A stretch of DNA of 64,000 nt from Candidatus Heimdallarchaeota archaeon (GTDB lineage: Archaea; Asgardarchaeota; Heimdallarchaeia; Heimdallarchaeales; Heimdallarchaeaceae). The notes below the pieces were generated by a model. That model searched no databases, was not told where the DNA came from, and worked only from the letters and a program-made list of their open reading frames with translations. The stretch spans positions 186,001 to 250,000 of the forward strand of contig JAUVXV010000002.1 of NCBI GenBank assembly GCA_030603365.1, in the 5' to 3' direction. Positions 1 through 64,000 of the stretch are shown piece after piece; within the stretch, counting starts at the first letter, position 1; each line of letters begins with the position of its first letter. A program made the translations under genes and the position numbers.

Positions 1-892
1 GCACCCCTTGTTTCCACTTCTTGTTGTAACCAATAACCACCTCGTGAAGATCTCGTTCAACCCACAATTCAACTAGATAATGGGTGAGTTTGTGGATAGC
101 ATCTTTGAGTTTCATCCTCCACTTTTCACGCAATTGGTAGAAGGTTTTTCCATACTTCAATTTATTCTTGATTTTCAGCTGCTGACGTTGTTGCAGGACA
201 TATTGTTCTCGTAATTGTGTCTGGTTTTTCAAATAATATTGAGTTATTGATTTTATTCCTCTCCCGTGATCCTTGATAACAATCGGTTGATTCCCGAGGT
301 TATCCACAAAGGTCACAAGATTGGTCATCCCTAAATCGATTGCTCCCTTACGTCTGGGACGTTTCTTTAACTGAGGTAAGGTCTTGAGATAAATCAGTTC
401 TATCGTATAGCCCACTTGTCTTGGTACGATTCGTACTTCTCGTAATTTCGTACTTGCTGTTAGTCTTGTCTTATAGTAATATCCTACCTTCTTGGGTAAC
501 ACTAGCCACCCGTTCCTTATCATAGCTTGTTGGTTGCTGAAGATAGCCATCACCTCCCCATCTTTAGGTTTGTACCCAGGGGGACGGGGCATAGCGAAGA
601 ACAACTTGGGATTCTTCTTCCACTCCTTGATTGCTCGAAAGAACGCTTTCCAATTTCTGGATAGGAGTTTGAGGGTATGCTGGGCTGTATGAACTGGTAA
701 AATCTTATAGCATTCTTCGTTTTTGAGCAAAGAGTTGAGGTCATAATAGTACAGGAGCTTGTTCTGCTTATTAAGAGAGGTTTTGAAAAGGAAATTAGCT
801 CGATTATAGAGATTCTTCACTTGATGACAAAGCTTGCTCAACGCTGGATGATAAGACACTTCTATACATTCAACTCGTAAGACCTGCGTCAT
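1..892 (-). CDS. tnpB: TnpB-family RNA-guided nuclease / IS605 OrfB (3' part outside window)
   Basis: The minus strand is open from an ATG at 892 to the window edge, about 297 codons with no stop or frameshift. The translation contains the PRPPGYKPKDGE segment typical of the TnpB N-terminal half, then the RuvC-I motif IDLGMTNLVTFVD with its catalytic Asp near residue 186. A basic helical stretch (Gln/Lys/Arg-rich) and WRMKLKDAIHKLTHYLVE follow. The RuvC-II Glu, the zinc finger and the RuvC-III Asp would lie beyond the left edge, so catalytic competence cannot be judged. In this family the protein cuts DNA guided by an omega RNA transcribed from the 3' end of the element, also outside the window. 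No TnpA partner is seen, so this is probably a TnpB-only (IS1341-like) element. Its base composition is more G+C-rich than its neighbours, consistent with recent mobility. Confidence 0.9.
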   Translation of the reverse strand, partial: MTQVLRVECIEVSYHPALSKLCHQVKNLYNRANFLFKTSLNKQNKLLYYYDLNSLLKNEECYKILPVHTAQHTLKLLSRNWKAFFRAIKEWKKNPKLFFAMPRPPGYKPKDGEVMAIFSNQQAMIRNGWLVLPKKVGYYYKTRLTASTKLREVRIVPRQVGYTIELIYLKTLPQLKKRPRRKGAIDLGMTNLVTFVDNLGNQPIVIKDHGRGIKSITQYYLKNQTQLREQYVLQQRQQLKIKNKLKYGKTFYQLREKWRMKLKDAIHKLTHYLVELWVERDLHEVVIGYNKKWKQGV

Positions 893-1153
893 CAGTAGTT
901 CAGTTGTATTTCCCTATAAAAGCTCCAGTAATATCTGGTCTAACGCATACATTCAAGGTATTTCGTTGTTCATTTAACATGACTACATGACAAAAACACA
1001 TCATAAACTAGCACAAAACGACGATAACATCATTTTTGTCGGTTATTTTTAGATTTTCAACAAAAAATTTGGTCTGTATGTAATACTCTAATCTAAGATG
1101 TATTACTTGAAGTTGAAAATTTTTTTTGATTAAATGAATAGTTAAGTCTTTCA

Positions 1154-1354
1154 TCACATCTTATGAAGTTGCTCAGACTCCCTTATATTGAGTTTATCTG
1201 GGATATTACGCTCATAATCCTCCTTTTCTAAGAATTCTGTAAGCGCATCTCGTACAAGCTCTGACCTCGAATCATAATTCCCCATTGACATCATGTCACT
1301 CATCCATTTAATCATGCTATCAGTGACTTTGAAAGTTATTAATCTCTTCTTCAT
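1154..1354 (-). CDS. Ribbon-helix-helix (CopG/NikR-like) DNA-binding protein
   Basis: This 66-residue protein starts with a beta strand (KRLITFKVTD), followed by two helices around MIKWMSDMMSMG and SRSELVRDALTEFLEKE. That is the strand-helix-helix plan of the RHH fold, in which two monomers pair to place one antiparallel sheet in the major groove. The S-R-S-E-L-V-R-D-A segment is the most family-typical part. The acidic tail (DKLNIRESEQLHKM) binds no recognisable ligand. No toxin gene is adjacent, so an antitoxin role has no support; an autonomous regulator is more likely. It stands alone between the TnpB gene and the HEAT-repeat gene. A short palindrome covers its start codon (1354-1365). 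Confidence 0.8.
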   Translation of the reverse strand: MKKRLITFKVTDSMIKWMSDMMSMGNYDSRSELVRDALTEFLEKEDYERNIPDKLNIRESEQLHKM

Positions 1355-1622
1355 TGGTTGACCAAGCTATAAATTACGCACATCACATATATATTTTTTG
1401 TCGGTAACCTAAGAAAAAACGAAAATGTAATACCCAGATGTTACGACGGTATTATTAATTACATAAAGTTGACTCAAAAAACAGCTGATTCACTGTTTTT
1501 ATATTAGAAAATTTACTAGTATTTTAAAAATTATCAGGAACAATTTACAATTTATAATAGGCTTTTAAAAATAAACTAGACCCTAAAGAAAAAAACTTAT
1601 TTGTAAATTGAAAAAAATGATG

Positions 1623-2783
1623 TTATTCAGAGTCTTTATCAAATTCATCCAAGTCGTCCATGTCACTAGCTTCTTTCTTCCAGGTAGAGTATTTCTTCAT
1701 TATTGATTCAAGATCACCTGAAATTGTACGGGCTTCAGCTACTTGTGATGGTGGTAGTGGTAGTGGTTGCGGTTGCGGTTTTGGTTTTGATCTCTTCAAA
1801 TCATCGAACGATTTGATTTCCTTAATATCTATAATAGGCTTTCCTTCAATTTTCTCCTTTGATTCCTTCTCTTCTTCTACTTTTTCTAACCAGATTCTGT
1901 ATCGATCAATGTCTTCTACTTCTTTCTTATGATCTTTTATCATATTGAAAATTTCTGATCTGATTGGTTTAGAAGTGTCCCAACACATTTGCCACACTAA
2001 ATCTGTCTGATATTTTGAAAACTTTCGCGACATTTTTTTTTCCATGAATTGAGCGAATCTCCAGAATTTTTCTCCTAGTATTTCTGCAATTTTCTTCTCT
2101 GCAGTAACTTCATCTGATTCAATGCTTAAAACGGTTTGAATTCCCTCCAGCTGTTCATAAACATACTTCCTGATATAAGGCCATAAATTTGGAAATTCCA
2201 ATAATTCTTCTCTTTCAGAAAGTTGAACAATTGCTGGTGTTTCATCAACATGTTTTGTTTTCTTCGCCTGAACCGATCTGAGAAGAGCCTCTACATCTTC
2301 GTAGCCATTAGTTCTTGCAATCATTTTTAGTGCTGCATCAATTGAATATAACAAAGAGGCTTGATGTTCCAATTTGGATTCTGCCATTAAATCTTCTACG
2401 GCCAATTCAGAACCTATAGCACCTAGTGATAAAGCAACTCTACTTTTTATACTAACATTTGGGTCTTTTGTCAATGACACCAATAAAGCAGATATTGCTT
2501 GAGGTGAAGCAAATTTACCTAAAGCTCGTGATGCAGCTAATCGTATCTCAACTTCATTATCCATCAGACAGTAGATTAAGGTCTCAATAGATCTATGGTC
2601 AGAAATTTCAGCTAGAGCAATAATTGCATATGTTCTGTTCTCCAACGTATCCTGATTCACTACTTTAATTAGAGGTTCAACAGCTCTTTCATCTCTTAAA
2701 TCGCCTAGAGCAAGTATTGCTTCCTCTCTCTTTTCCTTTTCATCATGACTGAGCTGCTTGATTAACTTGTTAATATTAACCAT
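1623..2783 (-). CDS. HEAT/PBS-lyase-repeat protein with Pro-rich linker
   Basis: 386 residues. The first 170 or so are tandem HEAT-like repeats of about 31 residues, for example EAILALGDLRDERAVEPLIK, then IIALAEISDHRSIETLI and ASRALGKFASPQAISALL. Such solenoids are protein-protein scaffolds. The middle (about 190-310) is helical and charged and matches nothing I recognise. Residues around 320-345 are Lys/Pro/Gln-rich (SKPKPQPQPLPLPP), a flexible linker before a short acidic tail. There is no signal peptide or membrane segment, so it is cytosolic. A second HEAT protein occurs at 17396-19030, but the two are not obvious duplicates. Partner and function are unknown. Confidence 0.75.
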   Translation of the reverse strand: MVNINKLIKQLSHDEKEKREEAILALGDLRDERAVEPLIKVVNQDTLENRTYAIIALAEISDHRSIETLIYCLMDNEVEIRLAASRALGKFASPQAISALLVSLTKDPNVSIKSRVALSLGAIGSELAVEDLMAESKLEHQASLLYSIDAALKMIARTNGYEDVEALLRSVQAKKTKHVDETPAIVQLSEREELLEFPNLWPYIRKYVYEQLEGIQTVLSIESDEVTAEKKIAEILGEKFWRFAQFMEKKMSRKFSKYQTDLVWQMCWDTSKPIRSEIFNMIKDHKKEVEDIDRYRIWLEKVEEEKESKEKIEGKPIIDIKEIKSFDDLKRSKPKPQPQPLPLPPSQVAEARTISGDLESIMKKYSTWKKEASDMDDLDEFDKDSE

Positions 2784-2868
2784 TACAGTTAAACAAACTA
2801 CGCCAAATATTTAATTTTATTGCTAGAGAAAAGATATTTCACTCTCAATGATTGTAAAATAAACAAAT

Positions 2869-3825
2869 TTAGAGAAATTTTCTATTGCTATAATCTTCTT
2901 TAGCAATTAAAGTAACAGCTGAATCCTCTTTGTAATCGATAATCCTTAGTTCAGAGTCTTCAATTATCTGATCAGAGAAACTCTTTATCTTTTCAAACCT
3001 TGGCATAATCTCATATGAAAGCCTTTGTCGAGCATCCCCTACTGACATGAACCCTTTAGGTTCTAAATAATGAGCTTCTGATTTAAGAAAGAGATCTTTA
3101 TACAGAAGAGGTTCATCCATGTTATATCCTGGAACCAATGTTAAACGCATAACCTTCCTTGTATTGAGTGATGGTAAAAGGTCTACTGTATCCATTATTT
3201 TGTTCCAAGCATTTTTATCACTTGGTCTTGCTGTTTTGTCAAATAACTCTTGAGTAGGAGCTATCATTGTCACATACAATTGAGTAGGAAGAGGATCTAG
3301 TTTCTCCAAAACTTCAGGAGTTGTTCCATTGGTTACTAGAAAAGTAGTCATGCCTCTAGAATGGAATTCTTCAATAAGTTCACCAATTCTGGGGTAGAAT
3401 GTTGGTTCACCGCTCAGTGATATTGCAGCATGTTTAGGATTGAAAGCTTCTTCATACATAGATTCAGGTACTTTCGAATGTTTGTTGTAGCCAGCAATCA
3501 GCTTTCTCTGGTAGTAAATCATCTCGTCAACAATGTGTTCTGGATCATCAACTTTGCAATCCATCATCTTTTTATTATACCACGAAGCACTTCTCCAACA
3601 AAAAATACACTTTAAATTGCACCATATGGTTGCTGGAGTACATTGTAAGCATCTATGGGAATCAATACCATAAAATTTGCTTTTGTAGCAGACACCTTCT
3701 CCCTTTAATGAATGCTTTAACCATGTGCACGTTTTGACAGCAGAATGAGAACCAGCAATTCTATACTGTTGTTTCTCAAGCTTTTGTTTTACTTTTTCCG
3801 GAATAGTGCAATGTTCCTCTATCAT
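2869..3825 (-). CDS. taw1: S-adenosylmethionine-dependent tRNA 4-demethylwyosine synthase (Taw1)
   Basis: This radical-SAM enzyme builds the tricyclic 4-demethylwyosine base from m1G37 of tRNA-Phe and pyruvate. Counted from the ATG at 3825, the radical-SAM cysteines are C69, C73 and C76 (CNLKCIFC). The three cysteines of the second [4Fe-4S] cluster are at C33, C46 and C59. The spacings 13, 13 and 10 are those I recall for the Methanocaldococcus enzyme. The segments SLSGEPTFYPRIGELIEEF (SAM-binding GEPT) and EPKGFMSVGDARQRLS are family signatures. Length (318 aa) is normal. A GTG nine bases upstream is an alternative start. Later wyosine pathway genes are not in the window. Confidence 0.93.
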   Translation of the reverse strand: MIEEHCTIPEKVKQKLEKQQYRIAGSHSAVKTCTWLKHSLKGEGVCYKSKFYGIDSHRCLQCTPATIWCNLKCIFCWRSASWYNKKMMDCKVDDPEHIVDEMIYYQRKLIAGYNKHSKVPESMYEEAFNPKHAAISLSGEPTFYPRIGELIEEFHSRGMTTFLVTNGTTPEVLEKLDPLPTQLYVTMIAPTQELFDKTARPSDKNAWNKIMDTVDLLPSLNTRKVMRLTLVPGYNMDEPLLYKDLFLKSEAHYLEPKGFMSVGDARQRLSYEIMPRFEKIKSFSDQIIEDSELRIIDYKEDSAVTLIAKEDYSNRKFL

Positions 3826-3871
3826 GGTAACCACAAAAAGGATATGATAGATAATATTACATTAAAGATTC

Positions 3872-4270
3872 TTATCTATCTACAAGACTGTCCAATGTAA
3901 TTTCATCCAAAAAACCAAATCTACTTTGATCGCTTAACCAAGATTGTGCTTCGAAATCGTTGGTAAAAGATCTAACTTTGTCCTTTAGTTCCTTGTTTTT
4001 TATTTTCTTCTTCTTCTTAGCGTAATAAAAGGCCATATTTTGAACTACATTACCTTTAGACCCCAATTTATCCGCTACAATATTAGCTAGATTTTCAGAT
4101 TCATCCCCCTCATAATTAGATAAATCTAACAAATAAAATAAAGGTTTTTTAGCATTCTCAACTTGTTCTTTAATGCACCTGGCTAACTCTTTTTCCATCT
4201 TGTCGTTGTACTTTCCCTCGAAATTCATACGAACAATTACTTTTGATAAGTATCTTACATGAATTGTCAT
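3872..4270 (-). CDS. Small STAS/SpoIIAA-like protein
   Basis: 132 residues with alternating strands and helices: VRMNFEGKYNDKMEKELARC, then KPLFYLLDLSNYEG, NMAFYYAKKK and VRSFTNDFEAQSWL. This resembles SpoIIAA-like/STAS domains, where a central strand ends in a short loop (here DLSNYEG) followed by a helix, and a late segment reads as a short fragment plus AxxWL. The basic run KKKKKIKNK is unusual. It may share a minus-strand transcript with Taw1, whose start is about 45 bases downstream. Assignment rests on pattern only; function unknown. Confidence 0.5.
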   Translation of the reverse strand: MTIHVRYLSKVIVRMNFEGKYNDKMEKELARCIKEQVENAKKPLFYLLDLSNYEGDESENLANIVADKLGSKGNVVQNMAFYYAKKKKKIKNKELKDKVRSFTNDFEAQSWLSDQSRFGFLDEITLDSLVDR

Positions 4271-4412
4271 TGTTCACTTTACACCTATTATAACTCAGCT
4301 TCGTTGGAATATTTAAAAAAGATTTGTTCTAACCATATTTGCCTTACATGTGACTAATAATGTTAGAGAAAATCCTTAATAAATGGAATGTATCAGCTTT
4401 AAATGAACTATC

Positions 4413-5018
4413 ATGGTCCAGAAGGAAAATGAAGAAAAAAAAGACAAAGCAGATGAAGAAGAATCCTTTTTCAACAAATCAAGACGTTTAAGGGTTCTGA
4501 AATTTGGAATTGTAAGCTCTGTTGGATTAAGTATTAATTATTTGATAGTTTTCTTGATGCTATTGATTCTAAATATCGCTATTTTTTCACCATATTTCTG
4601 GTCATCAAAAATTATAAGTTCACCAGATTTTCTTGCAAGATTTTTCACTGACACTGATATTCTCTTCAGCATTTGGTTCTTAGATATTTCAAGAGTACTC
4701 GTTTCTCAAGCTGTAGCAATTCTGATAGTTATGATTTATAACTATTTCATTAATAAGATTTGGACTTTCAAGGAACAGGAAGAAGAAGCAGAATTCAACA
4801 CTTTATATCAATTCATTAAATTCGCTGCTGTCGGAGCACTTGGAACAGTTATCAATCTAGGTCTAGTGTATCTCTTTTATGATGTCATTGGATGGAATGA
4901 ATACCTTGCAATTACTATCGGGTTTGTGGTTTCAGTTTTCTCCAATTTTATTCTAAATGATATCTGGACATTTAATCCTAAATTTGGTAAGAAGAAAACA
5001 GAACAAGAATCAAACTAA
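4413..5018 (+). CDS. GtrA-like membrane protein
   Basis: 201 residues. After a very charged N-terminus there are four hydrophobic segments arranged as two similar halves. Each half ends in the family motif: NYFINKIWTF after the second segment and NFILNDIWTF after the fourth. The second half opens with FIKFAAVGALGTVINLGLVY, the classic GtrA signature. GtrA proteins are thought to move or help flip polyprenyl-linked sugars for cell-envelope glycosylation. Here the loop between the first two helices is longer than usual. No glycosyltransferase is adjacent. Its last four bases overlap the convergent zinc-ribbon gene. Confidence 0.85.
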   Translation: MVQKENEEKKDKADEEESFFNKSRRLRVLKFGIVSSVGLSINYLIVFLMLLILNIAIFSPYFWSSKIISSPDFLARFFTDTDILFSIWFLDISRVLVSQAVAILIVMIYNYFINKIWTFKEQEEEAEFNTLYQFIKFAAVGALGTVINLGLVYLFYDVIGWNEYLAITIGFVVSVFSNFILNDIWTFNPKFGKKKTEQESN

Positions 5019-5377
5019 ACTTCTTTACCACAGCTTGAACAGAAGGTTGAATCAGTTTCCATTCTAAAACCACAGTTTTCACAAAAACTTACTGTTGGGT
5101 CATTATTTTTTAAATGGACTAATTGTTGATCGCTCTTATATCTCTTCTGAACATTACCATAGTAACTGTTCAAGTTATCATACATCACTTTGGTTCTTGA
5201 AGAAACGCCTCTTCTTGCTAAAAACCATAACAAACCTGCTATGAAAATGCAGATACCAGATACAACGAAGAATACCGTAATGTCATCATAAAAAAGGAAG
5301 TAAACTCCCACTAGTGCAGCTGCTAAAAGGAACCAAGAAAAACTACCAAAACGGTATCGTTTACGTTCCCCAGCCAT
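5015..5377 (-). CDS. Two-TM protein with C-terminal zinc ribbon
   Basis: 120 residues. Two hydrophobic segments (around 12-28, FLLAAALVGVYFLFY, and 32-52, VFFVVSGICIFIAGLLWFL) form a helical hairpin. The C-terminus is a four-cysteine zinc ribbon, CENCGFRMETDSTFCSSCG, at about 99-117. Such small membrane-tethered zinc ribbons are common in archaea and mostly uncharacterised. It overlaps the stop of the convergent gtrA-like gene by four bases and lies just downstream of the orphan gene 5404-7155 on the same strand, so co-transcription with that gene is likely. Confidence 0.75.
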   Translation of the reverse strand: MAGERKRYRFGSFSWFLLAAALVGVYFLFYDDITVFFVVSGICIFIAGLLWFLARRGVSSRTKVMYDNLNSYYGNVQKRYKSDQQLVHLKNNDPTVSFCENCGFRMETDSTFCSSCGKEV

Positions 5378-5403
5378 AGTGAATCAATCTTAAACATAGA
5401 CGA

Positions 5404-7155
5404 TTATAAGTCATTCCTTTTGGAATTTGGCGAAAGAAATTCAAATTCTAGGATTTTCAATTGTTCTAGATGAAACGGAAATGGTTCAGGTAATAAAGAT
5501 AGTTTTTTTCTCCAATCTTTCTTATCTGTTATCCATGAGTTAGAATCAAGTGGATTTATTGGTGCATCGAATCTTATAGGTTTGTCAACCTTTCCTTCAT
5601 CCATTATTTCATCGATTTGCTCTCTGAATTTTTCATAATAATAGATTTCAGATTCATTAAGAATATTGAGCAATTTTGCGTCTGTGAATTCATCATCTGC
5701 GCGCATTAGATACATTTCTGCTCTCGTTTTGTTTTTGTTGAATACTTGATATATTGCCATCATTGTATAACTATAGATAGGTACAAAACGATTATTAAAA
5801 AGCATAAGATATACTTCTGCTGCTCTATCGAAGTAATTTTTCGAGTTAGCTAAATATTCAGGATCTTCTCCTTCAGCCCATCTGAACAACCAGAACCTGG
5901 CTAACAATAAAGACAGTTCTGGATCACCCTTATCAATTCCTTGAGTTTTGATAATTTTTTCCATTTTGGTGGTATCAGTCACTAAATCATATACAAATGC
6001 TCCAAAAGCAATCTTTGCATAAATCCCAATTAAATTGAAAGAAATTCCTAATTCTTCTCTTCTTGATCTACTCAGAAGTTCATTAACAAAATCTTCTATT
6101 TCTCGGAGAATTTCTTCTACTTCAAACTTGATAACAGACCTTGTTATTTCTGGTTTGTCGTCTTTGATATCTCCAACTAGTTTTGAGTTCTTGTATTGTG
6201 TTGCAATTAGATTATTCAAAATCTGGTAAAATCTTGTTTCTAATAATAGCGATTTCTGTTGAATGAAAAAGCTTCTAATTGTATCTCCAAACTCAGGATC
6301 ATTTATGTAAGGTTGAATTTCCGCCAATGCGCTACTATTTTCAATGTATGCCAGATTAAGCTGTTCAGTGATGTCTTCATTTGTGAATCGTACTCTCAGT
6401 TGGTGTAATTGTGCTTTCAAAGAAAACAAAGAAGATTCAGAAGTTTTTATTCTTAAGAGCTCAAACGGTTCTTCCTCAATTTCCTTGAGATAATGATGCC
6501 CTAGTCTAGCTTTTTCTATTGCGTCTTCAAATAATCCGCACCAATCCAAAAGATCTTCTTTGGAAATAACAGGGACTGTAACAAGGAAATTGTAAAGAGT
6601 AAGTACCAACAATTGAGCATAATTGGTAGCTGATTTTACAATATTCAGCTTGTCAGTTTCAGATAGATTTAGCCGTAGAATGGAATCAAGTTGCATATAA
6701 TCTATCAAAAAATTTAGATTCTGATTTTCTTTAGAGAGTAATTCACTGATTTTGTCTTTAGGAGGAAGCTTCCCATATTGAATTGTTCCTTCTAAAACAG
6801 CATGAAGAGTATAATAGGGATTTAATCCTTTGAGTTTAGAAAAAAGATCAATAAATGCAGATAAAGCAGGATAAAGCATAAACTGTGAGCTGCAGTTTTC
6901 TACTGCCTCCCACATTACTTTAATACTATACACAAGAAAATCAAAGTATTCTTTCTTGTAAACCCCAGATAATCGATATAAGCGCGAGATAAATGATTTG
7001 AAATGAGCAATTTTTGTGATGAATGAATCTACATCTACGTTTCTTTCTGAGAGAGTCAGAACTATCTCATCTACTTTACTTCGAACGAAATATATCATTT
7101 CTCTTGGTTGTAAACTTAAGAACTCATTTTGTTCTTGATCGAATGAATTGCTCAT
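5404..7155 (-). CDS. Large all-helical protein of unknown function
   Basis: 583 residues with no signal peptide, membrane segment, cysteine cluster or nucleotide-binding motif that I can see. The sequence is rich in Leu, Glu, Lys, Tyr and Phe and reads as consecutive amphipathic helices. Around 405-520 it resembles tetratricopeptide-type helical pairs (LLLARFWLFRWAEGEDPEYL, then SKNYFDRAAEVYLMLF, then SYTMMAIYQVFNKNKTRAEMYL). A TPR-like scaffold is the most I can infer. It starts from an ATG and precedes the two-TM zinc-ribbon gene by about 27 bases, so the two are probably one operon. Confidence 0.7.
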   Translation of the reverse strand: MSNSFDQEQNEFLSLQPREMIYFVRSKVDEIVLTLSERNVDVDSFITKIAHFKSFISRLYRLSGVYKKEYFDFLVYSIKVMWEAVENCSSQFMLYPALSAFIDLFSKLKGLNPYYTLHAVLEGTIQYGKLPPKDKISELLSKENQNLNFLIDYMQLDSILRLNLSETDKLNIVKSATNYAQLLVLTLYNFLVTVPVISKEDLLDWCGLFEDAIEKARLGHHYLKEIEEEPFELLRIKTSESSLFSLKAQLHQLRVRFTNEDITEQLNLAYIENSSALAEIQPYINDPEFGDTIRSFFIQQKSLLLETRFYQILNNLIATQYKNSKLVGDIKDDKPEITRSVIKFEVEEILREIEDFVNELLSRSRREELGISFNLIGIYAKIAFGAFVYDLVTDTTKMEKIIKTQGIDKGDPELSLLLARFWLFRWAEGEDPEYLANSKNYFDRAAEVYLMLFNNRFVPIYSYTMMAIYQVFNKNKTRAEMYLMRADDEFTDAKLLNILNESEIYYYEKFREQIDEIMDEGKVDKPIRFDAPINPLDSNSWITDKKDWRKKLSLLPEPFPFHLEQLKILEFEFLSPNSKRNDL

Positions 7156-7221
7156 TAATAACTAATGATTATGGAAACTGATAAAGGTGACGAAATTGTC
7201 AAAATTGAAAAAAAGAAAATG

Positions 7222-9039
7222 TTAGGCTAAATCTAACTTTTCTAGTTCTTCCTTGGTAGGATAACCAAGTTCATCCAAACCTCGTTTTTCGTAAAGCTTT
7301 GCTCTTGATTTAATAAAATCTTCATTATCGACAAAAGCAGTTTTACCTTCTGCTCGACCAGTAGGTAGAGGTTCTTCCATAAATCGTTTAGGAAGGTTAT
7401 CAAATTTAATTGGAGCTTTATCCCCAAATTCTCGAATATTGAACATTCTCTTCAGTATCCAAACTCTGCGAGCTACATTGATTAGCTCTTCCTCAGTAAC
7501 TTCCCTATCCCATACAGCTGACATAATGTCAACACAATCATCAAAACCTAAAGCTGGTTTGATACTATGTGTAAAGTGGCAGATGGAAAGACAATCTTTG
7601 ATAGTCTTGAGATCTTGTTGTTCAATCAAAGAATCTAGAACTTCAATCGCACTCTTATCAGGAACATCACTAGTAGTTGGCCATCCTCTCAAATGACTCG
7701 CACCAACAGCAGCTGTAGCATAACTGAGTCCTAAACCTAGTTTAGCTCGTGGATCCCAAGCTGCGAAAGGTAGTTTCTTAACATGAATAGCTAGATCCTC
7801 AATGTTCCAATGTTCAGCTGCTTGAGCTATTCCTTCAGCAAGAACATCACCTATATCCTTACGATAAGCTATCTTATCAATTAGTTCTAGAAATTTATCC
7901 ATATTTCCAAATTCGACATCATCAAATTCTGGTCCTTCGACTAATCCTTTCTCTTTGGCTTCCATGGTCATGGCTATTGCACTGCCAGTTGAGATAGTAT
8001 CTAGTCCTAGTTGGTTGCACAAGTAATTTGCATGAATAACAGCTTCAACATCATTTATCCCACAATTACCTCCAAGCATGGCAAGTGTTTCATATTCTGG
8101 TTTAGCAATTTCCTTTCTGTCTTTCTCAACCCAGTCAAAAACAGAAGCATCAAGAGTTTCACTGCAACCTATTGGACATTGAAAACATGGACGCCTGAAT
8201 CGTTTGTATTTCTCATCAAAAATTTCATGGCCAAGATTATCTACATCCTCAAATTCCCCTGATTGCCAATTACGAGTAGGGTAGTGATCAAGATTACTAG
8301 CTACTTGAACCAACCAGCTGGTTCCATGTTGATGGAGTAAATGACCATCATCCTTAGCATTTTTTGCTCGTTGAATAATATCTTTTCTAATATCAGCTAT
8401 TTGATCTTGATTGCCTTCTTTTGGACGAGAAGAACCTTTGACAGCTACAGCTTTAAGATTCTTTGAACCAAAAACTGCACCTAATCCTCCTCTTCCAGCA
8501 TTTCGAAAACCATCAGAAGTTGTACAAGCGAATTTTACAAGATTTTCCCCTGCAGGACCTATGGTCATTACTCTTACTTTTGGTTCTCTTTCTAACTCTC
8601 TAAGCAGTACTTCAGTTTCATAAACGAAGTAACCCCATAAATCGGTAGCATCCTTAATCTCAACTTTTTGATCTTTTATGGAGATATAGACTGGCTTAGA
8701 GGATTTACCTTCGATGATAATCAAATCGTAACCAGTAAATCTGATTTCTGGTCCGAAAAATCCTCCAGCATTACTATCCAAATACAAGCCTGTTAAAGGA
8801 CTCTTAGTCCCTATTGCATACCTGCCAGAAACAGGAATCTTTGAGCCTTGTAAAGGACCAGGAGCAATTATTATTTTATTTGCTGGTGAGAGAGGATCAA
8901 TATTAGGCTCTAACTCTTTATGCAAATAGTAAGTTATGAAACCTGTTCCTCCGATATAATCATAAATAACAGAATTCGGGATTTCTTCTGTTGAAACCGA
9001 TTTATCTGTTAGATTTATCCTTAGAAGCTTATTATTCAT
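7222..9039 (-). CDS. aor: Tungsten aldehyde:ferredoxin oxidoreductase (AOR family), copy 1
   Basis: 605 residues from the ATG at 9039; an upstream TTG would add only five residues and is not preferred. AORs oxidise aldehydes to acids and pass electrons to ferredoxin, using a tungstobispterin and one [4Fe-4S] cluster. Three cluster cysteines are in CFQCPIGC (C285, C288, C292) and the fourth is probably in DCLSICHF near the C-terminal third. The pterin-binding N-terminal half is well conserved (KLLRINLTDKSV, YIGGTGF, GPAGENL, RNAGRGGLGAVFGSKNLKA). The copy at 12804-14621 is a close paralog with the same start and cysteine positions. Actual substrate is not deducible. A TATA box 26 bases upstream suggests leaderless transcription. 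Confidence 0.93.
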   Translation of the reverse strand: MNNKLLRINLTDKSVSTEEIPNSVIYDYIGGTGFITYYLHKELEPNIDPLSPANKIIIAPGPLQGSKIPVSGRYAIGTKSPLTGLYLDSNAGGFFGPEIRFTGYDLIIIEGKSSKPVYISIKDQKVEIKDATDLWGYFVYETEVLLRELEREPKVRVMTIGPAGENLVKFACTTSDGFRNAGRGGLGAVFGSKNLKAVAVKGSSRPKEGNQDQIADIRKDIIQRAKNAKDDGHLLHQHGTSWLVQVASNLDHYPTRNWQSGEFEDVDNLGHEIFDEKYKRFRRPCFQCPIGCSETLDASVFDWVEKDRKEIAKPEYETLAMLGGNCGINDVEAVIHANYLCNQLGLDTISTGSAIAMTMEAKEKGLVEGPEFDDVEFGNMDKFLELIDKIAYRKDIGDVLAEGIAQAAEHWNIEDLAIHVKKLPFAAWDPRAKLGLGLSYATAAVGASHLRGWPTTSDVPDKSAIEVLDSLIEQQDLKTIKDCLSICHFTHSIKPALGFDDCVDIMSAVWDREVTEEELINVARRVWILKRMFNIREFGDKAPIKFDNLPKRFMEEPLPTGRAEGKTAFVDNEDFIKSRAKLYEKRGLDELGYPTKEELEKLDLA

Positions 9040-9059
9040 GCGAGAAGAAAACAAGAAGA

Positions 9060-9068
9060 TTTTTTAAA
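9060..9068 (-). promoter_or_regulatory. TATA box of AOR copy 1 (leaderless promoter)
   Basis: On the minus strand the sequence CCTTTAAAAAATC is centred about 26 bases before the AOR ATG. At that distance transcription would start at or next to the start codon. No Shine-Dalgarno sequence is seen between them. Confidence 0.55.
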
Positions 9069-9180
9069 GGTTGTTTTTCAACAATTGAACATAATTAACT
9101 CCTCATGTAAGAAAAAGAAGGGATGAAGGTTTTGTTCATGTTATTACTTCTTTTCTATGTAGTTTCTGACAGCTGTTCCA

Positions 9181-10263
9181 TTATTTCTTTAACTTCTTCG
9201 AGATTATCCTTGGGAGAAATAATATAACTATGGGAAGAAGTAGAGTTAGTAAAATGATTTGTGGATATTCAGCTACTACAGGTTCTCCAAGAGGATATAA
9301 ATCAACAGCATCAGCTGAACCATCAATAGAATAAGCACCTGTTCCTGACCAATCTGACCAATAGTTACCCTCTTGTGTTGCAGTATCATACCAGGTATTA
9401 TTAATTCCATCATCATACGCTTGGGAAGTACCACCAAGATTATTATCTACAAAGGTATTATGGTGAATAAGATTATTTTCAGAATTGTATCTTAAGTATA
9501 CTCCATAGTCTTCATTTTCTTGTAGAAGATTGTAAGTAATGTAACAGAACTCTGAATCGCTAATATATATACCATGAGTGTTATTATTACAAGTATTGCT
9601 GGTAACAGTAGAACTACCAGAAGAGTAAAGTGCGATGCCCTCATAGTTGTTGTTGCTGCAAGTGTTGTTGGCAACAGTAGAACTCCTAGAATTGCCAATA
9701 AAGATGCCAGAACGACCCCTGTTATTGTTGCATGTGTTGTCAGTAACAGTAGAATTACTAGAATAGACAAGTTTGATGCCATCACTGTTGTTGTTGCATG
9801 TGTTGTTAGTAAAAGTAGAATTAGCAGAAGATTTTAAGTAAATGCCGCAATAATCGTTATTGCAGGACGTGCTGTTAGTGACAGTTGCTGTTCCATCAGC
9901 TGCATTATCGATATAAATTCCACAATCTAAAGCATCAACATAACAGTTGCGAATAATGAAATATTTAGTTGTATGTTCTATAGAAATCCCCTTACTCTCT
10001 GTTGTAGAAATATTATATCCTTCAATAATGTAAGGATCAGTTTCTATACCTGTTCCAGGAAAACCATAATCAGTGAAATTATCATCAGAGATTATTTCAA
10101 TGGCTTCATGGGGTGTTAAGGCTAGAAGAGAAGGATTTCTGATTTGGTCGTCTGTGATTGATAATGTAATATTAATTGAACTTTGGTTAATAGTAAAAAC
10201 CAGCAGTATAGAAACAATTATTCCTAAGATTGTTCTTCTCAAGAAGACATTACTTTTTTTCAT
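9181..10263 (-). CDS. Secreted NosD-like right-handed beta-helix protein, membrane anchored
   Basis: 360 residues from the ATG at 10263, preceded by GAGGT eight bases upstream; this start places a Lys/Arg-rich signal peptide first (MKKSNVFLRR, then a hydrophobic stretch). The mature part opens with a conserved module (ALTPHEAIEI, DPYIIEGYNI, KYFIIRNCYVDA) shared with the protein at 35099-36697. About eight beta-helix coils follow, with the repeating pattern NSTxxxNTCxNNxxGIxL. It ends in DDGINNTWYD, GNYWSDW and a C-terminal hydrophobic anchor with a basic tail (IISKKLKK). These folds are carbohydrate-binding or sugar-hydrolase-like in the periplasmic space (NosD/CASH family). Substrate unknown. 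It sits between the two AOR genes, probably without a functional link. Confidence 0.85.
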   Translation of the reverse strand: MKKSNVFLRRTILGIIVSILLVFTINQSSINITLSITDDQIRNPSLLALTPHEAIEIISDDNFTDYGFPGTGIETDPYIIEGYNISTTESKGISIEHTTKYFIIRNCYVDALDCGIYIDNAADGTATVTNSTSCNNDYCGIYLKSSANSTFTNNTCNNNSDGIKLVYSSNSTVTDNTCNNNRGRSGIFIGNSRSSTVANNTCSNNNYEGIALYSSGSSTVTSNTCNNNTHGIYISDSEFCYITYNLLQENEDYGVYLRYNSENNLIHHNTFVDNNLGGTSQAYDDGINNTWYDTATQEGNYWSDWSGTGAYSIDGSADAVDLYPLGEPVVAEYPQIILLTLLLPIVILFLPRIISKKLKK

Positions 10264-10457
10264 TTTTTTACCTCGATCAATGTAACTATAATGATTGGCT
10301 TTTAATTGTAATAAACTTTGTCTAATCTTAGAGAAAAATAACAATTTTGTCGTAAAACTAAACCATTTCTAGAAAGCCTTATTTACTATAAAATGTATAC
10401 ATTATAATTTCAAATAGTTGAACTAAACTATTTGAGGTTTGAAAAGAGTTGATAAAA

Positions 10458-12482
10458 ATGAACAAGAAAAAAAGAATAATAGTTATAAGTTTAAGCCTTC
10501 TTCTTATCGGTTTTCTACTAAGTATGGATTCTTTTAGCAGAGTTTATTCCTTGAATTCTCAAACAAATAATAATTTCCAAAACATTCTGAATTCATATGA
10601 TAAATCTTCATGGGTATGGAGTCAAGTAGATGTTATTTCGACGGATAGTACAAGCAATTCCCAGAATCCATCTTCTTTTGTAGATTCTTATGGGAATGTG
10701 CATGTAGCTTGGTGGGATTTTACTGATTATGCTGGGGCTGGACCAGATGCAGATGTTTTTTACAAAAAATGGGATTTTTCTTCTTCTTCCTGGACAGCAA
10801 CAGAAGTCGTCTCAACAGAAAGTACAAGTGATTCGCCCTATCCATCTCTTGCTGTTGATTCAACAGGAAATGTGCACATCGCTTGGGTAGATTTGACTAA
10901 TTATGCTGGTTGTGGAACTGATTTTGATATTTTCTATAAACACCGGAATGTAACAACTTCTCTTTGGACACCCACTGAAGTCATTTCTGTTGAAGGATCT
11001 AGTGGTGTAGGTCCTACCGCTCTTACTGTAGATCCTAAAGGTAATCCACACATTGTCTGGATTGAATCCTATGATTATCTAGGCTGTGGTACAGATGTTG
11101 ATGTTTTCTATAGAAGGTGGGATGACATTTCACAAACCTGGACAACTACTGAGGTTGTTTCCACTGAGAGTACTGATAGATCTATGGATCCTTCTATTGC
11201 TGCTGATTCCAAAGGGAATATTCATGTTGCTTGGCACGATTATACTGATTATGATGGTGCAGGAACAGATTATGACATTTTCTACAAATTATGGAATGTT
11301 ACTGCTGCTTCTTGGACAACTACTGAGGTTGTGTCTACTGAAAGTACAAGTAGTTCTAAGTATCAAAAACTTAAAGTTGATTCTATTGATAATGTGCATA
11401 TAGCGTGGGAAGATAGTACAGATTATGTGGGGAGTGGAACAGATACAGACATTTTCTATAAAAGCAAAGATGCTTCTTCAATGATATGGACAACTACTGA
11501 GGTTGTGTCTACTGAAAGTACAGGAAGTTCCAGAACCCCTTCCCTTTCTTGTGATTCAGGAAGTAATGCGTATATAACGTGGTATGATAGTACCAACTAT
11601 ACTAACTGTGGTACAGATTGGGACGTTTTCTACAAATACTGGGATTCTTATTCAATATCATGGACTGCAACAGAGGTCATTTCTTCTGAGAGCACAGGTT
11701 CTTCTGCGTACCCCTCTATTGTTGTCGATACAGCTGATAATGTCCACATTCTTTGGCATGATACTACTGATTATAATGGTTCTGGAACAGATTATGATGT
11801 TTTTTATCGAGTATTTTCTGGACCTCCTGTAAATCCTATTTTAGCATTTATCGTTCCTAATCCTAGCAAATCTGGTAATATAATCTTAGACTGGAATGAT
11901 GTTATAGGTGGAACAATATATCATGTTTATCGATCTTCTTCCTATATATGGTCTGTAGATGAATTGACACCTATAGCTTCAATTTCTCAAAGTTATTATA
12001 CAGATGTAATCAGTTCAGAAGGATTTTATTATTACTCTATAGTAGCAGAAAGTATAACTGGAGAAAAATCTTTTTCTAATTGCGAATATGTTGAAGTAAA
12101 ATTCTCAGAGCTGAAACCACCAATTTTAGCACCTATAATACCAAATCCTACAGAGAACAATGTTATAGCCCTAGATTGGGATGACGTGGAAGGAGCTATT
12201 CAATACTGTGTATTTCGTTCTACTTCCTTTATTTGGACAATAGAGGAGCTAACACCAATAGCATGTATTTCATCAAGTGATTATATAGACACATTACCGG
12301 ATCAGGGTTTCTACTACTACGTTGTTACTGCAAGCGATAGCATTTCTAATAGTACTTCTAATTGTCATTATGTTGAATACGAAGTCCCTCATATTCAAGA
12401 ATTTACAATTATTATTGGAGCAGTATTTGGTGTCATTGTAATTCTAGTAGGAATCAATAAACTGAAAAGAAAGAAACAATAA
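10458..12482 (+). CDS. Secreted seven-repeat beta-propeller protein with C-terminal anchor
   Basis: 674 residues from the ATG at 10458; an in-frame TTG at 10449 is less likely. After a signal peptide there are seven tandem repeats of 57-58 residues. Each has the form EVVSTESTxSS..PS..DS.GN.HIAW.D.TDY.G.GTD.D.FYK.W. Seven such units fit one seven-bladed propeller. The invariant GTDxD turn in each blade could bind a divalent cation. Two similar domains of about 90 residues follow (PILAFIVPNPSKSGN and PPILAPIIPNPTENN), each with LDWDDVEG..YxVYRS, a fibronectin-III-like plan. A transmembrane helix and KLKRKKQ tail end the protein. It is a surface protein, probably for adhesion or substrate binding; function not deducible. 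Confidence 0.85.
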   Translation: MNKKKRIIVISLSLLLIGFLLSMDSFSRVYSLNSQTNNNFQNILNSYDKSSWVWSQVDVISTDSTSNSQNPSSFVDSYGNVHVAWWDFTDYAGAGPDADVFYKKWDFSSSSWTATEVVSTESTSDSPYPSLAVDSTGNVHIAWVDLTNYAGCGTDFDIFYKHRNVTTSLWTPTEVISVEGSSGVGPTALTVDPKGNPHIVWIESYDYLGCGTDVDVFYRRWDDISQTWTTTEVVSTESTDRSMDPSIAADSKGNIHVAWHDYTDYDGAGTDYDIFYKLWNVTAASWTTTEVVSTESTSSSKYQKLKVDSIDNVHIAWEDSTDYVGSGTDTDIFYKSKDASSMIWTTTEVVSTESTGSSRTPSLSCDSGSNAYITWYDSTNYTNCGTDWDVFYKYWDSYSISWTATEVISSESTGSSAYPSIVVDTADNVHILWHDTTDYNGSGTDYDVFYRVFSGPPVNPILAFIVPNPSKSGNIILDWNDVIGGTIYHVYRSSSYIWSVDELTPIASISQSYYTDVISSEGFYYYSIVAESITGEKSFSNCEYVEVKFSELKPPILAPIIPNPTENNVIALDWDDVEGAIQYCVFRSTSFIWTIEELTPIACISSSDYIDTLPDQGFYYYVVTASDSISNSTSNCHYVEYEVPHIQEFTIIIGAVFGVIVILVGINKLKRKKQ

Positions 12483-12769
12483 GATGAAGCTAAATTTCTT
12501 ATCTTTCCTTTCCTTTTTCTTTTTTACATTCTTCAGTGTTTTAGATTTAGAAAAGTTTAGAATTTTAAACTCCTTATCAATGAACAATAGATAGGTGTCT
12601 ACTAAATATAGAATTTTATCAATTGGGACGTTGATTGTGTTTTTTTCTTTTTTCAGCAAATTATTTCCCAATTGATAGTAATCTTTTTTGTTAAAGAGGA
12701 ATGTTTTGATGCAAATTGTGCTTATTTGTCAATAAAATTAATCTTTGTGAGAAAAAGGAAATACATGAA
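12483..12769. other. Intergenic region between convergent propeller and AOR genes
   Basis: Very A/T-rich. It opens with pyrimidine-rich runs just after the propeller stop (12498-12530), which can serve as an archaeal T-rich terminator. I see no convincing gene; a 75-codon minus-strand frame here has no family pattern and overlaps the propeller gene. Confidence 0.5.
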
Positions 12770-12801
12770 AATCTAGCTTAAATTGCTAGATTCCTTTTTT
12801 T
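12770..12801. terminator. Bidirectional hairpin terminator at the end of AOR copy 2
   Basis: AATCTAGC (12770-12777) and GCTAGATT (12785-12792) form an eight-base-pair perfect stem around a seven-base loop. Seven Ts follow on the plus strand (12795-12801), and TTTT follows on the minus strand. It lies 12 bases past the AOR stop codon and between two convergent genes. Confidence 0.6.
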
Positions 12802-12803
12802 CA

Positions 12804-14621
12804 TTAGTTTATATCTAATTTATCAATTTCTTGTTCAGTGGGAACTCCGTATTCATCTAGTCCTCGTTTTTCATATAACAATTGAAGTGATTTTTCAAAA
12901 TCCTCTTCGCTGACAAAAGCTTTACTTCCTTCCGCTCTACCTGAAGGTAAAGGTTCATTCATGAATCTATTGGGAAGAACATCATAATCAATTGGTTTGT
13001 AATTATCGAACTGGTTGATATTGAAAAGACGTTTAGTTATCCAGATTCTTTGGGCTATTTCCATCATCTCTTCTTTAGATACATCTCTGTCCCATAAGGC
13101 AGATAGTATTTTCTGTCTATCTTCAAATGAGAATCCTCCATCAATTACATAGGAGAAGGTACAAACTACTAGACAATCTATTAGAGATTTGTAATCCTGT
13201 TGTTCAATCAGGGAATCAATTACATCTAATGCGCTCTTATCTGGTACTTCAGCTGTCGCTGGCCATCCTCTCAAATGTGAAGCTCCAACAGCAGCTGTAG
13301 CATAACTCAGTCCAAGACCAAGTTTTCCTCTGGGATCCCAAGCAGCAAAAGGAAGTCCTTTGACATGTATGGCTAAGTTCTCTATTCCCCATTCTTCTGC
13401 AGCTTGAGCTACACCCTTAGCTAATACATTTCCGAATCCTTTTCTATATGCAATCATTTCAATGATTTCTAATAATTTCTCTCCGTTTCCGAATTTCACT
13501 CCTTCAAACTCTGGTCCTTTGAGTAAACCTTTCTCAACTGCTTCCATAGTCATTGCTATTGCACTTCCTGTTGATATTGTATCAAGTCCTAGTTGGTTGC
13601 AGAGATAGTTAGCATGAGAAATAATATCGTTATCACTAATTCCTACATTTCCTCCAAACATAGCAAGAGTTTCGTATTCAGGTCGAGCTATTTCTATCTT
13701 GTCTTCAGGAACCCAGTCAAAGTCTTTTGCATCCAAAGTAGATGAGCATCCTATTGGACAACCGTAACATGGTCTCTTAATTGCTGTATAAGCTTCTGCC
13801 ATATCAGGACCACCTATTTTTTTGTAATCTTCATATTCTCCTGATTGCCAATTACGTGTTGGATATTGGCTCATCTCATTAGCGAAACTAACAGCACTGC
13901 TAGTTCCGTAGGTAAACATTTCTGAACCAGAATCTTTTGCTTTCTTAGCTCTTGCCATTATATCTTTTCGAATCTCATCTATTTTCTCTTGATTTCCATT
14001 AGCAGGTTTTTCTGAACCTTTTACTGCTAAAGCTTTGAGATTCTTTGATCCAAAGACAGCTCCTAATCCTCCCCTGCCGGGATTGCGGTGACTATCAGCT
14101 GTTGGGCAAGATATAGCAACAAGATTTTCTCCAGCTGGACCAATACAAATAACCCTCATTCTGGGTTCGTTTTCATCTTCTTTTATCTTATCTTCAGTTT
14201 CATAAGAGAGTTTACCCCAAAGATGTTTTGCGTCCTTGATTTCAATGGCATCGTCTTTGATTGATACATAAACTGGATTAGATGATTTACCTTCCAGAAT
14301 AATAAGGTCATATCCTGCAAATCTGATTTCGGGTCCCAAAAATCCTCCTACATGACTATCTAGAAAATGGTTTGTGAGAGGACTCTTAGTACCTACTGCA
14401 TAACGTCCAGTGATTGGTATGCGTGTACCTGATGCTGGACCTGGTGCGATTATGATCTTATTTTCAGGTGATAAGGGATCAATTTTTTTCTGAAGTTCTT
14501 TGTATAGATAATATGAAATAAATCCAGTTCCACCTATATATTTCTTGTAAACGTCTTCTGGAATTTCTTCTTTTTTCATTGTTCTGTTTGAAAGATTTAT
14601 CCTTAGAAGTTTATTTCTCAT
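12804..14621 (-). CDS. aor: Tungsten aldehyde:ferredoxin oxidoreductase (AOR family), copy 2
   Basis: 605 residues and collinear with copy 1 at 7222-9039. The cluster cysteines CYGCPIGC fall at the same positions (C285, C288, C292) and the probable fourth ligand is in DCLVVCTF. Conserved stretches include KLLRINLSN, YIGGTGF, GPAGENL, NPGRGGLGAVFGSKNLKAL and CNQLGLDTISTGSAIAMTM. The two copies differ mainly in the surface region after the cluster motif and near the C-terminus. They are probably a duplication with divergence in substrate range. The ATG has no Shine-Dalgarno sequence but a TATA box 26 bases upstream. Confidence 0.93.
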   Translation of the reverse strand: MRNKLLRINLSNRTMKKEEIPEDVYKKYIGGTGFISYYLYKELQKKIDPLSPENKIIIAPGPASGTRIPITGRYAVGTKSPLTNHFLDSHVGGFLGPEIRFAGYDLIILEGKSSNPVYVSIKDDAIEIKDAKHLWGKLSYETEDKIKEDENEPRMRVICIGPAGENLVAISCPTADSHRNPGRGGLGAVFGSKNLKALAVKGSEKPANGNQEKIDEIRKDIMARAKKAKDSGSEMFTYGTSSAVSFANEMSQYPTRNWQSGEYEDYKKIGGPDMAEAYTAIKRPCYGCPIGCSSTLDAKDFDWVPEDKIEIARPEYETLAMFGGNVGISDNDIISHANYLCNQLGLDTISTGSAIAMTMEAVEKGLLKGPEFEGVKFGNGEKLLEIIEMIAYRKGFGNVLAKGVAQAAEEWGIENLAIHVKGLPFAAWDPRGKLGLGLSYATAAVGASHLRGWPATAEVPDKSALDVIDSLIEQQDYKSLIDCLVVCTFSYVIDGGFSFEDRQKILSALWDRDVSKEEMMEIAQRIWITKRLFNINQFDNYKPIDYDVLPNRFMNEPLPSGRAEGSKAFVSEEDFEKSLQLLYEKRGLDEYGVPTEQEIDKLDIN

Positions 14622-14643
14622 AGATTTCTTATCTATTACACGC

Positions 14644-14649
14644 TTTTAA
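14644..14649 (-). promoter_or_regulatory. TATA box of AOR copy 2 (leaderless promoter)
   Basis: On the minus strand TACTTAAAAG is centred 26 bases before the ATG at 14621, the same geometry as for AOR copy 1. Confidence 0.5.
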
Positions 14650-14735
14650 GTATTATCAAGAAAAAAAAAGAAGGAGAGTTTTCACTCTCTTTCTATTTGT
14701 CATTTAAACAAGGTGAAATATTAGTTAGGTATTAG

Positions 14736-15095
14736 AACGCACGTTATGAAACTTGGTTAAACTTACCAGAAGGCGCCTAACCGTCGTTTAAGTGGGTCCC
14801 CTCACGTGCGTTGAGGGGAAGTTATGCAGATTTAGGTCTGCGATAGTTGGTGGAGCATCAGCACCGAGCTAGCTAGGCCCCCTGGTTCAAGGTAGATTTA
14901 CTGAGGGACAACCACTTGTGTAGTTGCGAACCAGATACATGCTGAAACGCACACCTTCTAACTTGCTATGTGTACTTTCATATATAAACTCGTAGAAAAA
15001 TCGCTCAGGGTTACTCGCTCCTGCTACTCTTTTTACCCGGGTAGAGAGCGTATGGCAAGATCAGTCAACTTTCCTGCTCTCAGTGGACGACGGTT
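14736..15095. ncRNA. Candidate structured RNA or small mobile element (unidentified)
   Basis: A stretch of about half G+C by hand count in a window of about one third. It has no credible ORF but much self-complementarity. AACCGTCGT (14779-14787) pairs perfectly with ACGACGGTT (15087-15095), closing some 300 bases. CCCCTCA/TGAGGGG (14798-14804 with 14812-14818) is a perfect seven-bp hairpin. Its seven-base loop plus closing pair is complementary to AACGCACGT at 14736-14744, and seven of these bases also to AACGCAC at 14946-14952. GCAGA/TCTGC (14826-14830 with 14837-14841) and CAAC/GTTG (14909-14912 with 14923-14926) are further stems. On the plus strand a TTTAAA at 14703-14708 would place a transcript start near 14732, just before the first pairing element. 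I could not fit it to RNase P, SRP or group II intron consensus. The nine-base terminal pairing could equally be inverted ends of a small transposon. Confidence 0.4.
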
Positions 15096-15385
15096 CCAAG
15101 AAAACCATTTGTCGTACCATCAATATTCCATAGAATACCAAACAGTTTCATTCCTTCAAAATCCTCAAAGCCTTGTAATGTAAACATCCCATAAAGCATT
15201 CCACCTACTTTCTTAGCCATGATAGTTCCAGTGAAATATCCTGATAGATCTCCCCATGTGATGTAAAACCAAGTTTGTCCATTGACTACAAGAACTCCTG
15301 TTGCTAGGTCTATTTTAGCATTGAACAATGATTTTGTCCATCCAGTTATTATATCGTCTCCAATAGTTCCACCTAATAAGTGCAT
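15080..15385 (-). pseudogene. C-terminal fragment of an unidentified protein
   Basis: About 95 residues from LLGGTIGDDIITGW through VGGMLYGMFTLQGFEDFEGM to the stop at 15080 look like genuine beta-rich protein with regular Gly and aromatic residues. The upstream residues (HILHIKDYWS) do not, and are read off the antisense of the neighbouring fragment. No family name comes to mind. The frame begins abruptly where the plus-strand transporter fragment begins, and its last codons run into the right arm of the G+C-rich element. I read it as the 3' remnant of a gene broken by rearrangement. Confidence 0.45.
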
Positions 15386-16157
15386 AGACCAGTAATCTTT
15401 GATATGAAGTATGTGGAACCTGCAATTACTACACATGGATATTCCATAGTTAACGATATTCCGTTTACTGCTAATGTTTCTGACACTTTAGTAAAATCAT
15501 GTGGCCCTTTTGTGCTTGATACTTTTAATGTCGCAGAACAGACAATAAAGCTTATTCCCAATCCTTACTGGAATAATATCACCGCATCAAGCGGAGAAGA
15601 TGCTAAATTAGAAGAATTACAATTACACTATATCCCAGATATAAATGAGGCATTATCAAAACTAGTCAATGATGAAGTTGATATTGTAACAGATGAAGTA
15701 TGGAGACTTAAACCATTCACTCAGAATTTAAACATAACCTATCTAAATAGTTTAGCTGGGATAAGTGGACTAATTCTTAACACGAATATTCTCAATCAAA
15801 TTGAAGTAAATATGCTTCACCCAATAATTGGAACAGGTGAACTAACTCCAGAAGGAACAGCTGAGGCAGCACTTAACATAAGAAAAGCTATTAGTCATGC
15901 AATTCCCCGACAAACTATCATTGATAATGAATTTGATGGTATAGGAACTCCTAGTATTTCTCCAGTTCCTGATTCATGTGCAGGATTTGATTCAAGTCTA
16001 ACTCCTTATATTTATGACATAGATTTAGCAAAATCATATCTTGAACTAGCAGAATATACTAGTGAGAAAGCATCATTTAGTGGTTATATCATTAATTGTA
16101 TTTAGTTTACTAGGATTATCTAGTATAGTATCCCTTATACGAAAAAGGAAGAAATAA
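15380..16157 (+). pseudogene. Decayed oligopeptide ABC transporter substrate-binding protein (SBP_bac_5 family)
   Basis: Residues from about 15395 on match the middle of DppA/OppA-type proteins: GPFVLDTFNVAEQTIKLIPN, NPYWN, ALSKLVNDEVDIVTDE, AALNIRKAISHAIPRQTII and IDLAKSYLELAEY. The signal peptide and N-terminal lobe are missing. After LELAEY the frame runs into an unrelated tail and stops at about 16105. A +1 frame immediately downstream reads VVISLIVFSLLGLSSIVSLI followed by RKRKK and a stop at 16155-16157. That is the C-terminal membrane anchor expected of an archaeal OppA. So a large internal piece is deleted and the ends are out of frame. No permease or ATPase of an Opp operon is present. 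Confidence 0.75.
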
Positions 16158-16242
16158 ACTCTGATTTCCTCTTTTTTTCTCTTCTATTCAAAATTGTATT
16201 TAGACGAAAATTAAAAATAGTTCAAGATTTCTTATTACTTAG

Positions 16243-16539
16243 ATGATTTACGAAACCGTTGCCCCTTGTAAGAAGAAGAAGGGATTTGAAGGTATCCCGG
16301 AAGAGTTTCATGAAGTTCCTTTAGGGGACCTGAAGAATGAGCTCCTTCATAATCTTAAATCTTACAAATTATTGCGTGAAACTAGAGTTATGCTAATCTT
16401 TCTTGATGACGAAAAAGGCAATAAAATTTCCATCTATCCTTCTTGTCGTGTTTTTGTTCATGGAGATATACAAGAAGATGAAGCGAAAGAGATTATCAAC
16501 AAAATCGGTAAATCAATAGAGAAAATTACTGCTTCTTAG
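16243..16539 (+). CDS. Small conserved-looking protein of unknown function
   Basis: 98 residues, soluble. It has a Lys-rich N-terminus (PCKKKKGFEG), then a basic strand-helix section (LLRETRVMLIFLDDEKGNKI) and a C-terminal segment SIYPSCRVFVHGDIQEDEAK plus an amphipathic helix. The pattern of strands holding a lone Cys and Gly, followed by a helix with EEA-like residues, resembles small alpha/beta domains in other archaeal proteins, but I cannot name it. It stands alone, starting with ATG just after the decayed transporter fragment and followed by the membrane hydrolase gene 59 bases later. Confidence 0.6.
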   Translation: MIYETVAPCKKKKGFEGIPEEFHEVPLGDLKNELLHNLKSYKLLRETRVMLIFLDDEKGNKISIYPSCRVFVHGDIQEDEAKEIINKIGKSIEKITAS

Positions 16540-16597
16540 AAACTTTTTTCTTTAAATTGCAAAAATATTAAATATTCAATCTGTTTTAATTACATCT

Positions 16598-17392
16598 GTG
16601 CAAGGCGGAATACACCTCTTATCTGGACTCTTACTAGCTAGTTTAACTAAGAGAAAAGAGTTCAAGTTAGGTGCTGTATTTGGGGCAATTTTACCTGATA
16701 TAGATATTGTAGTTTCTGCAATTGTATATATAATTACTAGAGATAGAGACTTAGCTATAGCAATCCACAGATCTCTAACCCACAGTTTATTATTCATGAT
16801 TTTAGTTCCTTTGATTATCTTATCCATTAGTTTTATTCCGTATGTTAAGAGGAAATACAAGTATGATTTTGTAGGTCTTGCTCTTGGATTATTTGCAGGT
16901 ATAACCATACACATTTTTCTGGATATGCTCTACCTATATGGTGTTTATTTACTATGGCCTTTCAGCAATCAAATGGTTGGCTTTCCGATTGTTCCATTTG
17001 AGAGCTTTAATGAGTTCTTACCAAGAGATATGTTTAAACTAAAACTCTTACAAACTACTGACTTTTACACTGATATTTTCTTTTTTTATGTGCCAATGAT
17101 TTATTTAGCCTACAAAATGGACTTACTTAAAGGAGTTAGACAGCTTTTCATCATTTACACTGTTATCAGTTTTATCACCATAACAGCCTTTTTTGGTTTA
17201 ATGTATAATTATAATATTTCTTATGAAAACCATGTTATTTATCTCTATATTCCAGGAACATTCTTCTTACTTTTTTCAGTAATATCACCTATTTTATTTC
17301 GGAATGTTATTCGGGAATTCAAAATGAATGTCTGGGAGATGTGTATTGTTGTATCCTTGATAGTATTTTCTCAAATACTCTTTTACATTTAA
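16598..17392 (+). CDS. YdjM/DUF457-type membrane-bound putative metal-dependent hydrolase
   Basis: 264 residues starting at GTG (16598), which places MQGGIHLLSG at the N-terminus. The family pattern is clear: an early His (GIHLLSG), LGAVFGAILPDIDI with two acidic residues, and HRSLTHSLLF. These His and Asp residues are the putative metal ligands in the LexA-regulated YdjM family. About six to seven hydrophobic segments span the protein. The family function is not firmly established; lipid hydrolysis has been suggested. The HEAT-repeat gene converges on it with a gap of three bases. Confidence 0.8.
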   Translation: MQGGIHLLSGLLLASLTKRKEFKLGAVFGAILPDIDIVVSAIVYIITRDRDLAIAIHRSLTHSLLFMILVPLIILSISFIPYVKRKYKYDFVGLALGLFAGITIHIFLDMLYLYGVYLLWPFSNQMVGFPIVPFESFNEFLPRDMFKLKLLQTTDFYTDIFFFYVPMIYLAYKMDLLKGVRQLFIIYTVISFITITAFFGLMYNYNISYENHVIYLYIPGTFFLLFSVISPILFRNVIREFKMNVWEMCIVVSLIVFSQILFYI

Positions 17393-17395
17393 CTT

Positions 17396-19030
17396 TTAAA
17401 AGTAGTCTTCAATCTTTAATTCTGTAAGAAGTAAGAAAATATCATCCTTAACTAAGGTCTTACTTACAATTTCCATTAATTTGTTAACAACTTTTTCAGG
17501 TACTACTCGTTTATCAGATATCATTAATTCTTTGAAGATGTTAACTAATCCTTCTAAGATTTCTGGATCAGTTGACACATACAAAATTGTTTTGATAAAT
17601 TGTTTCACATCACTTGGAATAAGATGTCGAGTTGTAATCAGCTCTGAATAAGTCAAAAGTATTTGTTCTATAACACCTATATCTTTGTGAAGTTTCAAAC
17701 AATCTACAAATGTTTCAGCAAAGTCCAAAGTGAATTTTTCTGGATTGTTTAAGATTATACTCTCTACAATGTTATATGCTCTAAAAGCCAAGAATGGATG
17801 ATAGGATTTTAGAGTTATATCTCCCAATGTTCTTAAGATTATCAAAATTAGATCAGTATCTAAAGGCATGAAAGTGTATTTCTCAATGTTTTGAAGAGCA
17901 GTATAACAGATGTTCTCTTCTTTTGTATTCAGTACAACTTTCATGATAACTTTTATTGAGGTTTCAACAACTTCTGGGTTTGATTGGAGAATAACTTGAG
18001 TAAATAGCTCAATTGCTGTTGTTCTAACATTTTTTGTATGATGCGACTTAAGGATTTTAATTATTCTCTGAACATTGAGGTCAGAGAGATTGTTGCGAAT
18101 AATAATTGCTTCAAGAGCTTTAAGTCCCATTTCTCTTAACATATCTTCATAAGTAGCTCGAACAACACCTATGATAAGATCAACTAGAAAAGGAATTTTC
18201 TCTTCTCTTGTCAGAACCAAATCAGGATAAGCACACATAGCAATTTCTCTTATTTTTTGATCATATGAGAATGTTAGTAGTTTCACTATATCATTTGTAT
18301 ATTGATTTAATTTTGCTAATGTTTTCCTTTTAACTATTATTTCCTCGAGGCATTTAAACGCAGTAATCCTCATTTCAAAATCTTCAGACGCTTTGAACAA
18401 CATAATATATGCTTCAGCGATTCCGAAATAGGGTGTATATTTGTCAATATTTGTTATTATATTATTAAGGCAGCCAATAGCAGTAAGTCTCTCAGTTTCT
18501 TCTGTACTTACCCTAAGAATTTCTCCTATTCCGATTGCGACATCTCTCCCCATGTCTGGATTGTCAATAGGGAGTAGAAGTATGGAATTTATCAGAGTCT
18601 TTACATTAGGTTGTTTTTTGAGATAACGATCTTTGTCTACTGCCCTAAACAATTGACGTAGTTCGATTGAATCCTTTAGATTATATTTTTCTTTTTTCAT
18701 TCCTTTACGGATTATTTCAAATTCCTTTGACAGATTGAATAAATCACTACCTAAAGTCGGATCTATATCTTTACCTTCTGATTTCAATTCTTCAACTATT
18801 CCTTCATCAAAATCTTCTGAAGTGATTAAGGATGCAAGAGCTTGAGAAGCCGCATCTCTTACTTTGGGATTAGGATCCTGCAATTGAGCATTTAGCAGAG
18901 CTTCTAAAGCTTTTGAGTGACGAAAATTAGCAAGAATATAAGCAGCTCTTTCTCTTTGTAAAGGTATAGAGCTATATTTTAGCTGCTTAATTAAAGCAAA
19001 CATATCAGAAGAATCTGTATCATCACTCAT
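17396..19030 (-). CDS. HEAT/ARM-repeat protein
   Basis: 544 residues from the ATG at 19030; an in-frame TTG at 19090 would overlap the divergent promoter and is less likely. Residues 10-80 contain two clear HEAT repeats (RERAAYILANFRHSKALEALL and DPNPKVRDAASQALASL). After a charged linker, most of the rest is a long solenoid of helical pairs, for example AIGCLNNIITNIDKYTPYFG and VVETSIKVIMKVVLNTKEE. No enzymatic motif, signal peptide or membrane segment is visible. It is probably a scaffold or regulator. Its promoter lies in the 107 bases shared with the divergent dehydrogenase gene. Confidence 0.7.
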   Translation of the reverse strand: MSDDTDSSDMFALIKQLKYSSIPLQRERAAYILANFRHSKALEALLNAQLQDPNPKVRDAASQALASLITSEDFDEGIVEELKSEGKDIDPTLGSDLFNLSKEFEIIRKGMKKEKYNLKDSIELRQLFRAVDKDRYLKKQPNVKTLINSILLLPIDNPDMGRDVAIGIGEILRVSTEETERLTAIGCLNNIITNIDKYTPYFGIAEAYIMLFKASEDFEMRITAFKCLEEIIVKRKTLAKLNQYTNDIVKLLTFSYDQKIREIAMCAYPDLVLTREEKIPFLVDLIIGVVRATYEDMLREMGLKALEAIIIRNNLSDLNVQRIIKILKSHHTKNVRTTAIELFTQVILQSNPEVVETSIKVIMKVVLNTKEENICYTALQNIEKYTFMPLDTDLILIILRTLGDITLKSYHPFLAFRAYNIVESIILNNPEKFTLDFAETFVDCLKLHKDIGVIEQILLTYSELITTRHLIPSDVKQFIKTILYVSTDPEILEGLVNIFKELMISDKRVVPEKVVNKLMEIVSKTLVKDDIFLLLTELKIEDYF

Positions 19031-19137
19031 GGTATAAGCTTTACTAGTTACTAGACTATATGAAGGTTTTTTTGTGGTTAGCTGAACCAATTTGTTCTAG
19101 CATAAAGTCTTTAAAACTGGAGTTTTCCACAAAAATA

Positions 19138-20133
19138 ATGAATGTACTTTTAATGGGCAACTTATCTGAAGAAGACAAGACAGCTGCTAAGAACATCATT
19201 GATAAATCTACGATTCTAACCTTTTTCCAGGATCTGAATGAAGATGAAAAAGAAGAATCATTAACCAAAGCTGAGATAGTTGTTGGAGGTAGTCTTTCTG
19301 ATGAACAATTGTCAAAAGCTAAGAAACTAAAAATGCAGCAAATCTTTGGAACAGGAGTTAATAGACACAATTTACAGTTTTTCAAGGAGAATGGAATAAT
19401 ACTCTGCAATTCTCATGCACATTCTTTTATCATAGCAGAACATGGTTTTTCAATGCTTGTTGCAGCGTCAAAGAATCTTCTAACAAGTGATCAATTACTA
19501 CGTCAGGGAATTTGGGATCCTCAAAGAGGAACTTCTGTAACTCTTTTCAATAAAACAATACTCTTCTTAGGATTTGGTGAAATTGCTAAGAATTTCAAAA
19601 AATTCTGTAAACCTTTTGATATGCGATACATAGCACTAAAGAGATCAGAAACATGTGATGATCCAGAAGTTACGGTGTTCTTACCTGATAAGAAGAAAGA
19701 GGCTATAGAACAAGCTGATTTCATATTCAATAGTCTCCCTTTAACACCTAAATCAACTGATTTTCTAGATGCAGAGGATTTCATGGTGATGAAGCCTGAT
19801 ACAATAATTGTTAATGTTGGAAGAGGTGCAACTATAAACGATAAAGCATTATATGATGCACTAAAGGACAGAAAAATCAGAGGAGCAGCTATTGATGTCT
19901 GGTACGATTATCCCGATAGAAGAGGTGGAGGAGAACAAGAACAACAACCAAACCCCTGCTATCCATCATCATATCCTTTTCAAGAATTAGATAATATCAT
20001 CATGAGTGCTCATCGAGCATGGGTAACTGACCTTTCTTTTATGGACCTAAGAAAAGAACTCTTTCTGAACGTTAACAGGTTCATCAAAAGAGAGCAGGTG
20101 AAAAATATTGTAAATCTTGAGGAAGGATACTAA
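19138..20133 (+). CDS. D-isomer-specific 2-hydroxyacid dehydrogenase family protein
   Basis: 331 residues from the ATG at 19138, which gives the usual MNVLLMGNLSEEDK opening; an upstream ATG at 19060 adds 26 unlikely residues. The NAD site is in ILFLGFGEIAKNF (GxGxxA variant). NVGRGATINDKALYDAL, AAIDVWYDYP and MSAHRAWVTD are family motifs; the His of SAHR is the catalytic acid partner. Where most members have a Glu after DV (the DVFE motif), this one has WYDYP followed by a Gly/Gln/Pro-rich loop. That divergent subgroup has unknown substrates. The last four bases overlap the convergent VTT-domain gene. Confidence 0.85.
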   Translation: MNVLLMGNLSEEDKTAAKNIIDKSTILTFFQDLNEDEKEESLTKAEIVVGGSLSDEQLSKAKKLKMQQIFGTGVNRHNLQFFKENGIILCNSHAHSFIIAEHGFSMLVAASKNLLTSDQLLRQGIWDPQRGTSVTLFNKTILFLGFGEIAKNFKKFCKPFDMRYIALKRSETCDDPEVTVFLPDKKKEAIEQADFIFNSLPLTPKSTDFLDAEDFMVMKPDTIIVNVGRGATINDKALYDALKDRKIRGAAIDVWYDYPDRRGGGEQEQQPNPCYPSSYPFQELDNIIMSAHRAWVTDLSFMDLRKELFLNVNRFIKREQVKNIVNLEEGY

Positions 20134-21038
20134 GTTGCAGATTCTTCTTGTACATTATTTTCTACTATATCCTTTTCATTTTTAATTTCTTCAGTTTTGG
20201 ATTCAGTTAGTTGAACTAAATCTCTTTTCTTCTGAATTCTATTTGATACAATTGTAGCAACTACAAACATCAAAATCAAAACACCAAAAATGATGTAGAA
20301 TATAAGATTAAAGTTTCCAGCTGCTGTATCCAATTGTTCAGGAGTAAGATTGTGAATATCAATCCAACCTGGAGCAGTGACCATTTGATAACCGATTACA
20401 GCATAGAAAATTGCTCTAGGAATAGAACCAATAAAAGTTGCAAGATTATACATCTTCCACTTTATATTAGATATCCCAGCTGCATAAGAGATGGGATCGA
20501 ACATAATGACTGGTATGGCTCTTCCTGTAATAATCGCCCATATACCCCATTTCTCGATCCAGAGATCCATTGCAAAAACAAATTTATCAGCTATTTTCAC
20601 ATATTCTCCCGTAGCTTCTAGAATAGGTCTTCCACCTTTATTTGCGATATAGTATGTAACGACTCCACTTAAAACTGAACCAACAACACCTACTGCAACT
20701 CCTAACACAACACCCCATGCTCCTAACCAGGACCCATATAACATACCTCCTGCAAGCAGAACTAATTCTGAGGGAATAGGTACAATCAAACTTTGTACTA
20801 TCATTAAAACTAAGAACAAAAGAATCGACCAATATCCTATAGCTTCAAGTGGTAAGAGAAAATAATCGCGTACTAGTTCAAACAAGAAAGTCTTTTTTAC
20901 AAAAGATACGATCAGAACTGCAATAGAAACGAGTACTAACAGAGAGAAGAGTATTACCATCAAGATTCTCTTTTTCGTCCATTCTATTTTCTTTCTTCCA
21001 GCTTCTGTTAAAAGCTTAGTTTCTTCAGTTTTGTCCAA
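20130..21038 (-). CDS. VTT-domain (DedA/TVP38/TMEM64-like) membrane protein
   Basis: 302 residues starting at TTG (21038). One N-terminal helix (ILMVILFSLLVLVSIAVLIV) precedes the VTT/SNARE-associated domain: VPIPSELVLLAGGMLYG with its re-entrant loop, then GVVGSVLSGVVTYYIANKGG, then ITGRAIPVIMFDPISYAAG and GSIPRAIFYAVIGY. DedA and TMEM64/VMP1-type proteins are lipid scramblases or lipid carrier transporters. The Gly-Arg-Ala-Ile-Pro and Ser-Ile-Pro-Arg segments carry the conserved basic residues. A long final helix and an acidic tail (about 250-302) face the cytosol. It converges with the dehydrogenase gene. Confidence 0.87.
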   Translation of the reverse strand: MDKTEETKLLTEAGRKKIEWTKKRILMVILFSLLVLVSIAVLIVSFVKKTFLFELVRDYFLLPLEAIGYWSILLFLVLMIVQSLIVPIPSELVLLAGGMLYGSWLGAWGVVLGVAVGVVGSVLSGVVTYYIANKGGRPILEATGEYVKIADKFVFAMDLWIEKWGIWAIITGRAIPVIMFDPISYAAGISNIKWKMYNLATFIGSIPRAIFYAVIGYQMVTAPGWIDIHNLTPEQLDTAAGNFNLIFYIIFGVLILMFVVATIVSNRIQKKRDLVQLTESKTEEIKNEKDIVENNVQEESAT

Positions 21039-21339
21039 GTTAATAACCTCTGGGTGTGGTGAGTATCAGTCTTCTACCTTTCTTGGTCTTCCAAGTTTCA
21101 TAACTATTTAAATGTTTCAAATGAAAGCCAATTGGAGTAAGAATGCATTTCTTAAAGATTAAGAATTTCATTCTCATTCGTGTAAAAATATAAATATAGG
21201 CAAGTATTGAATTATCCAGTTAGAAGCCTTAACATCTGAAGAATGCTTTCTCACAATAAGCTTTTAAATTTGTTTAAAAAAAGAGTTAAGTAAACAAGTC
21301 AGCAATGAACTTATAAATGTTAGAATATTGGGAAGTCTA

Positions 21340-24300
21340 ATGAAGTTTAGGAATAGAATAACGTTATTTGTATTATTATTTTCATTTGTAACTAGTTCTT
21401 TGATTATTCAAACAGGTTCATATGCTTTAGAAGATGGAGTAAATGAAGATCTTTTTCTACTTACTGAAAGAACAGATGAGGAAACAGATATAGAGACGAG
21501 AATAATTTTTGATAATTTTAGCAACTTTCACTTCTTTGCTAAGATAGTTTACGAAAATGACACTTTCAAAATAATCCATGTGGTTAATGATGAAACGACA
21601 TTAATAATAGTAGACGAATATCCCTTAGATTTCTTCGAAGTGTTTGCAGTAGAAGATGGGGTCGTTTTATTCTATTCATATCATGCGTTTTATGATATCA
21701 CTTTCTTCCATATGTACACTTGGACGCCAGAAGAAGGAGGATATGATTTTGAGGTTTACCAATACAATTCAAGAGCTAACTATCCACGCATTAGGGTATT
21801 TCCAGATGGACTTAGACATTTTGATTTATTTCTCATATTCATAGCTAATTATCCGCCAACTTCAGAAAATGCGTATACGAAATATCAACATTATAGAGTA
21901 TTCAGAGATAATGTAACAACAAACCTTTGGTATACTGATGAAGATTTTGTAGAAGTTTGGTCTACTGAAGAAGAATTCGATTATATGATGGATATGCATT
22001 ATGCTGATGGTATGGTGTATACAGGATATCAATATATATTTCAAGGAAATCCTGACCATTTTTATATAACAACGGTTGCCAATAGCTCAACTGGTATATC
22101 AAATATCACCAATGTTATGTTGTTAAATGAAGGAAGGTTTGATCCTAGATTTTTCGTTACGAAGGACGGAATGTTCAATCTTGTTTTAGCTAGAAATTCA
22201 AAATTGTATACAATCAGATATGGAGTTAATGATACTACATCCTTTTCAAACTTCACAGAAACAGATATCGGGATTTTCAACTATGATAGTTTCATCGTTG
22301 AAGAAAAAGATAACTATACTGAGTATATTTTCAATTCAGAGCCGTATCTTGAGTATGATGAGTTCTTTGTTGGTGAAAAATTAAAGTCAACTATTTCCAT
22401 TATAAGAGACAATTATACAGGTATTTTTGAGCTGGAACAATTTGACATCTATAATGTTCCAAATAATAAGAATATCCATTCATTTACCTCACTGGAAACA
22501 GACGATGGAGATCGTATATACACACATTCTACATCATTAGAGGAAGAAGAGGTAGAAGAAGCTACAATCTCTGAAGAGAAACTTATTGGATTTTATGTTT
22601 CGAATACAATTGATTTAGGAGTATTTTTTGAACTGCATGTCTCACAAATAGAGATTGTTGGATCTTTGAATTTGTTCTGGCATTCTGCAGGAATTTATCT
22701 AGTTGTTTTTATTGGTTTGATAGGAATTACGATATTGGTCTTTAGAAGGAGAGTCAAGTTAATGTTCATAAACGCGAAAGCATTTTTGACTAGACCATTC
22801 TATGAAGGTAAATCCAAATTTCTACTGGTTTTAACTAATTTATGGTATTTATTATTCAATTCGCTTTCAGCGATTTATACACTATTTAAAACGAATAAAA
22901 AACGGCATATGATGAACCTTATTGGTATGACAGTTCTTGCCGTTATCATAATAACTAGTACTACCGTTTATAGTTCTAAGCAAGGAGTTTTACTTGATGA
23001 GTATTCTTCTAGAATTGACCTACTCAACTCTGGGATTCCTAGTATGACTTTTACCTTGAATTATGACACAGGAGGTTTTGGGGCTCGAAATCCATTATTA
23101 AAGAATTTTGAACAACTTGCTTTAGGAGAAGTTTTAACAGAATTTTATGTGAATTATCCAAATTTAGCTAGTATAATATCCGATTACGAATATATGACAA
23201 CATTTTATGTAACATTAGACAATCCTGAGATTCCTGGTTTAAATTACGTCAATGCAAATTATATAAGTTTGTCAGAGAACTATTCCACAATCATCAGTGA
23301 AAATCTAGTCTCCGGAAGAATGCCTACAAGCAAAGGAGAAATACTAATAGGTCAGGACTTATTAGGTAATGCCAACCTAAATATTACTTTAGGAGGAAAT
23401 TTCACGCTTTGGGGTTCTCAAGTTAACGTCTATAATACTGAAACTGGAGACACTAATGTTTCATTAGAAGTAGTGGGAGTATATGTACCCCCCTCAGGAG
23501 CAAATTATAGCAGAATTTGGAATGAATACAATCTTCCACTAGATGCAATATCAAGTCTCGATGGATTTTTTTCAACAATATTAGGATGTGGCGAGCTGGC
23601 TTGGCAGAATTTGGAAGATCTTTATCCGTATTATATGTTTGTTTCCACTGTTATACAGTTTATCTACGACTTTAGTGACCTTTCACCTAATCAGCTAACC
23701 CTTCTTAGTCAAGAGAATGAGGAGTTAAAAGGTCGTCCAGATACATTCTTCAGTTTTGAACCAACTTATCGCAATTCAAAATGGGATTATTCAGGAGAAA
23801 TATCAGATATGCTTGACATATTAGAACCAAATCTAAATTCATCTGTTTTCTTGTTCTTTACTCTTGCAATGCCCATAATCTATTTAGCAATGTTTCTGAT
23901 CTCTGAGACTAATGAATTATATACTCAAAGTCTAGAACAGGAAATCGAGATATTCCAATCTAAGGGAGTAAAATCAACGCGGATTGCAGTTAATTATATA
24001 TCATTGAAAGTTGTGGAATCTGTAATTGCTACGGCAATAGGATTTGGAATTTCAGTAGCACTAGCACCTGCTCTTCTGAGAATAGATTCGTTTATATCGT
24101 TTAATAATCCATCATCATCTTTGCAGTTCGCTGGAGTAGGTGTAGCTGTTGCTTTTACTATTCTTGGTTTAGTGTTTATAGCAACTCCTAAAATATGGCG
24201 TATGTCCAAAACTAAAAGGGTTAGATTCCAGAAAACACCACAAAGAATTGCTAGTTTATTCAAGCAGATCAGATTACCTCCAATACTTCTTATTGTGGGA

Positions 24301-25722
24301 GGAGGATTAATGGCTTGGGGATCTCTTGCACTATTTCAGCTTCTATTCCAAAGTATTGGAGGAACAGCTAGCACATCCATTTTAATGGTGTTCATCTACC
24401 TAGCAGGTTTTGGAGTTTTACTAATATTCTTAGGTTTAGGTTTACTGTTAAAAGATTTGTTTTCAATTTTAATGATAGCGATCAGCAAAATTTCGTGGAA
24501 TATTAGAAAAAGTTTAGGAACATTCAGTTTAGTTGAAATAAGATCAGATATTAAATTATTCAAGAATATTTACTTAGCATTTCTACTTATTGTGGGAATA
24601 ACACTACCATCTATAATAAGCCCTACTACTTTACAGCTTAATTTTGAAAAAGATGTCTACTTCTATAATGGTGCAGATTTATATATCAATAATTGGATGA
24701 ATTTCAATGAGTCAGTACTTCTACCCCTAGTACAAAATATAACTGGAGTTGAAAATACAGCTTTTGTTAGAGAAATAGAAGGAGCTGTTGTCAATTATGA
24801 TGCTGTTCAAGTATATCTAATTCAGAATACGACGGAATATTTAGCAACGTCTTATCGACCACCCAGACGGATGTTCAAAGATTGGGATAATCAGATAACC
24901 AAATTGAGCGAAAACACTTCAATGATGGCAACCTACATCTTCAATAAAGAGTTTGCAGAAAATGAGGATACATTTACATTTACTGAGGTTATTCCTCCAA
25001 TGGATATAACATTCAGTATCACTGGTGAATTTGATTATATACCTATTTTCTATACTGTAGGAAAATATGTTCCTGGAGAGACAAGCCGAATAGCAGCGGT
25101 TCTTATGACTGAAGCAAACTATGCATTGATAAAACCGATTATTCATCCCGGTCATTCAGGAGAGAATATAAACGATAGACTACTTATCAAAGTGGCTAAG
25201 GGATTTGATCACATAGCTGTCAAACACCAAATAGAAGAGGAATTAGGAATAAGTGTCAAATCTTCAGAAGAAGATATTGAAACAACTAAATTTGAAAGTT
25301 TCCCATTCTATAATATAATCTCAGCTGAATTTGTGTTATCAATTTTAATCTGTTTAATAGCGATTGTATTTATTAGTATAAGTAATCCATTAAAGATTCT
25401 TCAACAAAGAACAAACAAGAATGACAGACTAAAGAAAATGGGAATATCAACGAAGCGTATAATACAGCTAACGATGACAGAAACGTTTATGGCAGGAGTA
25501 CTACCAGGAATGATTATAGGAACAGGAGCAGCGTTCGGTCTGATTTCACTCTTCCTGATGGTAATAAAGAATTACTTCTATTCAGGAATTAATTTCTTAA
25601 TAGATTTCAATTTAGGAGCGATGATTATAGCGTATATCATCGCGCCAGTGCTGTTCATGTCAATATTCTACTTCTCGATGAAAGCGAATTATGCAAAATA
25701 TATGCCAAGGAACCTGGAGTGA
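21340..25722 (+). CDS. Giant FtsX/MacB-type ABC permease with large ectodomain, copy 1
   Basis: 1460 residues from the ATG at 21340; the TTG at 21328 is only four codons upstream. A signal-like helix (2-24) leads to about 420 residues of beta-rich ectodomain with no family I recognise. A transmembrane helix near 450 (GIYLVVFIGLIGITILVF) follows, and then two FtsX units. The first holds EIEIFQSKGVKSTRIAVNY and the second DRLKKMGISTKRIIQLTMTE, each inside a group of about four transmembrane helices. A MacB-like periplasmic domain sits between the helices of each unit. Such transporters move lipids, lipoproteins or peptides out, or perform mechanotransmission. The ATPase gene begins six bases after the stop. 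A paralog with the same architecture lies at 44374-48777. Confidence 0.88.
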   Translation: MKFRNRITLFVLLFSFVTSSLIIQTGSYALEDGVNEDLFLLTERTDEETDIETRIIFDNFSNFHFFAKIVYENDTFKIIHVVNDETTLIIVDEYPLDFFEVFAVEDGVVLFYSYHAFYDITFFHMYTWTPEEGGYDFEVYQYNSRANYPRIRVFPDGLRHFDLFLIFIANYPPTSENAYTKYQHYRVFRDNVTTNLWYTDEDFVEVWSTEEEFDYMMDMHYADGMVYTGYQYIFQGNPDHFYITTVANSSTGISNITNVMLLNEGRFDPRFFVTKDGMFNLVLARNSKLYTIRYGVNDTTSFSNFTETDIGIFNYDSFIVEEKDNYTEYIFNSEPYLEYDEFFVGEKLKSTISIIRDNYTGIFELEQFDIYNVPNNKNIHSFTSLETDDGDRIYTHSTSLEEEEVEEATISEEKLIGFYVSNTIDLGVFFELHVSQIEIVGSLNLFWHSAGIYLVVFIGLIGITILVFRRRVKLMFINAKAFLTRPFYEGKSKFLLVLTNLWYLLFNSLSAIYTLFKTNKKRHMMNLIGMTVLAVIIITSTTVYSSKQGVLLDEYSSRIDLLNSGIPSMTFTLNYDTGGFGARNPLLKNFEQLALGEVLTEFYVNYPNLASIISDYEYMTTFYVTLDNPEIPGLNYVNANYISLSENYSTIISENLVSGRMPTSKGEILIGQDLLGNANLNITLGGNFTLWGSQVNVYNTETGDTNVSLEVVGVYVPPSGANYSRIWNEYNLPLDAISSLDGFFSTILGCGELAWQNLEDLYPYYMFVSTVIQFIYDFSDLSPNQLTLLSQENEELKGRPDTFFSFEPTYRNSKWDYSGEISDMLDILEPNLNSSVFLFFTLAMPIIYLAMFLISETNELYTQSLEQEIEIFQSKGVKSTRIAVNYISLKVVESVIATAIGFGISVALAPALLRIDSFISFNNPSSSLQFAGVGVAVAFTILGLVFIATPKIWRMSKTKRVRFQKTPQRIASLFKQIRLPPILLIVGGGLMAWGSLALFQLLFQSIGGTASTSILMVFIYLAGFGVLLIFLGLGLLLKDLFSILMIAISKISWNIRKSLGTFSLVEIRSDIKLFKNIYLAFLLIVGITLPSIISPTTLQLNFEKDVYFYNGADLYINNWMNFNESVLLPLVQNITGVENTAFVREIEGAVVNYDAVQVYLIQNTTEYLATSYRPPRRMFKDWDNQITKLSENTSMMATYIFNKEFAENEDTFTFTEVIPPMDITFSITGEFDYIPIFYTVGKYVPGETSRIAAVLMTEANYALIKPIIHPGHSGENINDRLLIKVAKGFDHIAVKHQIEEELGISVKSSEEDIETTKFESFPFYNIISAEFVLSILICLIAIVFISISNPLKILQQRTNKNDRLKKMGISTKRIIQLTMTETFMAGVLPGMIIGTGAAFGLISLFLMVIKNYFYSGINFLIDFNLGAMIIAYIIAPVLFMSIFYFSMKANYAKYMPRNLE

Positions 25723-25728
25723 TGAGAA

Positions 25729-27468
25729 ATGATTAGATGTTTAGACTTAATAAAAATATATCACGACAAAGTGACAGATTATAAGGTTTCAGCCCTTAGA
25801 GGGCTAGATTTGGATGTAGCTGATGGAGAATTAGTGTCCATTATTGGTCCTTCAGGAGCTGGAAAAACCACTCTGATCAATTTGCTATCTGGAACAGATG
25901 TTCCAACTGGTGGACTAATCTTAATTGGTGGAGTACAGATTGACAGATTAAATGAGAAAGAAAGGAGAAAATTCAGATACGAAAGAATAGGACTGGTTAA
26001 TCAATTCACAAGTAGAAACCTATTCTCAAATCTTACTGCGAAAGATAATCTGCTAATGCCTATGAAAATGAAACACACTCCAAGAGAAATCGCAAAGAAA
26101 GAGATGGAAGAACTCCTAACTTTATTTAACCTTCAACATGTCAAGATCAACAGAGCAGCAAAACTGAGTGGAGGAGAATCAATGAGATTATCAGTAGCTA
26201 TTGCTTTAGCTAGGCAACCAGAGTTTGTTTTGGCTGATGAACCCACTGGTCAGCTCGATAGTACAAATACATTTGAAATAATTGATACTTTGAAGGAAGT
26301 AAATGAAGAATTAGGGACAACCATGGTAATTGTAACTCATGATGTGAGATACAGGAATGCATTCAGAAAAAGTTTCCTTATTCGTGATGGAAGATTGGTT
26401 GGAGTAGGTTATGAATCAGATAAATCTCAAATGGATTTCTTAAAGGATGCTTCTGTTTTAAACACTGTTTATATAGATGCTTCCAATTTCATCCAAATCC
26501 CTGAAAAAATCAAATCATCAGCTGCTTTAAGAGATGTTGCTGAATTTGAGGTTCATCCTTCGAAAAAACTTGCCATGATGTGGAATCCTGATCTTGTAAC
26601 TAAAGAAGAAGTATTCAATATTCTTCAGCAATCTCCTGAGGAATATAAGGAAACTGTGGACGAGATTTCTTTTGATGATATTGATTATCTTTTCGATAGA
26701 GAATTCAAACCTAACCCCAAAGCCAAAACTCTAGTTAAAATTAAAGAGGTTCATAGAGGTTACAGGATATTCGGTAAAAATTATCCAGTTATCAAAGGTG
26801 TTGACTTAGAAATTAAGAAGGGTGATTTTATCTTCATGTCTGGACCTTCAGGTGTAGGAAAAACTACTTTACTCAATTTAATAGCTGGTTTACTCAAACC
26901 TGATGAAGGAGAGTTAACGATTGATGGATTCAAAATCAGTCATGGAGATGATACATCTGTTTCAGATTTCAGATTAGCTAATATTTCCTATATCACTCAA
27001 TATCATAGTTTATTCGAACCGATAGAGCTGAGAGATAACTTATTGATTCCTTATCTATTCCAAGGTAAAGATTATGATCCTAGATTAGGTGAAGAGGTAG
27101 CTAAACAATGCCATATTCAACACAAACTTGATTCTTACCCAGATGAACTGAGTGCAGGAGAAAAACAAAGAGCAACATTAGCGTTAGCTCTTACCAGACA
27201 AACTCAGGTTCTACTAGCAGATGAACCTACAGCTAACATGGATTCAGATTTAGCTCGAACTCTGATGGATGTCCTAATAGATGCTGTTGAACAGAACGAG
27301 GTTACCTTCATCATGTGCTCTCATGATTTATCTCTACTACGTCCTGGATTTAGACACATAAGATTAACAGATGGTAAAATCACAGAAGATTCAAGAATAA
27401 CTAAGAATTCTCTAAAGAAAATCTTGAAAGAATATCTGCAGATTCAAGAAGAAAACAATAATAAATAA
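25729..27468 (+). CDS. Tandem two-NBD ABC ATPase (MacB/LolD type), copy 1
   Basis: 579 residues containing two complete nucleotide-binding domains. NBD1: Walker A GPSGAGKTTL (about 43-52), signature LSGGESMRLS, Walker [13 protein letters not shown] and switch His in VIVTHD. NBD2: Walker A GPSGVGKTTLLNLIAG, signature LSAGEKQRATLALA, Walker B VLLADEPTANMDS and His in MCSHD. Both have Glu where the signature Gln usually is (LSGGE and LSAGE). A linker of about 100 residues (FEVHPSKKLAMMWNPD) separates the domains. One chain therefore supplies both NBDs of the dimer, matching the single fused two-unit permease encoded six bases upstream. The Shine-Dalgarno GGAGTGA is built from the last permease codon and stop. 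Confidence 0.92.
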   Translation: MIRCLDLIKIYHDKVTDYKVSALRGLDLDVADGELVSIIGPSGAGKTTLINLLSGTDVPTGGLILIGGVQIDRLNEKERRKFRYERIGLVNQFTSRNLFSNLTAKDNLLMPMKMKHTPREIAKKEMEELLTLFNLQHVKINRAAKLSGGESMRLSVAIALARQPEFVLADEPTGQLDSTNTFEIIDTLKEVNEELGTTMVIVTHDVRYRNAFRKSFLIRDGRLVGVGYESDKSQMDFLKDASVLNTVYIDASNFIQIPEKIKSSAALRDVAEFEVHPSKKLAMMWNPDLVTKEEVFNILQQSPEEYKETVDEISFDDIDYLFDREFKPNPKAKTLVKIKEVHRGYRIFGKNYPVIKGVDLEIKKGDFIFMSGPSGVGKTTLLNLIAGLLKPDEGELTIDGFKISHGDDTSVSDFRLANISYITQYHSLFEPIELRDNLLIPYLFQGKDYDPRLGEEVAKQCHIQHKLDSYPDELSAGEKQRATLALALTRQTQVLLADEPTANMDSDLARTLMDVLIDAVEQNEVTFIMCSHDLSLLRPGFRHIRLTDGKITEDSRITKNSLKKILKEYLQIQEENNNK

Positions 27469-27546
27469 TCTCTTCTTCCTCTTTTTTTATTATCAATCTT
27501 CGGAAAAGTTAAAATGAGATAACATTTTTCTTTTAATGATAATAAC

Positions 27547-29088
27547 ATGAAACACTACTTAGCTGCATCTTTCACTCTGAGTGGTCCTCTACCAGATGAA
27601 AGCGCCGAAGACATAAAAGAATTCTTTACTCAATTTACTGAGAATACACAACAAGCTAGAAAAGATGGAGAATTTGCAATAACCAACATTAATACAGCTG
27701 ATAATCAACTAAGCTTAGTTATAGCATCCATTAATTCTCTCCCTCCTCATGTAGCTATCCTTAGAATTCGAAAACAATTAGCTGAAGCTATTGGTAAAAA
27801 GTATAGAGTCGGATTAAGAGGATTTACTTTTACTAAGTATACTATTGAAACAGAAATTGAACAGGAACCTCTCAAAGAATTTACACTTCCTTTAACCAAG
27901 AAAATTGAATTCAGCAAGAAAGAAGACAAATTCTTTGCTAAAATCGAAATTGACCCTGAAATTTCTGAAGATTTTGTAGAAAAAGGAACTATCGAGCGTA
28001 TAGTTCGTAGAGTCAATGATAAAGCAGTAAAACAGCACTATGGAGCAAAGAAAGAACATCATGAGATAGTTTGGTCAAGTGAGGAAAAAGAACTATTTAC
28101 AGACGATAATCCAACAACCCTAATGCAAGATGCTAATTGGATCCAAAGAACAAATTATCGAAATCAGTGGATTCTATCACCAACAATAACAAAACTTGCT
28201 GAAGCTTTGAAACAAATTATGGTAGATTACATTTACAAACCATTAGAATTTGAACAAATGATGATTCCAAAACTTGTTGACTGGTCTATTTGGCTTAGAT
28301 CAGAACACGCAGAAGGGCTCTATCAAGGTGGTTTTGAACCTTACTTCGTTGTGCAACCCAAAGATCCAACCCCTGAGTATTTTGAGGAAATAGCTGATTA
28401 TATTACTATTACAAAAACAATCCCAACTGAAAAAATAGGAGAAAAAGTAACAGCACCTATTGGAGGGTTATCATATGCTCAATGTCCTCCATTTTGGGCT
28501 TGGTTACAGGGAAAAACACTTACTAAAAGCAGCCTTCCAATTAAGATCTATGATTGGAGTGGTCCTACATATAGGTATGAAGCAGGATCTGCTTATGGTT
28601 TTGAAAGAGTTGATGAGCTCCACCGTATTGAAACCTTATTTATAGGTTCTCCAAAACAAACTAAGAAGATAGGAACTGCTGTTAGAGATAAAATGAGAAT
28701 AATATTCAATGAAGTACTTGATCTTGAATTAAGAGAAGCACAAGTCACGCCATGGTGGTTACAACAATCAGCAACTGAACAAAAAATGGATAGATCAACA
28801 GACCTTGTTGGAACAGTTGATTTCGAAGCTTATATGCCTTATCGTGGGTCAAGAGATGAAAGTGAATGGCTTGAAATTCAAAATGTTTCGATTATTGGTA
28901 CAAAATATCCTAAAGGTTTCTCCGTAAAAGCTGAAGGAAATATTGAGTTATGGTCAGGCTGTTGTGGTGGATCTTTTGAAAGGTTTCTCACAGCATTCAT
29001 TTCTCAGAAAGGACTAAACCAGAAGAACTGGCCTGAGACTTTTCTGAAATATGTTGATAAACTACCAAAGCCAATTAAATTTCACTAA
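27547..29088 (+). CDS. serS2: Class-2 (methanogen-type, atypical) seryl-tRNA synthetase
   Basis: 513 residues. This is the rare SerRS form, which differs from ordinary SerRS in its N-terminal tRNA-binding domain and in using a zinc ion in the active site to bind serine. The three zinc ligands of the Methanosarcina barkeri enzyme (C306, E355, C461, recalled) correspond here to C313 in AQCPPFWAWL, E362 in RVDELHRIE and C472 in LWSGCCGG. The 49-residue spacing between the first two is identical. Class II motif 2 is PTYRYEAGSAYGFERVDELH. The C-terminal KGLNQKNWP is also family-typical. The methyltransferase gene overlaps its last 14 bases on the other strand. Confidence 0.9.
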   Translation: MKHYLAASFTLSGPLPDESAEDIKEFFTQFTENTQQARKDGEFAITNINTADNQLSLVIASINSLPPHVAILRIRKQLAEAIGKKYRVGLRGFTFTKYTIETEIEQEPLKEFTLPLTKKIEFSKKEDKFFAKIEIDPEISEDFVEKGTIERIVRRVNDKAVKQHYGAKKEHHEIVWSSEEKELFTDDNPTTLMQDANWIQRTNYRNQWILSPTITKLAEALKQIMVDYIYKPLEFEQMMIPKLVDWSIWLRSEHAEGLYQGGFEPYFVVQPKDPTPEYFEEIADYITITKTIPTEKIGEKVTAPIGGLSYAQCPPFWAWLQGKTLTKSSLPIKIYDWSGPTYRYEAGSAYGFERVDELHRIETLFIGSPKQTKKIGTAVRDKMRIIFNEVLDLELREAQVTPWWLQQSATEQKMDRSTDLVGTVDFEAYMPYRGSRDESEWLEIQNVSIIGTKYPKGFSVKAEGNIELWSGCCGGSFERFLTAFISQKGLNQKNWPETFLKYVDKLPKPIKFH

Positions 29089-29863
29089 AATTATTTAACT
29101 TCTGTTTGAAATAGATATTTTGAGCATTAGTTTTCTTTTCATTTATTTTCTGTGCAACAGTAAGGATAGCATTTGATGATTTTTCCAAATTACAAACCTT
29201 GAAACCATTAATTATTAGGTATAATCTCAATTCATCCTCAGTAAAAGCTCGAAGAGTGATTTCATCATCAAAAGATGTTTTCTGTTCTTCTTCTATTATT
29301 TCATAATGAGATTTCCATTTCCAAGTCCAACCATGTTCTAAATCAAAAGATGTTTCGCTTAATCTGAGATACTTTCTATTATCATATTGAGACTTATGTT
29401 GAGATTCTTCTCTGAAATCTGTAAAAATCACAGATGCATCAAAATTATCAAATATTAACCATCCTTCATGATTTAAAACTTCATGAATTGAATTCAAAGC
29501 AAACATTACATCATGATTAGTAGTCATGTGAGTAAAAGTTCTTCCTGTAACAACAACTGCATCATAGGTTTCATTTAACTCCAGATGTCGCATATCACCT
29601 CTGATAAAATTCCCTTTTGGCACATATTCCTTCGAGAGCTCAATCATCTCTTTCGAAATATCTAGGCCAGTATAGTTGTATTTATTCTCAATGAATAATT
29701 TAGCCATATTTCCGCTCCCACTGCCTATTTCAAGAATTTTCTTAGCTTTAATCTTTGAAAGATATTTATCATAAATCTTGAATTCTTCCTCATAATCGAA
29801 TATTGTTTGATACATCTCATGATATGCACGAGCATATTCAGAGTAAATCTTGAAAATCTTCAT
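29075..29863 (-). CDS. SAM-dependent class I methyltransferase
   Basis: 262 residues. SAM-binding motif I is ILEIGSGSGNMAKLF (about residues 44-58), the acidic loop is YTGLDISKEMIELS, motif II is NFIRGDMRHLEL and motif IV region is YDAVVVTGRTFTHMTTNHD. This is the Methyltransf_25/11 (UbiE-like) fold without an extra domain that would name a substrate. The C-terminal third (TLRAFTEDELRLYLIINGF) is a usual lid. The gene converges with serS2 and overlaps it by 14 bases. Substrate unknown. Confidence 0.85.
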   Translation of the reverse strand: MKIFKIYSEYARAYHEMYQTIFDYEEEFKIYDKYLSKIKAKKILEIGSGSGNMAKLFIENKYNYTGLDISKEMIELSKEYVPKGNFIRGDMRHLELNETYDAVVVTGRTFTHMTTNHDVMFALNSIHEVLNHEGWLIFDNFDASVIFTDFREESQHKSQYDNRKYLRLSETSFDLEHGWTWKWKSHYEIIEEEQKTSFDDEITLRAFTEDELRLYLIINGFKVCNLEKSSNAILTVAQKINEKKTNAQNIYFKQKLNNFSEI

Positions 29864-29971
29864 GATATACTTGCATAAAAGTACCCATATAAGTTTCTTT
29901 CTCGAATTGAGTTAATTTTCAAAAAGGTTCATATGTCTTCTCTGATAAAGTATTATTCTAGGTAACTCGCA

Positions 29972-30550
29972 ATGAAAACTAAAACCTCCTTCATTCTTAG
30001 TTCTTCATTTGTCTTTCTTATGATTTTATTATTGAGCAGTTCTACTAGTTATACCTGCTCAACAGAACTTTCTGAAGATTCAGTACATAACTTTGTAATT
30101 CCTACAAATGAACCATTGGATGAAACAATACTTGAAATCACAAAAATAGAGACATACCCATCACCAGCAATATTGAATCAGCCACTTTTCGTCAATATCA
30201 CTGTAAAGAATAGTGGTCAATTCACTATGGCAGAAATTAAAAATGTAAAGGCGGAAGCTGATGTAAATATAAGCCAAGACGTACTTGTGTTAGAGGGTTC
30301 AATTACCGGTCTTGAGCCTGGACAGCAACAAATAGCTAGGTTTAATCTTACTTTCCTTGAAATAGGTGTAGCAAATGTTACTTTTACAATTTCAACTGAT
30401 AATACTCAAGCTGTTTCTAAATCTGTATTAGTAGAAGTAATTGATGATGGAAATACAGCAACTTTATCCTTAAGACAAATTTCAATGATACTTAGTCTAT
30501 TACCAGTCTTTCTAATTCTCAAATTCAGAAAAAAGAAAAGAATCAGATAA
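29972..30550 (+). CDS. Secreted CARDB-like single-domain protein with C-terminal anchor
   Basis: 192 residues: signal peptide (about 1-30, with SSSFVFLMILLLSSSTSY), then one Ig-like/CARDB-type domain. Typical CARDB strands are seen: NQPLFVNITVKNSGQFTMAE, LEPGQQQIARFNL and VANVTFTISTDNTQ. A hydrophobic helix (ISMILSLLPVFLILKF) and RKKKRIR end it. It is a surface-anchored small beta-sandwich, probably exported by the Sec pathway. The threonine aldolase gene starts 31 bases after the stop; co-transcription is possible but no functional link is obvious. Confidence 0.7.
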   Translation: MKTKTSFILSSSFVFLMILLLSSSTSYTCSTELSEDSVHNFVIPTNEPLDETILEITKIETYPSPAILNQPLFVNITVKNSGQFTMAEIKNVKAEADVNISQDVLVLEGSITGLEPGQQQIARFNLTFLEIGVANVTFTISTDNTQAVSKSVLVEVIDDGNTATLSLRQISMILSLLPVFLILKFRKKKRIR

Positions 30551-30581
30551 CTTTAAATTTGCTTAATTTTCCGAAAATACA

Positions 30582-31604
30582 ATGATAGACTTACGTTCTG
30601 ATACTTTTACTCTTCCATCCAAAGAGATGATGGAATCTATTATGAATGCGAAATTGGGTGATGATGTCTGGGAAGAGGACCCAACAGTAATTGAACTAGA
30701 AGCCCTTATAGCTAAAAAATTAGGTAAAGAAGCAGGATTGTTAGTAACTAGCGGAACGCAAGGAAATTTGGTTTCACATATGACACATCTTGCTAGAGGG
30801 GATGGAGTAGTTTTAGAAAAAGAGAGTCATATTAATTTGTATGAAGTTGGAGGGGTTTCTCAAGTATCAGGAGCTTATCCAATGATAGTTAATGGTGAAA
30901 ATGGATTAATGGATCCAAAGGACATAGAATCTATTTTCACAACTCCTTATAATGTTCACAAAGTTATTCCAAGATTACTTTGTCTTGAAAACACTCACAA
31001 CAGGGGTGGTGGAAGAATAATTCCAAAGGATAACATTGATACTTTGTCAAAAATAGCTAATGAGAATGGTGGATCAGTTCATCTAGATGGAGCTAGATTA
31101 TTTAATGCTGCAGTTGCTACTGGCATATCTGCAGCTAAACTTGCTGAGAAGGTAGATAGTGTTCAAATATGTTTGAGTAAAGGTTTAGGTTGTCCTATTG
31201 GCTCATTGATTGTAGGAACAGAAGATTTTATTTTTAAATCTAGAAGAAATAGAAAGATTGTCGGGGGCGGAATGAGGCAAGCAGGAATAATTGCAGCACC
31301 AGGGATCTATGCGTTGACTAATATGATTGATCGTTTAGCTGAGGACCATAATCATGCTAAAATGCTTGGTAAAGCATTAGAAGAGATTCAAAACTTCAAT
31401 GTTAAGCCGTATGATACTAATATCGTCATAGTAGATACTACAGAAAGCAAGTTATCAGCTGGAGATGTAGCTGATAAACTAGAGAAAAAAGGTATTCTAG
31501 TAACTTTTATGGAAGATCAGCTGTTTAGAATGGTTACATACTTTGGCATAACAAAAGAAGACGTAGAATCTGTGATTAGCTCAATTTTTGAAGTTTTGAA
31601 ATGA
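30582..31604 (+). CDS. ltaE: Low-specificity L-threonine aldolase
   Basis: 340 residues of PLP-dependent fold type I. It cleaves L-threonine or L-allo-threonine to glycine and acetaldehyde. IDLRSDTFTLPS at the N-terminus, GDDVWEEDPTV and GTQGNLVSHM are family signatures. LCLENTHNRGGG and VHLDGARLFNAAVATG position the cofactor; the Asp of LDGAR contacts the pyridine nitrogen. The Schiff-base lysine is K200 in LSKGLGCPIGS. Length is normal. It may give glycine for C1 metabolism; the acetaldehyde product is a plausible AOR substrate, though that link is only inference. Confidence 0.92.
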   Translation: MIDLRSDTFTLPSKEMMESIMNAKLGDDVWEEDPTVIELEALIAKKLGKEAGLLVTSGTQGNLVSHMTHLARGDGVVLEKESHINLYEVGGVSQVSGAYPMIVNGENGLMDPKDIESIFTTPYNVHKVIPRLLCLENTHNRGGGRIIPKDNIDTLSKIANENGGSVHLDGARLFNAAVATGISAAKLAEKVDSVQICLSKGLGCPIGSLIVGTEDFIFKSRRNRKIVGGGMRQAGIIAAPGIYALTNMIDRLAEDHNHAKMLGKALEEIQNFNVKPYDTNIVIVDTTESKLSAGDVADKLEKKGILVTFMEDQLFRMVTYFGITKEDVESVISSIFEVLK

Positions 31605-31688
31605 TAACTATCAGTTTTTTTTAAAATTTTTAAATTGATAATTTTGAGGAATATCATAGACTTTTTATATTTCTTTTTTGGAGTTTAC

Positions 31689-32531
31689 ATGATACATGTG
31701 TCAATTGATGATTATCTAGATGGTCTCTTATCTGGTAGTTCTGAAACCTCTAAGAAAGCCATTATGAAGCTTACCAAATTGATTGAAAATTTCGGTGCGA
31801 TAATGGTTAAATCAACCGAGAGGATGGAGGATTATATGAATGTATTAGATTCAAGAATAAATGCGGTTGAAAGAGCGTTAGGCGTAGCTTCAGCAGCAGC
31901 AGCAGCAGCACCAGCAGCAGCAGCAGCAGCACCAGCAGCAGCACCAGCAGCAGCACAATCAGCACCTTCCCTCGAAGGAGCTAATCCTGGTTCAGTAGGC
32001 GCACCAAATCTTTCTGCAGCACCAAGTGGAGGAGCTCCAGATTTAAGTGCAATGCCAGCACCTGCAGGAGCTCAGGGTTCAACTGGTGGAGGTATTAGTA
32101 GTGATGATTTAATGAAAGCAGCAGCTGGTTTACAGAAAGCTCCTGAACAAACTGCAGCAGCTGGAGCACCAGGAGATCCAGATGGAGCACCAGCTACTTT
32201 CAGTCCTTTTGGTGTTAGTGCAAATGATATTCAAGGTATACGAGCAGGGTTAACTAAAGTAGACCCTGATGAACATAGGAAAGAAAGAGCAGCAGCAGCA
32301 GGAGAATCTGAGTCAATGCCCGCATCCTTTGCACTTAACATGGAAGTTAAAGATGCTTTAGCTAAACGAGCTTCTCGAATTTCAGAAGCCGATGATGAAG
32401 AAAAAGAATTCGGACCATCTGATGCACCATCAACTCCAGCTAGATCAACAAAACAAATGAAAGAAGCCTTACAAGGTGAGTTAAGAGACGCTTTTAGCAG
32501 TCTTCTTGAGAGCGATACAAACGAAGATTAA
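31689..32531 (+). CDS. Ala/Pro-rich low-complexity protein with helical ends
   Basis: 280 residues from the ATG at 31689, which has GGAG five bases upstream; a TTG at 31635 would add an improbable hydrophobic leader. The N-terminal 65 residues form an amphipathic or coiled-coil helix (KAIMKLTKLIENFGAIMVKS, ERMEDYMNVLDSRINAVERA). Residues about 69-89 are almost pure Ala with Pro every few residues, encoded by a GCA microsatellite. The middle is Gly/Ala/Pro/Ser-rich and disordered. The C-terminal 100 residues are charged and helical (KQMKEALQGELRDAFSSLLE). The ends could assemble while the middle acts as a tether. No family recognised. The beta-CASP gene follows 90 bases later on the same strand. 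Confidence 0.75.
   Translation: MIHVSIDDYLDGLLSGSSETSKKAIMKLTKLIENFGAIMVKSTERMEDYMNVLDSRINAVERALGVASAAAAAAPAAAAAAPAAAPAAAQSAPSLEGANPGSVGAPNLSAAPSGGAPDLSAMPAPAGAQGSTGGGISSDDLMKAAAGLQKAPEQTAAAGAPGDPDGAPATFSPFGVSANDIQGIRAGLTKVDPDEHRKERAAAAGESESMPASFALNMEVKDALAKRASRISEADDEEKEFGPSDAPSTPARSTKQMKEALQGELRDAFSSLLESDTNED
31893..31955 (+). repeat. GCA (Ala) trinucleotide microsatellite
   Basis: Runs of six, six, three and three GCA codons are broken by single CCA codons. The whole tract stays in frame with the gene and encodes poly-Ala/Pro. Slippage here would change the linker length without a frameshift. Confidence 0.85.
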
Positions 32532-32622
32532 CGACACTCTTATTTCTTATTAAATTATTCAAAAAAACAATTCACATTATATAAAACATTTTACATTTCA
32601 ATAATTTACAAGGTAATTAGTA

Positions 32623-34722
32623 ATGACAAACGACATTAAACAATACTTAGAATACATCATGAAAATTAAGCCAAACATTAAACTTAGCAAAATTTATCAG
32701 ACAATTTATGATGATTGCAGGGAATTTGTGAAAATAAGTAACGATCCCTATTTTACATGTAAGAATACAAACATTTCGAATATTTTCGATATCTCTTGGG
32801 TGGGATTAACTGAAAATTTCTCTGAAGTTTCAGAATATTATTTATTTGATTTATACTGGCTAGATGCCATCAATTTCGAGGTATTTAGAACAGTTATTCA
32901 AGAACTAGAGAAGAATATGATTCTGGAAAACGAACTCCTAGTATACGCTTTTTGGCTATACTCAAAGAAGAGAAAAATCATTTTCAACTACTTTAGCTTT
33001 CTGGAATTTACCAAAAAGCTAGGAGTAAAACCATTGGGTTTCTCTGATTTCTTTAAATTTACAAAAAAGAATATTTCTAATATCACTTTATCAGAACAGG
33101 AAATCTATGTGGGTAATGAGATTGATAGAATTCTAAAAAATCTTCAAACCAGATCTCAATATTTGGAAGAGATTGCTAGTTCAGTTTCTCCAAAATATTA
33201 TCGATACCTAGATTTCCTAATTGATCAAAATCTGCTGAATGAACTATCCTATCACTATTCAAAACATCAAAGTTCGGAAATTAAGCTTGAAAAGAAAACT
33301 TCAATGGCTGAATTCCAGAAGAAGATTGAGAAGAAGTACAAAGAAAACGAATTCCCTACTGTACCTACTGTTGTAGATCCAATATTACAAAAACATCTTT
33401 CGAAAATCGATGCAAAAGCAGTTTCTATGGAGAAATTAGCTAAACTTCCAAATGAAATAATAAAAGAATTTGCGACCATCCGTGCTTATTCTAGCCCTTC
33501 TGTTGCCCAAAAGATTAGGATAACTTTCCTCGGAGGAGGGAATATAGGTAATATGGGTATCTTAATTCAACATGACAACAACGCAATCGTGATAGATTAT
33601 GGTATGAGTGTAGCTAATGGCTCAATCCCTCGTTGGCATCCAGCACTAAAATATGTTAAAGCAGTTCTTGTCACTCATGCACATTTAGACCATACTGGAG
33701 CACTTCCTTATCTTATTACTCCTGAAAATGGTAAAAGATGGTATGCAACACAGTCAACAAAAATGCTGACTGAGCGATTGTTAAATTCAACAACTTCTAT
33801 TTTGAGGATGAATGGAATAACAAAGAAAAAAGCATCACCCTTACAGTCTGCATATCTTAATAAATCAAACATAATTAACCTATTCAATGTTTTTAACCCA
33901 ATTAAACCTAAAAAGACAATTGAAGTAAGTCCTGGCTTTGAAGTTACACCTTATCCTGCATCACATATCTTTGGCAGCTGTGGGTACAAAATAGATGTTT
34001 TTGGGAAAAGTATCTTCTTCACAGGTGATTTTTCATTAGATTCTAGTGAATTATTTAAAGGTGCAAACTTCCCTACTGATAGCGATGTAACTATTTTTGA
34101 TGGAACCTATTATAATCGTCAAACAACTTTTGCTGACCCTAATACTGTGATTCTTCAAGCTTCTGAAAGTTGCGATAAACTCATTATTCCTGCATTCTCA
34201 GTAGGTAGAACTCAAGAAATGATTAAACGATTGGAAAGATTAAGAATTTCAACCAAGAAGAATATTATAACTACTGGAATGGCTGGGGAAGTTTCCAAAA
34301 TTATGGGAATTAAAGCTAAATATGATATTGAGAAAAGTGTCTCTCCAGATAAATTCAAGGAGAATGATATCGTAGTAACTGGTCATGGAATGTTACAAGG
34401 AGGAACCGCAAGAAATCTATTAGATGCTACAAAAGACGAGAGAGATACTGGAGTTCTGTTATGTGGTTACCAAGCTCCTAATACTGTAGGATTTGCTCTG
34501 CAAAATTCTCTACCTGTTGCTAAACAGAGATATCATCAAAAAATCTTTTCTGCTCATATCAGCGGCCATACAAACTCACAAGGGTTGAATGATTTTATTG
34601 CCAATCTCGAAGGCAAGAAAATAATGGTACATACTCCTGATGACTCTGTTGTTAGAAAAGAACACAAAAATGTTCTAATCCCTGGCTATAACAAGGAAGT
34701 TGTTATAAGAAATCAAGTTTAG
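32623..34722 (+). CDS. Metallo-beta-lactamase/beta-CASP ribonuclease with N-terminal extension
   Basis: 699 residues. About the first 290 are a helical extension with no motif I know (FDISWVGLTENFSE and AFWLYSKKRKIIFN are typical text). The MBL core starts near 300 (IRITFLGGGNIGNMGI). Motif 2 is H352-A-H-L-D-H, motif 3 is in PASHIFGSCGY, motif 4 is FFTGDFSLDS. Beta-CASP motifs follow: IFDGTYYN (A), HISGHTN (B) and MVHTPDD (C). The fold is that of CPSF73/RNase J-type nucleases acting on RNA ends. Archaeal CPSF homologs usually carry KH domains N-terminally; here there is a different domain. The metal site is complete. Its exact RNA target is unknown. Confidence 0.88.
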   Translation: MTNDIKQYLEYIMKIKPNIKLSKIYQTIYDDCREFVKISNDPYFTCKNTNISNIFDISWVGLTENFSEVSEYYLFDLYWLDAINFEVFRTVIQELEKNMILENELLVYAFWLYSKKRKIIFNYFSFLEFTKKLGVKPLGFSDFFKFTKKNISNITLSEQEIYVGNEIDRILKNLQTRSQYLEEIASSVSPKYYRYLDFLIDQNLLNELSYHYSKHQSSEIKLEKKTSMAEFQKKIEKKYKENEFPTVPTVVDPILQKHLSKIDAKAVSMEKLAKLPNEIIKEFATIRAYSSPSVAQKIRITFLGGGNIGNMGILIQHDNNAIVIDYGMSVANGSIPRWHPALKYVKAVLVTHAHLDHTGALPYLITPENGKRWYATQSTKMLTERLLNSTTSILRMNGITKKKASPLQSAYLNKSNIINLFNVFNPIKPKKTIEVSPGFEVTPYPASHIFGSCGYKIDVFGKSIFFTGDFSLDSSELFKGANFPTDSDVTIFDGTYYNRQTTFADPNTVILQASESCDKLIIPAFSVGRTQEMIKRLERLRISTKKNIITTGMAGEVSKIMGIKAKYDIEKSVSPDKFKENDIVVTGHGMLQGGTARNLLDATKDERDTGVLLCGYQAPNTVGFALQNSLPVAKQRYHQKIFSAHISGHTNSQGLNDFIANLEGKKIMVHTPDDSVVRKEHKNVLIPGYNKEVVIRNQV

Positions 34723-35098
34723 AAGAATAGAATGATAATTTGATTTTCTCATGTTGGCATAGTGGGGGTTTCTGTGTTTATAGAGAGAAAACAAGAAAAA
34801 CTTCTGATTTCTGCAATTTATATAAGTAAGAAGGAAAAAAAAACTGATAAATGCTTGGTGATAGTAACAGTCAACGAAGCTGGATATGGATATGGTTTCC
34901 TAAAAGAGGATAGTGAACGAGGAAGGTGAGAAAAGCTAAGTATGGAATAGAAACAAGATTTTAGGGAGAATTTATGAAATTTAGAGAACAAAAAAAAGAG
35001 AACTAAAGGGTATTAAGAAAAGTATCCACTCAAATAATCTAAGTTCTAATTTTATTTATAAACTGGAAAAAAAAAAGATTAGAGGAGAGAAGGTAAGT
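34723..35098. other. Intergenic region between convergent beta-CASP and NosD genes
   Basis: 376 bases. It holds purine-rich stretches (for example around 34914-34990) and a short 20-codon frame beginning near 34851 without family character. I see no clear hairpin terminator and no RNA signature. Confidence 0.4.
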
Positions 35099-36697
35099 TT
35101 ATTCTTTCCTCCGTTTTTGAACGATCAGAACAACAACAAACGAGAATAGAATACTGAACGAAAAGAAAAGCAGAGAGAGAGTCTGGAACTCAGGAACAAC
35201 GGGAGAGGATACAGTAAAAGAGTAGTATAAACCATTGTTGTCCTCAGTAGCTTCGTTATGTTCAGGACAATTGTCAGTAGCTGTGATGTAATAACTAATA
35301 ACAGTATCAACGGTAAAAGGACCAATGGGTACTTGGTACGTAGAACCAGTTGAAAGAGTCATAGAAACAACTACCCATCCACCAGCATTTATACGATAAT
35401 GGAGCATGACAGAATCAATGCCGGAAGAGTCAGTAATTGTTGCAGAGATGGTGATGGCACTGGAGTTTGTGGGGGGAAATGGACTGTGAGTGACGTTTTC
35501 GATACGTGGAGGAGTTTGAGGATATTCAGAAGGATAAGGATCAAAGGAAGTACTACTCCCATCAATAGAATAAGTGGTACTTCCGTCCCAATCTGACCAA
35601 TAGTTGCCACTTGATGATAATTGATCAAACCATTGATTATCAACGCCATCATCATAAGCTTGTGAAGGACCACCAAAATTGTTGTTATCAAAAATATTTC
35701 CGTAGATAAGGTTGGTAAATGATAGAATCGAGATACGAACGCTATAAGCACCATTATCATGTAAAAAGTTGTCAGTAATGAAAGTATAACTTGATTGGCT
35801 TAGAAAGATACCATAGATGGTATTGTTGCTACAATTATTCGCACTTACAGAATTATCACTAGAAGAAAGAAGACCGATACCAGCCTGGGTGTTGTAGCTA
35901 CACGTATTCGAAATTAAAGAATTATTAGTACTACCAGAAGAACCAAGCAAAATACCATAGTGGCTGTTGTAGCTACACGTATTCGAAATTAAAGAATTAT
36001 TAGTAGTACTAGCACCAAGACGGATACCATAGGTGTTGTTTGTACACGTGTTCGCACTTACAGAATTATAACTAGAAGAATAAAGACGGATACCACCATA
36101 GGTGTTGTTTGTACACGTGTTCGCACTTACAGAATTATTAGTACTAAAATCAAGACTGATACCATAGTCAATGTTGTTTGTACACGTGTTCGCACTTACA
36201 GAATTATTATCACTAGAAGAAAGCTGGATACCTTTGTAGTTGTTTGTACACGTGTTCGCACTTACAGAATTATTATCACTAGAAGAAAGCTGGATACCAA
36301 AGTTGTTATTGCTTGTACAAGTATTGTTCAGTATTGTTGCCGTACCATCAGCGATGCTGTCTATATGAATACCAACAAGGTTTGCGTCGACATAACAGTT
36401 ATGAATAACGAAATATTTCGTTGTGCTAGCAATATAAATACCTTTATCACTCGTTGTTGTAATATTATACCCTTCGATCACATAGGGATCTACAACAGTC
36501 CCTGTTCCAGGAAAACTGCTAAAACCGCTATCATCAGTGATGCTTATTGCGCTGTGTGGGGTAAGAGCTGAGACGAATAGTGGAGTAGATTTAGAGTTTT
36601 TTTGCGCATAAGTAGTTACTAGAGAAGAAATCAAGAGTACACTTAGCAAAATTATCGTTCTAGAGAACTTTGTTTTCTTGTTTTTTACTATTTTCAT
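35099..36697 (-). CDS. Secreted NosD-like beta-helix protein with tandem-repeat expansion
   Basis: 532 residues from the ATG at 36697; an ATG eight codons upstream (36721) is the alternative. Signal peptide (MKIVKNKKTKFSRTIILLSV), then ALTPHSAISI, DPYVIEGYNI and KYFVIHNCYVDA, the same opening module as the protein at 9181-10263. About ten beta-helix coils follow, four nearly identical (NSVSANTCTNN repeated every 23 residues). GVDNQWFD and GNYWSDWDG close the helix. An Ig-like domain follows (about 395-490, VTHSPFPPTNSSAITISATI), then VVPEFQTLSL, a transmembrane helix and QKRRKE. The PEF just before the helix resembles an archaeosortase-type PEF-CTERM signal but is imperfect. Ligand unknown. 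Confidence 0.85.
   Translation of the reverse strand: MKIVKNKKTKFSRTIILLSVLLISSLVTTYAQKNSKSTPLFVSALTPHSAISITDDSGFSSFPGTGTVVDPYVIEGYNITTTSDKGIYIASTTKYFVIHNCYVDANLVGIHIDSIADGTATILNNTCTSNNNFGIQLSSSDNNSVSANTCTNNYKGIQLSSSDNNSVSANTCTNNIDYGISLDFSTNNSVSANTCTNNTYGGIRLYSSSYNSVSANTCTNNTYGIRLGASTTNNSLISNTCSYNSHYGILLGSSGSTNNSLISNTCSYNTQAGIGLLSSSDNSVSANNCSNNTIYGIFLSQSSYTFITDNFLHDNGAYSVRISILSFTNLIYGNIFDNNNFGGPSQAYDDGVDNQWFDQLSSSGNYWSDWDGSTTYSIDGSSTSFDPYPSEYPQTPPRIENVTHSPFPPTNSSAITISATITDSSGIDSVMLHYRINAGGWVVVSMTLSTGSTYQVPIGPFTVDTVISYYITATDNCPEHNEATEDNNGLYYSFTVSSPVVPEFQTLSLLFFSFSILFSFVVVLIVQKRRKE
36034..36272 (-). repeat. Near-identical 66-69-bp tandem repeats inside the NosD-like gene
   Basis: Four copies of a unit containing GTACACGTGTTCGCACTTAC occur starting near 36034, 36103, 36172 and 36240. 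Each unit encodes one coil of the beta-helix (22-23 residues). A related pair based on CTACACGTATTCGAAATTAA lies at about 35897 and 35972 with period 75. High DNA identity points to recent duplication or gene conversion. Confidence 0.8.
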
Positions 36698-36814
36698 AAT
36701 TAACCATCTAACCAAAGTCATGTAATAAAACGTGAAACAATATATAACCTTTGTGCCTTTTTTGTTCTTATTTTTTTGCTGTTTAACTAATGTAGCAAAG
36801 AGTATCTTTTGAAG

Positions 36815-36930
36815 GATTCTAGCTATGCCCCAAATTCCTGGTGATCCTCAGGGACACCCTCTACACGATGAAAAGCGGGTCGTAAGTATCCGTTCTATAA
36901 GCTGTGAGTGGTGAAATAGGGTATGTGGTT
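36815..36930. other. Unidentified G+C-rich island with a 29-codon frame
   Basis: About half G+C in a very A/T-rich intergenic region of some 300 bases between NosD and ugd. The plus strand holds an ATG frame at 36825-36914 (29 codons beginning MPQIPGDPQGHPLHDEKR). CCTG/CAGG and ACCCT/AGGGT pairs are possible. It could be a structured RNA, a remnant of an IS605-type element 3' end, or a short peptide gene. I could not match it. Confidence 0.3.
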
Positions 36931-37013
36931 TATCTTCTCATAGTAAGCTATTCAGCGATGAAACTCTAGCAAAGATGGTGTTATATGACTAGATGACAGA
37001 ATCAAATCATGGA

Positions 37014-38339
37014 TTATTTTCCCAAACCTATACCATAATAGATGACTCCTTCTGCTCTCATTTTTGCAGGATCAAAGAAGCGTCTACCATCTATTAGAAT
37101 AGGTGTTTTCATTGATTCAGCAAAAATTTTAGGGGTTAGAAGTGCAAACTTTTTCCATTCAGTAACAAGGATACATGCATCTGCATCTTCTAAAGCTTCT
37201 GCAGGATCTTTCACGAAATGAAGATTTGAGTGATCAAGATATCCTTTTGCATTTTCTATAGCAATAGGATCAGTTGCATAGATTATTGCATCTTTATCTA
37301 ATAAGTGGTTTATAATAGGGATTGATACCGCATCTCTCATATCATCAGTATCTGGTTTAAAAGCTAATCCAAGGATAACAATTTTCTTTCCTTCAAATGA
37401 TCTATCTTCTAATGCACTTTTTAATATCTCAACAGCCCTTAGAGGTTGTTTCTTATTTGCCGCAATTGTAGATTCAAGTAGCTTGGAAGGAACACCTACT
37501 TCTTTAGACTGATGATAGAGTGCGCTAATATCTTTAGGAAAACATGATCCACCCCAACCGAGACCAGCTCTAAGAAACTTATCTGAAATACGATGATCTA
37601 GACCCATTCCTTTCGCAACATCTTGTATGTCACTTCCAATCTTCTCTGTTATGTTTGCTATTTCATTTATGAAAGAAATTTTCATAGCAAGAAACGAATT
37701 AGAAGTTATCTTGATCATTTCTGCTGTTGTGGGATCTACTTCTAGAATTGGGGAATCAAAATCCTCAAAGACAGTTCTTATACTCTTGATTGATCTTTCA
37801 TCTATCCCTCCTATTACTATTCTATCTGGATTCAAGAAATCTTCAACAGCAACTCCTTCTCTAAGAAATTCAGGGTTAAAACCAAGACCAAAATCTTCTC
37901 CACTTTCCTTTCCACTAGTTTCTTCTAAAATTGGTTTAATCAGATTTAATGTAGTTCCTGGAGAACATGTACTTTTAATCACAACCACTTTATAATCATC
38001 AGATTCTTTCAATGCTAAACCGACATTTTTTGTAGCTTCTTCTAAATATGTATAGTCAAAGATTGCTTCATCTTTAGACGGAGTACCAACACAGATAATG
38101 ATAAGTTCAGACAGCATAACTGCATCTTTTGCATTCAAGGTAGCTTTTAGCTTTTTCTTTGGAACTAGTTCTTTGAGTAATTCATCAAGTCCTTCTTCAT
38201 AGATTGGAGCTATTCCTTCATTAATTTTTGAGACTTTTTCTTCAATTACATCAACACAAATAACATCGTGTCCTTTACTAGCGAAACAAGCACCAGTGAC
38301 AAGTCCTACATATCCTGTACCGATTATAGCTATTTTCAT
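37014..38339 (-). CDS. ugd: UDP-glucose 6-dehydrogenase
   Basis: 441 residues from the ATG at 38339 (a TTG three codons upstream is discounted). It oxidises UDP-glucose to UDP-glucuronate with two NAD+. The N-terminal Rossmann motif is IAIIGTGYVGLVTGACFASKG. The catalytic cysteine is C266 in GLGWGGSCFPKD; KISFINEIANI and FLRAGLG are active-site helices. The C-terminal UDP-binding domain has GLAFKPDTDDMRDAVS and LIDGRRFFDPA. It supplies glucuronate-type sugars for surface glycans and N-glycosylation. The gene is monocistronic; no glycosyltransferase cluster is adjacent. Confidence 0.94.
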   Translation of the reverse strand: MKIAIIGTGYVGLVTGACFASKGHDVICVDVIEEKVSKINEGIAPIYEEGLDELLKELVPKKKLKATLNAKDAVMLSELIIICVGTPSKDEAIFDYTYLEEATKNVGLALKESDDYKVVVIKSTCSPGTTLNLIKPILEETSGKESGEDFGLGFNPEFLREGVAVEDFLNPDRIVIGGIDERSIKSIRTVFEDFDSPILEVDPTTAEMIKITSNSFLAMKISFINEIANITEKIGSDIQDVAKGMGLDHRISDKFLRAGLGWGGSCFPKDISALYHQSKEVGVPSKLLESTIAANKKQPLRAVEILKSALEDRSFEGKKIVILGLAFKPDTDDMRDAVSIPIINHLLDKDAIIYATDPIAIENAKGYLDHSNLHFVKDPAEALEDADACILVTEWKKFALLTPKIFAESMKTPILIDGRRFFDPAKMRAEGVIYYGIGLGK

Positions 38340-38449
38340 TTTCGTCAATCAAAGATTGCTTATCAGATTATAATAACATTTGTCCAGAAGTTGTCCAGAA
38401 GCTTGCTCATCCCAAAAAGTTATGAAGAACAAAAAAGAGTATTCCATCA

Positions 38450-39760
38450 ATGTCAGTTTACAGGTCAATAGCAGATCAGGTTCACAAATATATCGATATT
38501 TATGAGAAAAATATAATCGATATTGTTGATACGTCTATTTTTCAGCGTCTTAGACGTATTATTCAGTTGGGTGGTGTGTCCATTTCCTATCCATCAGCTA
38601 CTCACAGTAGATTCATACACAGTTTAGGAGCTCATCATGTTGCTAATCGAATTGGCAATTTTCTGAATAAAAAACACCCAAACATATTAACTCAGGATGA
38701 TCTTAGAAAAGTTAGTTTAACTGCACTTATTCATGATATAGGGCATGGTCCATTTTCACATATGTTTGAAGACACTATACGTTTACTCTGTAAAAATTCG
38801 AACAATGAGACATGTAGCGATAAATATGAAGCATTCTTAAGACATGAAAACATCTCTGAGCAAATCGTTATGGATGATGAATCAGAGATAGCTCAGATAT
38901 TAGAAAGAGAAGGTTATAATCGGAAACAACTTGGAAGTATGATCCAAGGAAGAAGTATAGAAGATAAACCATTTAACAATCAGATAATCAATTCTCAATT
39001 AGATGCAGATTCATTAGATTATTTGATGAGAGATTCTGTGGCAACAGGTGTTTCATTTGGATTATATAATCTTGAACGTTTATTTGACATGATGGAGTTA
39101 ACTGATGACGGAACTATAATCATCAGAGAGAAAGGGATTCAATCTGTTGAACAAGTAGTTATAGCTCTTTATATGCAGTTTAGCAGAGTTTACTTCCATA
39201 AAACAGTTAGGTGTTATGAGTATATGCTAAAATTATTCATTTCACAAGTTTTACAGATGTTAGAAGAAGGTAAGAAACTTGAAGTTTTACCATTTATAAA
39301 GGAGTTCTCAGATAAGCCCTATTGGAAAACGCTGATGACTTTAACTGATGATATAATTTATACACAACTTCACTACTCTGCTCAAAAAGAAGAAAATAGT
39401 CCTTTTATCAAGAAATTAGCTAACGAAATATTGAAACGTAATCTATACAAAAGTATTCCATTAACTGAAGAAATGGCTTCACAAGTTTTGGAAAATAAAG
39501 ATAAAATTAACTTCATTGTTAGAAAGTATGACTATCCTATTGTCAGTTGGGATATTGATCAATTCAGTAGCAGATATTATACTCATTATGATGAAACCAA
39601 TAGAAATGCTATCATGATAAAGATGAAAGGTGGACAACTGAAACAGCTTTCAGAGGTATCTGATGTAGTTGCTAGTCTAACAAAACCGAAGTACAATAAT
39701 CTCTTAATCTTTCCAGCTCCTTGTAGAGAAGAAATTACAAAATTGGTTAAAGAGATATAG
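38450..39760 (+). CDS. HD-domain phosphohydrolase (dGTPase/SAMHD1-like)
   Basis: 436 residues. The HD signature is complete: the first His in SATHSRFIHSLGAHHVA (about 50), the HD pair in ALIHDIGHGPFSH, and the last Asp in SQLDADSLDYLMRDS. FQRLRRIIQLGG before it is typical of the YdhJ/SAMHD1-like branch that hydrolyses dNTPs or related nucleotides. The C-terminal half is helical and without a known domain. Nucleotide specificity cannot be told from sequence. It starts at ATG about 110 bases from divergent ugd and ends 25 bases before the convergent 908-residue surface protein. Confidence 0.9.
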   Translation: MSVYRSIADQVHKYIDIYEKNIIDIVDTSIFQRLRRIIQLGGVSISYPSATHSRFIHSLGAHHVANRIGNFLNKKHPNILTQDDLRKVSLTALIHDIGHGPFSHMFEDTIRLLCKNSNNETCSDKYEAFLRHENISEQIVMDDESEIAQILEREGYNRKQLGSMIQGRSIEDKPFNNQIINSQLDADSLDYLMRDSVATGVSFGLYNLERLFDMMELTDDGTIIIREKGIQSVEQVVIALYMQFSRVYFHKTVRCYEYMLKLFISQVLQMLEEGKKLEVLPFIKEFSDKPYWKTLMTLTDDIIYTQLHYSAQKEENSPFIKKLANEILKRNLYKSIPLTEEMASQVLENKDKINFIVRKYDYPIVSWDIDQFSSRYYTHYDETNRNAIMIKMKGGQLKQLSEVSDVVASLTKPKYNNLLIFPAPCREEITKLVKEI

Positions 39761-39785
39761 GAAAAAGAAGAAAAAGAAGAAAAGG

Positions 39786-42512
39786 TTAGTATTGATAATC
39801 GTCTTCGTTTCTAGAATCTGATTGATCTTGAACATCATCATAACTGGTAGTTGGTTTTTCTTCAAACTGCTTTTCTTGTTGAGAATATACAGGTTTAGAT
39901 ATAGTACGAGGAGTTTCAGTTATTGCTAGCTCATTCCTAATGATTCTGGGTTCCTTTTGATTAGACTCTACTACATTTTTGTATTTCCTAGTCATATCTT
40001 TTAGACCACAGTTCTTACAATAAGGATACTTGGTTTTGGTTATGTCACCGCAATATGGACATCTACGTAATTTTCTCAAAATGCGGAGTGAAAACTGTTT
40101 CCATAGTATAACCCAAACAATACCCAATGAACCTAAAATTTTTACAACATCAGATTGAAAAGCAATTTCTAACCAATAATAGAGCCTTTCCAGTGATTTC
40201 AGAGGAACAGTATAGATTTCAAAACTTAGCACATGTAGAGACATTCCGGGTATATCAACCGTTACTTCAACCAAAACAGTTTCTCCAGCTTTCAAGTAAT
40301 CTTTGTCTATGATTATTGTGGAAGGTAGTTCAAATTTTGTATTTCCTGTTGAATTTTGGAATGTAACATTATCAATAGTTAATGTAGCTGGTACATTGAA
40401 TAATGGTGCTTCGATTCTCGTATCCACATCTAAGTAGATGGTCAAATCATCACCTTCTTTACCTTCAGGAGCAGGATTCAAATCTAGAACTAACTCATTA
40501 AGTTTGATTGTTACATCTTTCTCTATAGTTCTAAGAAGATATCCAGGTTTAGAAGCTTCGATAAAGAATGTAGTGTTAAAACTAGTAGCACTTTCATCTG
40601 CAAGATCATAGAATAACATTAATTCTTGAATAGGTATGAATACCGTGGCATAACCGCCAGCATCTGTAAATTCACTAATAGTAAAGCCAGCTAAACGTAC
40701 TATTACTTCAGCACTAGCAATCCCAGATCCAGTTTCATCCTCACATGTAATAGTCAACACTAAACCTGAATCTACAAGTTGAGTGATTTCTGGATTTGTA
40801 GGCTCTGTTGAAATATGAATTATCTTTACAAAGGTAAGTAGCAGGTTATAATCAAACACTAAGAAGTTAGCGAATTTGATTTGAAGTAATAGGAAATGAT
40901 CACCACCTTCTGTTGAGGTGAAATTCACTTTTACTTTTTGACTTGTTTGTAGTTGAATTCCATCAAGTGATGTTGTATTCATTCTGTAGTTTTGTGGATA
41001 AAAGATGGAAGCTATAGTATTGGAGGTAATATCAAATTCAAAGTTGAACGTAAAGGATTTGTTACTTGATCTGAATATAGAGGTTGTTTCAGGAATATCT
41101 ATAAACCAATCACAAACCATTGCTTGATTAGGTATTAGTATAGTTGGTCTTACTAACATTGTAAATAATGGATAAAATTTCATCATCATTGTAATGGCTT
41201 GATAATTTACAATATGTGGATTACTGTGGGGTATATCATAAATCAGATCTAACTGAGCCCCAGATTCAGTTATACCTGCTTGGAAGTATTCTGGTGCAAT
41301 AAATGTACTATCCAATATACTTTGAAATAGATTATTAATTTCAATGAATGAAGGAGTTAAGCCTGTCATCTCTAGTTTCAATCTTTTGAATTCTATGGAA
41401 TGAGAAAGATACAAACTGTTTTCATATGTAAGTGCTGTTTCAGCTAAGCTTAAGGAAAGGAGGTTGAACTTTGTGTGTAACAAATTTGTTATGGAACTTC
41501 TGAAATATTCTTTCAAAGTTGTTTCTCCCATATCTGTCCAGTTGAAATAGTTATCACTTACACCGAGATTGCCTTGGGTATGTTCATATTTACTTATCTG
41601 CATTAATGCAGTATTCATGTAGATATTTCCTTGAAGATCAGCTTCGTCATATTCAGCAGAAGCTATTGCGTCTGATGATCTGTAAAGAAAACCGAAATCA
41701 CCAGAAGGTAAGGTAAAAGTTTGATTAGCATTTGTTCTATAAGTATCTACAACAAGTTTTGCTTGGTTATAGTATGTTGAAGTCATATTTGAAGCATAAT
41801 TAGCCATAGAGAATAAACCAGTAGCTCTTGCAGAACTGTGATAAGGTGGACCTACAATAACCTCATATTGAGATTGAGTCAACTCTAAAGTCGAGAATAT
41901 TGAATTTGATGGTGTATCATAAAATAGTGTTGTCAAGTTAGTAAATAGTTTGTTTGCATAGCTTCTGATAACAGCAGCTGTAAAGACATCTCCATCAACT
42001 TCAAGTGCTTGTGCCAATCTGTTGTACATAATTACTAACAAGAAATTTTCATCTGCGTTAAATTCGTAATGTGTTATTCGGTTTTCACCTCTTATGTAGG
42101 TTCCATTTACATCAAGTTTCATGGATGATGAAGCAATTATAGCTTTAGTAATTAAATCAGGATCTCCTGTAATAAAGAAAAGATCAATACTTGTTAGTAC
42201 CAATTGAACAGCAGTAAGATCCCAAATCCTGTTACTTGGAATTTCAAGGAAAGGAAAAATGGTTCCTATTTCAAAGTAAATCCCAGTAGCAAATTCTATA
42301 CCTACACTGTCAAAATAATTTGCTACATAGCTTTCATTGGAGGGAGGTGGAGGAAGCAATTTAGGAGGGGTGCTATTAGTAGTATTCTTGTCTATATCTG
42401 TTTCAGTTTCTGTTATTACATATTCAACACCTATATTTTGGTTTGGTATTAAAGGAACAAACAGAAGAGAAATTATTATACTTAAAAATACTAAATTCTT
42501 TTTTGAATTCAT
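39786..42512 (-). CDS. Large secreted surface protein with C-terminal TM and cytosolic zinc ribbon
   Basis: 908 residues. A signal peptide (KKNLVFLSIIISLLFVPLIP) leads to an ectodomain. Its first 400 residues are helical and alternate with loops rich in Tyr/Asn. That resembles the alpha/alpha toroid of glycosyl hydrolases and related folds, but no catalytic motif is evident. Beta-sandwich domains follow (about 560-760), one of them Ig-like (LVLTITCEDETGSGIASAEV). One transmembrane helix lies near 785-803. The zinc ribbon CPYCGDITKTKYPYCKNCG (C818, C821 and the YCKNC pair) is on the other side of the membrane with an acidic, Gln-rich tail. Function unknown; a sensor or scaffold role is a guess. 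Confidence 0.7.
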   Translation of the reverse strand: MNSKKNLVFLSIIISLLFVPLIPNQNIGVEYVITETETDIDKNTTNSTPPKLLPPPPSNESYVANYFDSVGIEFATGIYFEIGTIFPFLEIPSNRIWDLTAVQLVLTSIDLFFITGDPDLITKAIIASSSMKLDVNGTYIRGENRITHYEFNADENFLLVIMYNRLAQALEVDGDVFTAAVIRSYANKLFTNLTTLFYDTPSNSIFSTLELTQSQYEVIVGPPYHSSARATGLFSMANYASNMTSTYYNQAKLVVDTYRTNANQTFTLPSGDFGFLYRSSDAIASAEYDEADLQGNIYMNTALMQISKYEHTQGNLGVSDNYFNWTDMGETTLKEYFRSSITNLLHTKFNLLSLSLAETALTYENSLYLSHSIEFKRLKLEMTGLTPSFIEINNLFQSILDSTFIAPEYFQAGITESGAQLDLIYDIPHSNPHIVNYQAITMMMKFYPLFTMLVRPTILIPNQAMVCDWFIDIPETTSIFRSSNKSFTFNFEFDITSNTIASIFYPQNYRMNTTSLDGIQLQTSQKVKVNFTSTEGGDHFLLLQIKFANFLVFDYNLLLTFVKIIHISTEPTNPEITQLVDSGLVLTITCEDETGSGIASAEVIVRLAGFTISEFTDAGGYATVFIPIQELMLFYDLADESATSFNTTFFIEASKPGYLLRTIEKDVTIKLNELVLDLNPAPEGKEGDDLTIYLDVDTRIEAPLFNVPATLTIDNVTFQNSTGNTKFELPSTIIIDKDYLKAGETVLVEVTVDIPGMSLHVLSFEIYTVPLKSLERLYYWLEIAFQSDVVKILGSLGIVWVILWKQFSLRILRKLRRCPYCGDITKTKYPYCKNCGLKDMTRKYKNVVESNQKEPRIIRNELAITETPRTISKPVYSQQEKQFEEKPTTSYDDVQDQSDSRNEDDYQY

Positions 42513-42613
42513 AATTTCTAATTTGTTAATTATCTAAAAAAAACCTTCGCTAAAGGCTATGGAATTGTTTCTCTTTTAGAGAGTGTAAGAAGTGATTATA
42601 CTGTAAAAAAGGG

Positions 42614-44368
42614 TTATTTCTTTTTACCTTTTCTTCTCTTCTTTTTTTCCTCAATTTGGAGATATTCCATCACAATTTCCTTCAAATCACCTTTTGTTAT
42701 TCTTCTATCATCCTCCACTTGACCATCTAACAGTTTTATGTGTCTGAAACCAGGTCGAAGTAAAGTTAGATCATGAGAACATGTTATTATTGTTGAATTG
42801 TTAATTCTAACTGTATCCATCAGCATATCCATCACGCTTCTTGCTAAATCTGTGTCAAGATTTGCTGTTGGTTCATCAGCTAGAATCACACTTGTTCTCC
42901 TATTAAGTGCAGTTGCTAGCGCTGCTCTTTGTTTCTCCCCTTCAGATAATTCACCAGGGTAAGAATCAAGTTTATGATCAATGAAGCATTCTTTAGCAAC
43001 AGATAGACTGTATTCCTTGTCAAATTTCTGACGCGAGAAAAGATAAGGTATTGTGAAATTATCCTTAATCTGTAATGGTCCAAATAGGTTATTATGTTGA
43101 GTTATGTAAGCTATATTTTTTAGTCTGAATAGAGACGTTTCTTTTTCTGAAGATTCATTCACTGCAAAGCCTTCAACTTTAATCTGACCTTTTTCAGGTT
43201 TGATCAAACCAGCAATAAGATTGAGTAAGGTAGTCTTACCAACCCCAGAAGGTCCAGAAATAAAGATAAAATCCCCTTTATTGAAATTGATATTCAAATT
43301 TGAAATTACTTCGTTATAACCAGCTCTTGATTGATATCCCTTTGTTAGACCCTTAATTCTAATGAATGGTTTAGTTTTTTCAGGGGGGATAAATTCTCTA
43401 CTTAGTAGTTTTTCTACTTCCTCCATAGAAACTTGTTCAATTTCAGTATCTGATTCTTCTAAAGGATTTGAAATAATATCTAGAATTTTATCACGAGTAA
43501 TTGCATCTGGATTCCAAAATATACCTAATTTTTTCGAAGGATGGATATCAAATTCAACAACTTCTCCTAAAGCTGTTACTGCCTTAATTTCATCTGGAAT
43601 ACGAACAAAATTAGATGCATCCAAATATGATTTATTCACTTCTGAGGAATGCATCAAGAACTCTAATTCGTCTTTTCCAATATCCGTACCAATTCCAGCT
43701 AACCGTCCATCACGAATTACAAAACTTTTCTCAAATACATTCCTGTATCTAATATCATGAGTGACAACGAGAATTGTTTTTCCCATAGCTCGGTTAATCT
43801 GTTTGATTGTCTCAATCATATCTTGAGTATTCTTGGAATCTAATTGTCCTGTAGGCTCATCAGCTAGAAGGATATCAGGATTTTTAGCTAACGCGACGCC
43901 CATTGAGAGTCTCATTGCTTCTCCTCCAGATAATTTTTCTACCTTATTGTTTTCCACATGCTGCAAATTAAGTATCTTAAGAAGCTCATTTGCTTCCTTA
44001 TGGGATTGTTCTTTGGGTAAGAAAAACAGTTTTTTAGGAACGAGGAGATTCTGCTTAACAGAAAGATGTGGAAAAAGATTCTGTGTGGTAAATTGGTTGA
44101 TAATTCCTATGTGATAGAATCTGAATTCCCGTCTCTCGAATTCATCAAGTTCAGTGAAATCATGACCATTGATTAACAATTTGCCACTTGTAGGTAACTC
44201 TATTCCAGATAGAATCCTGACAAGAGTAGTTTTTCCAGCTCCAGAAGGTCCTATAATTGAGACAAGTTCTCCTTCTTTAACCTTTAAATCCATGCCCCTT
44301 AGGGCTGCTACCTTGTAATCAGTTGATTTATCATGATATACTTTTATTAGATCGGTACATGTTATCAT
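42614..44368 (-). CDS. Tandem two-NBD ABC ATPase (MacB/LolD type), copy 2
   Basis: 584 residues from the ATG at 44368; GGAGTGA five bases upstream decides this start over the GTG at 44377. It is collinear with copy 1 at 25729-27468. NBD1: GPSGAGKTTL, LSGGEAMRLS, ILLADEPTGQLDS, VVTHD. NBD2: GPSGVGKTTLLNLIAG, LSEGEKQRAALATAL, VILADEPTANLDT, CSHD. The inter-NBD linker FDIHPSKKLGIFWNPDAIT is also conserved. The Lys/Arg-rich tail (KKKRRKGKKK) is unlike copy 1. Its cognate permease is encoded directly upstream. Confidence 0.92.
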   Translation of the reverse strand: MITCTDLIKVYHDKSTDYKVAALRGMDLKVKEGELVSIIGPSGAGKTTLVRILSGIELPTSGKLLINGHDFTELDEFERREFRFYHIGIINQFTTQNLFPHLSVKQNLLVPKKLFFLPKEQSHKEANELLKILNLQHVENNKVEKLSGGEAMRLSMGVALAKNPDILLADEPTGQLDSKNTQDMIETIKQINRAMGKTILVVTHDIRYRNVFEKSFVIRDGRLAGIGTDIGKDELEFLMHSSEVNKSYLDASNFVRIPDEIKAVTALGEVVEFDIHPSKKLGIFWNPDAITRDKILDIISNPLEESDTEIEQVSMEEVEKLLSREFIPPEKTKPFIRIKGLTKGYQSRAGYNEVISNLNINFNKGDFIFISGPSGVGKTTLLNLIAGLIKPEKGQIKVEGFAVNESSEKETSLFRLKNIAYITQHNNLFGPLQIKDNFTIPYLFSRQKFDKEYSLSVAKECFIDHKLDSYPGELSEGEKQRAALATALNRRTSVILADEPTANLDTDLARSVMDMLMDTVRINNSTIITCSHDLTLLRPGFRHIKLLDGQVEDDRRITKGDLKEIVMEYLQIEEKKKRRKGKKK

Positions 44369-44373
44369 TTTTA

Positions 44374-47300
44374 TCACTCCAAATTTTTAGGTCTGTATTT
44401 AGCAAAATTGTATTTCATTGCCAAGAAAAATATCGTGTAGAACACTACTGGTATTGCTAAGAATATTATCAACATTACTTGATAAGGGAAGTGCATTTGG
44501 AAGGGTAGTCCTCCTTGAACAGCAGGTGATTCTATGAATAACCAGTTGAATAATGATAGGAGACCATATCCTGCCGCTCCACCCAGAGCTAATCCTAGAA
44601 CTATACACGAAACAAACAGTTCTAATGCTGATAAGAATATTATTCGATTCGTTGGTATTCCTATTTTCTTAAGAATGTCATGTTTTACAAGCCTTCTCTG
44701 AAGAATTTTTAGAGGATTACTAAGACTTGTAAATGCTACTGCAGCTAAGCAAATTAAAATTCCAAAAACAAATTCAGCTACAAGTACTGAATAGAATGGG
44801 AAGAAAGTAAATAATGCGAGATCACTATTAGTCTCCATTGTATCAACTTCTACTCCCAAGTCTTGACGGAGTGTATCTGCAAATTTCTCTTGATTAACGC
44901 TATTCTTAACGTTGATCAGTAATCTTTGAAGAGTAACCTCATTTAAAGTTAATATACCCGAGATATACTCAAAATTATCTTGTGACATCACTATACCAAA
45001 ATGAGTATAAGGATAGGGTTCGGGATAATAGACATCATATGAGACTCCATAAGGCTCTGATCCAAACCGTTCTGATCCGTAATCATAAAAAATGGGGAAA
45101 TAATCAAATCCTCTTTTTATTGAGAATGGAATAACAATAGGATCCACTCCAGTATCATTTATGAAGCTAAATTGATTTTGTCCGCCAGCAACATAATCCT
45201 TGAATGTATTCGAAGTTAACATGCTAGTATTTTCTCTTAATTCATAGATAGATTGTTCCCAATTCCTAAATAGATATTCAGGAGGTTGGAAGGCCGTTTT
45301 GAGGTAATCTACCGTGTCATTTACTATTAAGAAGTCAATAGGATAATCTCTGTAATTGGCATTCAGTTGTGTTATATTAGTATAACTTACTATCTCGCTA
45401 TAATTACTAAAACTTGATAGTATTGTATCATTGTAATCGTCCCAATTGGTGATTATCAAGTCACTTCCACCATAGAAATAAGTTTCAGTGTTTATCTTAT
45501 CTTGAATCAAGAGTGGTGTTATCGTAAAAGGTATGAGTAATCCCACTAAAATGACATATGTCAGGAAAGTGTTATTGAATAACTTGATATCAGATCTAAC
45601 TTCTACTAGAGAGAAAGTGAATAGATTCTTTCGTAATGACCAGAAAACTTTACTGATAGCAATCATGAAAATCTTATGAACTTCTCTGAGGAGAAGGCCT
45701 AATCCTAAAAGACTAATCATTACACCAATGCCAATAATGTAGATATAAATTGTCAATAAAGCGAGACTTGAACTATCTATTATATTTAAGTAACTAGATT
45801 CTATCAACCACCAACCTAGACCTATGAAACCTGCTCCAAAACCAGTTATTAAAATATAAGGCAATTTTATGGTTTTCATAAGATGAACAAATTTCTTTGG
45901 TGGTTTTTCAACTTCTTTTTTAGTTGTTGATAATTTAATGATTCTAGGTACTGAGATGATGATAAGTAATAAAAGAGTTATACCCATTGCTGCAGGAGCA
46001 GTAGCTAGTTGAATAGAAGTGAATACTGACTTAAACGTTATGAATTTGTCAATTTTAAGTAGAGGTGGGAGGATAATTAAATTTACTCCCAATCCTAGAA
46101 ATGTTGCTGCGAGAGCTTCAAAGAATTTCATTGTAGAGTAGATAAATGTTATCATCCCCGTAGATACTCCTTTTGAGCTCAGAATCCTAATCTCTTGCTC
46201 AAAACTAGAACTGAAGATTTCATTGACTTCAAATGTTACAAACAGAGCCAAATACAGTATTGGTATCGATAAAAATACAATTATGAACTGAGTCATTTGC
46301 ATGAATGAACCTATTCCAGAGAACACATATTGAAGTTCATTCTGAATATACCAATAGCTGTTAGGTGCAAAATTAAAGCTATAAGGGCTTTTTCCAACAA
46401 TATCTTGTATTTCTTCCAATAATATGTTTAGACGATCAGTATCCATTTGAGAAAAGTCGTATAAAAACTGAATTTGACTATACAGATTAAGATTATAGGA
46501 AGTGACATTTTCAAGATTTGTCAAATATGATGATGTGAATGTTAACATTGTTGGAATTCTATAATAAGAAGATGTTAAGTCGGTTAATGGGTCTGAAGGA
46601 AGTGAGTATTTATTGCAAATGTTGGTTAGAAGGTTTTCTGATGGATCTTGATAAATTCCTACTACAGTAAAATTAGCTTTACTGAAGTCAGTAGGATAAA
46701 ATACTTCATAAAAAGAAGTTGCATTGAAACTCAAAGTATCGTTTATCTCAACTGCATATTCGTCTATGAAAGATGAAGCAACAATTACTTCATTATTATC
46801 TATTGGGAGTCTACCTTCTGTTAGCAGTTCTTCAATCACTACTGAATAGTTGTCATTTAATCCGTAATAACTTACACCTAGGGGATATGAGTATGCATCT
46901 GTGAAATTTAGATTCATTAGAGGAATGTTCATCGTATAATAAACCCCTGTAATGATACTCCTCAAGACTGACGTTTTGGTATTCAGAGAATGAAAGATTT
47001 CAGAAAAAGCATATTCAGTTATATTCAAGTTAAATCCTTCATCTCCTAAACTAGATAAATCGCTTAGAATCAAGTTATATGATGCAGATAAATCATCATC
47101 ATTATAGAGATCAGCTGATTCTACATAGTTTATTATTAGGGAGGTTCGCTTTGAATCAAATAGGGTTGTACTGGTAACTATAATAGTTGAAAGAATGGTT
47201 AAACCCAATAAACTAATAATCAATCTTCTTTTGTTTGCTTTCCATAATATCATAATTAATGATGAAGAATTTTTTACAAACAACCAGAGATTGACAGCAA

Positions 47301-48777
47301 CCAATTTGCTTTTCTTTGCATTTGGAATAATTGGTCTTAGGAGGTATCGAATCATTTTCTTGATTCCACGATTAATCCGTTTTCTGAATATCACATACAA
47401 TATTGATAAAACAATAATAGGTGAAATAACAGTATACCAGTATTTTATCCAGAAATATGCAAACGAAGAGTAACTTTTGATTCCATAGAGAAAGGGAGTG
47501 GTAGGTAGATTTAATGTTAAATCAGTATACACTTTCCAAGCAAAAACATATTCGGAAAGGAATTTCATATTGTCAAAACTTTGTGATTCTAGAATCACAG
47601 AATAACCAATTGAGTAAGACCCATTTTCAATAATATCATAGTTTACAGAACCAAACTGATACAAATATGGATAATCTTCTAACTCAACAACCCTCTGATA
47701 CATAGAGATATTGTCATCAACAATAATATTGAGTGTGAGTGTTTTCACTTTTCGATCAGGATTATAATAGTAATAGTAAGGTGCATCTTCTAACCAATAA
47801 TATCCAAAATCCTGATAGACGAGATAAGTTGTATTAGTATACGAGAATACATCAAAATATCCATAAAAATAATAAGAATTGAAATTAAATTGTTTGAAAG
47901 AAGAAGGAGTAATAGATTCGTTTATTGAAAACTTAGTTGTATACAGTATTCCATAGGAAACATAGGAAAAATAGAATTTTCCATCTGAACATACAGATAG
48001 TTGAGATGAAAACCAAACATCATCTATCTCATAAACTGTAGAATTGTAAAACCCTTGATCTGTTACACCAACTATAGATAAAGTGGTGCTATCATAATAT
48101 CTAGAAGTTTCATTATAATTATACTTCTTAAACATCATAAATGCTTGATCATCTAGTACAAAAACATCATATTCATCTCCCCAGAAAGGGACTTCAATAG
48201 ATTTTTCGACACTTGTTCCGTTAAAGAAAATTCTTACATGATGAAGTACTACATCAGGAGGCTCCTCATAGTAGTCTACATTAAGTGTCATTAAATGTAT
48301 ACTATTTTCACTCATGAAAATCTTGGGATAGAAGTAGTATTCAGATGAATTGTAAATAGTTGATGATGAATGTTCTAAATCATTCCACATATATAGTTTT
48401 ACAACATTACGATATATTTGACTTTCAAGAGAATATACTAAAACTATATTTTCGTCGATTCTATATGCTTCAAATATCGAACTTGCAGATCGTCCAGTTT
48501 CCACTGTTATTAAAATATCTTCTAAAATATGTAGTATTACAAATGATCCATTGAAATAGTTGATTTGAAGGAAGAAATGAACTCTACTTACATTATCTAT
48601 GATAGATGCAGATCTTATATAAGATATTTCCTCAGTGCCGTATTCCATTATGATGAAGGGATCATCAGTTGTAGATTCAGAAAAAGCTGATCCTCTTTGT
48701 ACTGTGGTTAATAATAAAGATGTAGTAATTAATATTACAGCTAAAGCAACAATAAATTTCTTTCTTCCTTTATACAT
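44374..48777 (-). CDS. Giant FtsX/MacB-type ABC permease with large ectodomain, copy 2
   Basis: 1467 residues. Signal-like helix (KFIVALAVILITTSLLLTTV), a beta-rich ectodomain of about 420 residues that is Tyr-rich, then a transmembrane helix near 450. Two FtsX units follow. Landmarks match copy 1: EQEIRILSSKGVSTGMITFIY in unit 1 and HDILKKIGIPTNRIIFLSAL in unit 2, and the shared FSLVEVRSDIKLFNNTFL between them. The C-terminal AKYRPKNLE ends as copy 1 does. The stop codon overlaps the Shine-Dalgarno sequence of the ATPase gene, so the two are translationally coupled. Substrate unknown; the ectodomains are the most divergent parts. Confidence 0.88.
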   Translation of the reverse strand: MYKGRKKFIVALAVILITTSLLLTTVQRGSAFSESTTDDPFIIMEYGTEEISYIRSASIIDNVSRVHFFLQINYFNGSFVILHILEDILITVETGRSASSIFEAYRIDENIVLVYSLESQIYRNVVKLYMWNDLEHSSSTIYNSSEYYFYPKIFMSENSIHLMTLNVDYYEEPPDVVLHHVRIFFNGTSVEKSIEVPFWGDEYDVFVLDDQAFMMFKKYNYNETSRYYDSTTLSIVGVTDQGFYNSTVYEIDDVWFSSQLSVCSDGKFYFSYVSYGILYTTKFSINESITPSSFKQFNFNSYYFYGYFDVFSYTNTTYLVYQDFGYYWLEDAPYYYYYNPDRKVKTLTLNIIVDDNISMYQRVVELEDYPYLYQFGSVNYDIIENGSYSIGYSVILESQSFDNMKFLSEYVFAWKVYTDLTLNLPTTPFLYGIKSYSSFAYFWIKYWYTVISPIIVLSILYVIFRKRINRGIKKMIRYLLRPIIPNAKKSKLVAVNLWLFVKNSSSLIMILWKANKRRLIISLLGLTILSTIIVTSTTLFDSKRTSLIINYVESADLYNDDDLSASYNLILSDLSSLGDEGFNLNITEYAFSEIFHSLNTKTSVLRSIITGVYYTMNIPLMNLNFTDAYSYPLGVSYYGLNDNYSVVIEELLTEGRLPIDNNEVIVASSFIDEYAVEINDTLSFNATSFYEVFYPTDFSKANFTVVGIYQDPSENLLTNICNKYSLPSDPLTDLTSSYYRIPTMLTFTSSYLTNLENVTSYNLNLYSQIQFLYDFSQMDTDRLNILLEEIQDIVGKSPYSFNFAPNSYWYIQNELQYVFSGIGSFMQMTQFIIVFLSIPILYLALFVTFEVNEIFSSSFEQEIRILSSKGVSTGMITFIYSTMKFFEALAATFLGLGVNLIILPPLLKIDKFITFKSVFTSIQLATAPAAMGITLLLLIIISVPRIIKLSTTKKEVEKPPKKFVHLMKTIKLPYILITGFGAGFIGLGWWLIESSYLNIIDSSSLALLTIYIYIIGIGVMISLLGLGLLLREVHKIFMIAISKVFWSLRKNLFTFSLVEVRSDIKLFNNTFLTYVILVGLLIPFTITPLLIQDKINTETYFYGGSDLIITNWDDYNDTILSSFSNYSEIVSYTNITQLNANYRDYPIDFLIVNDTVDYLKTAFQPPEYLFRNWEQSIYELRENTSMLTSNTFKDYVAGGQNQFSFINDTGVDPIVIPFSIKRGFDYFPIFYDYGSERFGSEPYGVSYDVYYPEPYPYTHFGIVMSQDNFEYISGILTLNEVTLQRLLINVKNSVNQEKFADTLRQDLGVEVDTMETNSDLALFTFFPFYSVLVAEFVFGILICLAAVAFTSLSNPLKILQRRLVKHDILKKIGIPTNRIIFLSALELFVSCIVLGLALGGAAGYGLLSLFNWLFIESPAVQGGLPFQMHFPYQVMLIIFLAIPVVFYTIFFLAMKYNFAKYRPKNLE

Positions 48778-48872
48778 AAACTACCACTTGTATATCTATT
48801 TGTTACTCAATTATAAAGTAATTCTAAAAAGAATACTTGTGTATTGATTAACACAAATTCGATAATGGCAAA

Positions 48873-49751
48873 TTAGAACATTAATGGCCATGGAGCATTG
48901 AATAGAAACCAATAAGCATAGTTACTAAAGAAGAATAATGCGAAAAACAGTCCTGTTAATAGAATTGGGACTAGTATGAAGATTATTGTTTCTTTGAACT
49001 TTCTATAGTATTCTGATTCTTTTATTTTTATTTCTTCTGAAGAGAATAGAGTTTTGAACAGCAAAACTAGAACTATTGAACCATAGTAGACCGAGAAGAA
49101 TAAATGGAGGATATATTTCAAATGGTCTTTCCAAACGAATGAATTTTTGATTTTTCTTATTGTCAAAAAAGCAGTCAAAGCTAAAATTACAGCTATTATT
49201 AGATATACTACAACTAAAATAGTAAATGTTTGAGCATGTTCAGTTCCTAAATTATATGAGAACCAGAATTTATCACCGGAAAAAAGATAATACCAAGGGA
49301 GAGATGTTAAACTAAAATCATATTTAATGTACTGAAAGAATATTGCTCCTCTTACATCTGTAGTTAAGAGATGTGTTGAATAACGAAGAAGAATCAATAC
49401 TGTATTTACTACAAAAGCTATGATTGTTGCTATTTGCATGAGGAATGACAGCATATATTCTCTGTCTGATTTTTCCTTTAGTACATATAGCCATGTTACA
49501 TTAAATATATACGAAATAACTAAAACGAAGAAACCTGCTGATATTAGAAAGAAAAGCGTTTGTAAAGCTGATTGCCAGACTGACTCAAATTCTACAAAGA
49601 AACCACCAACTAATGAAAGAGAACCTAGAATTAGACTTAAAACGAAGAGCCATGTTTTTTCATACCATCTTCTATTCATTTCTTTTATTTCTGCTACTAA
49701 TTCTTCTGTGTTAGTCTCCTCAACTTCTGCAGATTCTGCTTTTTCAGTCAT
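48873..49751 (-). CDS. Multi-pass membrane protein of unknown function
   Basis: 292 residues. An acidic cytosolic leader (about 1-28) precedes roughly seven hydrophobic segments: TWLFVLSLILGSLSLVGGFF, TLFFLISAGFFVLVISYI, FLMQIATIIAFVVNTVLILL, then LVVVYLIIAVILALTAFL, YILHLFFSVYYGSIVLVLLF, and FILVPILLTGLFFALFFF at the end. The arrangement of a long loop between the third and fourth segments is reminiscent of Yip1/YIF-type membrane proteins, but no diagnostic motif is present. Co-directional with the permease copy 2 operon, but upstream of it and separated by about 95 bases with its own start. Confidence 0.7.
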   Translation of the reverse strand: MTEKAESAEVEETNTEELVAEIKEMNRRWYEKTWLFVLSLILGSLSLVGGFFVEFESVWQSALQTLFFLISAGFFVLVISYIFNVTWLYVLKEKSDREYMLSFLMQIATIIAFVVNTVLILLRYSTHLLTTDVRGAIFFQYIKYDFSLTSLPWYYLFSGDKFWFSYNLGTEHAQTFTILVVVYLIIAVILALTAFLTIRKIKNSFVWKDHLKYILHLFFSVYYGSIVLVLLFKTLFSSEEIKIKESEYYRKFKETIIFILVPILLTGLFFALFFFSNYAYWFLFNAPWPLMF

Positions 49752-49853
49752 TAATGAAATTAGTTTGGGAAACGATAATAAATCTATCGAACAAACCAGA
49801 AAGATTCTATTAGAAAGGAAATTGTTAAAATCTTAAAGATACTTACAAATTCA

Positions 49854-50894
49854 ATGGAAGTTGATTATTCAGTATTTGGAGTGCTTAACTTTGAACAACT
49901 AGAGAAGTTCTCCAAAAGGTTCAGTATCAATCCAAAAGATATCAGAGCTAATTTCGATGGATGGAGGAAATTAGTTCTTTATTCAGAGGACAGGGTGTTT
50001 ATTTTTCCTCGTGACCCTAGAGGAGTAGAATGGTTAGAAACAGAAATTTCTGCTTATGAGTTTCTAAATAAATATAGTGATCTTCCAATTCCAAAATTAA
50101 AAGAAAGGATTTCCGATTCTGAAATATCTTATTATGAATTTGCAGAAGTTTCTAGATTGAAGGGAGTACCTTATTCGAAACTTGAAGACAATATTAGTGA
50201 ACAAAATGTTACAGAATTACAAGTCAATTTAGCTAACTTGTTTTCACTATGGCATAATATTTCTATCCAAGAAATTCCCTCAAAGATAGCAAAAAGACAA
50301 ATTTTCGATCCAAGTCTGTATGAATTTGAAATCAAGTTACTGGATTCAACTTCTACTGTAGAAGCATTTGACTATGTCTATCAAAAGATAATTGATTATT
50401 CTAAACAACACTATATCCAACATTCTATACTACTAGAAGAATCGACTAGAAAGAATTGGGAGAAAATTATTTTAGAAATTGTTTCATTAAATTCCATACT
50501 ACTCCATGGTGATATTCATGAAGATCAAATTCTGGTTAAATCAGAAGAAAATATGAAGATAACTGGCATACTAGACTGGGAAACAGTATGGATAGGAAAT
50601 CCGATATGGGAGTTTAATTTCTTTGAATGGGGGTTCGGGATATGGAAATGGTGGGAGAATTTTTCTGATATTCGAAGAGTAATATGGAAAGAATATCTAG
50701 AAAAAAGGAACCTTAAACTAGCAACGTTGGAAGGATTAAATCTAATTTATACAATCTTTGAATTTCTGAGAGTTCTAAAATCAAATACAAGTTTACAAAA
50801 ACTAATTGGCAAAGATAAAGAAGAATCTGCAAGAAAATGTGTTGAGAGATTAGTAAAAATAACAGAAAAAATAAAAGACGAAAACGAAGGATGA
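49854..50894 (+). CDS. Aminoglycoside phosphotransferase (APH)-family kinase-like protein
   Basis: 346 residues of protein-kinase-like fold. The Brenner motif is ILLHGDIHEDQILVK (catalytic Asp in HGDIH) and the metal-binding segment is GILDWETVWIGNPIWEF. The N-lobe carries a plausible nucleotide lysine in WRKLVLYSEDRVFIF. The family phosphorylates small hydroxyl metabolites (choline, homoserine, sugars) or antibiotics. Nothing here names the substrate. Resistance is not implied. It lies just 14 bases before the stop end of the convergent exporter gene. Confidence 0.82.
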   Translation: MEVDYSVFGVLNFEQLEKFSKRFSINPKDIRANFDGWRKLVLYSEDRVFIFPRDPRGVEWLETEISAYEFLNKYSDLPIPKLKERISDSEISYYEFAEVSRLKGVPYSKLEDNISEQNVTELQVNLANLFSLWHNISIQEIPSKIAKRQIFDPSLYEFEIKLLDSTSTVEAFDYVYQKIIDYSKQHYIQHSILLEESTRKNWEKIILEIVSLNSILLHGDIHEDQILVKSEENMKITGILDWETVWIGNPIWEFNFFEWGFGIWKWWENFSDIRRVIWKEYLEKRNLKLATLEGLNLIYTIFEFLRVLKSNTSLQKLIGKDKEESARKCVERLVKITEKIKDENEG

Positions 50895-50908
50895 CCTGGT
50901 CCTCCCAT

Positions 50909-52933
50909 TCATCCTCTCTTCTTCTTCATCTGTTTTACTTCATCTTTCTTTCCTGTTTTCTTCTTCTCTTTGAAATGCTGATTCATTTGCTTTTTATCAG
51001 GCCTTCCACCAGTTCCTCCTCCCATCACACTTGGTCCGCCTGCTCCTGCATGAGTAGGTACTTTCATTGGTTTCTTTTGAATTTCTTCATCGATTGTTTC
51101 AGGATCTAAATCATCTATAGAGAGATCAATATCACCAAGTCCCTGATGAACATAGTAAGTATTGTACAAATCTGCATAGATACCATCAAGTTCCATCAGT
51201 TCATCATGAGAACCAAATTCCATAAGCTTGCCCTGTTCAAGCACTACTATTCTATCTGCATCTTTTATTGTAGAGAGTCTATGCGCAATCACAAATGTTG
51301 TTCTCCCTTTGAAGAGTTCCCTTTGAGCAGCTTGAACAAGAGATTCAGTATAGGCATCCAATCTACTAGTTGCTTCATCTAGAACGAGTATTCTTGGATC
51401 AGCTAGCATAGTTCGAGCTACTGTTATTATTTGTCTTTGTCCAGCTGATAGTTTCTTTCCACCTTCAACTACTATAGTGTCATAACCTTGTGGAAGAGCT
51501 TCAATAAACTCATCAGCATTGATTCTTTTACTTATAGTATATACATCTTCTCTAGTAGCAGAAGGTGCCCCATATAGGATGTTTTCCATTACAGTTCCAT
51601 TGAACAGAAATGGTTCCTGTGTAACTAAACCGATTGCGTTTCTTAACGAAGATTGTTTAACATCACGAATATCCTGTGTTCCTATCTTAATAGAACCTTC
51701 ATTTACATCATAGAATCTTGTCAGAAGGGATGAAAATAGTGTTGTTTTACCAGCTCCTGTATGACCTACACAAGCAACCATTTCTCCAGCCTTAGCTGTG
51801 AATGAAACATCTTTAAGAACATAAGTATCATCAATATAAGCAAAACCTACATTTTCGAAATGAACGTTATCATCTACATCTTGTAGCTCTGCAGCATCAA
51901 TTTTGTCTGCAATTGCGGGTTTGGCTTCAAAAATATCTATGATCCTGTCCATTGCTCCTAAAGCTGATTCTAATTGAGGAAACATCATGGATAACATAAC
52001 CATTGGGAAAAGGAAAGATTGAGATAACTGAATAGCTGTATAAATATCTCCTAACGGAATTCCTGTAGTTTGATTAATCCAACCACTAGCATAGATAATA
52101 GCTATGAACAAACCATAACTTAGAGCTGTCATTGTGGGATGCATAAACATCATCAAGAACCCAAACTGTCTGGAGTATTTGTAGTGTTGATAGTTAAGTT
52201 CTCGTAACTCTGTTGCTAGTTCTTCTTCTCTGTTAAATGATTTAGCTACTGCTATCCCTTCAAGTCCTTCTGCCATCTTTCCTGAAACTACACCAAAAGC
52301 TCTTCTTGTTCTTAGAACTATTTTTCGAGCAAAGAAGCTTAGAATTTTTGCCATTAAGAAAGCAAAAGGAACAGCTGCTAAGGTAATCACTCCAATTATC
52401 CAATTAGTTACCATCAACCAGACAAAAGAACCTACTATTACCAACACTTGAGAAATAACAGCAGCTGATAGCAGTAAACCTGTCGCTAGTTCTCCAGTAT
52501 CTGCAGTTACTCTAGCTGTAATGTTTCCTGATTGTTCATTTTTCAGATAAGACATATCTGAATAACTTAGTTTTTCATAGAGATCATACCTAACCTCGTG
52601 AAGCATTTTTGCATTCATTTTTGCTTGAATTCTTGTGGATAGAGAGTTTAGAATCCAACCGAAAAGTGTCAATGAGAAAAATGTTATAGTCAGTCCTATC
52701 AGCAAACTAGTTGCACTTGGGCTCTCAGTTAGAACATTAATCCCACCACCAATGACTATTGGATTTATGACAGACAAGAGAGAATAGACAATAGAAATAG
52801 ATACAACAAGAATTATAGGTTTAATGTATCTTCGAATATACTTCCATAAGCTACCAAGTAGAATCTTTGTCGACCTTGCTCGATCATACTTATCCTGTTC
52901 AAAAGCTCGACCGGGACCTCTACCGTGACTCAT
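50909..52933 (-). CDS. Heterodimeric ABC exporter subunit, consensus ATP site (B subunit)
   Basis: 674 residues with a six-helix type I exporter membrane domain (about 35-340) and a C-terminal NBD. Walker A GHTGAGKTTLF, Walker B ILVLDEATSRLD with the catalytic Glu, His switch FVIAHRLS. Its signature is LSAGQRQ rather than LSGGQ. A Gly/Lys-rich tail (GGPSVMGGGTGGRPDKK) follows. Its start codon overlaps the stop of the partner subunit by one base (TAATG). The pair has the asymmetry known from LmrCD, BmrCD and TM287/288. In them the subunit with the altered signature completes the degenerate site of its partner. Likely multidrug or lipid efflux; substrate unknown. Confidence 0.92.
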   Translation of the reverse strand: MSHGRGPGRAFEQDKYDRARSTKILLGSLWKYIRRYIKPIILVVSISIVYSLLSVINPIVIGGGINVLTESPSATSLLIGLTITFFSLTLFGWILNSLSTRIQAKMNAKMLHEVRYDLYEKLSYSDMSYLKNEQSGNITARVTADTGELATGLLLSAAVISQVLVIVGSFVWLMVTNWIIGVITLAAVPFAFLMAKILSFFARKIVLRTRRAFGVVSGKMAEGLEGIAVAKSFNREEELATELRELNYQHYKYSRQFGFLMMFMHPTMTALSYGLFIAIIYASGWINQTTGIPLGDIYTAIQLSQSFLFPMVMLSMMFPQLESALGAMDRIIDIFEAKPAIADKIDAAELQDVDDNVHFENVGFAYIDDTYVLKDVSFTAKAGEMVACVGHTGAGKTTLFSSLLTRFYDVNEGSIKIGTQDIRDVKQSSLRNAIGLVTQEPFLFNGTVMENILYGAPSATREDVYTISKRINADEFIEALPQGYDTIVVEGGKKLSAGQRQIITVARTMLADPRILVLDEATSRLDAYTESLVQAAQRELFKGRTTFVIAHRLSTIKDADRIVVLEQGKLMEFGSHDELMELDGIYADLYNTYYVHQGLGDIDLSIDDLDPETIDEEIQKKPMKVPTHAGAGGPSVMGGGTGGRPDKKQMNQHFKEKKKTGKKDEVKQMKKKRG

Positions 52934-54861
52934 TAATCTCTACCTCCTTCAATAGAAACTGTATCTGAACAAACATTATCCCCCTCCGCTATTGGTAAGT
53001 GTTGGCACATAAATTGATAATCAGAGCATCGTTTTATCAGCTCAGAATGGCTACCTATATCTACCACTTCACCTCTTTTCATTAGAATTATCAGATCAGC
53101 TGAAACTAGAGTAGTAAGTCTTTGAGTAACAACAATACTAGTTCTACCTTTCATTAGCTCTTCCATTGCATATCTAAGTCGTAATTCTGTTTTGATATCT
53201 ACTGCACTGGTACTATCATCAAGAAGCAACAAACTTGGGTTAGATAATAACGCTCTCGCAATCGCTATCCTCTGCCTTTGTCCACCAGATAATGTAACAC
53301 CTCTCTCACCAATAGTGGTTTGATTTCCTTCTCGTAAAGAATCTATGAATGGTGCTATTTGTGCTCTTTCTGTAGCAATTCTAATCTCTTCATCAGTTGC
53401 AGTTGGTCTAGCAAAAGCAATGTTTGCTCTGATAGTATCTGAGAATAAGAATATATCTTGTTCAACCATCGTTACATTTGATCTTACGTAACTGGTATGC
53501 ATGTCTTTTATATTTGTACCATCAATTTTGATATCTCCTTCAGATGCGTCATATAATCGTAATAGCAGTTTGAGTATTGTTGATTTTCCAGAACCTGGAC
53601 CACCAATGAGAGCTACTCTTGCACCTGATGGAATTGAGAATGATACATCTCTCAGGACTAATTTCTCAGTTCCTGGATATGCAAAATTCACTTTATCAAA
53701 AACTACAGCTCTATTCCAATCACCTTCGATAGGATTGTTAGGTTGTTTAAGAGGATCTTTGAAATCCATTAAATTCCAAAGCCTAGTTGAGTTTTGTAAA
53801 CCAGCTTGAAGCATTATAAGACGTTGTGGAATCATGAAATTCTGTCTATTGAGATTGAGTAATAATGTTAAGATAGATAGCATTATACCAATGCTATTAT
53901 ACCGACCAATTACAATACTGTAAATTCCAAATGCAAAGGCACCAGCTGTTACAACAATGGAGATTACAGCTGGCCAATAAAATGCACTCAAGTATCCTTC
54001 CCTTCTCATATCATCCGCATATTCCAAACTAACCTCATTGAATTTCGCTATCTCCTTATCATGATTGTCAAAAGATCGAACAACATCTACCCCTTTGAAC
54101 ATTTCTTGTGATATAGAGGAAAGCTTTCCTAAATCAGTTGCAAGCTTTTGTCGAATTGGTCCAACTTTTGCAGCGTAAAACCACGCAATTATCAGATATA
54201 ATAAGAAGGAAAATAAAAATACAACTCCAATTATCCAATCATAAGTCCAAAGTAAAGCAGTTGTAATTATAATAGTCATTACTGAACCCAATAAGTTCCT
54301 AATCGCAGGATGGTAAGCCATTCTGACTTGGTTAATCTCATTCATTCCCATAGAGAGAATGACACCAGAATCATTTACATCAAAGAAAGCCATTGAATGA
54401 TCCTGAACTACTTCATAGAATTCTTGTCTCATATCCCTTTGAACCCTGAAAGAGGTATCAGCCCAGATGTAAATGTTTGCACTAAGAGTTATCCAAGCAA
54501 CTAGTACATAAATAATCATCCAAGTTATCGCTCTAGTAAAATCAGGAGTGAATAAGATTAAGCTACTGCCTTCAGATATGGCAGCAATATCTACAACATT
54601 AACAGAAAGGAATTCAGTTAGTTTTAGTGAAAGATTTCTTTGAATTATTCCTAAAACATCTCCTACCATAGCTAATGTTTTGGTTGTGGAGAAAGTGCTG
54701 ACACCCAGAAGAATCGCTGCTAATAGATATCGTAAAGGAAAGCGAGTGAACCCTGACCAAAACCATTTTCTGGAAGTTTTGTATTTCTTTAAAATCGTAC
54801 TCCGAATGTCTATTCCATAGTTGTTTGTTTTTTGTCCTTTTTCATGTGTAGTTGTTGCCAA
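52933..54861 (-). CDS. Heterodimeric ABC exporter subunit, degenerate ATP site (A subunit)
   Basis: 642 residues if the TTG at 54861 is used. The GAGGAG Shine-Dalgarno sequence is ten bases before it; the TTG at 54870 is only one base away from it. Type I exporter membrane domain (about 40-350) and NBD. Walker A GGPGSGKSTILK and signature LSGGQRQRIAIARAL are normal. Walker B reads LLLLDDSTSAVD, with Asp in place of the catalytic Glu, the hallmark of the degenerate site in heterodimeric exporters. The gene starts within the stop region of the PadR gene, so the three genes are one operon with tight coupling. Confidence 0.92.
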   Translation of the reverse strand: MATTTHEKGQKTNNYGIDIRSTILKKYKTSRKWFWSGFTRFPLRYLLAAILLGVSTFSTTKTLAMVGDVLGIIQRNLSLKLTEFLSVNVVDIAAISEGSSLILFTPDFTRAITWMIIYVLVAWITLSANIYIWADTSFRVQRDMRQEFYEVVQDHSMAFFDVNDSGVILSMGMNEINQVRMAYHPAIRNLLGSVMTIIITTALLWTYDWIIGVVFLFSFLLYLIIAWFYAAKVGPIRQKLATDLGKLSSISQEMFKGVDVVRSFDNHDKEIAKFNEVSLEYADDMRREGYLSAFYWPAVISIVVTAGAFAFGIYSIVIGRYNSIGIMLSILTLLLNLNRQNFMIPQRLIMLQAGLQNSTRLWNLMDFKDPLKQPNNPIEGDWNRAVVFDKVNFAYPGTEKLVLRDVSFSIPSGARVALIGGPGSGKSTILKLLLRLYDASEGDIKIDGTNIKDMHTSYVRSNVTMVEQDIFLFSDTIRANIAFARPTATDEEIRIATERAQIAPFIDSLREGNQTTIGERGVTLSGGQRQRIAIARALLSNPSLLLLDDSTSAVDIKTELRLRYAMEELMKGRTSIVVTQRLTTLVSADLIILMKRGEVVDIGSHSELIKRCSDYQFMCQHLPIAEGDNVCSDTVSIEGGRD

Positions 54862-54862
54862 T

Positions 54863-55825
54863 TTAATCAAGCTCCTCTAATATCTTTGTAATAGATTCTT
54901 TATGTTCTGTTAATTTTGTTTTAAGAAATTCCTTAGCTAAATTCCTCTCTTCCTTGGATTCAATTCTATCTAGATGCTCCTTAATCAGATTAGGATGTCT
55001 GATTAAGAAACGAAAACTTGGTAGAGGTAGACCATATTCCATATACATTCTTGCGAATGGTCTTCCATGATGCTTACCTCGATGAAGCATGATTTCTTTC
55101 CTCATTTCAGGAGGAACATCCTCAGCAAGATTTCTGAAAATTCTTCCAAAGGGATTGAAAATCATTGGTTGCTTCTTCCCTTTCTTGACCATGAAATGTT
55201 TTTCCTCAACGTGGAAAACAAAACCTGTTAAATCTATAAGAGACATTAATGCTTTGGATAAAGTTACCCTACCTACATCTGTTATTTCATAGATTTTCTT
55301 GATTCTATCTCCATCAGAATCTTTTCTAACATACTTAATAAGACCATTTTTCTCTAAAGACTCAATAGTGGGATAAATACCACTTATGTTACTCCAGATG
55401 GTTGTAGTTTTCTTTATTTCTTGAGCAGTTAACTCTAATTCTTCAATGATTTCAGTAAGATATTCAATATCTTTGTTGATTCTAGCTTTGTTTTTTCTAG
55501 TAAGTAAATTTTGAATGTGAGGATTATATTTGAAAATAGAACAGTTTTCTATGTCATTCTCAATAGAATTCTTTTTGGCCTCATATTCTGTACTTTCTTT
55601 ATCCACTGTTGTACTTAATTTATCGAGATCATGAAGAACGCTTAGATGATTATGAATAAAATCAACACCTTTTCTACGATTTTCAAACAGAATATCAGAG
55701 GCTTTAGAACGTATTTCATATGCATGAGAACCATCAGGGGAACGTGCTAAATGAATTAAAATAGCAATTTCACCTAATTTCCTTGCAAGCTTCTCCTCGT
55801 ATTTATTAGTTAAATCTTGAGCCAT
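54863..55825 (-). CDS. PadR-like regulator with inserted helical segment, copy 1
   Basis: 320 residues from the ATG at 55825 (GGTGA upstream); longer in-frame starts are unlikely because they would pass through the operator. PadR features are split. Helices 1-2 are at 17-45 (GEIAILIHLARSPDGSHAYEI). The recognition helix and wing are at 144-182 (SNISGIYPTIESLEKNGLI, then a Lys/Glu wing ending in YEITDVGR). In ordinary PadR proteins these are adjacent; here about 100 residues of helix lie between. A C-terminal helical domain (about 195-320) is conserved in copy 2. PadR proteins such as LmrR repress efflux pumps and release on drug binding. It is the first gene of the exporter operon, and an operator palindrome lies upstream. 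Confidence 0.8.
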   Translation of the reverse strand: MAQDLTNKYEEKLARKLGEIAILIHLARSPDGSHAYEIRSKASDILFENRRKGVDFIHNHLSVLHDLDKLSTTVDKESTEYEAKKNSIENDIENCSIFKYNPHIQNLLTRKNKARINKDIEYLTEIIEELELTAQEIKKTTTIWSNISGIYPTIESLEKNGLIKYVRKDSDGDRIKKIYEITDVGRVTLSKALMSLIDLTGFVFHVEEKHFMVKKGKKQPMIFNPFGRIFRNLAEDVPPEMRKEIMLHRGKHHGRPFARMYMEYGLPLPSFRFLIRHPNLIKEHLDRIESKEERNLAKEFLKTKLTEHKESITKILEELD

Positions 55826-55868
55826 TTTTTCTTTCACCAATGGAAATTTCACACACAGTATTATATAC

Positions 55869-55889
55869 ATATTATAATTTTTATAATAT
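55869..55889. promoter_or_regulatory. A/T-only palindrome at the TATA region of the PadR-exporter operon
   Basis: ATATTATAA-TTT-TTATAATAT is a perfect nine-base inverted repeat, 44 bases before the ATG. It contains the TATA box. Being all A/T, it may be partly a matter of composition. Confidence 0.4.
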
Positions 55890-55906
55890 TCTGTTTTTAG
55901 AATATT
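55885..55906. promoter_or_regulatory. Candidate PadR operator 1
   Basis: AATATTC-TGTTTTTA-GAATATT, a perfect seven-base inverted repeat with an eight-base spacer, directly upstream of the putative TATA box of the PadR-exporter operon. The same half-sites and spacing occur at 59123-59144 before the second efflux operon. Confidence 0.65.
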
Positions 55907-56006
55907 AATAAATCTTACTATTTGACAATACGATGAATTAATCATTCTGCACGCATAATGCTTAAAAAAATTAAAAAAAGAGAATAGAAATAATCTTCAA
56001 AGGAGT

Positions 56007-56972
56007 TTATAGCTTCTTCAATAATTTATCAATCATTTTTCTTCGGTCTAACAGCCTTTTCCTTATGAAGGATTTCAGAAAATTCCTATCTTCTTCAGAA
56101 TCAGTAGCATCTAGGTGATCTTCTAGCAGATCTGGATGATTAACAAGAAAGTTCAGTTTAGGATAGGTTATTCCTTGTTCCATCACAGTAAAAATATAAG
56201 GCATTTCTTGGGGCTTATTTCTAAAAGAATCAAGTTTCTTCTTAAATTCGGGGGTTAAATCATCAGTTAGGGTCACAAGAATCTTTCTGAGAGGAAGCAG
56301 CCTAGATGGTAAGATTCCTTCAGATTGATGAATAGTTTTGTTTGTTTCAGTTTCAAAGATGAATGAAGATATATCCAAGAGTGAAGACATAACTCTGGAA
56401 AGTGATTTTCGCCCAATGTCTGTAATTATATAGATTTTCTTCAGCCTACCACCTTCTGGATCTTCTTTCATCATTTCAATTAAACCATTTTTCTCAAGCG
56501 AATCAATTGCGGGATATATCCCTGAAACATTGCTCCAAATAACTGAAGTTTCTATTATATCTATAGTTGAAATCGCTATATCTGCGATCAAATCTCTTGT
56601 GTATTCTATGTCCTCTTTACTAAGTGTGTAGTTTTCTGAAAGAATTTGTTGAAATCGTACATTATGTTTTAAAATGAGAAAATTATCAATTTCTTCTTTT
56701 ATTTCTTTCCTCTTTTCTTTAAAGTCTGAAGAATCAGTATTATATTGCGAAAGGAGTTCATTCAGCTCATTGAGTACTTTTAGATGCTTTTGAATTAAAA
56801 CTGCCTCTTGATTTTTTTTCTCAAAGAAAATTTCTGATGCTTTTTGACGCATTTCATAAGCATGCGAACCTTCTGGAGATTTAGCTAGATGTAAGAGAAT
56901 AGCTACTTCACCTAATTTTCTTATGAATTTTTCCTCATACTTTTCAATTACTGCATCTGAATCAGTACTCAT
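56007..56972 (-). CDS. PadR-like regulator with inserted helical segment, copy 2
   Basis: 321 residues from the ATG at 56972, with AAGGTG five bases upstream (a TTG at 56990 is less likely). It is collinear with copy 1: helices 1-2 at about 21-49 (GEVAILLHLAKSPEGSHAYEM), a charged helical insert at about 50-145 (KRKEIKEEIDNF and others), then SNVSGIYPAIDSLEKNGLIE and a wing ending in YIITDIGRK. The C-terminal domain again ends in a long basic helix (RRKMIDKLLKKL). It is the last gene of the MacB-type operon, 14 bases after the ATPase stop. Likely a repressor sensing a transported compound; ligand unknown. Confidence 0.8.
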   Translation of the reverse strand: MSTDSDAVIEKYEEKFIRKLGEVAILLHLAKSPEGSHAYEMRQKASEIFFEKKNQEAVLIQKHLKVLNELNELLSQYNTDSSDFKEKRKEIKEEIDNFLILKHNVRFQQILSENYTLSKEDIEYTRDLIADIAISTIDIIETSVIWSNVSGIYPAIDSLEKNGLIEMMKEDPEGGRLKKIYIITDIGRKSLSRVMSSLLDISSFIFETETNKTIHQSEGILPSRLLPLRKILVTLTDDLTPEFKKKLDSFRNKPQEMPYIFTVMEQGITYPKLNFLVNHPDLLEDHLDATDSEEDRNFLKSFIRKRLLDRRKMIDKLLKKL

Positions 56973-56986
56973 TTTCACACCTTGTC

Positions 56987-57754
56987 TCAATCATTGTTTC
57001 TGAATGGATTTAGCCTATCTCTGGTAATCTCACCATCTGTAATCATAACATCTCTAGAAGAGAATTCTGCTAGTTTAGGATCGTGAGAAACAGCTAATAT
57101 GGTAGTTCCTTTTTCTTTATTTATTTTCCTAAGAAGTTCAAGAACTTCTCCACCTGTTTGAGAGTCTAGATTTCCTGTTGGTTCATCCGCTAGAACTATA
57201 GGTGGTTCATTGATCAATGCTCTACAAATAGCAACTCGCTGCTTCTGTCCTCCAGAAAGTTCAGTAGGTTTATGATGCATACGGTCTTCTAAACCAGCGA
57301 TTTTCATCAGCTCGTTAGCTCTTGCTTTATCTTCCTTACTTATACCATAAGGTAAGAGAGGTAAGAGAACATTATCACGAGCAGAGAGTGTATCGATTAG
57401 AAAGATATCCTGAAAAACAAATCCTATCTTGTTCTTTCGGATAGTACTTAGCTTACGTTGATTCATCTGTGTAATTTCTGTTCCATCGATGAAAACTTCT
57501 CCACTAGTTGATGATGCCATGCACCCAAGTATTGTGAGGAGAGTACTTTTTCCACTTCCACTTGGACCCATTATTGTGATGAATTCTCCTCTTTCAACTT
57601 TGAAATTTACACCTCGTAAAGCTTGAACTTCAGCTGGAGAACCCTCAAAGAATTTTCTCCACAAATCTTTAATTTCAATAATAAGATCAGTAGAATCTTT
57701 TATTACTTCGCTTGCAATTTTAAGATGTTTCTGTGTTTCGTCTGTACTTACCAT
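56987..57754 (-). CDS. MacB/LolD-type ABC transporter ATPase
   Basis: 255 residues from the ATG at 57754, with AGGTGA five bases upstream; the ATG two codons earlier (57760) is also possible. A leader of about 25 residues precedes the NBD. Walker [16 protein letters not shown], signature [16 protein letters not shown], Walker [14 protein letters not shown], switch His AVSHD. The Q-loop is IGFVFQDIF. It pairs with the FtsX-type permease encoded upstream, whose stop precedes it by fewer than ten bases. Such complexes form mechanotransmitting exporters rather than transporters through the membrane core. Confidence 0.93.
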
Positions 57755-57763
57755 CATAATCAC

Positions 57764-59095
57764 CTAACTTCCTTGTAAAACCTCCATAGGTTTAACAGAA
57801 CTTGCTCTAATTCCAGGATAAAGTCCGCCCAATATCCCTATTCCTACTGCGATGGCTATAGCTGTGAAGAATATTCCTGGAGTTATTACAGCAGAAAATG
57901 GCATTCCACCAGCTGCTGTTGAAGCCATCAATCTTTCAAGACCTTTTATAGACAAGAAGGAGAATATAATTCCAACTAACGATCCGGCTATACCTAGTGT
58001 AATGCTTTCAATTAATACTGAGTAGAGAATGTGACCTTCTTTCCAGCCTGTAGCTTTTAAAATAGCAAATTCTTTAGATCTTCCTTCGACTCCAACTAGT
58101 TGTGCTATTATTACACCCATACTACCAGAAATTACTACTATTATGGTAACAACGCTTATCACTATATCCTGAGTTGCCATTAAATCATCCATTGTTTCAA
58201 GTGCTGAAGCTAAGGATAATGAGGCAAATTTCATTTCTGGATATTGAATTTCCAGGTAAGCTATTAGTTCATCTATAAACTTGTTGACATCTTCTGAATT
58301 ATCAATTGATGTACGTACTGCAACAACATTGGGATTATCGATTCCAAAATGAGTGGGATCTAAACCAAAGGGAGTATAATGAAACATATAGTTCATTGTA
58401 TCGTTTCGCAACAGTTCAAATAGAACATTGTTAGTCACATTAATTGGCACATAGATATCATATCCTGTTACCATTATGGACTGTTGGATTCCACCAACAT
58501 CAGCTGATGTTATACCAACGATTTCTAAATCATAAGTGTAAGTTGTGTTAACCGAAATTGAAAATGTTTTTCCTATGTCAAATACCTCTGAATTATTTTC
58601 AAAGAGTGCATAAGGAATGATACATTCATCTTGATTGAATTCGAAATAACTTGACTCTTCAGTCAATTCCTCCAATTCAGAGTAAATCTCAGTGAAATCA
58701 TCTAAATCTTCTATCCCCCTAATGTTAATCCCCATAGGCGTTCCAAATACTGTCGTACCTAATATATCCGTATAGTTGTTAACCGTAGCTGGTAAAATCT
58801 GCTCAGTTGCTACTGCAGAAATTGCTGAGCTATTTTCAAAATTCATTATAGTGTCTGTGATATTAGCTGGTAACTGAGAGGCATACGTAAAGGGTGTATC
58901 CTTCTCCTGTAACTGAAAAGTTCCAACTAATTCACTAAAAATATCGTTGAAAGTTTCATCCATTCCAGTTGTAAAAGCATTAATTGTAACTTGCATGGTA
59001 ATAGCTATAGTAATACCTGTAATTGCAAGAATGGCAACGATCTTTCTTCTAAACGCGTTTTTAAACGCAAACCATGTAACTTTTCCAATCTTCAT
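57764..59095 (-). CDS. MacB/FtsX-type ABC permease
   Basis: 443 residues. One N-terminal helix (IVAILAITGITIAITMQVTI) is followed by an ectodomain of about 230 residues (MacB periplasmic core) with many Asn/Thr/Glu residues. Three further helices carry the FtsX unit: IVISVVTIIVVISGSMGVI, GIAGSLVGIIFSFLSIKG and FFTAIAIAVGIGILGGLYPG, ending in RASSVKPMEVLQG. The segment KEFAILKATGWKEGHILYSV is the usual coupling helix to the ATPase. It starts with ATG eight bases after a GAGGT Shine-Dalgarno and is first in the operon permease-ATPase-PadR. Confidence 0.9.
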   Translation of the reverse strand: MKIGKVTWFAFKNAFRRKIVAILAITGITIAITMQVTINAFTTGMDETFNDIFSELVGTFQLQEKDTPFTYASQLPANITDTIMNFENSSAISAVATEQILPATVNNYTDILGTTVFGTPMGINIRGIEDLDDFTEIYSELEELTEESSYFEFNQDECIIPYALFENNSEVFDIGKTFSISVNTTYTYDLEIVGITSADVGGIQQSIMVTGYDIYVPINVTNNVLFELLRNDTMNYMFHYTPFGLDPTHFGIDNPNVVAVRTSIDNSEDVNKFIDELIAYLEIQYPEMKFASLSLASALETMDDLMATQDIVISVVTIIVVISGSMGVIIAQLVGVEGRSKEFAILKATGWKEGHILYSVLIESITLGIAGSLVGIIFSFLSIKGLERLMASTAAGGMPFSAVITPGIFFTAIAIAVGIGILGGLYPGIRASSVKPMEVLQGS

Positions 59096-59121
59096 ATAAT
59101 TAACCTCTTGTTCAGAATCGG

Positions 59122-59145
59122 CAATATTCAGATTTCTGAATATTG
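59122..59145. promoter_or_regulatory. Candidate PadR operator 2
   Basis: CAATATTCAGA-TT-TCTGAATATTG, a perfect eleven-base inverted repeat. Its core is AATATTC-N8-GAATATT (59123-59144), identical in half-sites and spacing to operator 1. It lies between the TATA box and the start codon of the permease gene, over the expected transcription start. Confidence 0.75.
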
Positions 59146-59156
59146 GTAAAAATGAA

Positions 59157-59168
59157 CATATATAAAAG
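59157..59168 (-). promoter_or_regulatory. TATA box of the MacB-PadR operon
   Basis: The minus strand reads CTTTTATATATG here. A start 25-27 bases downstream would fall inside operator 2, so repressor binding would block initiation. Confidence 0.5.
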
Positions 59169-59196
59169 TAACTATTTGCAAAAGAACAAAGAGTGA

Positions 59197-60822
59197 TTAA
59201 TCTTCAAGCATATACTTGTAAGTGTATTCTTTTGGAGGAGTGAAACTTTCTTTAATAGTTCTTGCTGAAATCCACCTTAACAGATTCAAGTAACTACCAG
59301 CTTTGTCATTAGTCCCAGAAGATCTTGCACCACCAAAGGGTTGCTGACCTACAACAGCCCCAGTAGGTTTTGAATTAATGTAGAAATTGCCTGCAGCATT
59401 TCTTAAAGCCTTATTTGCCAGATCTATAGCATGTCTATCTTTAGCAAAAATTGATCCAGTTAATGCATAAGGGGATGTATTATCACACAATTCTAGTGTT
59501 TCATTGAATGTTTCATCTTGATAGATATAGATAGTCAGAACAGGTCCAAAAATTTCTTCTTCCATTGTTTTAAACTTGGGATTTGAAGTTACAATTGTAG
59601 TTGGTTCAATGAAATATCCATTTGAGTTGTCATAATTCCCTCCAGTAATAATTTCTGCTTCCTCTGAGTTCTTAGCAAAGTCTATGAATTTGGTAATGTT
59701 ATTGAAAGCTGGTTGATCGATTACTGCGTTGATGAAAGTTGAAAAATCTTCAACATCACCTTGCTTAATCTCATCTGTAGCTTTTACTAATTTGGTCTTC
59801 ACTCTTTCCCACATACTCTCTGGGATATAGGCTCTACTAGCGGCTGAACATTTCTGTCCTTGAAATTCAAAAGCACCCCGAATTAAAGCTGTAGATACTT
59901 CATCTACATCTGCAGAATTATGAACAAAGACAAAATCTTTACCTCCTGTTTCTCCAACAATTCTTGGGTAGGTACGGTATTTTGCAATATTTTCACCAAC
60001 CTTTTTCCACATCCATTGAAAGGTTCCTGTTGCACCAGTAAAATGAACTCCTGCTAAATCAGGATGATCCAATACTTGTTTTCCTATTAATGATCCTTGG
60101 CCTGGAACAAAATTAATTACACCACCTGGCAATCCTGCATCCATCAAAATTTGCATAATATAATAAGCAGGATAGACAGCTGATGATGCAGGTTTCCACA
60201 CTACTGTATTCCCCATAAGAGCTGGAGAAGTAGGGAGGTTACCAGCAATTGAGATGAAATTAAAAGGTGTGACTGCAAAAACAAATCCTTCTAATGGTCT
60301 GTACTCCAACCTATTCCACTGACCTTCTGGTGAGCTCGGTTGTTGAGAATATATTTGAGTCATGTAATTAGCATTAAATCTTAAGAAATCTATCATCTCA
60401 ACTACATCAACTTCAGCTTGGTAAACATTCTTGCTAATACCTAACATAGTAGATGCATTCATTATTTGTCTATAGGGACCAGCCATCAAATTAGCTGCTT
60501 TCAAGAAAATCGCTGCTCTGTTAGACCAGTGAAAAGATTCCCATTTTTCCTTAGCATTTAAAGCAGACTCGATAGCTGAATCTACTTCTTCACGACCTGC
60601 TTTGTTAAAATCAGCTAGAATATACTGATGATTATGAGGAGGAACACAAGTTCCTTTATTGTCAGTTAAAATTTCCATACCATCAATTATGAGAGGTATT
60701 TCGAATCTCTCTCGTATGAAATCTAATGCTTTCTTCAAATCTTTTCTTTCTTTACTTCCAGGAAGATAACCTAGAATCTTCTCATTCTTAGGTTCTGGAA
60801 CCTGAAAAATACCATCTTTCAA
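59197..60822 (-). CDS. pruA: Delta-1-pyrroline-5-carboxylate dehydrogenase (glutamate semialdehyde dehydrogenase)
   Basis: 541 residues, ALDH4A1-type. It oxidises glutamate gamma-semialdehyde to glutamate with NAD+ in proline and arginine catabolism. The catalytic cysteine is C325 in EFQGQKCSAASRAYIP; the general base Glu is in VGETGGKDF. Other family features: AVTPFNFISIAGNL, WKPASSAVYPAY, GPVLTIYIY and QQPFGGARSSGTNDKAG. The TTG start at 60822 has AGGTGA seven bases upstream, so it is preferred. No proline dehydrogenase is nearby. Length is normal. Confidence 0.94.
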   Translation of the reverse strand: MKDGIFQVPEPKNEKILGYLPGSKERKDLKKALDFIRERFEIPLIIDGMEILTDNKGTCVPPHNHQYILADFNKAGREEVDSAIESALNAKEKWESFHWSNRAAIFLKAANLMAGPYRQIMNASTMLGISKNVYQAEVDVVEMIDFLRFNANYMTQIYSQQPSSPEGQWNRLEYRPLEGFVFAVTPFNFISIAGNLPTSPALMGNTVVWKPASSAVYPAYYIMQILMDAGLPGGVINFVPGQGSLIGKQVLDHPDLAGVHFTGATGTFQWMWKKVGENIAKYRTYPRIVGETGGKDFVFVHNSADVDEVSTALIRGAFEFQGQKCSAASRAYIPESMWERVKTKLVKATDEIKQGDVEDFSTFINAVIDQPAFNNITKFIDFAKNSEEAEIITGGNYDNSNGYFIEPTTIVTSNPKFKTMEEEIFGPVLTIYIYQDETFNETLELCDNTSPYALTGSIFAKDRHAIDLANKALRNAAGNFYINSKPTGAVVGQQPFGGARSSGTNDKAGSYLNLLRWISARTIKESFTPPKEYTYKYMLED

Positions 60823-60922
60823 AGTAATATCACCTGATAAAATAATTCTAATTCACACTAGGTGATTTTTTCTTTTTATATCATTGGGAATAACAAAAAA
60901 ATGAATTACGAAGAATATGTGT

Positions 60923-61708
60923 TTACTCCTCGTCAGGTAAATACCTTTCTTCTTCTTTAGCAAGTTTCACCATATCTTTGTAGGCTTCTTTCACTTTATC
61001 ATCTTCACCAATAAATAGAAAATGTAATGACCCTTCTCCTGTTCCAACTCCACTTGAACCGATCTGGAAAACATTAACTTCTGGGTAAAGTAAATCAAAT
61101 GCTTCAAATTCAGTAAAAACTTCTCCAGGTATAGGCATAATACCTATTGGATATCCCATCGAATATTCTGGGTCTATAGTTTTATTTCCCAAAATCTGCG
61201 ACAATTCCCAAACACTATCATCTATCGATCGGGAAATGCTAATTGGAATAATTATACTTATTCCACGAGCTATTGCTGTAGGCAAGAAAGCTCCGACTGT
61301 CCCCCCTACAGGATGAGCCATATAAACTCCTGCTATACCATCAGCTCCAAGAGCGTTACCACCTTTAATAATAACATCTTCTGGTTGAAATTCATCTATA
61401 GTTTCTCTGAGGTTGTTAATTTCAACTTTCTTCCCTTTATCTAGAACAACCTCTTTCAACCTTTTTTCTACTTTGAGACCACCAAGTCTAAACAACTTTT
61501 CTTTATCCCCGGTAACCTGTCCAGCAACATAATGTGACTTATTAAATTCTTCATCTAATAATTCTTCTAAGATGTAAGCTGTTGTTGATCCTCTAGAGAT
61601 GAAAATTTTGTTGTTTTCTAATGCTTCTTTTATCTCAGGATGTTCCATAAGACCTTTAGCAATAAGCCTTTTACATTCAGTGTGAGTTAAAACTACTAAT
61701 GCGCGCAT
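60923..61708 (-). CDS. Conserved archaeal/bacterial-type protein of unknown function
   Basis: 261 residues, cytosolic alpha/beta. It opens MRALVVLTHTECKRLIAKG. The most marked section is EDVIIKGGNALGADGIAGVY plus MAHPVGGTVGAFLPTAIARG, with Gly-rich turns that look like a ligand or phosphate pocket. A second is IGSSGVGTGEGSLHFLFIGE. I have seen similar proteins in anaerobes but know no name or activity. A nucleotide or cofactor role is only a guess. It lies between pruA and the large C-terminal orphan gene on the same strand, about 60 and 100 bases from them. Confidence 0.7.
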   Translation of the reverse strand: MRALVVLTHTECKRLIAKGLMEHPEIKEALENNKIFISRGSTTAYILEELLDEEFNKSHYVAGQVTGDKEKLFRLGGLKVEKRLKEVVLDKGKKVEINNLRETIDEFQPEDVIIKGGNALGADGIAGVYMAHPVGGTVGAFLPTAIARGISIIIPISISRSIDDSVWELSQILGNKTIDPEYSMGYPIGIMPIPGEVFTEFEAFDLLYPEVNVFQIGSSGVGTGEGSLHFLFIGEDDKVKEAYKDMVKLAKEEERYLPDEE

Positions 61709-61771
61709 AAGATTCCAGTATAAGACAAAAATAAAAATGTTTTCTAGAAAAATAAGAAGGAGAGAAGAAGA

Positions 61772-64000
61772 TCATTTTTTGTTTAGATATTCTTCTATGT
61801 TAGTTTGAGCAAATGGTGCTATTGAAGCCAGATCTTCTGTTAAGATATAGAGCACATTCAGTGTTATTTCTTCTTGAGGTTCCAATTTTATTTTCTTTGT
61901 CTGACATCCTAAAGTTGCGTAGGAGTAGTTAGGAGTATATGGTGAAATTTGAGTATAGTACTTATTTGAAAGGATTACTGAACCAATAATATAATCGTGT
62001 TTAGCATTTTTATAGGCGACCCATTTAGCATGAGTATCATGGTGACTCCCAACATAAGACTGATGTTCATTTAAGTTAAATTTCATAACTTTTCCACCTG
62101 ATTCAACATAATATTCATCGTCTGGTCCACCTGTGGTTTTAACAGAAATGTCAATTATTGAATCAAACCGTTTGATAGCAGAGGAATGATTCTTTATGAT
62201 TTGTTGATGTAACAGAAAGGGAGAATCAGGTAAGGTTAGGTAATGATTGGTCACTTGTAGTCCTTTCAAACTTGGTGCATACTCGATAATATTAGATTGG
62301 AATCCTATTCCTTCCCATGCATTCTCTTTAATAATGAATGCTTTAAATTTCAATCTATTATAATCATGGTCTTTCCATTGGTTCAAAACATTAATTCCAC
62401 CCCCTATTCCACCGTAGAATTCATTAGTCCAAACAAAGGGAACAACCTTTGGGAAGAAAGATTTTAGGTAATTGCTATCATTATCTATGCATAATTCAAA
62501 GATTTGTCCTCTATGTTCTGAACTTCCTTTAAATCTGAGAAAACCATTATCCACTTCATAATAGCTTTTTTCATCTTGTTGCTCTTCTTTGATTGTTATA
62601 TTTTTGGATTCATCAAAAACACCTATAGCAATAGAATTCTCATAAACCGCAGATAAAGTGTTAAAAACCATTTTTCCTGAATATAGTCTTCTTGTTAGAG
62701 GTTCAATTTCAAACTTCAACAACAATGAAGATGTCCTTGTTTTATCAATTGTCTTTTCTTCAGGTTTGATTATTAAATTATTAAAATCTAGCTGAATACT
62801 CCCCTTCATCTCAGATTCTTTGAATGTGTTGATTTTCACAAACATCTCTTTAGATCCCTTTTTTAGTACGATCCCTTTACTCCTATATTCTGATGTTTCA
62901 GTGGGATATAGTCCAACAGTCTTTAATTCATCTAATTCCCTCATTAAAGCAAGTTCAGTATCTGGAGTGTTGAGATACTTCTCTCTCCACTTCTGTTGTA
63001 CTTGTTGCCAAGAATCTGTAAAACAAAACCAGATTTTAGAGGTCTCAAATGACTGCTTGGTCTTTAAATCAGGTACTTTTTCTTCAATACTGTTGCCATA
63101 TATTTTATCAGCTTTTGTAAGGTCATATAAGCAACCGATGTAGCCCTCTAAATATTTTTGACAATTCCATCCTTCCTGAAAATCTGAAGGTTTATTTGGA
63201 TGATCTATTTGTATTTCAGGAAAATTGAATTCCTTTATACCTTCTTTTAAATGAAGGATATATTTCTCGAACCTGCTACCTCTCCACCACCAATACTCAG
63301 TTTTTGCTCCTAAATTATCTACTAGATCCTGAGAAGTATTTTCTATATTGAAATAAATTCCAAAAGGAGAATCATCATTTGGAACAAAGAATTTTCTTGT
63401 AAATTTAATTCCTGGTTTACTGTCTGAAAATGCGCTAGAATGTAACCATAAACCATCCTCGGCTATATTGATAGTGTGATCTAATTGTTTGGTATAAAAT
63501 TCGCTTCCCTCGGTGTCGAAAGGATAACCAAGAACCATGTTATAACCATCTCTCTTAAGATTTCTATTTTTATCAATTACAGTTAACCTATTTTCTTTAA
63601 CATTGTAACCCTTATAGAAACTTAGTCGAATATCTCTATTTTCAAGAAAAACTTCTTCACCAATTTCATAGCTCAAGGCTTTGTTCTTATCAAAAATGAT
63701 TATAGGTAATTTTCTGGATATAATCACAGTTCCATCTGGTTGTGAAACTGTGATATCGAAGTAGTCAACCATAGAAGGAGTTTTTCCAACCTTCAGTGGA
63801 ATTTTCAATAAAGAATCGTATTTAGATACTAGGATATTGAAAATTGATTCCTCAAAAGAGAGTAAATCACTACCTACTACTTCCACTAAAATGTCTTCCT
63901 TATCAACACCTGTAAAGTTTTGAATTTCAATCGGAAGAATTATCTCAGAGTCTGGTTTAGTGATAAAATTCTTTGGATATGTTAGAACATCGATAGCATT
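61772..64000 (-). CDS. Large beta-rich protein of unknown function (5' end outside window)
   Basis: The frame stays open from the stop at 61772 to the last base of the window, about 742 residues. The apparent start (a GTG near 63886) is not real, because the codons before it read as a normal beta-sandwich (LTYPKNFITKPDSEIILPIE, then QNFTGVDKEDILVEV). The protein consists of beta-rich domains with many Trp and Tyr (KTEYWWWRGSRFEKYI, YYTQISPYTPNYSYATLG) and no signal peptide in view. The C-terminal 300 residues (DNGFLRFKGSSEHRGQI, FYGGIGGGINVLNQWKDHDY) resemble carbohydrate-active enzyme beta-sandwiches. I see no firm catalytic motif and cannot assign a family. Confidence 0.65.
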   Translation of the reverse strand, partial: NAIDVLTYPKNFITKPDSEIILPIEIQNFTGVDKEDILVEVVGSDLLSFEESIFNILVSKYDSLLKIPLKVGKTPSMVDYFDITVSQPDGTVIISRKLPIIIFDKNKALSYEIGEEVFLENRDIRLSFYKGYNVKENRLTVIDKNRNLKRDGYNMVLGYPFDTEGSEFYTKQLDHTINIAEDGLWLHSSAFSDSKPGIKFTRKFFVPNDDSPFGIYFNIENTSQDLVDNLGAKTEYWWWRGSRFEKYILHLKEGIKEFNFPEIQIDHPNKPSDFQEGWNCQKYLEGYIGCLYDLTKADKIYGNSIEEKVPDLKTKQSFETSKIWFCFTDSWQQVQQKWREKYLNTPDTELALMRELDELKTVGLYPTETSEYRSKGIVLKKGSKEMFVKINTFKESEMKGSIQLDFNNLIIKPEEKTIDKTRTSSLLLKFEIEPLTRRLYSGKMVFNTLSAVYENSIAIGVFDESKNITIKEEQQDEKSYYEVDNGFLRFKGSSEHRGQIFELCIDNDSNYLKSFFPKVVPFVWTNEFYGGIGGGINVLNQWKDHDYNRLKFKAFIIKENAWEGIGFQSNIIEYAPSLKGLQVTNHYLTLPDSPFLLHQQIIKNHSSAIKRFDSIIDISVKTTGGPDDEYYVESGGKVMKFNLNEHQSYVGSHHDTHAKWVAYKNAKHDYIIGSVILSNKYYTQISPYTPNYSYATLGCQTKKIKLEPQEEITLNVLYILTEDLASIAPFAQTNIEEYLNKK

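Follow-up and report, generated by a model that had tools for sequence, protein, structure and literature searches.

The window, a stretch of 64,000 nucleotides (G000:C15:186001-250000) from the AT-rich genome of a member of the Heimdallarchaeia (Asgard archaea; 34% GC; 3.65 Mb in 17 contigs), carries on its minus strand genes for a permease, an ATPase, PadR2, PadR1 and two ABC half-exporters, in that order. The first operon consists of a MacB/FtsX-type ABC permease of 443 aa (57764..59095), a LolD/MacB-type ABC ATPase (56987..57751) and PadR2 (321 aa; 56007..56972), and the second of PadR1 (320 aa; 54863..55825) followed by ABC exporter half-transporters A (52933..54870) and B (50909..52933). 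The PadR2 and PadR1 genes are separated by ~180 bp, which contain a T-rich stretch that is a possible terminator. A longer padR1 frame starting at 55945, which would place the palindrome described below inside the gene, was rejected because homologs align from the start at 55825.

The two pumps belong to different classes. The permease matches FtsX (PF02687) and MacB_PCD (PF12704), as does a MacB permease. The ATPase (PF00005) scores best against the NCBIfam LolD models, below their cut-offs; it is encoded separately from the permease rather than fused to it as in MacB, and the MacB model PRK10535 scores far below its cut-off. The designation "MacB-type" used in an earlier note on this DNA thus holds for the permease fold and not beyond it. 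The second pump is an exporter heterodimer of the LmrCD or TM287/288 kind, as that note had proposed: both half-transporters combine PF00664 with PF00005, and one of the two ATP sites is degenerate. Read from the sequence, half-transporter A has a degenerate nucleotide-binding domain, with the Walker B motif LLLLDDS and a Q in place of the H-loop His, and half-transporter B has LVLDEA and AHR, with the canonical catalytic Glu and His.

PadR1 and PadR2 are paralogs, 41% identical overall, and both match PF03551 above the curated cut-off (36 and 41.2 bits against 27). The winged helix is not contiguous, however: in the whole proteins the match to the profile (positions 1-75) begins only at position 17 or 30. 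Once ~90 residues are removed, the match extends over positions 1-74 and 2-74, with 48.1 and 41.1 bits. Since the PadR domain is complete when the insert is set aside, the split winged helix is, as judged from profile matches and the structural model, an unusual variant feature and not a ground for exclusion from the PadR family. The insert is helical, occupies residues about 50-142 of PadR1 and PadR2 between helix 2 and the recognition helix, and is found in the whole clade, including its member in Hodarchaeota. AlphaFold (mean pLDDT 77, 26 sequences) modelled a helix at residues 5-31, a long helix at 38-74, the insert helices, a recognition helix at 149-161 and a two-stranded wing at 165-183. 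The top Foldseek matches of the model were LmrR/PadR structures, with a probability of 0.97-0.99 but E ~0.06, and with a low rmsd only over the winged helix-turn-helix (wHTH). With 320-321 aa, the insert and a long C-terminal helical part, the proteins fall outside the size classes of subfamilies PadR-s1 (~180 aa) and PadR-s2 (~110 aa). The identity between the two paralogs is 82% in the recognition helix and 71% in helices 1-2 but falls to 29% for the insert and 32% for the C-terminal part, a pattern that fits proteins reading the same DNA and responding to different signals.

Both promoters carry the palindrome AATATTC-N8-GAATATT, with identical 7-bp arms and 8-bp spacing, exactly where the earlier note had placed it. 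Operator 1 (O-perm; 59123..59144, no strand assigned), which reads AATATTCAGAAATCTGAATATT in gene orientation, can be extended to perfect arms of 11 bases each (CAATATTCAGA-AA-TCTGAATATTG, 59122-59145, read from the sequence). The minus-strand TATA-like box TTTATATA (59159..59166, read from the sequence) has its first base 22 bp upstream of the beginning of the operator, which therefore covers the expected transcription start. Operator 2 (O-padR1; 55885..55906, no strand assigned), AATATTCTAAAAACAGAATATT in gene orientation, is conserved in L056, L065 and L066; its edge is overlapped by the minus-strand TATA-like box TTTATTAA (55905..55912), and GTAAGATTTATTAATATTC is kept in L056 and L065 and nearly so in L066. 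Start sites at both promoters were predicted from the TATA boxes. The two operators differ in their placement relative to TATA and in their 8-bp centres (AGAAATCT vs TAAAAACA), and their affinities may therefore differ.

Inverted repeats of this kind could also act as RNA hairpins in the leader, through attenuation or stability, and the permease copy would indeed fold (-11.6 kcal/mol, z = -2.5). At padR1, however, the palindrome is flanked by TATA and the predicted start and would be missing from the transcript, for which reason we rejected a hairpin as the common mechanism. Moreover, the arms keep their sequence, not just their pairing, across 18 genomes, leaving this explanation very improbable.

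The palindrome is not frequent elsewhere in the genome, as it would have to be to refute the regulon on the terms of the earlier note. In the genome-wide scan that the earlier note had called for, the exact motif occurred only twice in 3.65 Mb, at the two promoters named there, against 0.16 sites expected from the dinucleotide content of the window. The shorter form ATATTC-N8-GAATAT was confined to the same two places genome-wide (1.3 expected on the same basis). When the spacing between the arms was varied from 0 to 30, six sites resulted in total, of which two had the spacing of 8. All these genome-wide tests were pattern searches. Sites with one mismatch numbered seven in the genome, six of them inside reading frames; within the window, 16 loose matches with up to three mismatches were at chance level, so that only exact sites are meaningful. 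The loose matches in the window are what functionless AT-rich repeats, arising by chance or inherited, would give in a genome of this composition. Yet exact sites stand only at the two promoters, and their conservation over the flanks in 18 genomes for practical purposes refutes chance, which we regard as barely conceivable. We do not claim a third regulon member, as matches at two to three mismatches were chance hits or unrelated coding sites. A weak candidate third site is the intergenic AATATTCAGAATACTAAATATC (L041; G000:C1:74009-74030), which has two mismatches and lies ~146 bp before a gene for a predicted secreted protein.

We searched 57 genomes of the genus and its surroundings for this PadR clade. 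Nearly every member of the genus has it, as does one sister genus, and Hodarchaeota have a distant relative of it. The relatives were found with an alignment query; a contig search with PadR2 alone gave none. We examined the promoter upstream of the permease, or of PadR where PadR leads the operon, whenever it was on the contig. All 24 promoters recovered, from 18 genomes of the genus and sister genus, carry the palindrome in exact or diverged form, with the sequence of operator 1 as consensus. Operator columns hold 1.35 bits compared with ~0.36 in the flanks. The operator lies ~22 bp after the first base of TATA in the permease type, a spacing shared by most relatives, or touches TATA in the PadR1 type.

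Several loci depart from this arrangement. At first, four PadR1 promoters (L064, L067, L070 and L019) seemed to lack an operator, an impression that was dropped when the operator was located ~235-240 bp upstream, behind the permease-type TATA spacing; PadR1 thus follows a promoter and operator of the permease type at a distance of ~235 bp. The short frame that follows the operator at these loci is suggestive of a remnant of the permease start left after deletion of permease and ATPase; a shuffle test supported this at two of the four loci only (11 of 300 shuffles as good). Upstream of the permease in L052, the left operator half is tandemly repeated (AATATTCAGAAAACAAG repeated). In L059, L060, L062 and L063 an extra half-site (AATACTC or AATAGTT) overlaps TATA 16 bp upstream of the operator and has the altered bases of the adjoining diverged operator, suggesting a third half-site that may be bound. 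The Hodarchaeota loci L071 and L123 have divergent permease and PadR genes, whose shared promoter contains a perfect 23-bp palindrome, AATATTATTGATTCAATAATATT.

The same word also occurs before a second kind of PadR gene. Three genes for ordinary PadRs of 186-188 aa in relatives, L083 (G016; site 1098-1119), L125 (G002) and L126 (G005), have ATATTC-N8-GAATAT just before the start codon, and the word may therefore be used by a second PadR lineage and more widely in the genus. These proteins differ from PadR1 and PadR2 in having no insert and in their targets. A close ortholog of them is absent from the genome studied here, where the best match is 33% over 92 residues. Their sites, together with the six other PF03551 loci in this genome, lend some substance to the idea that a transcription factor encoded elsewhere binds the palindrome and that PadR1 and PadR2 act at other places. 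That idea is nonetheless improbable: the motif is absent within 150 bp upstream of all six other loci, and the operator tracks the PadR clade, with no promoter copy in G008 and G013, two genomes without a clade member. One exact match in G008 falls in a coding gene. The site also covaries with the recognition helix of the clade, as detailed below. Taken together, the distribution and conservation of the palindrome make it very likely to be the operator of this PadR clade.

The covariation comes from four genomes (G001, G002, G009 and G021) in which the two operons are unlinked. Their permease-side PadRs form one clade (82/100), in which NxTS replaces NxSG at the recognition helix. The corresponding permease-side operators are changed in both arms, to AATACTC..GACTATT or AATAGTT..AACTATT; the other operon keeps an AATATT-type site. 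Such a joint change of operator arms and recognition helix would be expected of a real dyad with a matched reader, and it counts as one case, a single clade of four proteins.

In other relatives the two operons are fused. The order permease-ATPase-PadR-ABC_A-ABC_B was found in ten operons of nine relatives (G004, G005, G007, G010, G011, G015, G016 twice, G017, and G019, where it is cut by the contig end), each with one operator and one PadR; on a short contig, G020 has an operon that begins in the same way. None of the ten showed an inner operator, and the ATPase-PadR junctions that were read leave no room for an inner promoter. The genomes are MAGs of 78-92% completeness, so that in individual cases "one PadR" may reflect a gap in the data. 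In gene trees the single PadR is the sister of PadR2 in some fused operons (93/94 support) and of PadR1 in others (100/98). It is therefore well supported, at the level of sequence, that both pumps can be placed under a permease-type operator and one PadR of either lineage, and this provides the strongest argument that PadR1 and PadR2 may read the same site. Which relatives the window's pump genes group with depends on the gene tree, so PadR and pump genes have changed partners. A clean history of a two-PadR ancestor followed by reciprocal loss is not claimed, as the permease, ABC and PadR trees disagree, which indicates recombination. One operon, L058 (G016:C368), has an ABC_A that groups with G005 and an ABC_B that groups with the G007 type, and may be a product of recombination or an assembly chimera.

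Alternatively, each PadR could regulate its own operon only, with shared half-sites that go back to a common ancestor and specificity that comes from the centres or from the TATA geometry. The differences in the central 8 bp and in TATA spacing are in keeping with this arrangement, and the four genomes in which operators diverged with their regulators demonstrate that insulation does evolve. In the genome studied here, however, the two operators do not differ in their half-sites and the recognition helices are 82% identical, and fused operons with a permease-type operator make do with a single PadR, which may be of either lineage. We therefore consider insulation unlikely at this locus, if less so than a hairpin or a foreign factor, and action of both PadR proteins on both sites rather likely.

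Comparison with characterized PadR systems points to a variation on a known theme. The known PadR operator motif is ATGT-N8-ACAT (PMC5428041, PMC3506622); the inner core here, ATTC-N8-GAAT, has the same spacing and different bases. LmrR-lmrCD of Lactococcus lactis (PadR-s2, PMC5428041) shares with this locus a PadR-family wHTH, a regulator gene adjoining a heterodimeric ABC exporter, a palindromic operator at its own and the pump promoters, and the inner 4-8-4 geometry. It differs in its half-site (ATGT/ACAT versus ATTC/GAAT) and in the size of the regulator, LmrR having about 110-120 aa compared with 320 aa and a split winged helix. Unlike LmrR-lmrCD, the archaeal locus has two paralogous regulators, archaeal TATA promoters and a second, MacB/FtsX-type transporter that would be under the same control. 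Bacillus cereus bcPadR1 (PMC3506622) and Bacillus subtilis PadR (PDB 5x11) have in common with the archaeal proteins the wHTH and autoregulation or operator binding, here predicted from sequence; their inverted repeat is of the ATGT/ACAT type, they contain no inserted segment, and both the half-site and the C-terminal region differ. In regulation of the LmrR-lmrCD type, the repressor occupies its own promoter and that of the pump and drugs release it; by analogy, the two-pump locus could be a variant of this kind of pump control. A search of titles and abstracts in the open literature, directed at PadR proteins of archaea, of Asgard archaea or containing an inserted domain, gave no paper on the operator of such an archaeal PadR.

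Based on these observations, we infer a mechanism of binding, repression, autoregulation, ligand sensing and cross-regulation. A PadR dimer on operator 2, at the TATA edge of padR1, would compete with TBP/TFB, and one on operator 1, over the start site of the permease operon, would compete with polymerase; by blocking their own promoters in this way, both padR genes would be autoregulated. With half-sites and spacing shared by the two operators, and DNA-reading helices that are nearly alike, PadR1 and PadR2 should each be able to bind both operators. The two operons would then constitute one autoregulated regulon of two exporters, opened when small molecules, detected by the two diverged sensor regions, release the PadRs. 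The single regulon proposed in the earlier note gains support from the restriction of the site to the two promoters, its conservation before both operon types and the fusion of the pumps behind one PadR of either type, with cross-binding and silencing as its predicted elements. As a whole, a PadR operator serving one autoregulated two-exporter regulon is the likely explanation of the locus. More tentatively, the pair could form a switch with two sensors and one operator, in which both pumps open only when PadR1 and PadR2 are both released, possibly also as heterodimers.

On this reading, related genomes show the PadR pair either collapsed to one or the other single sensor or split into two insulated pairs with rewritten operators. 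The locus thus offers a natural series for studying how an operator is shared or divided between paralogous regulators, with the operator predicted to single-base detail and with related genomes that display the shared, the reduced and the insulated state. If correct, this would provide a testable specificity rule, in which SG in the recognition helix reads AATATTC and TS reads AATA[C/G]T, as well as repressors and promoters that form a simple set for in vitro work with archaeal TBP/TFB. That two exporters of different classes appear tied to one operator suggests a common substrate or stress.
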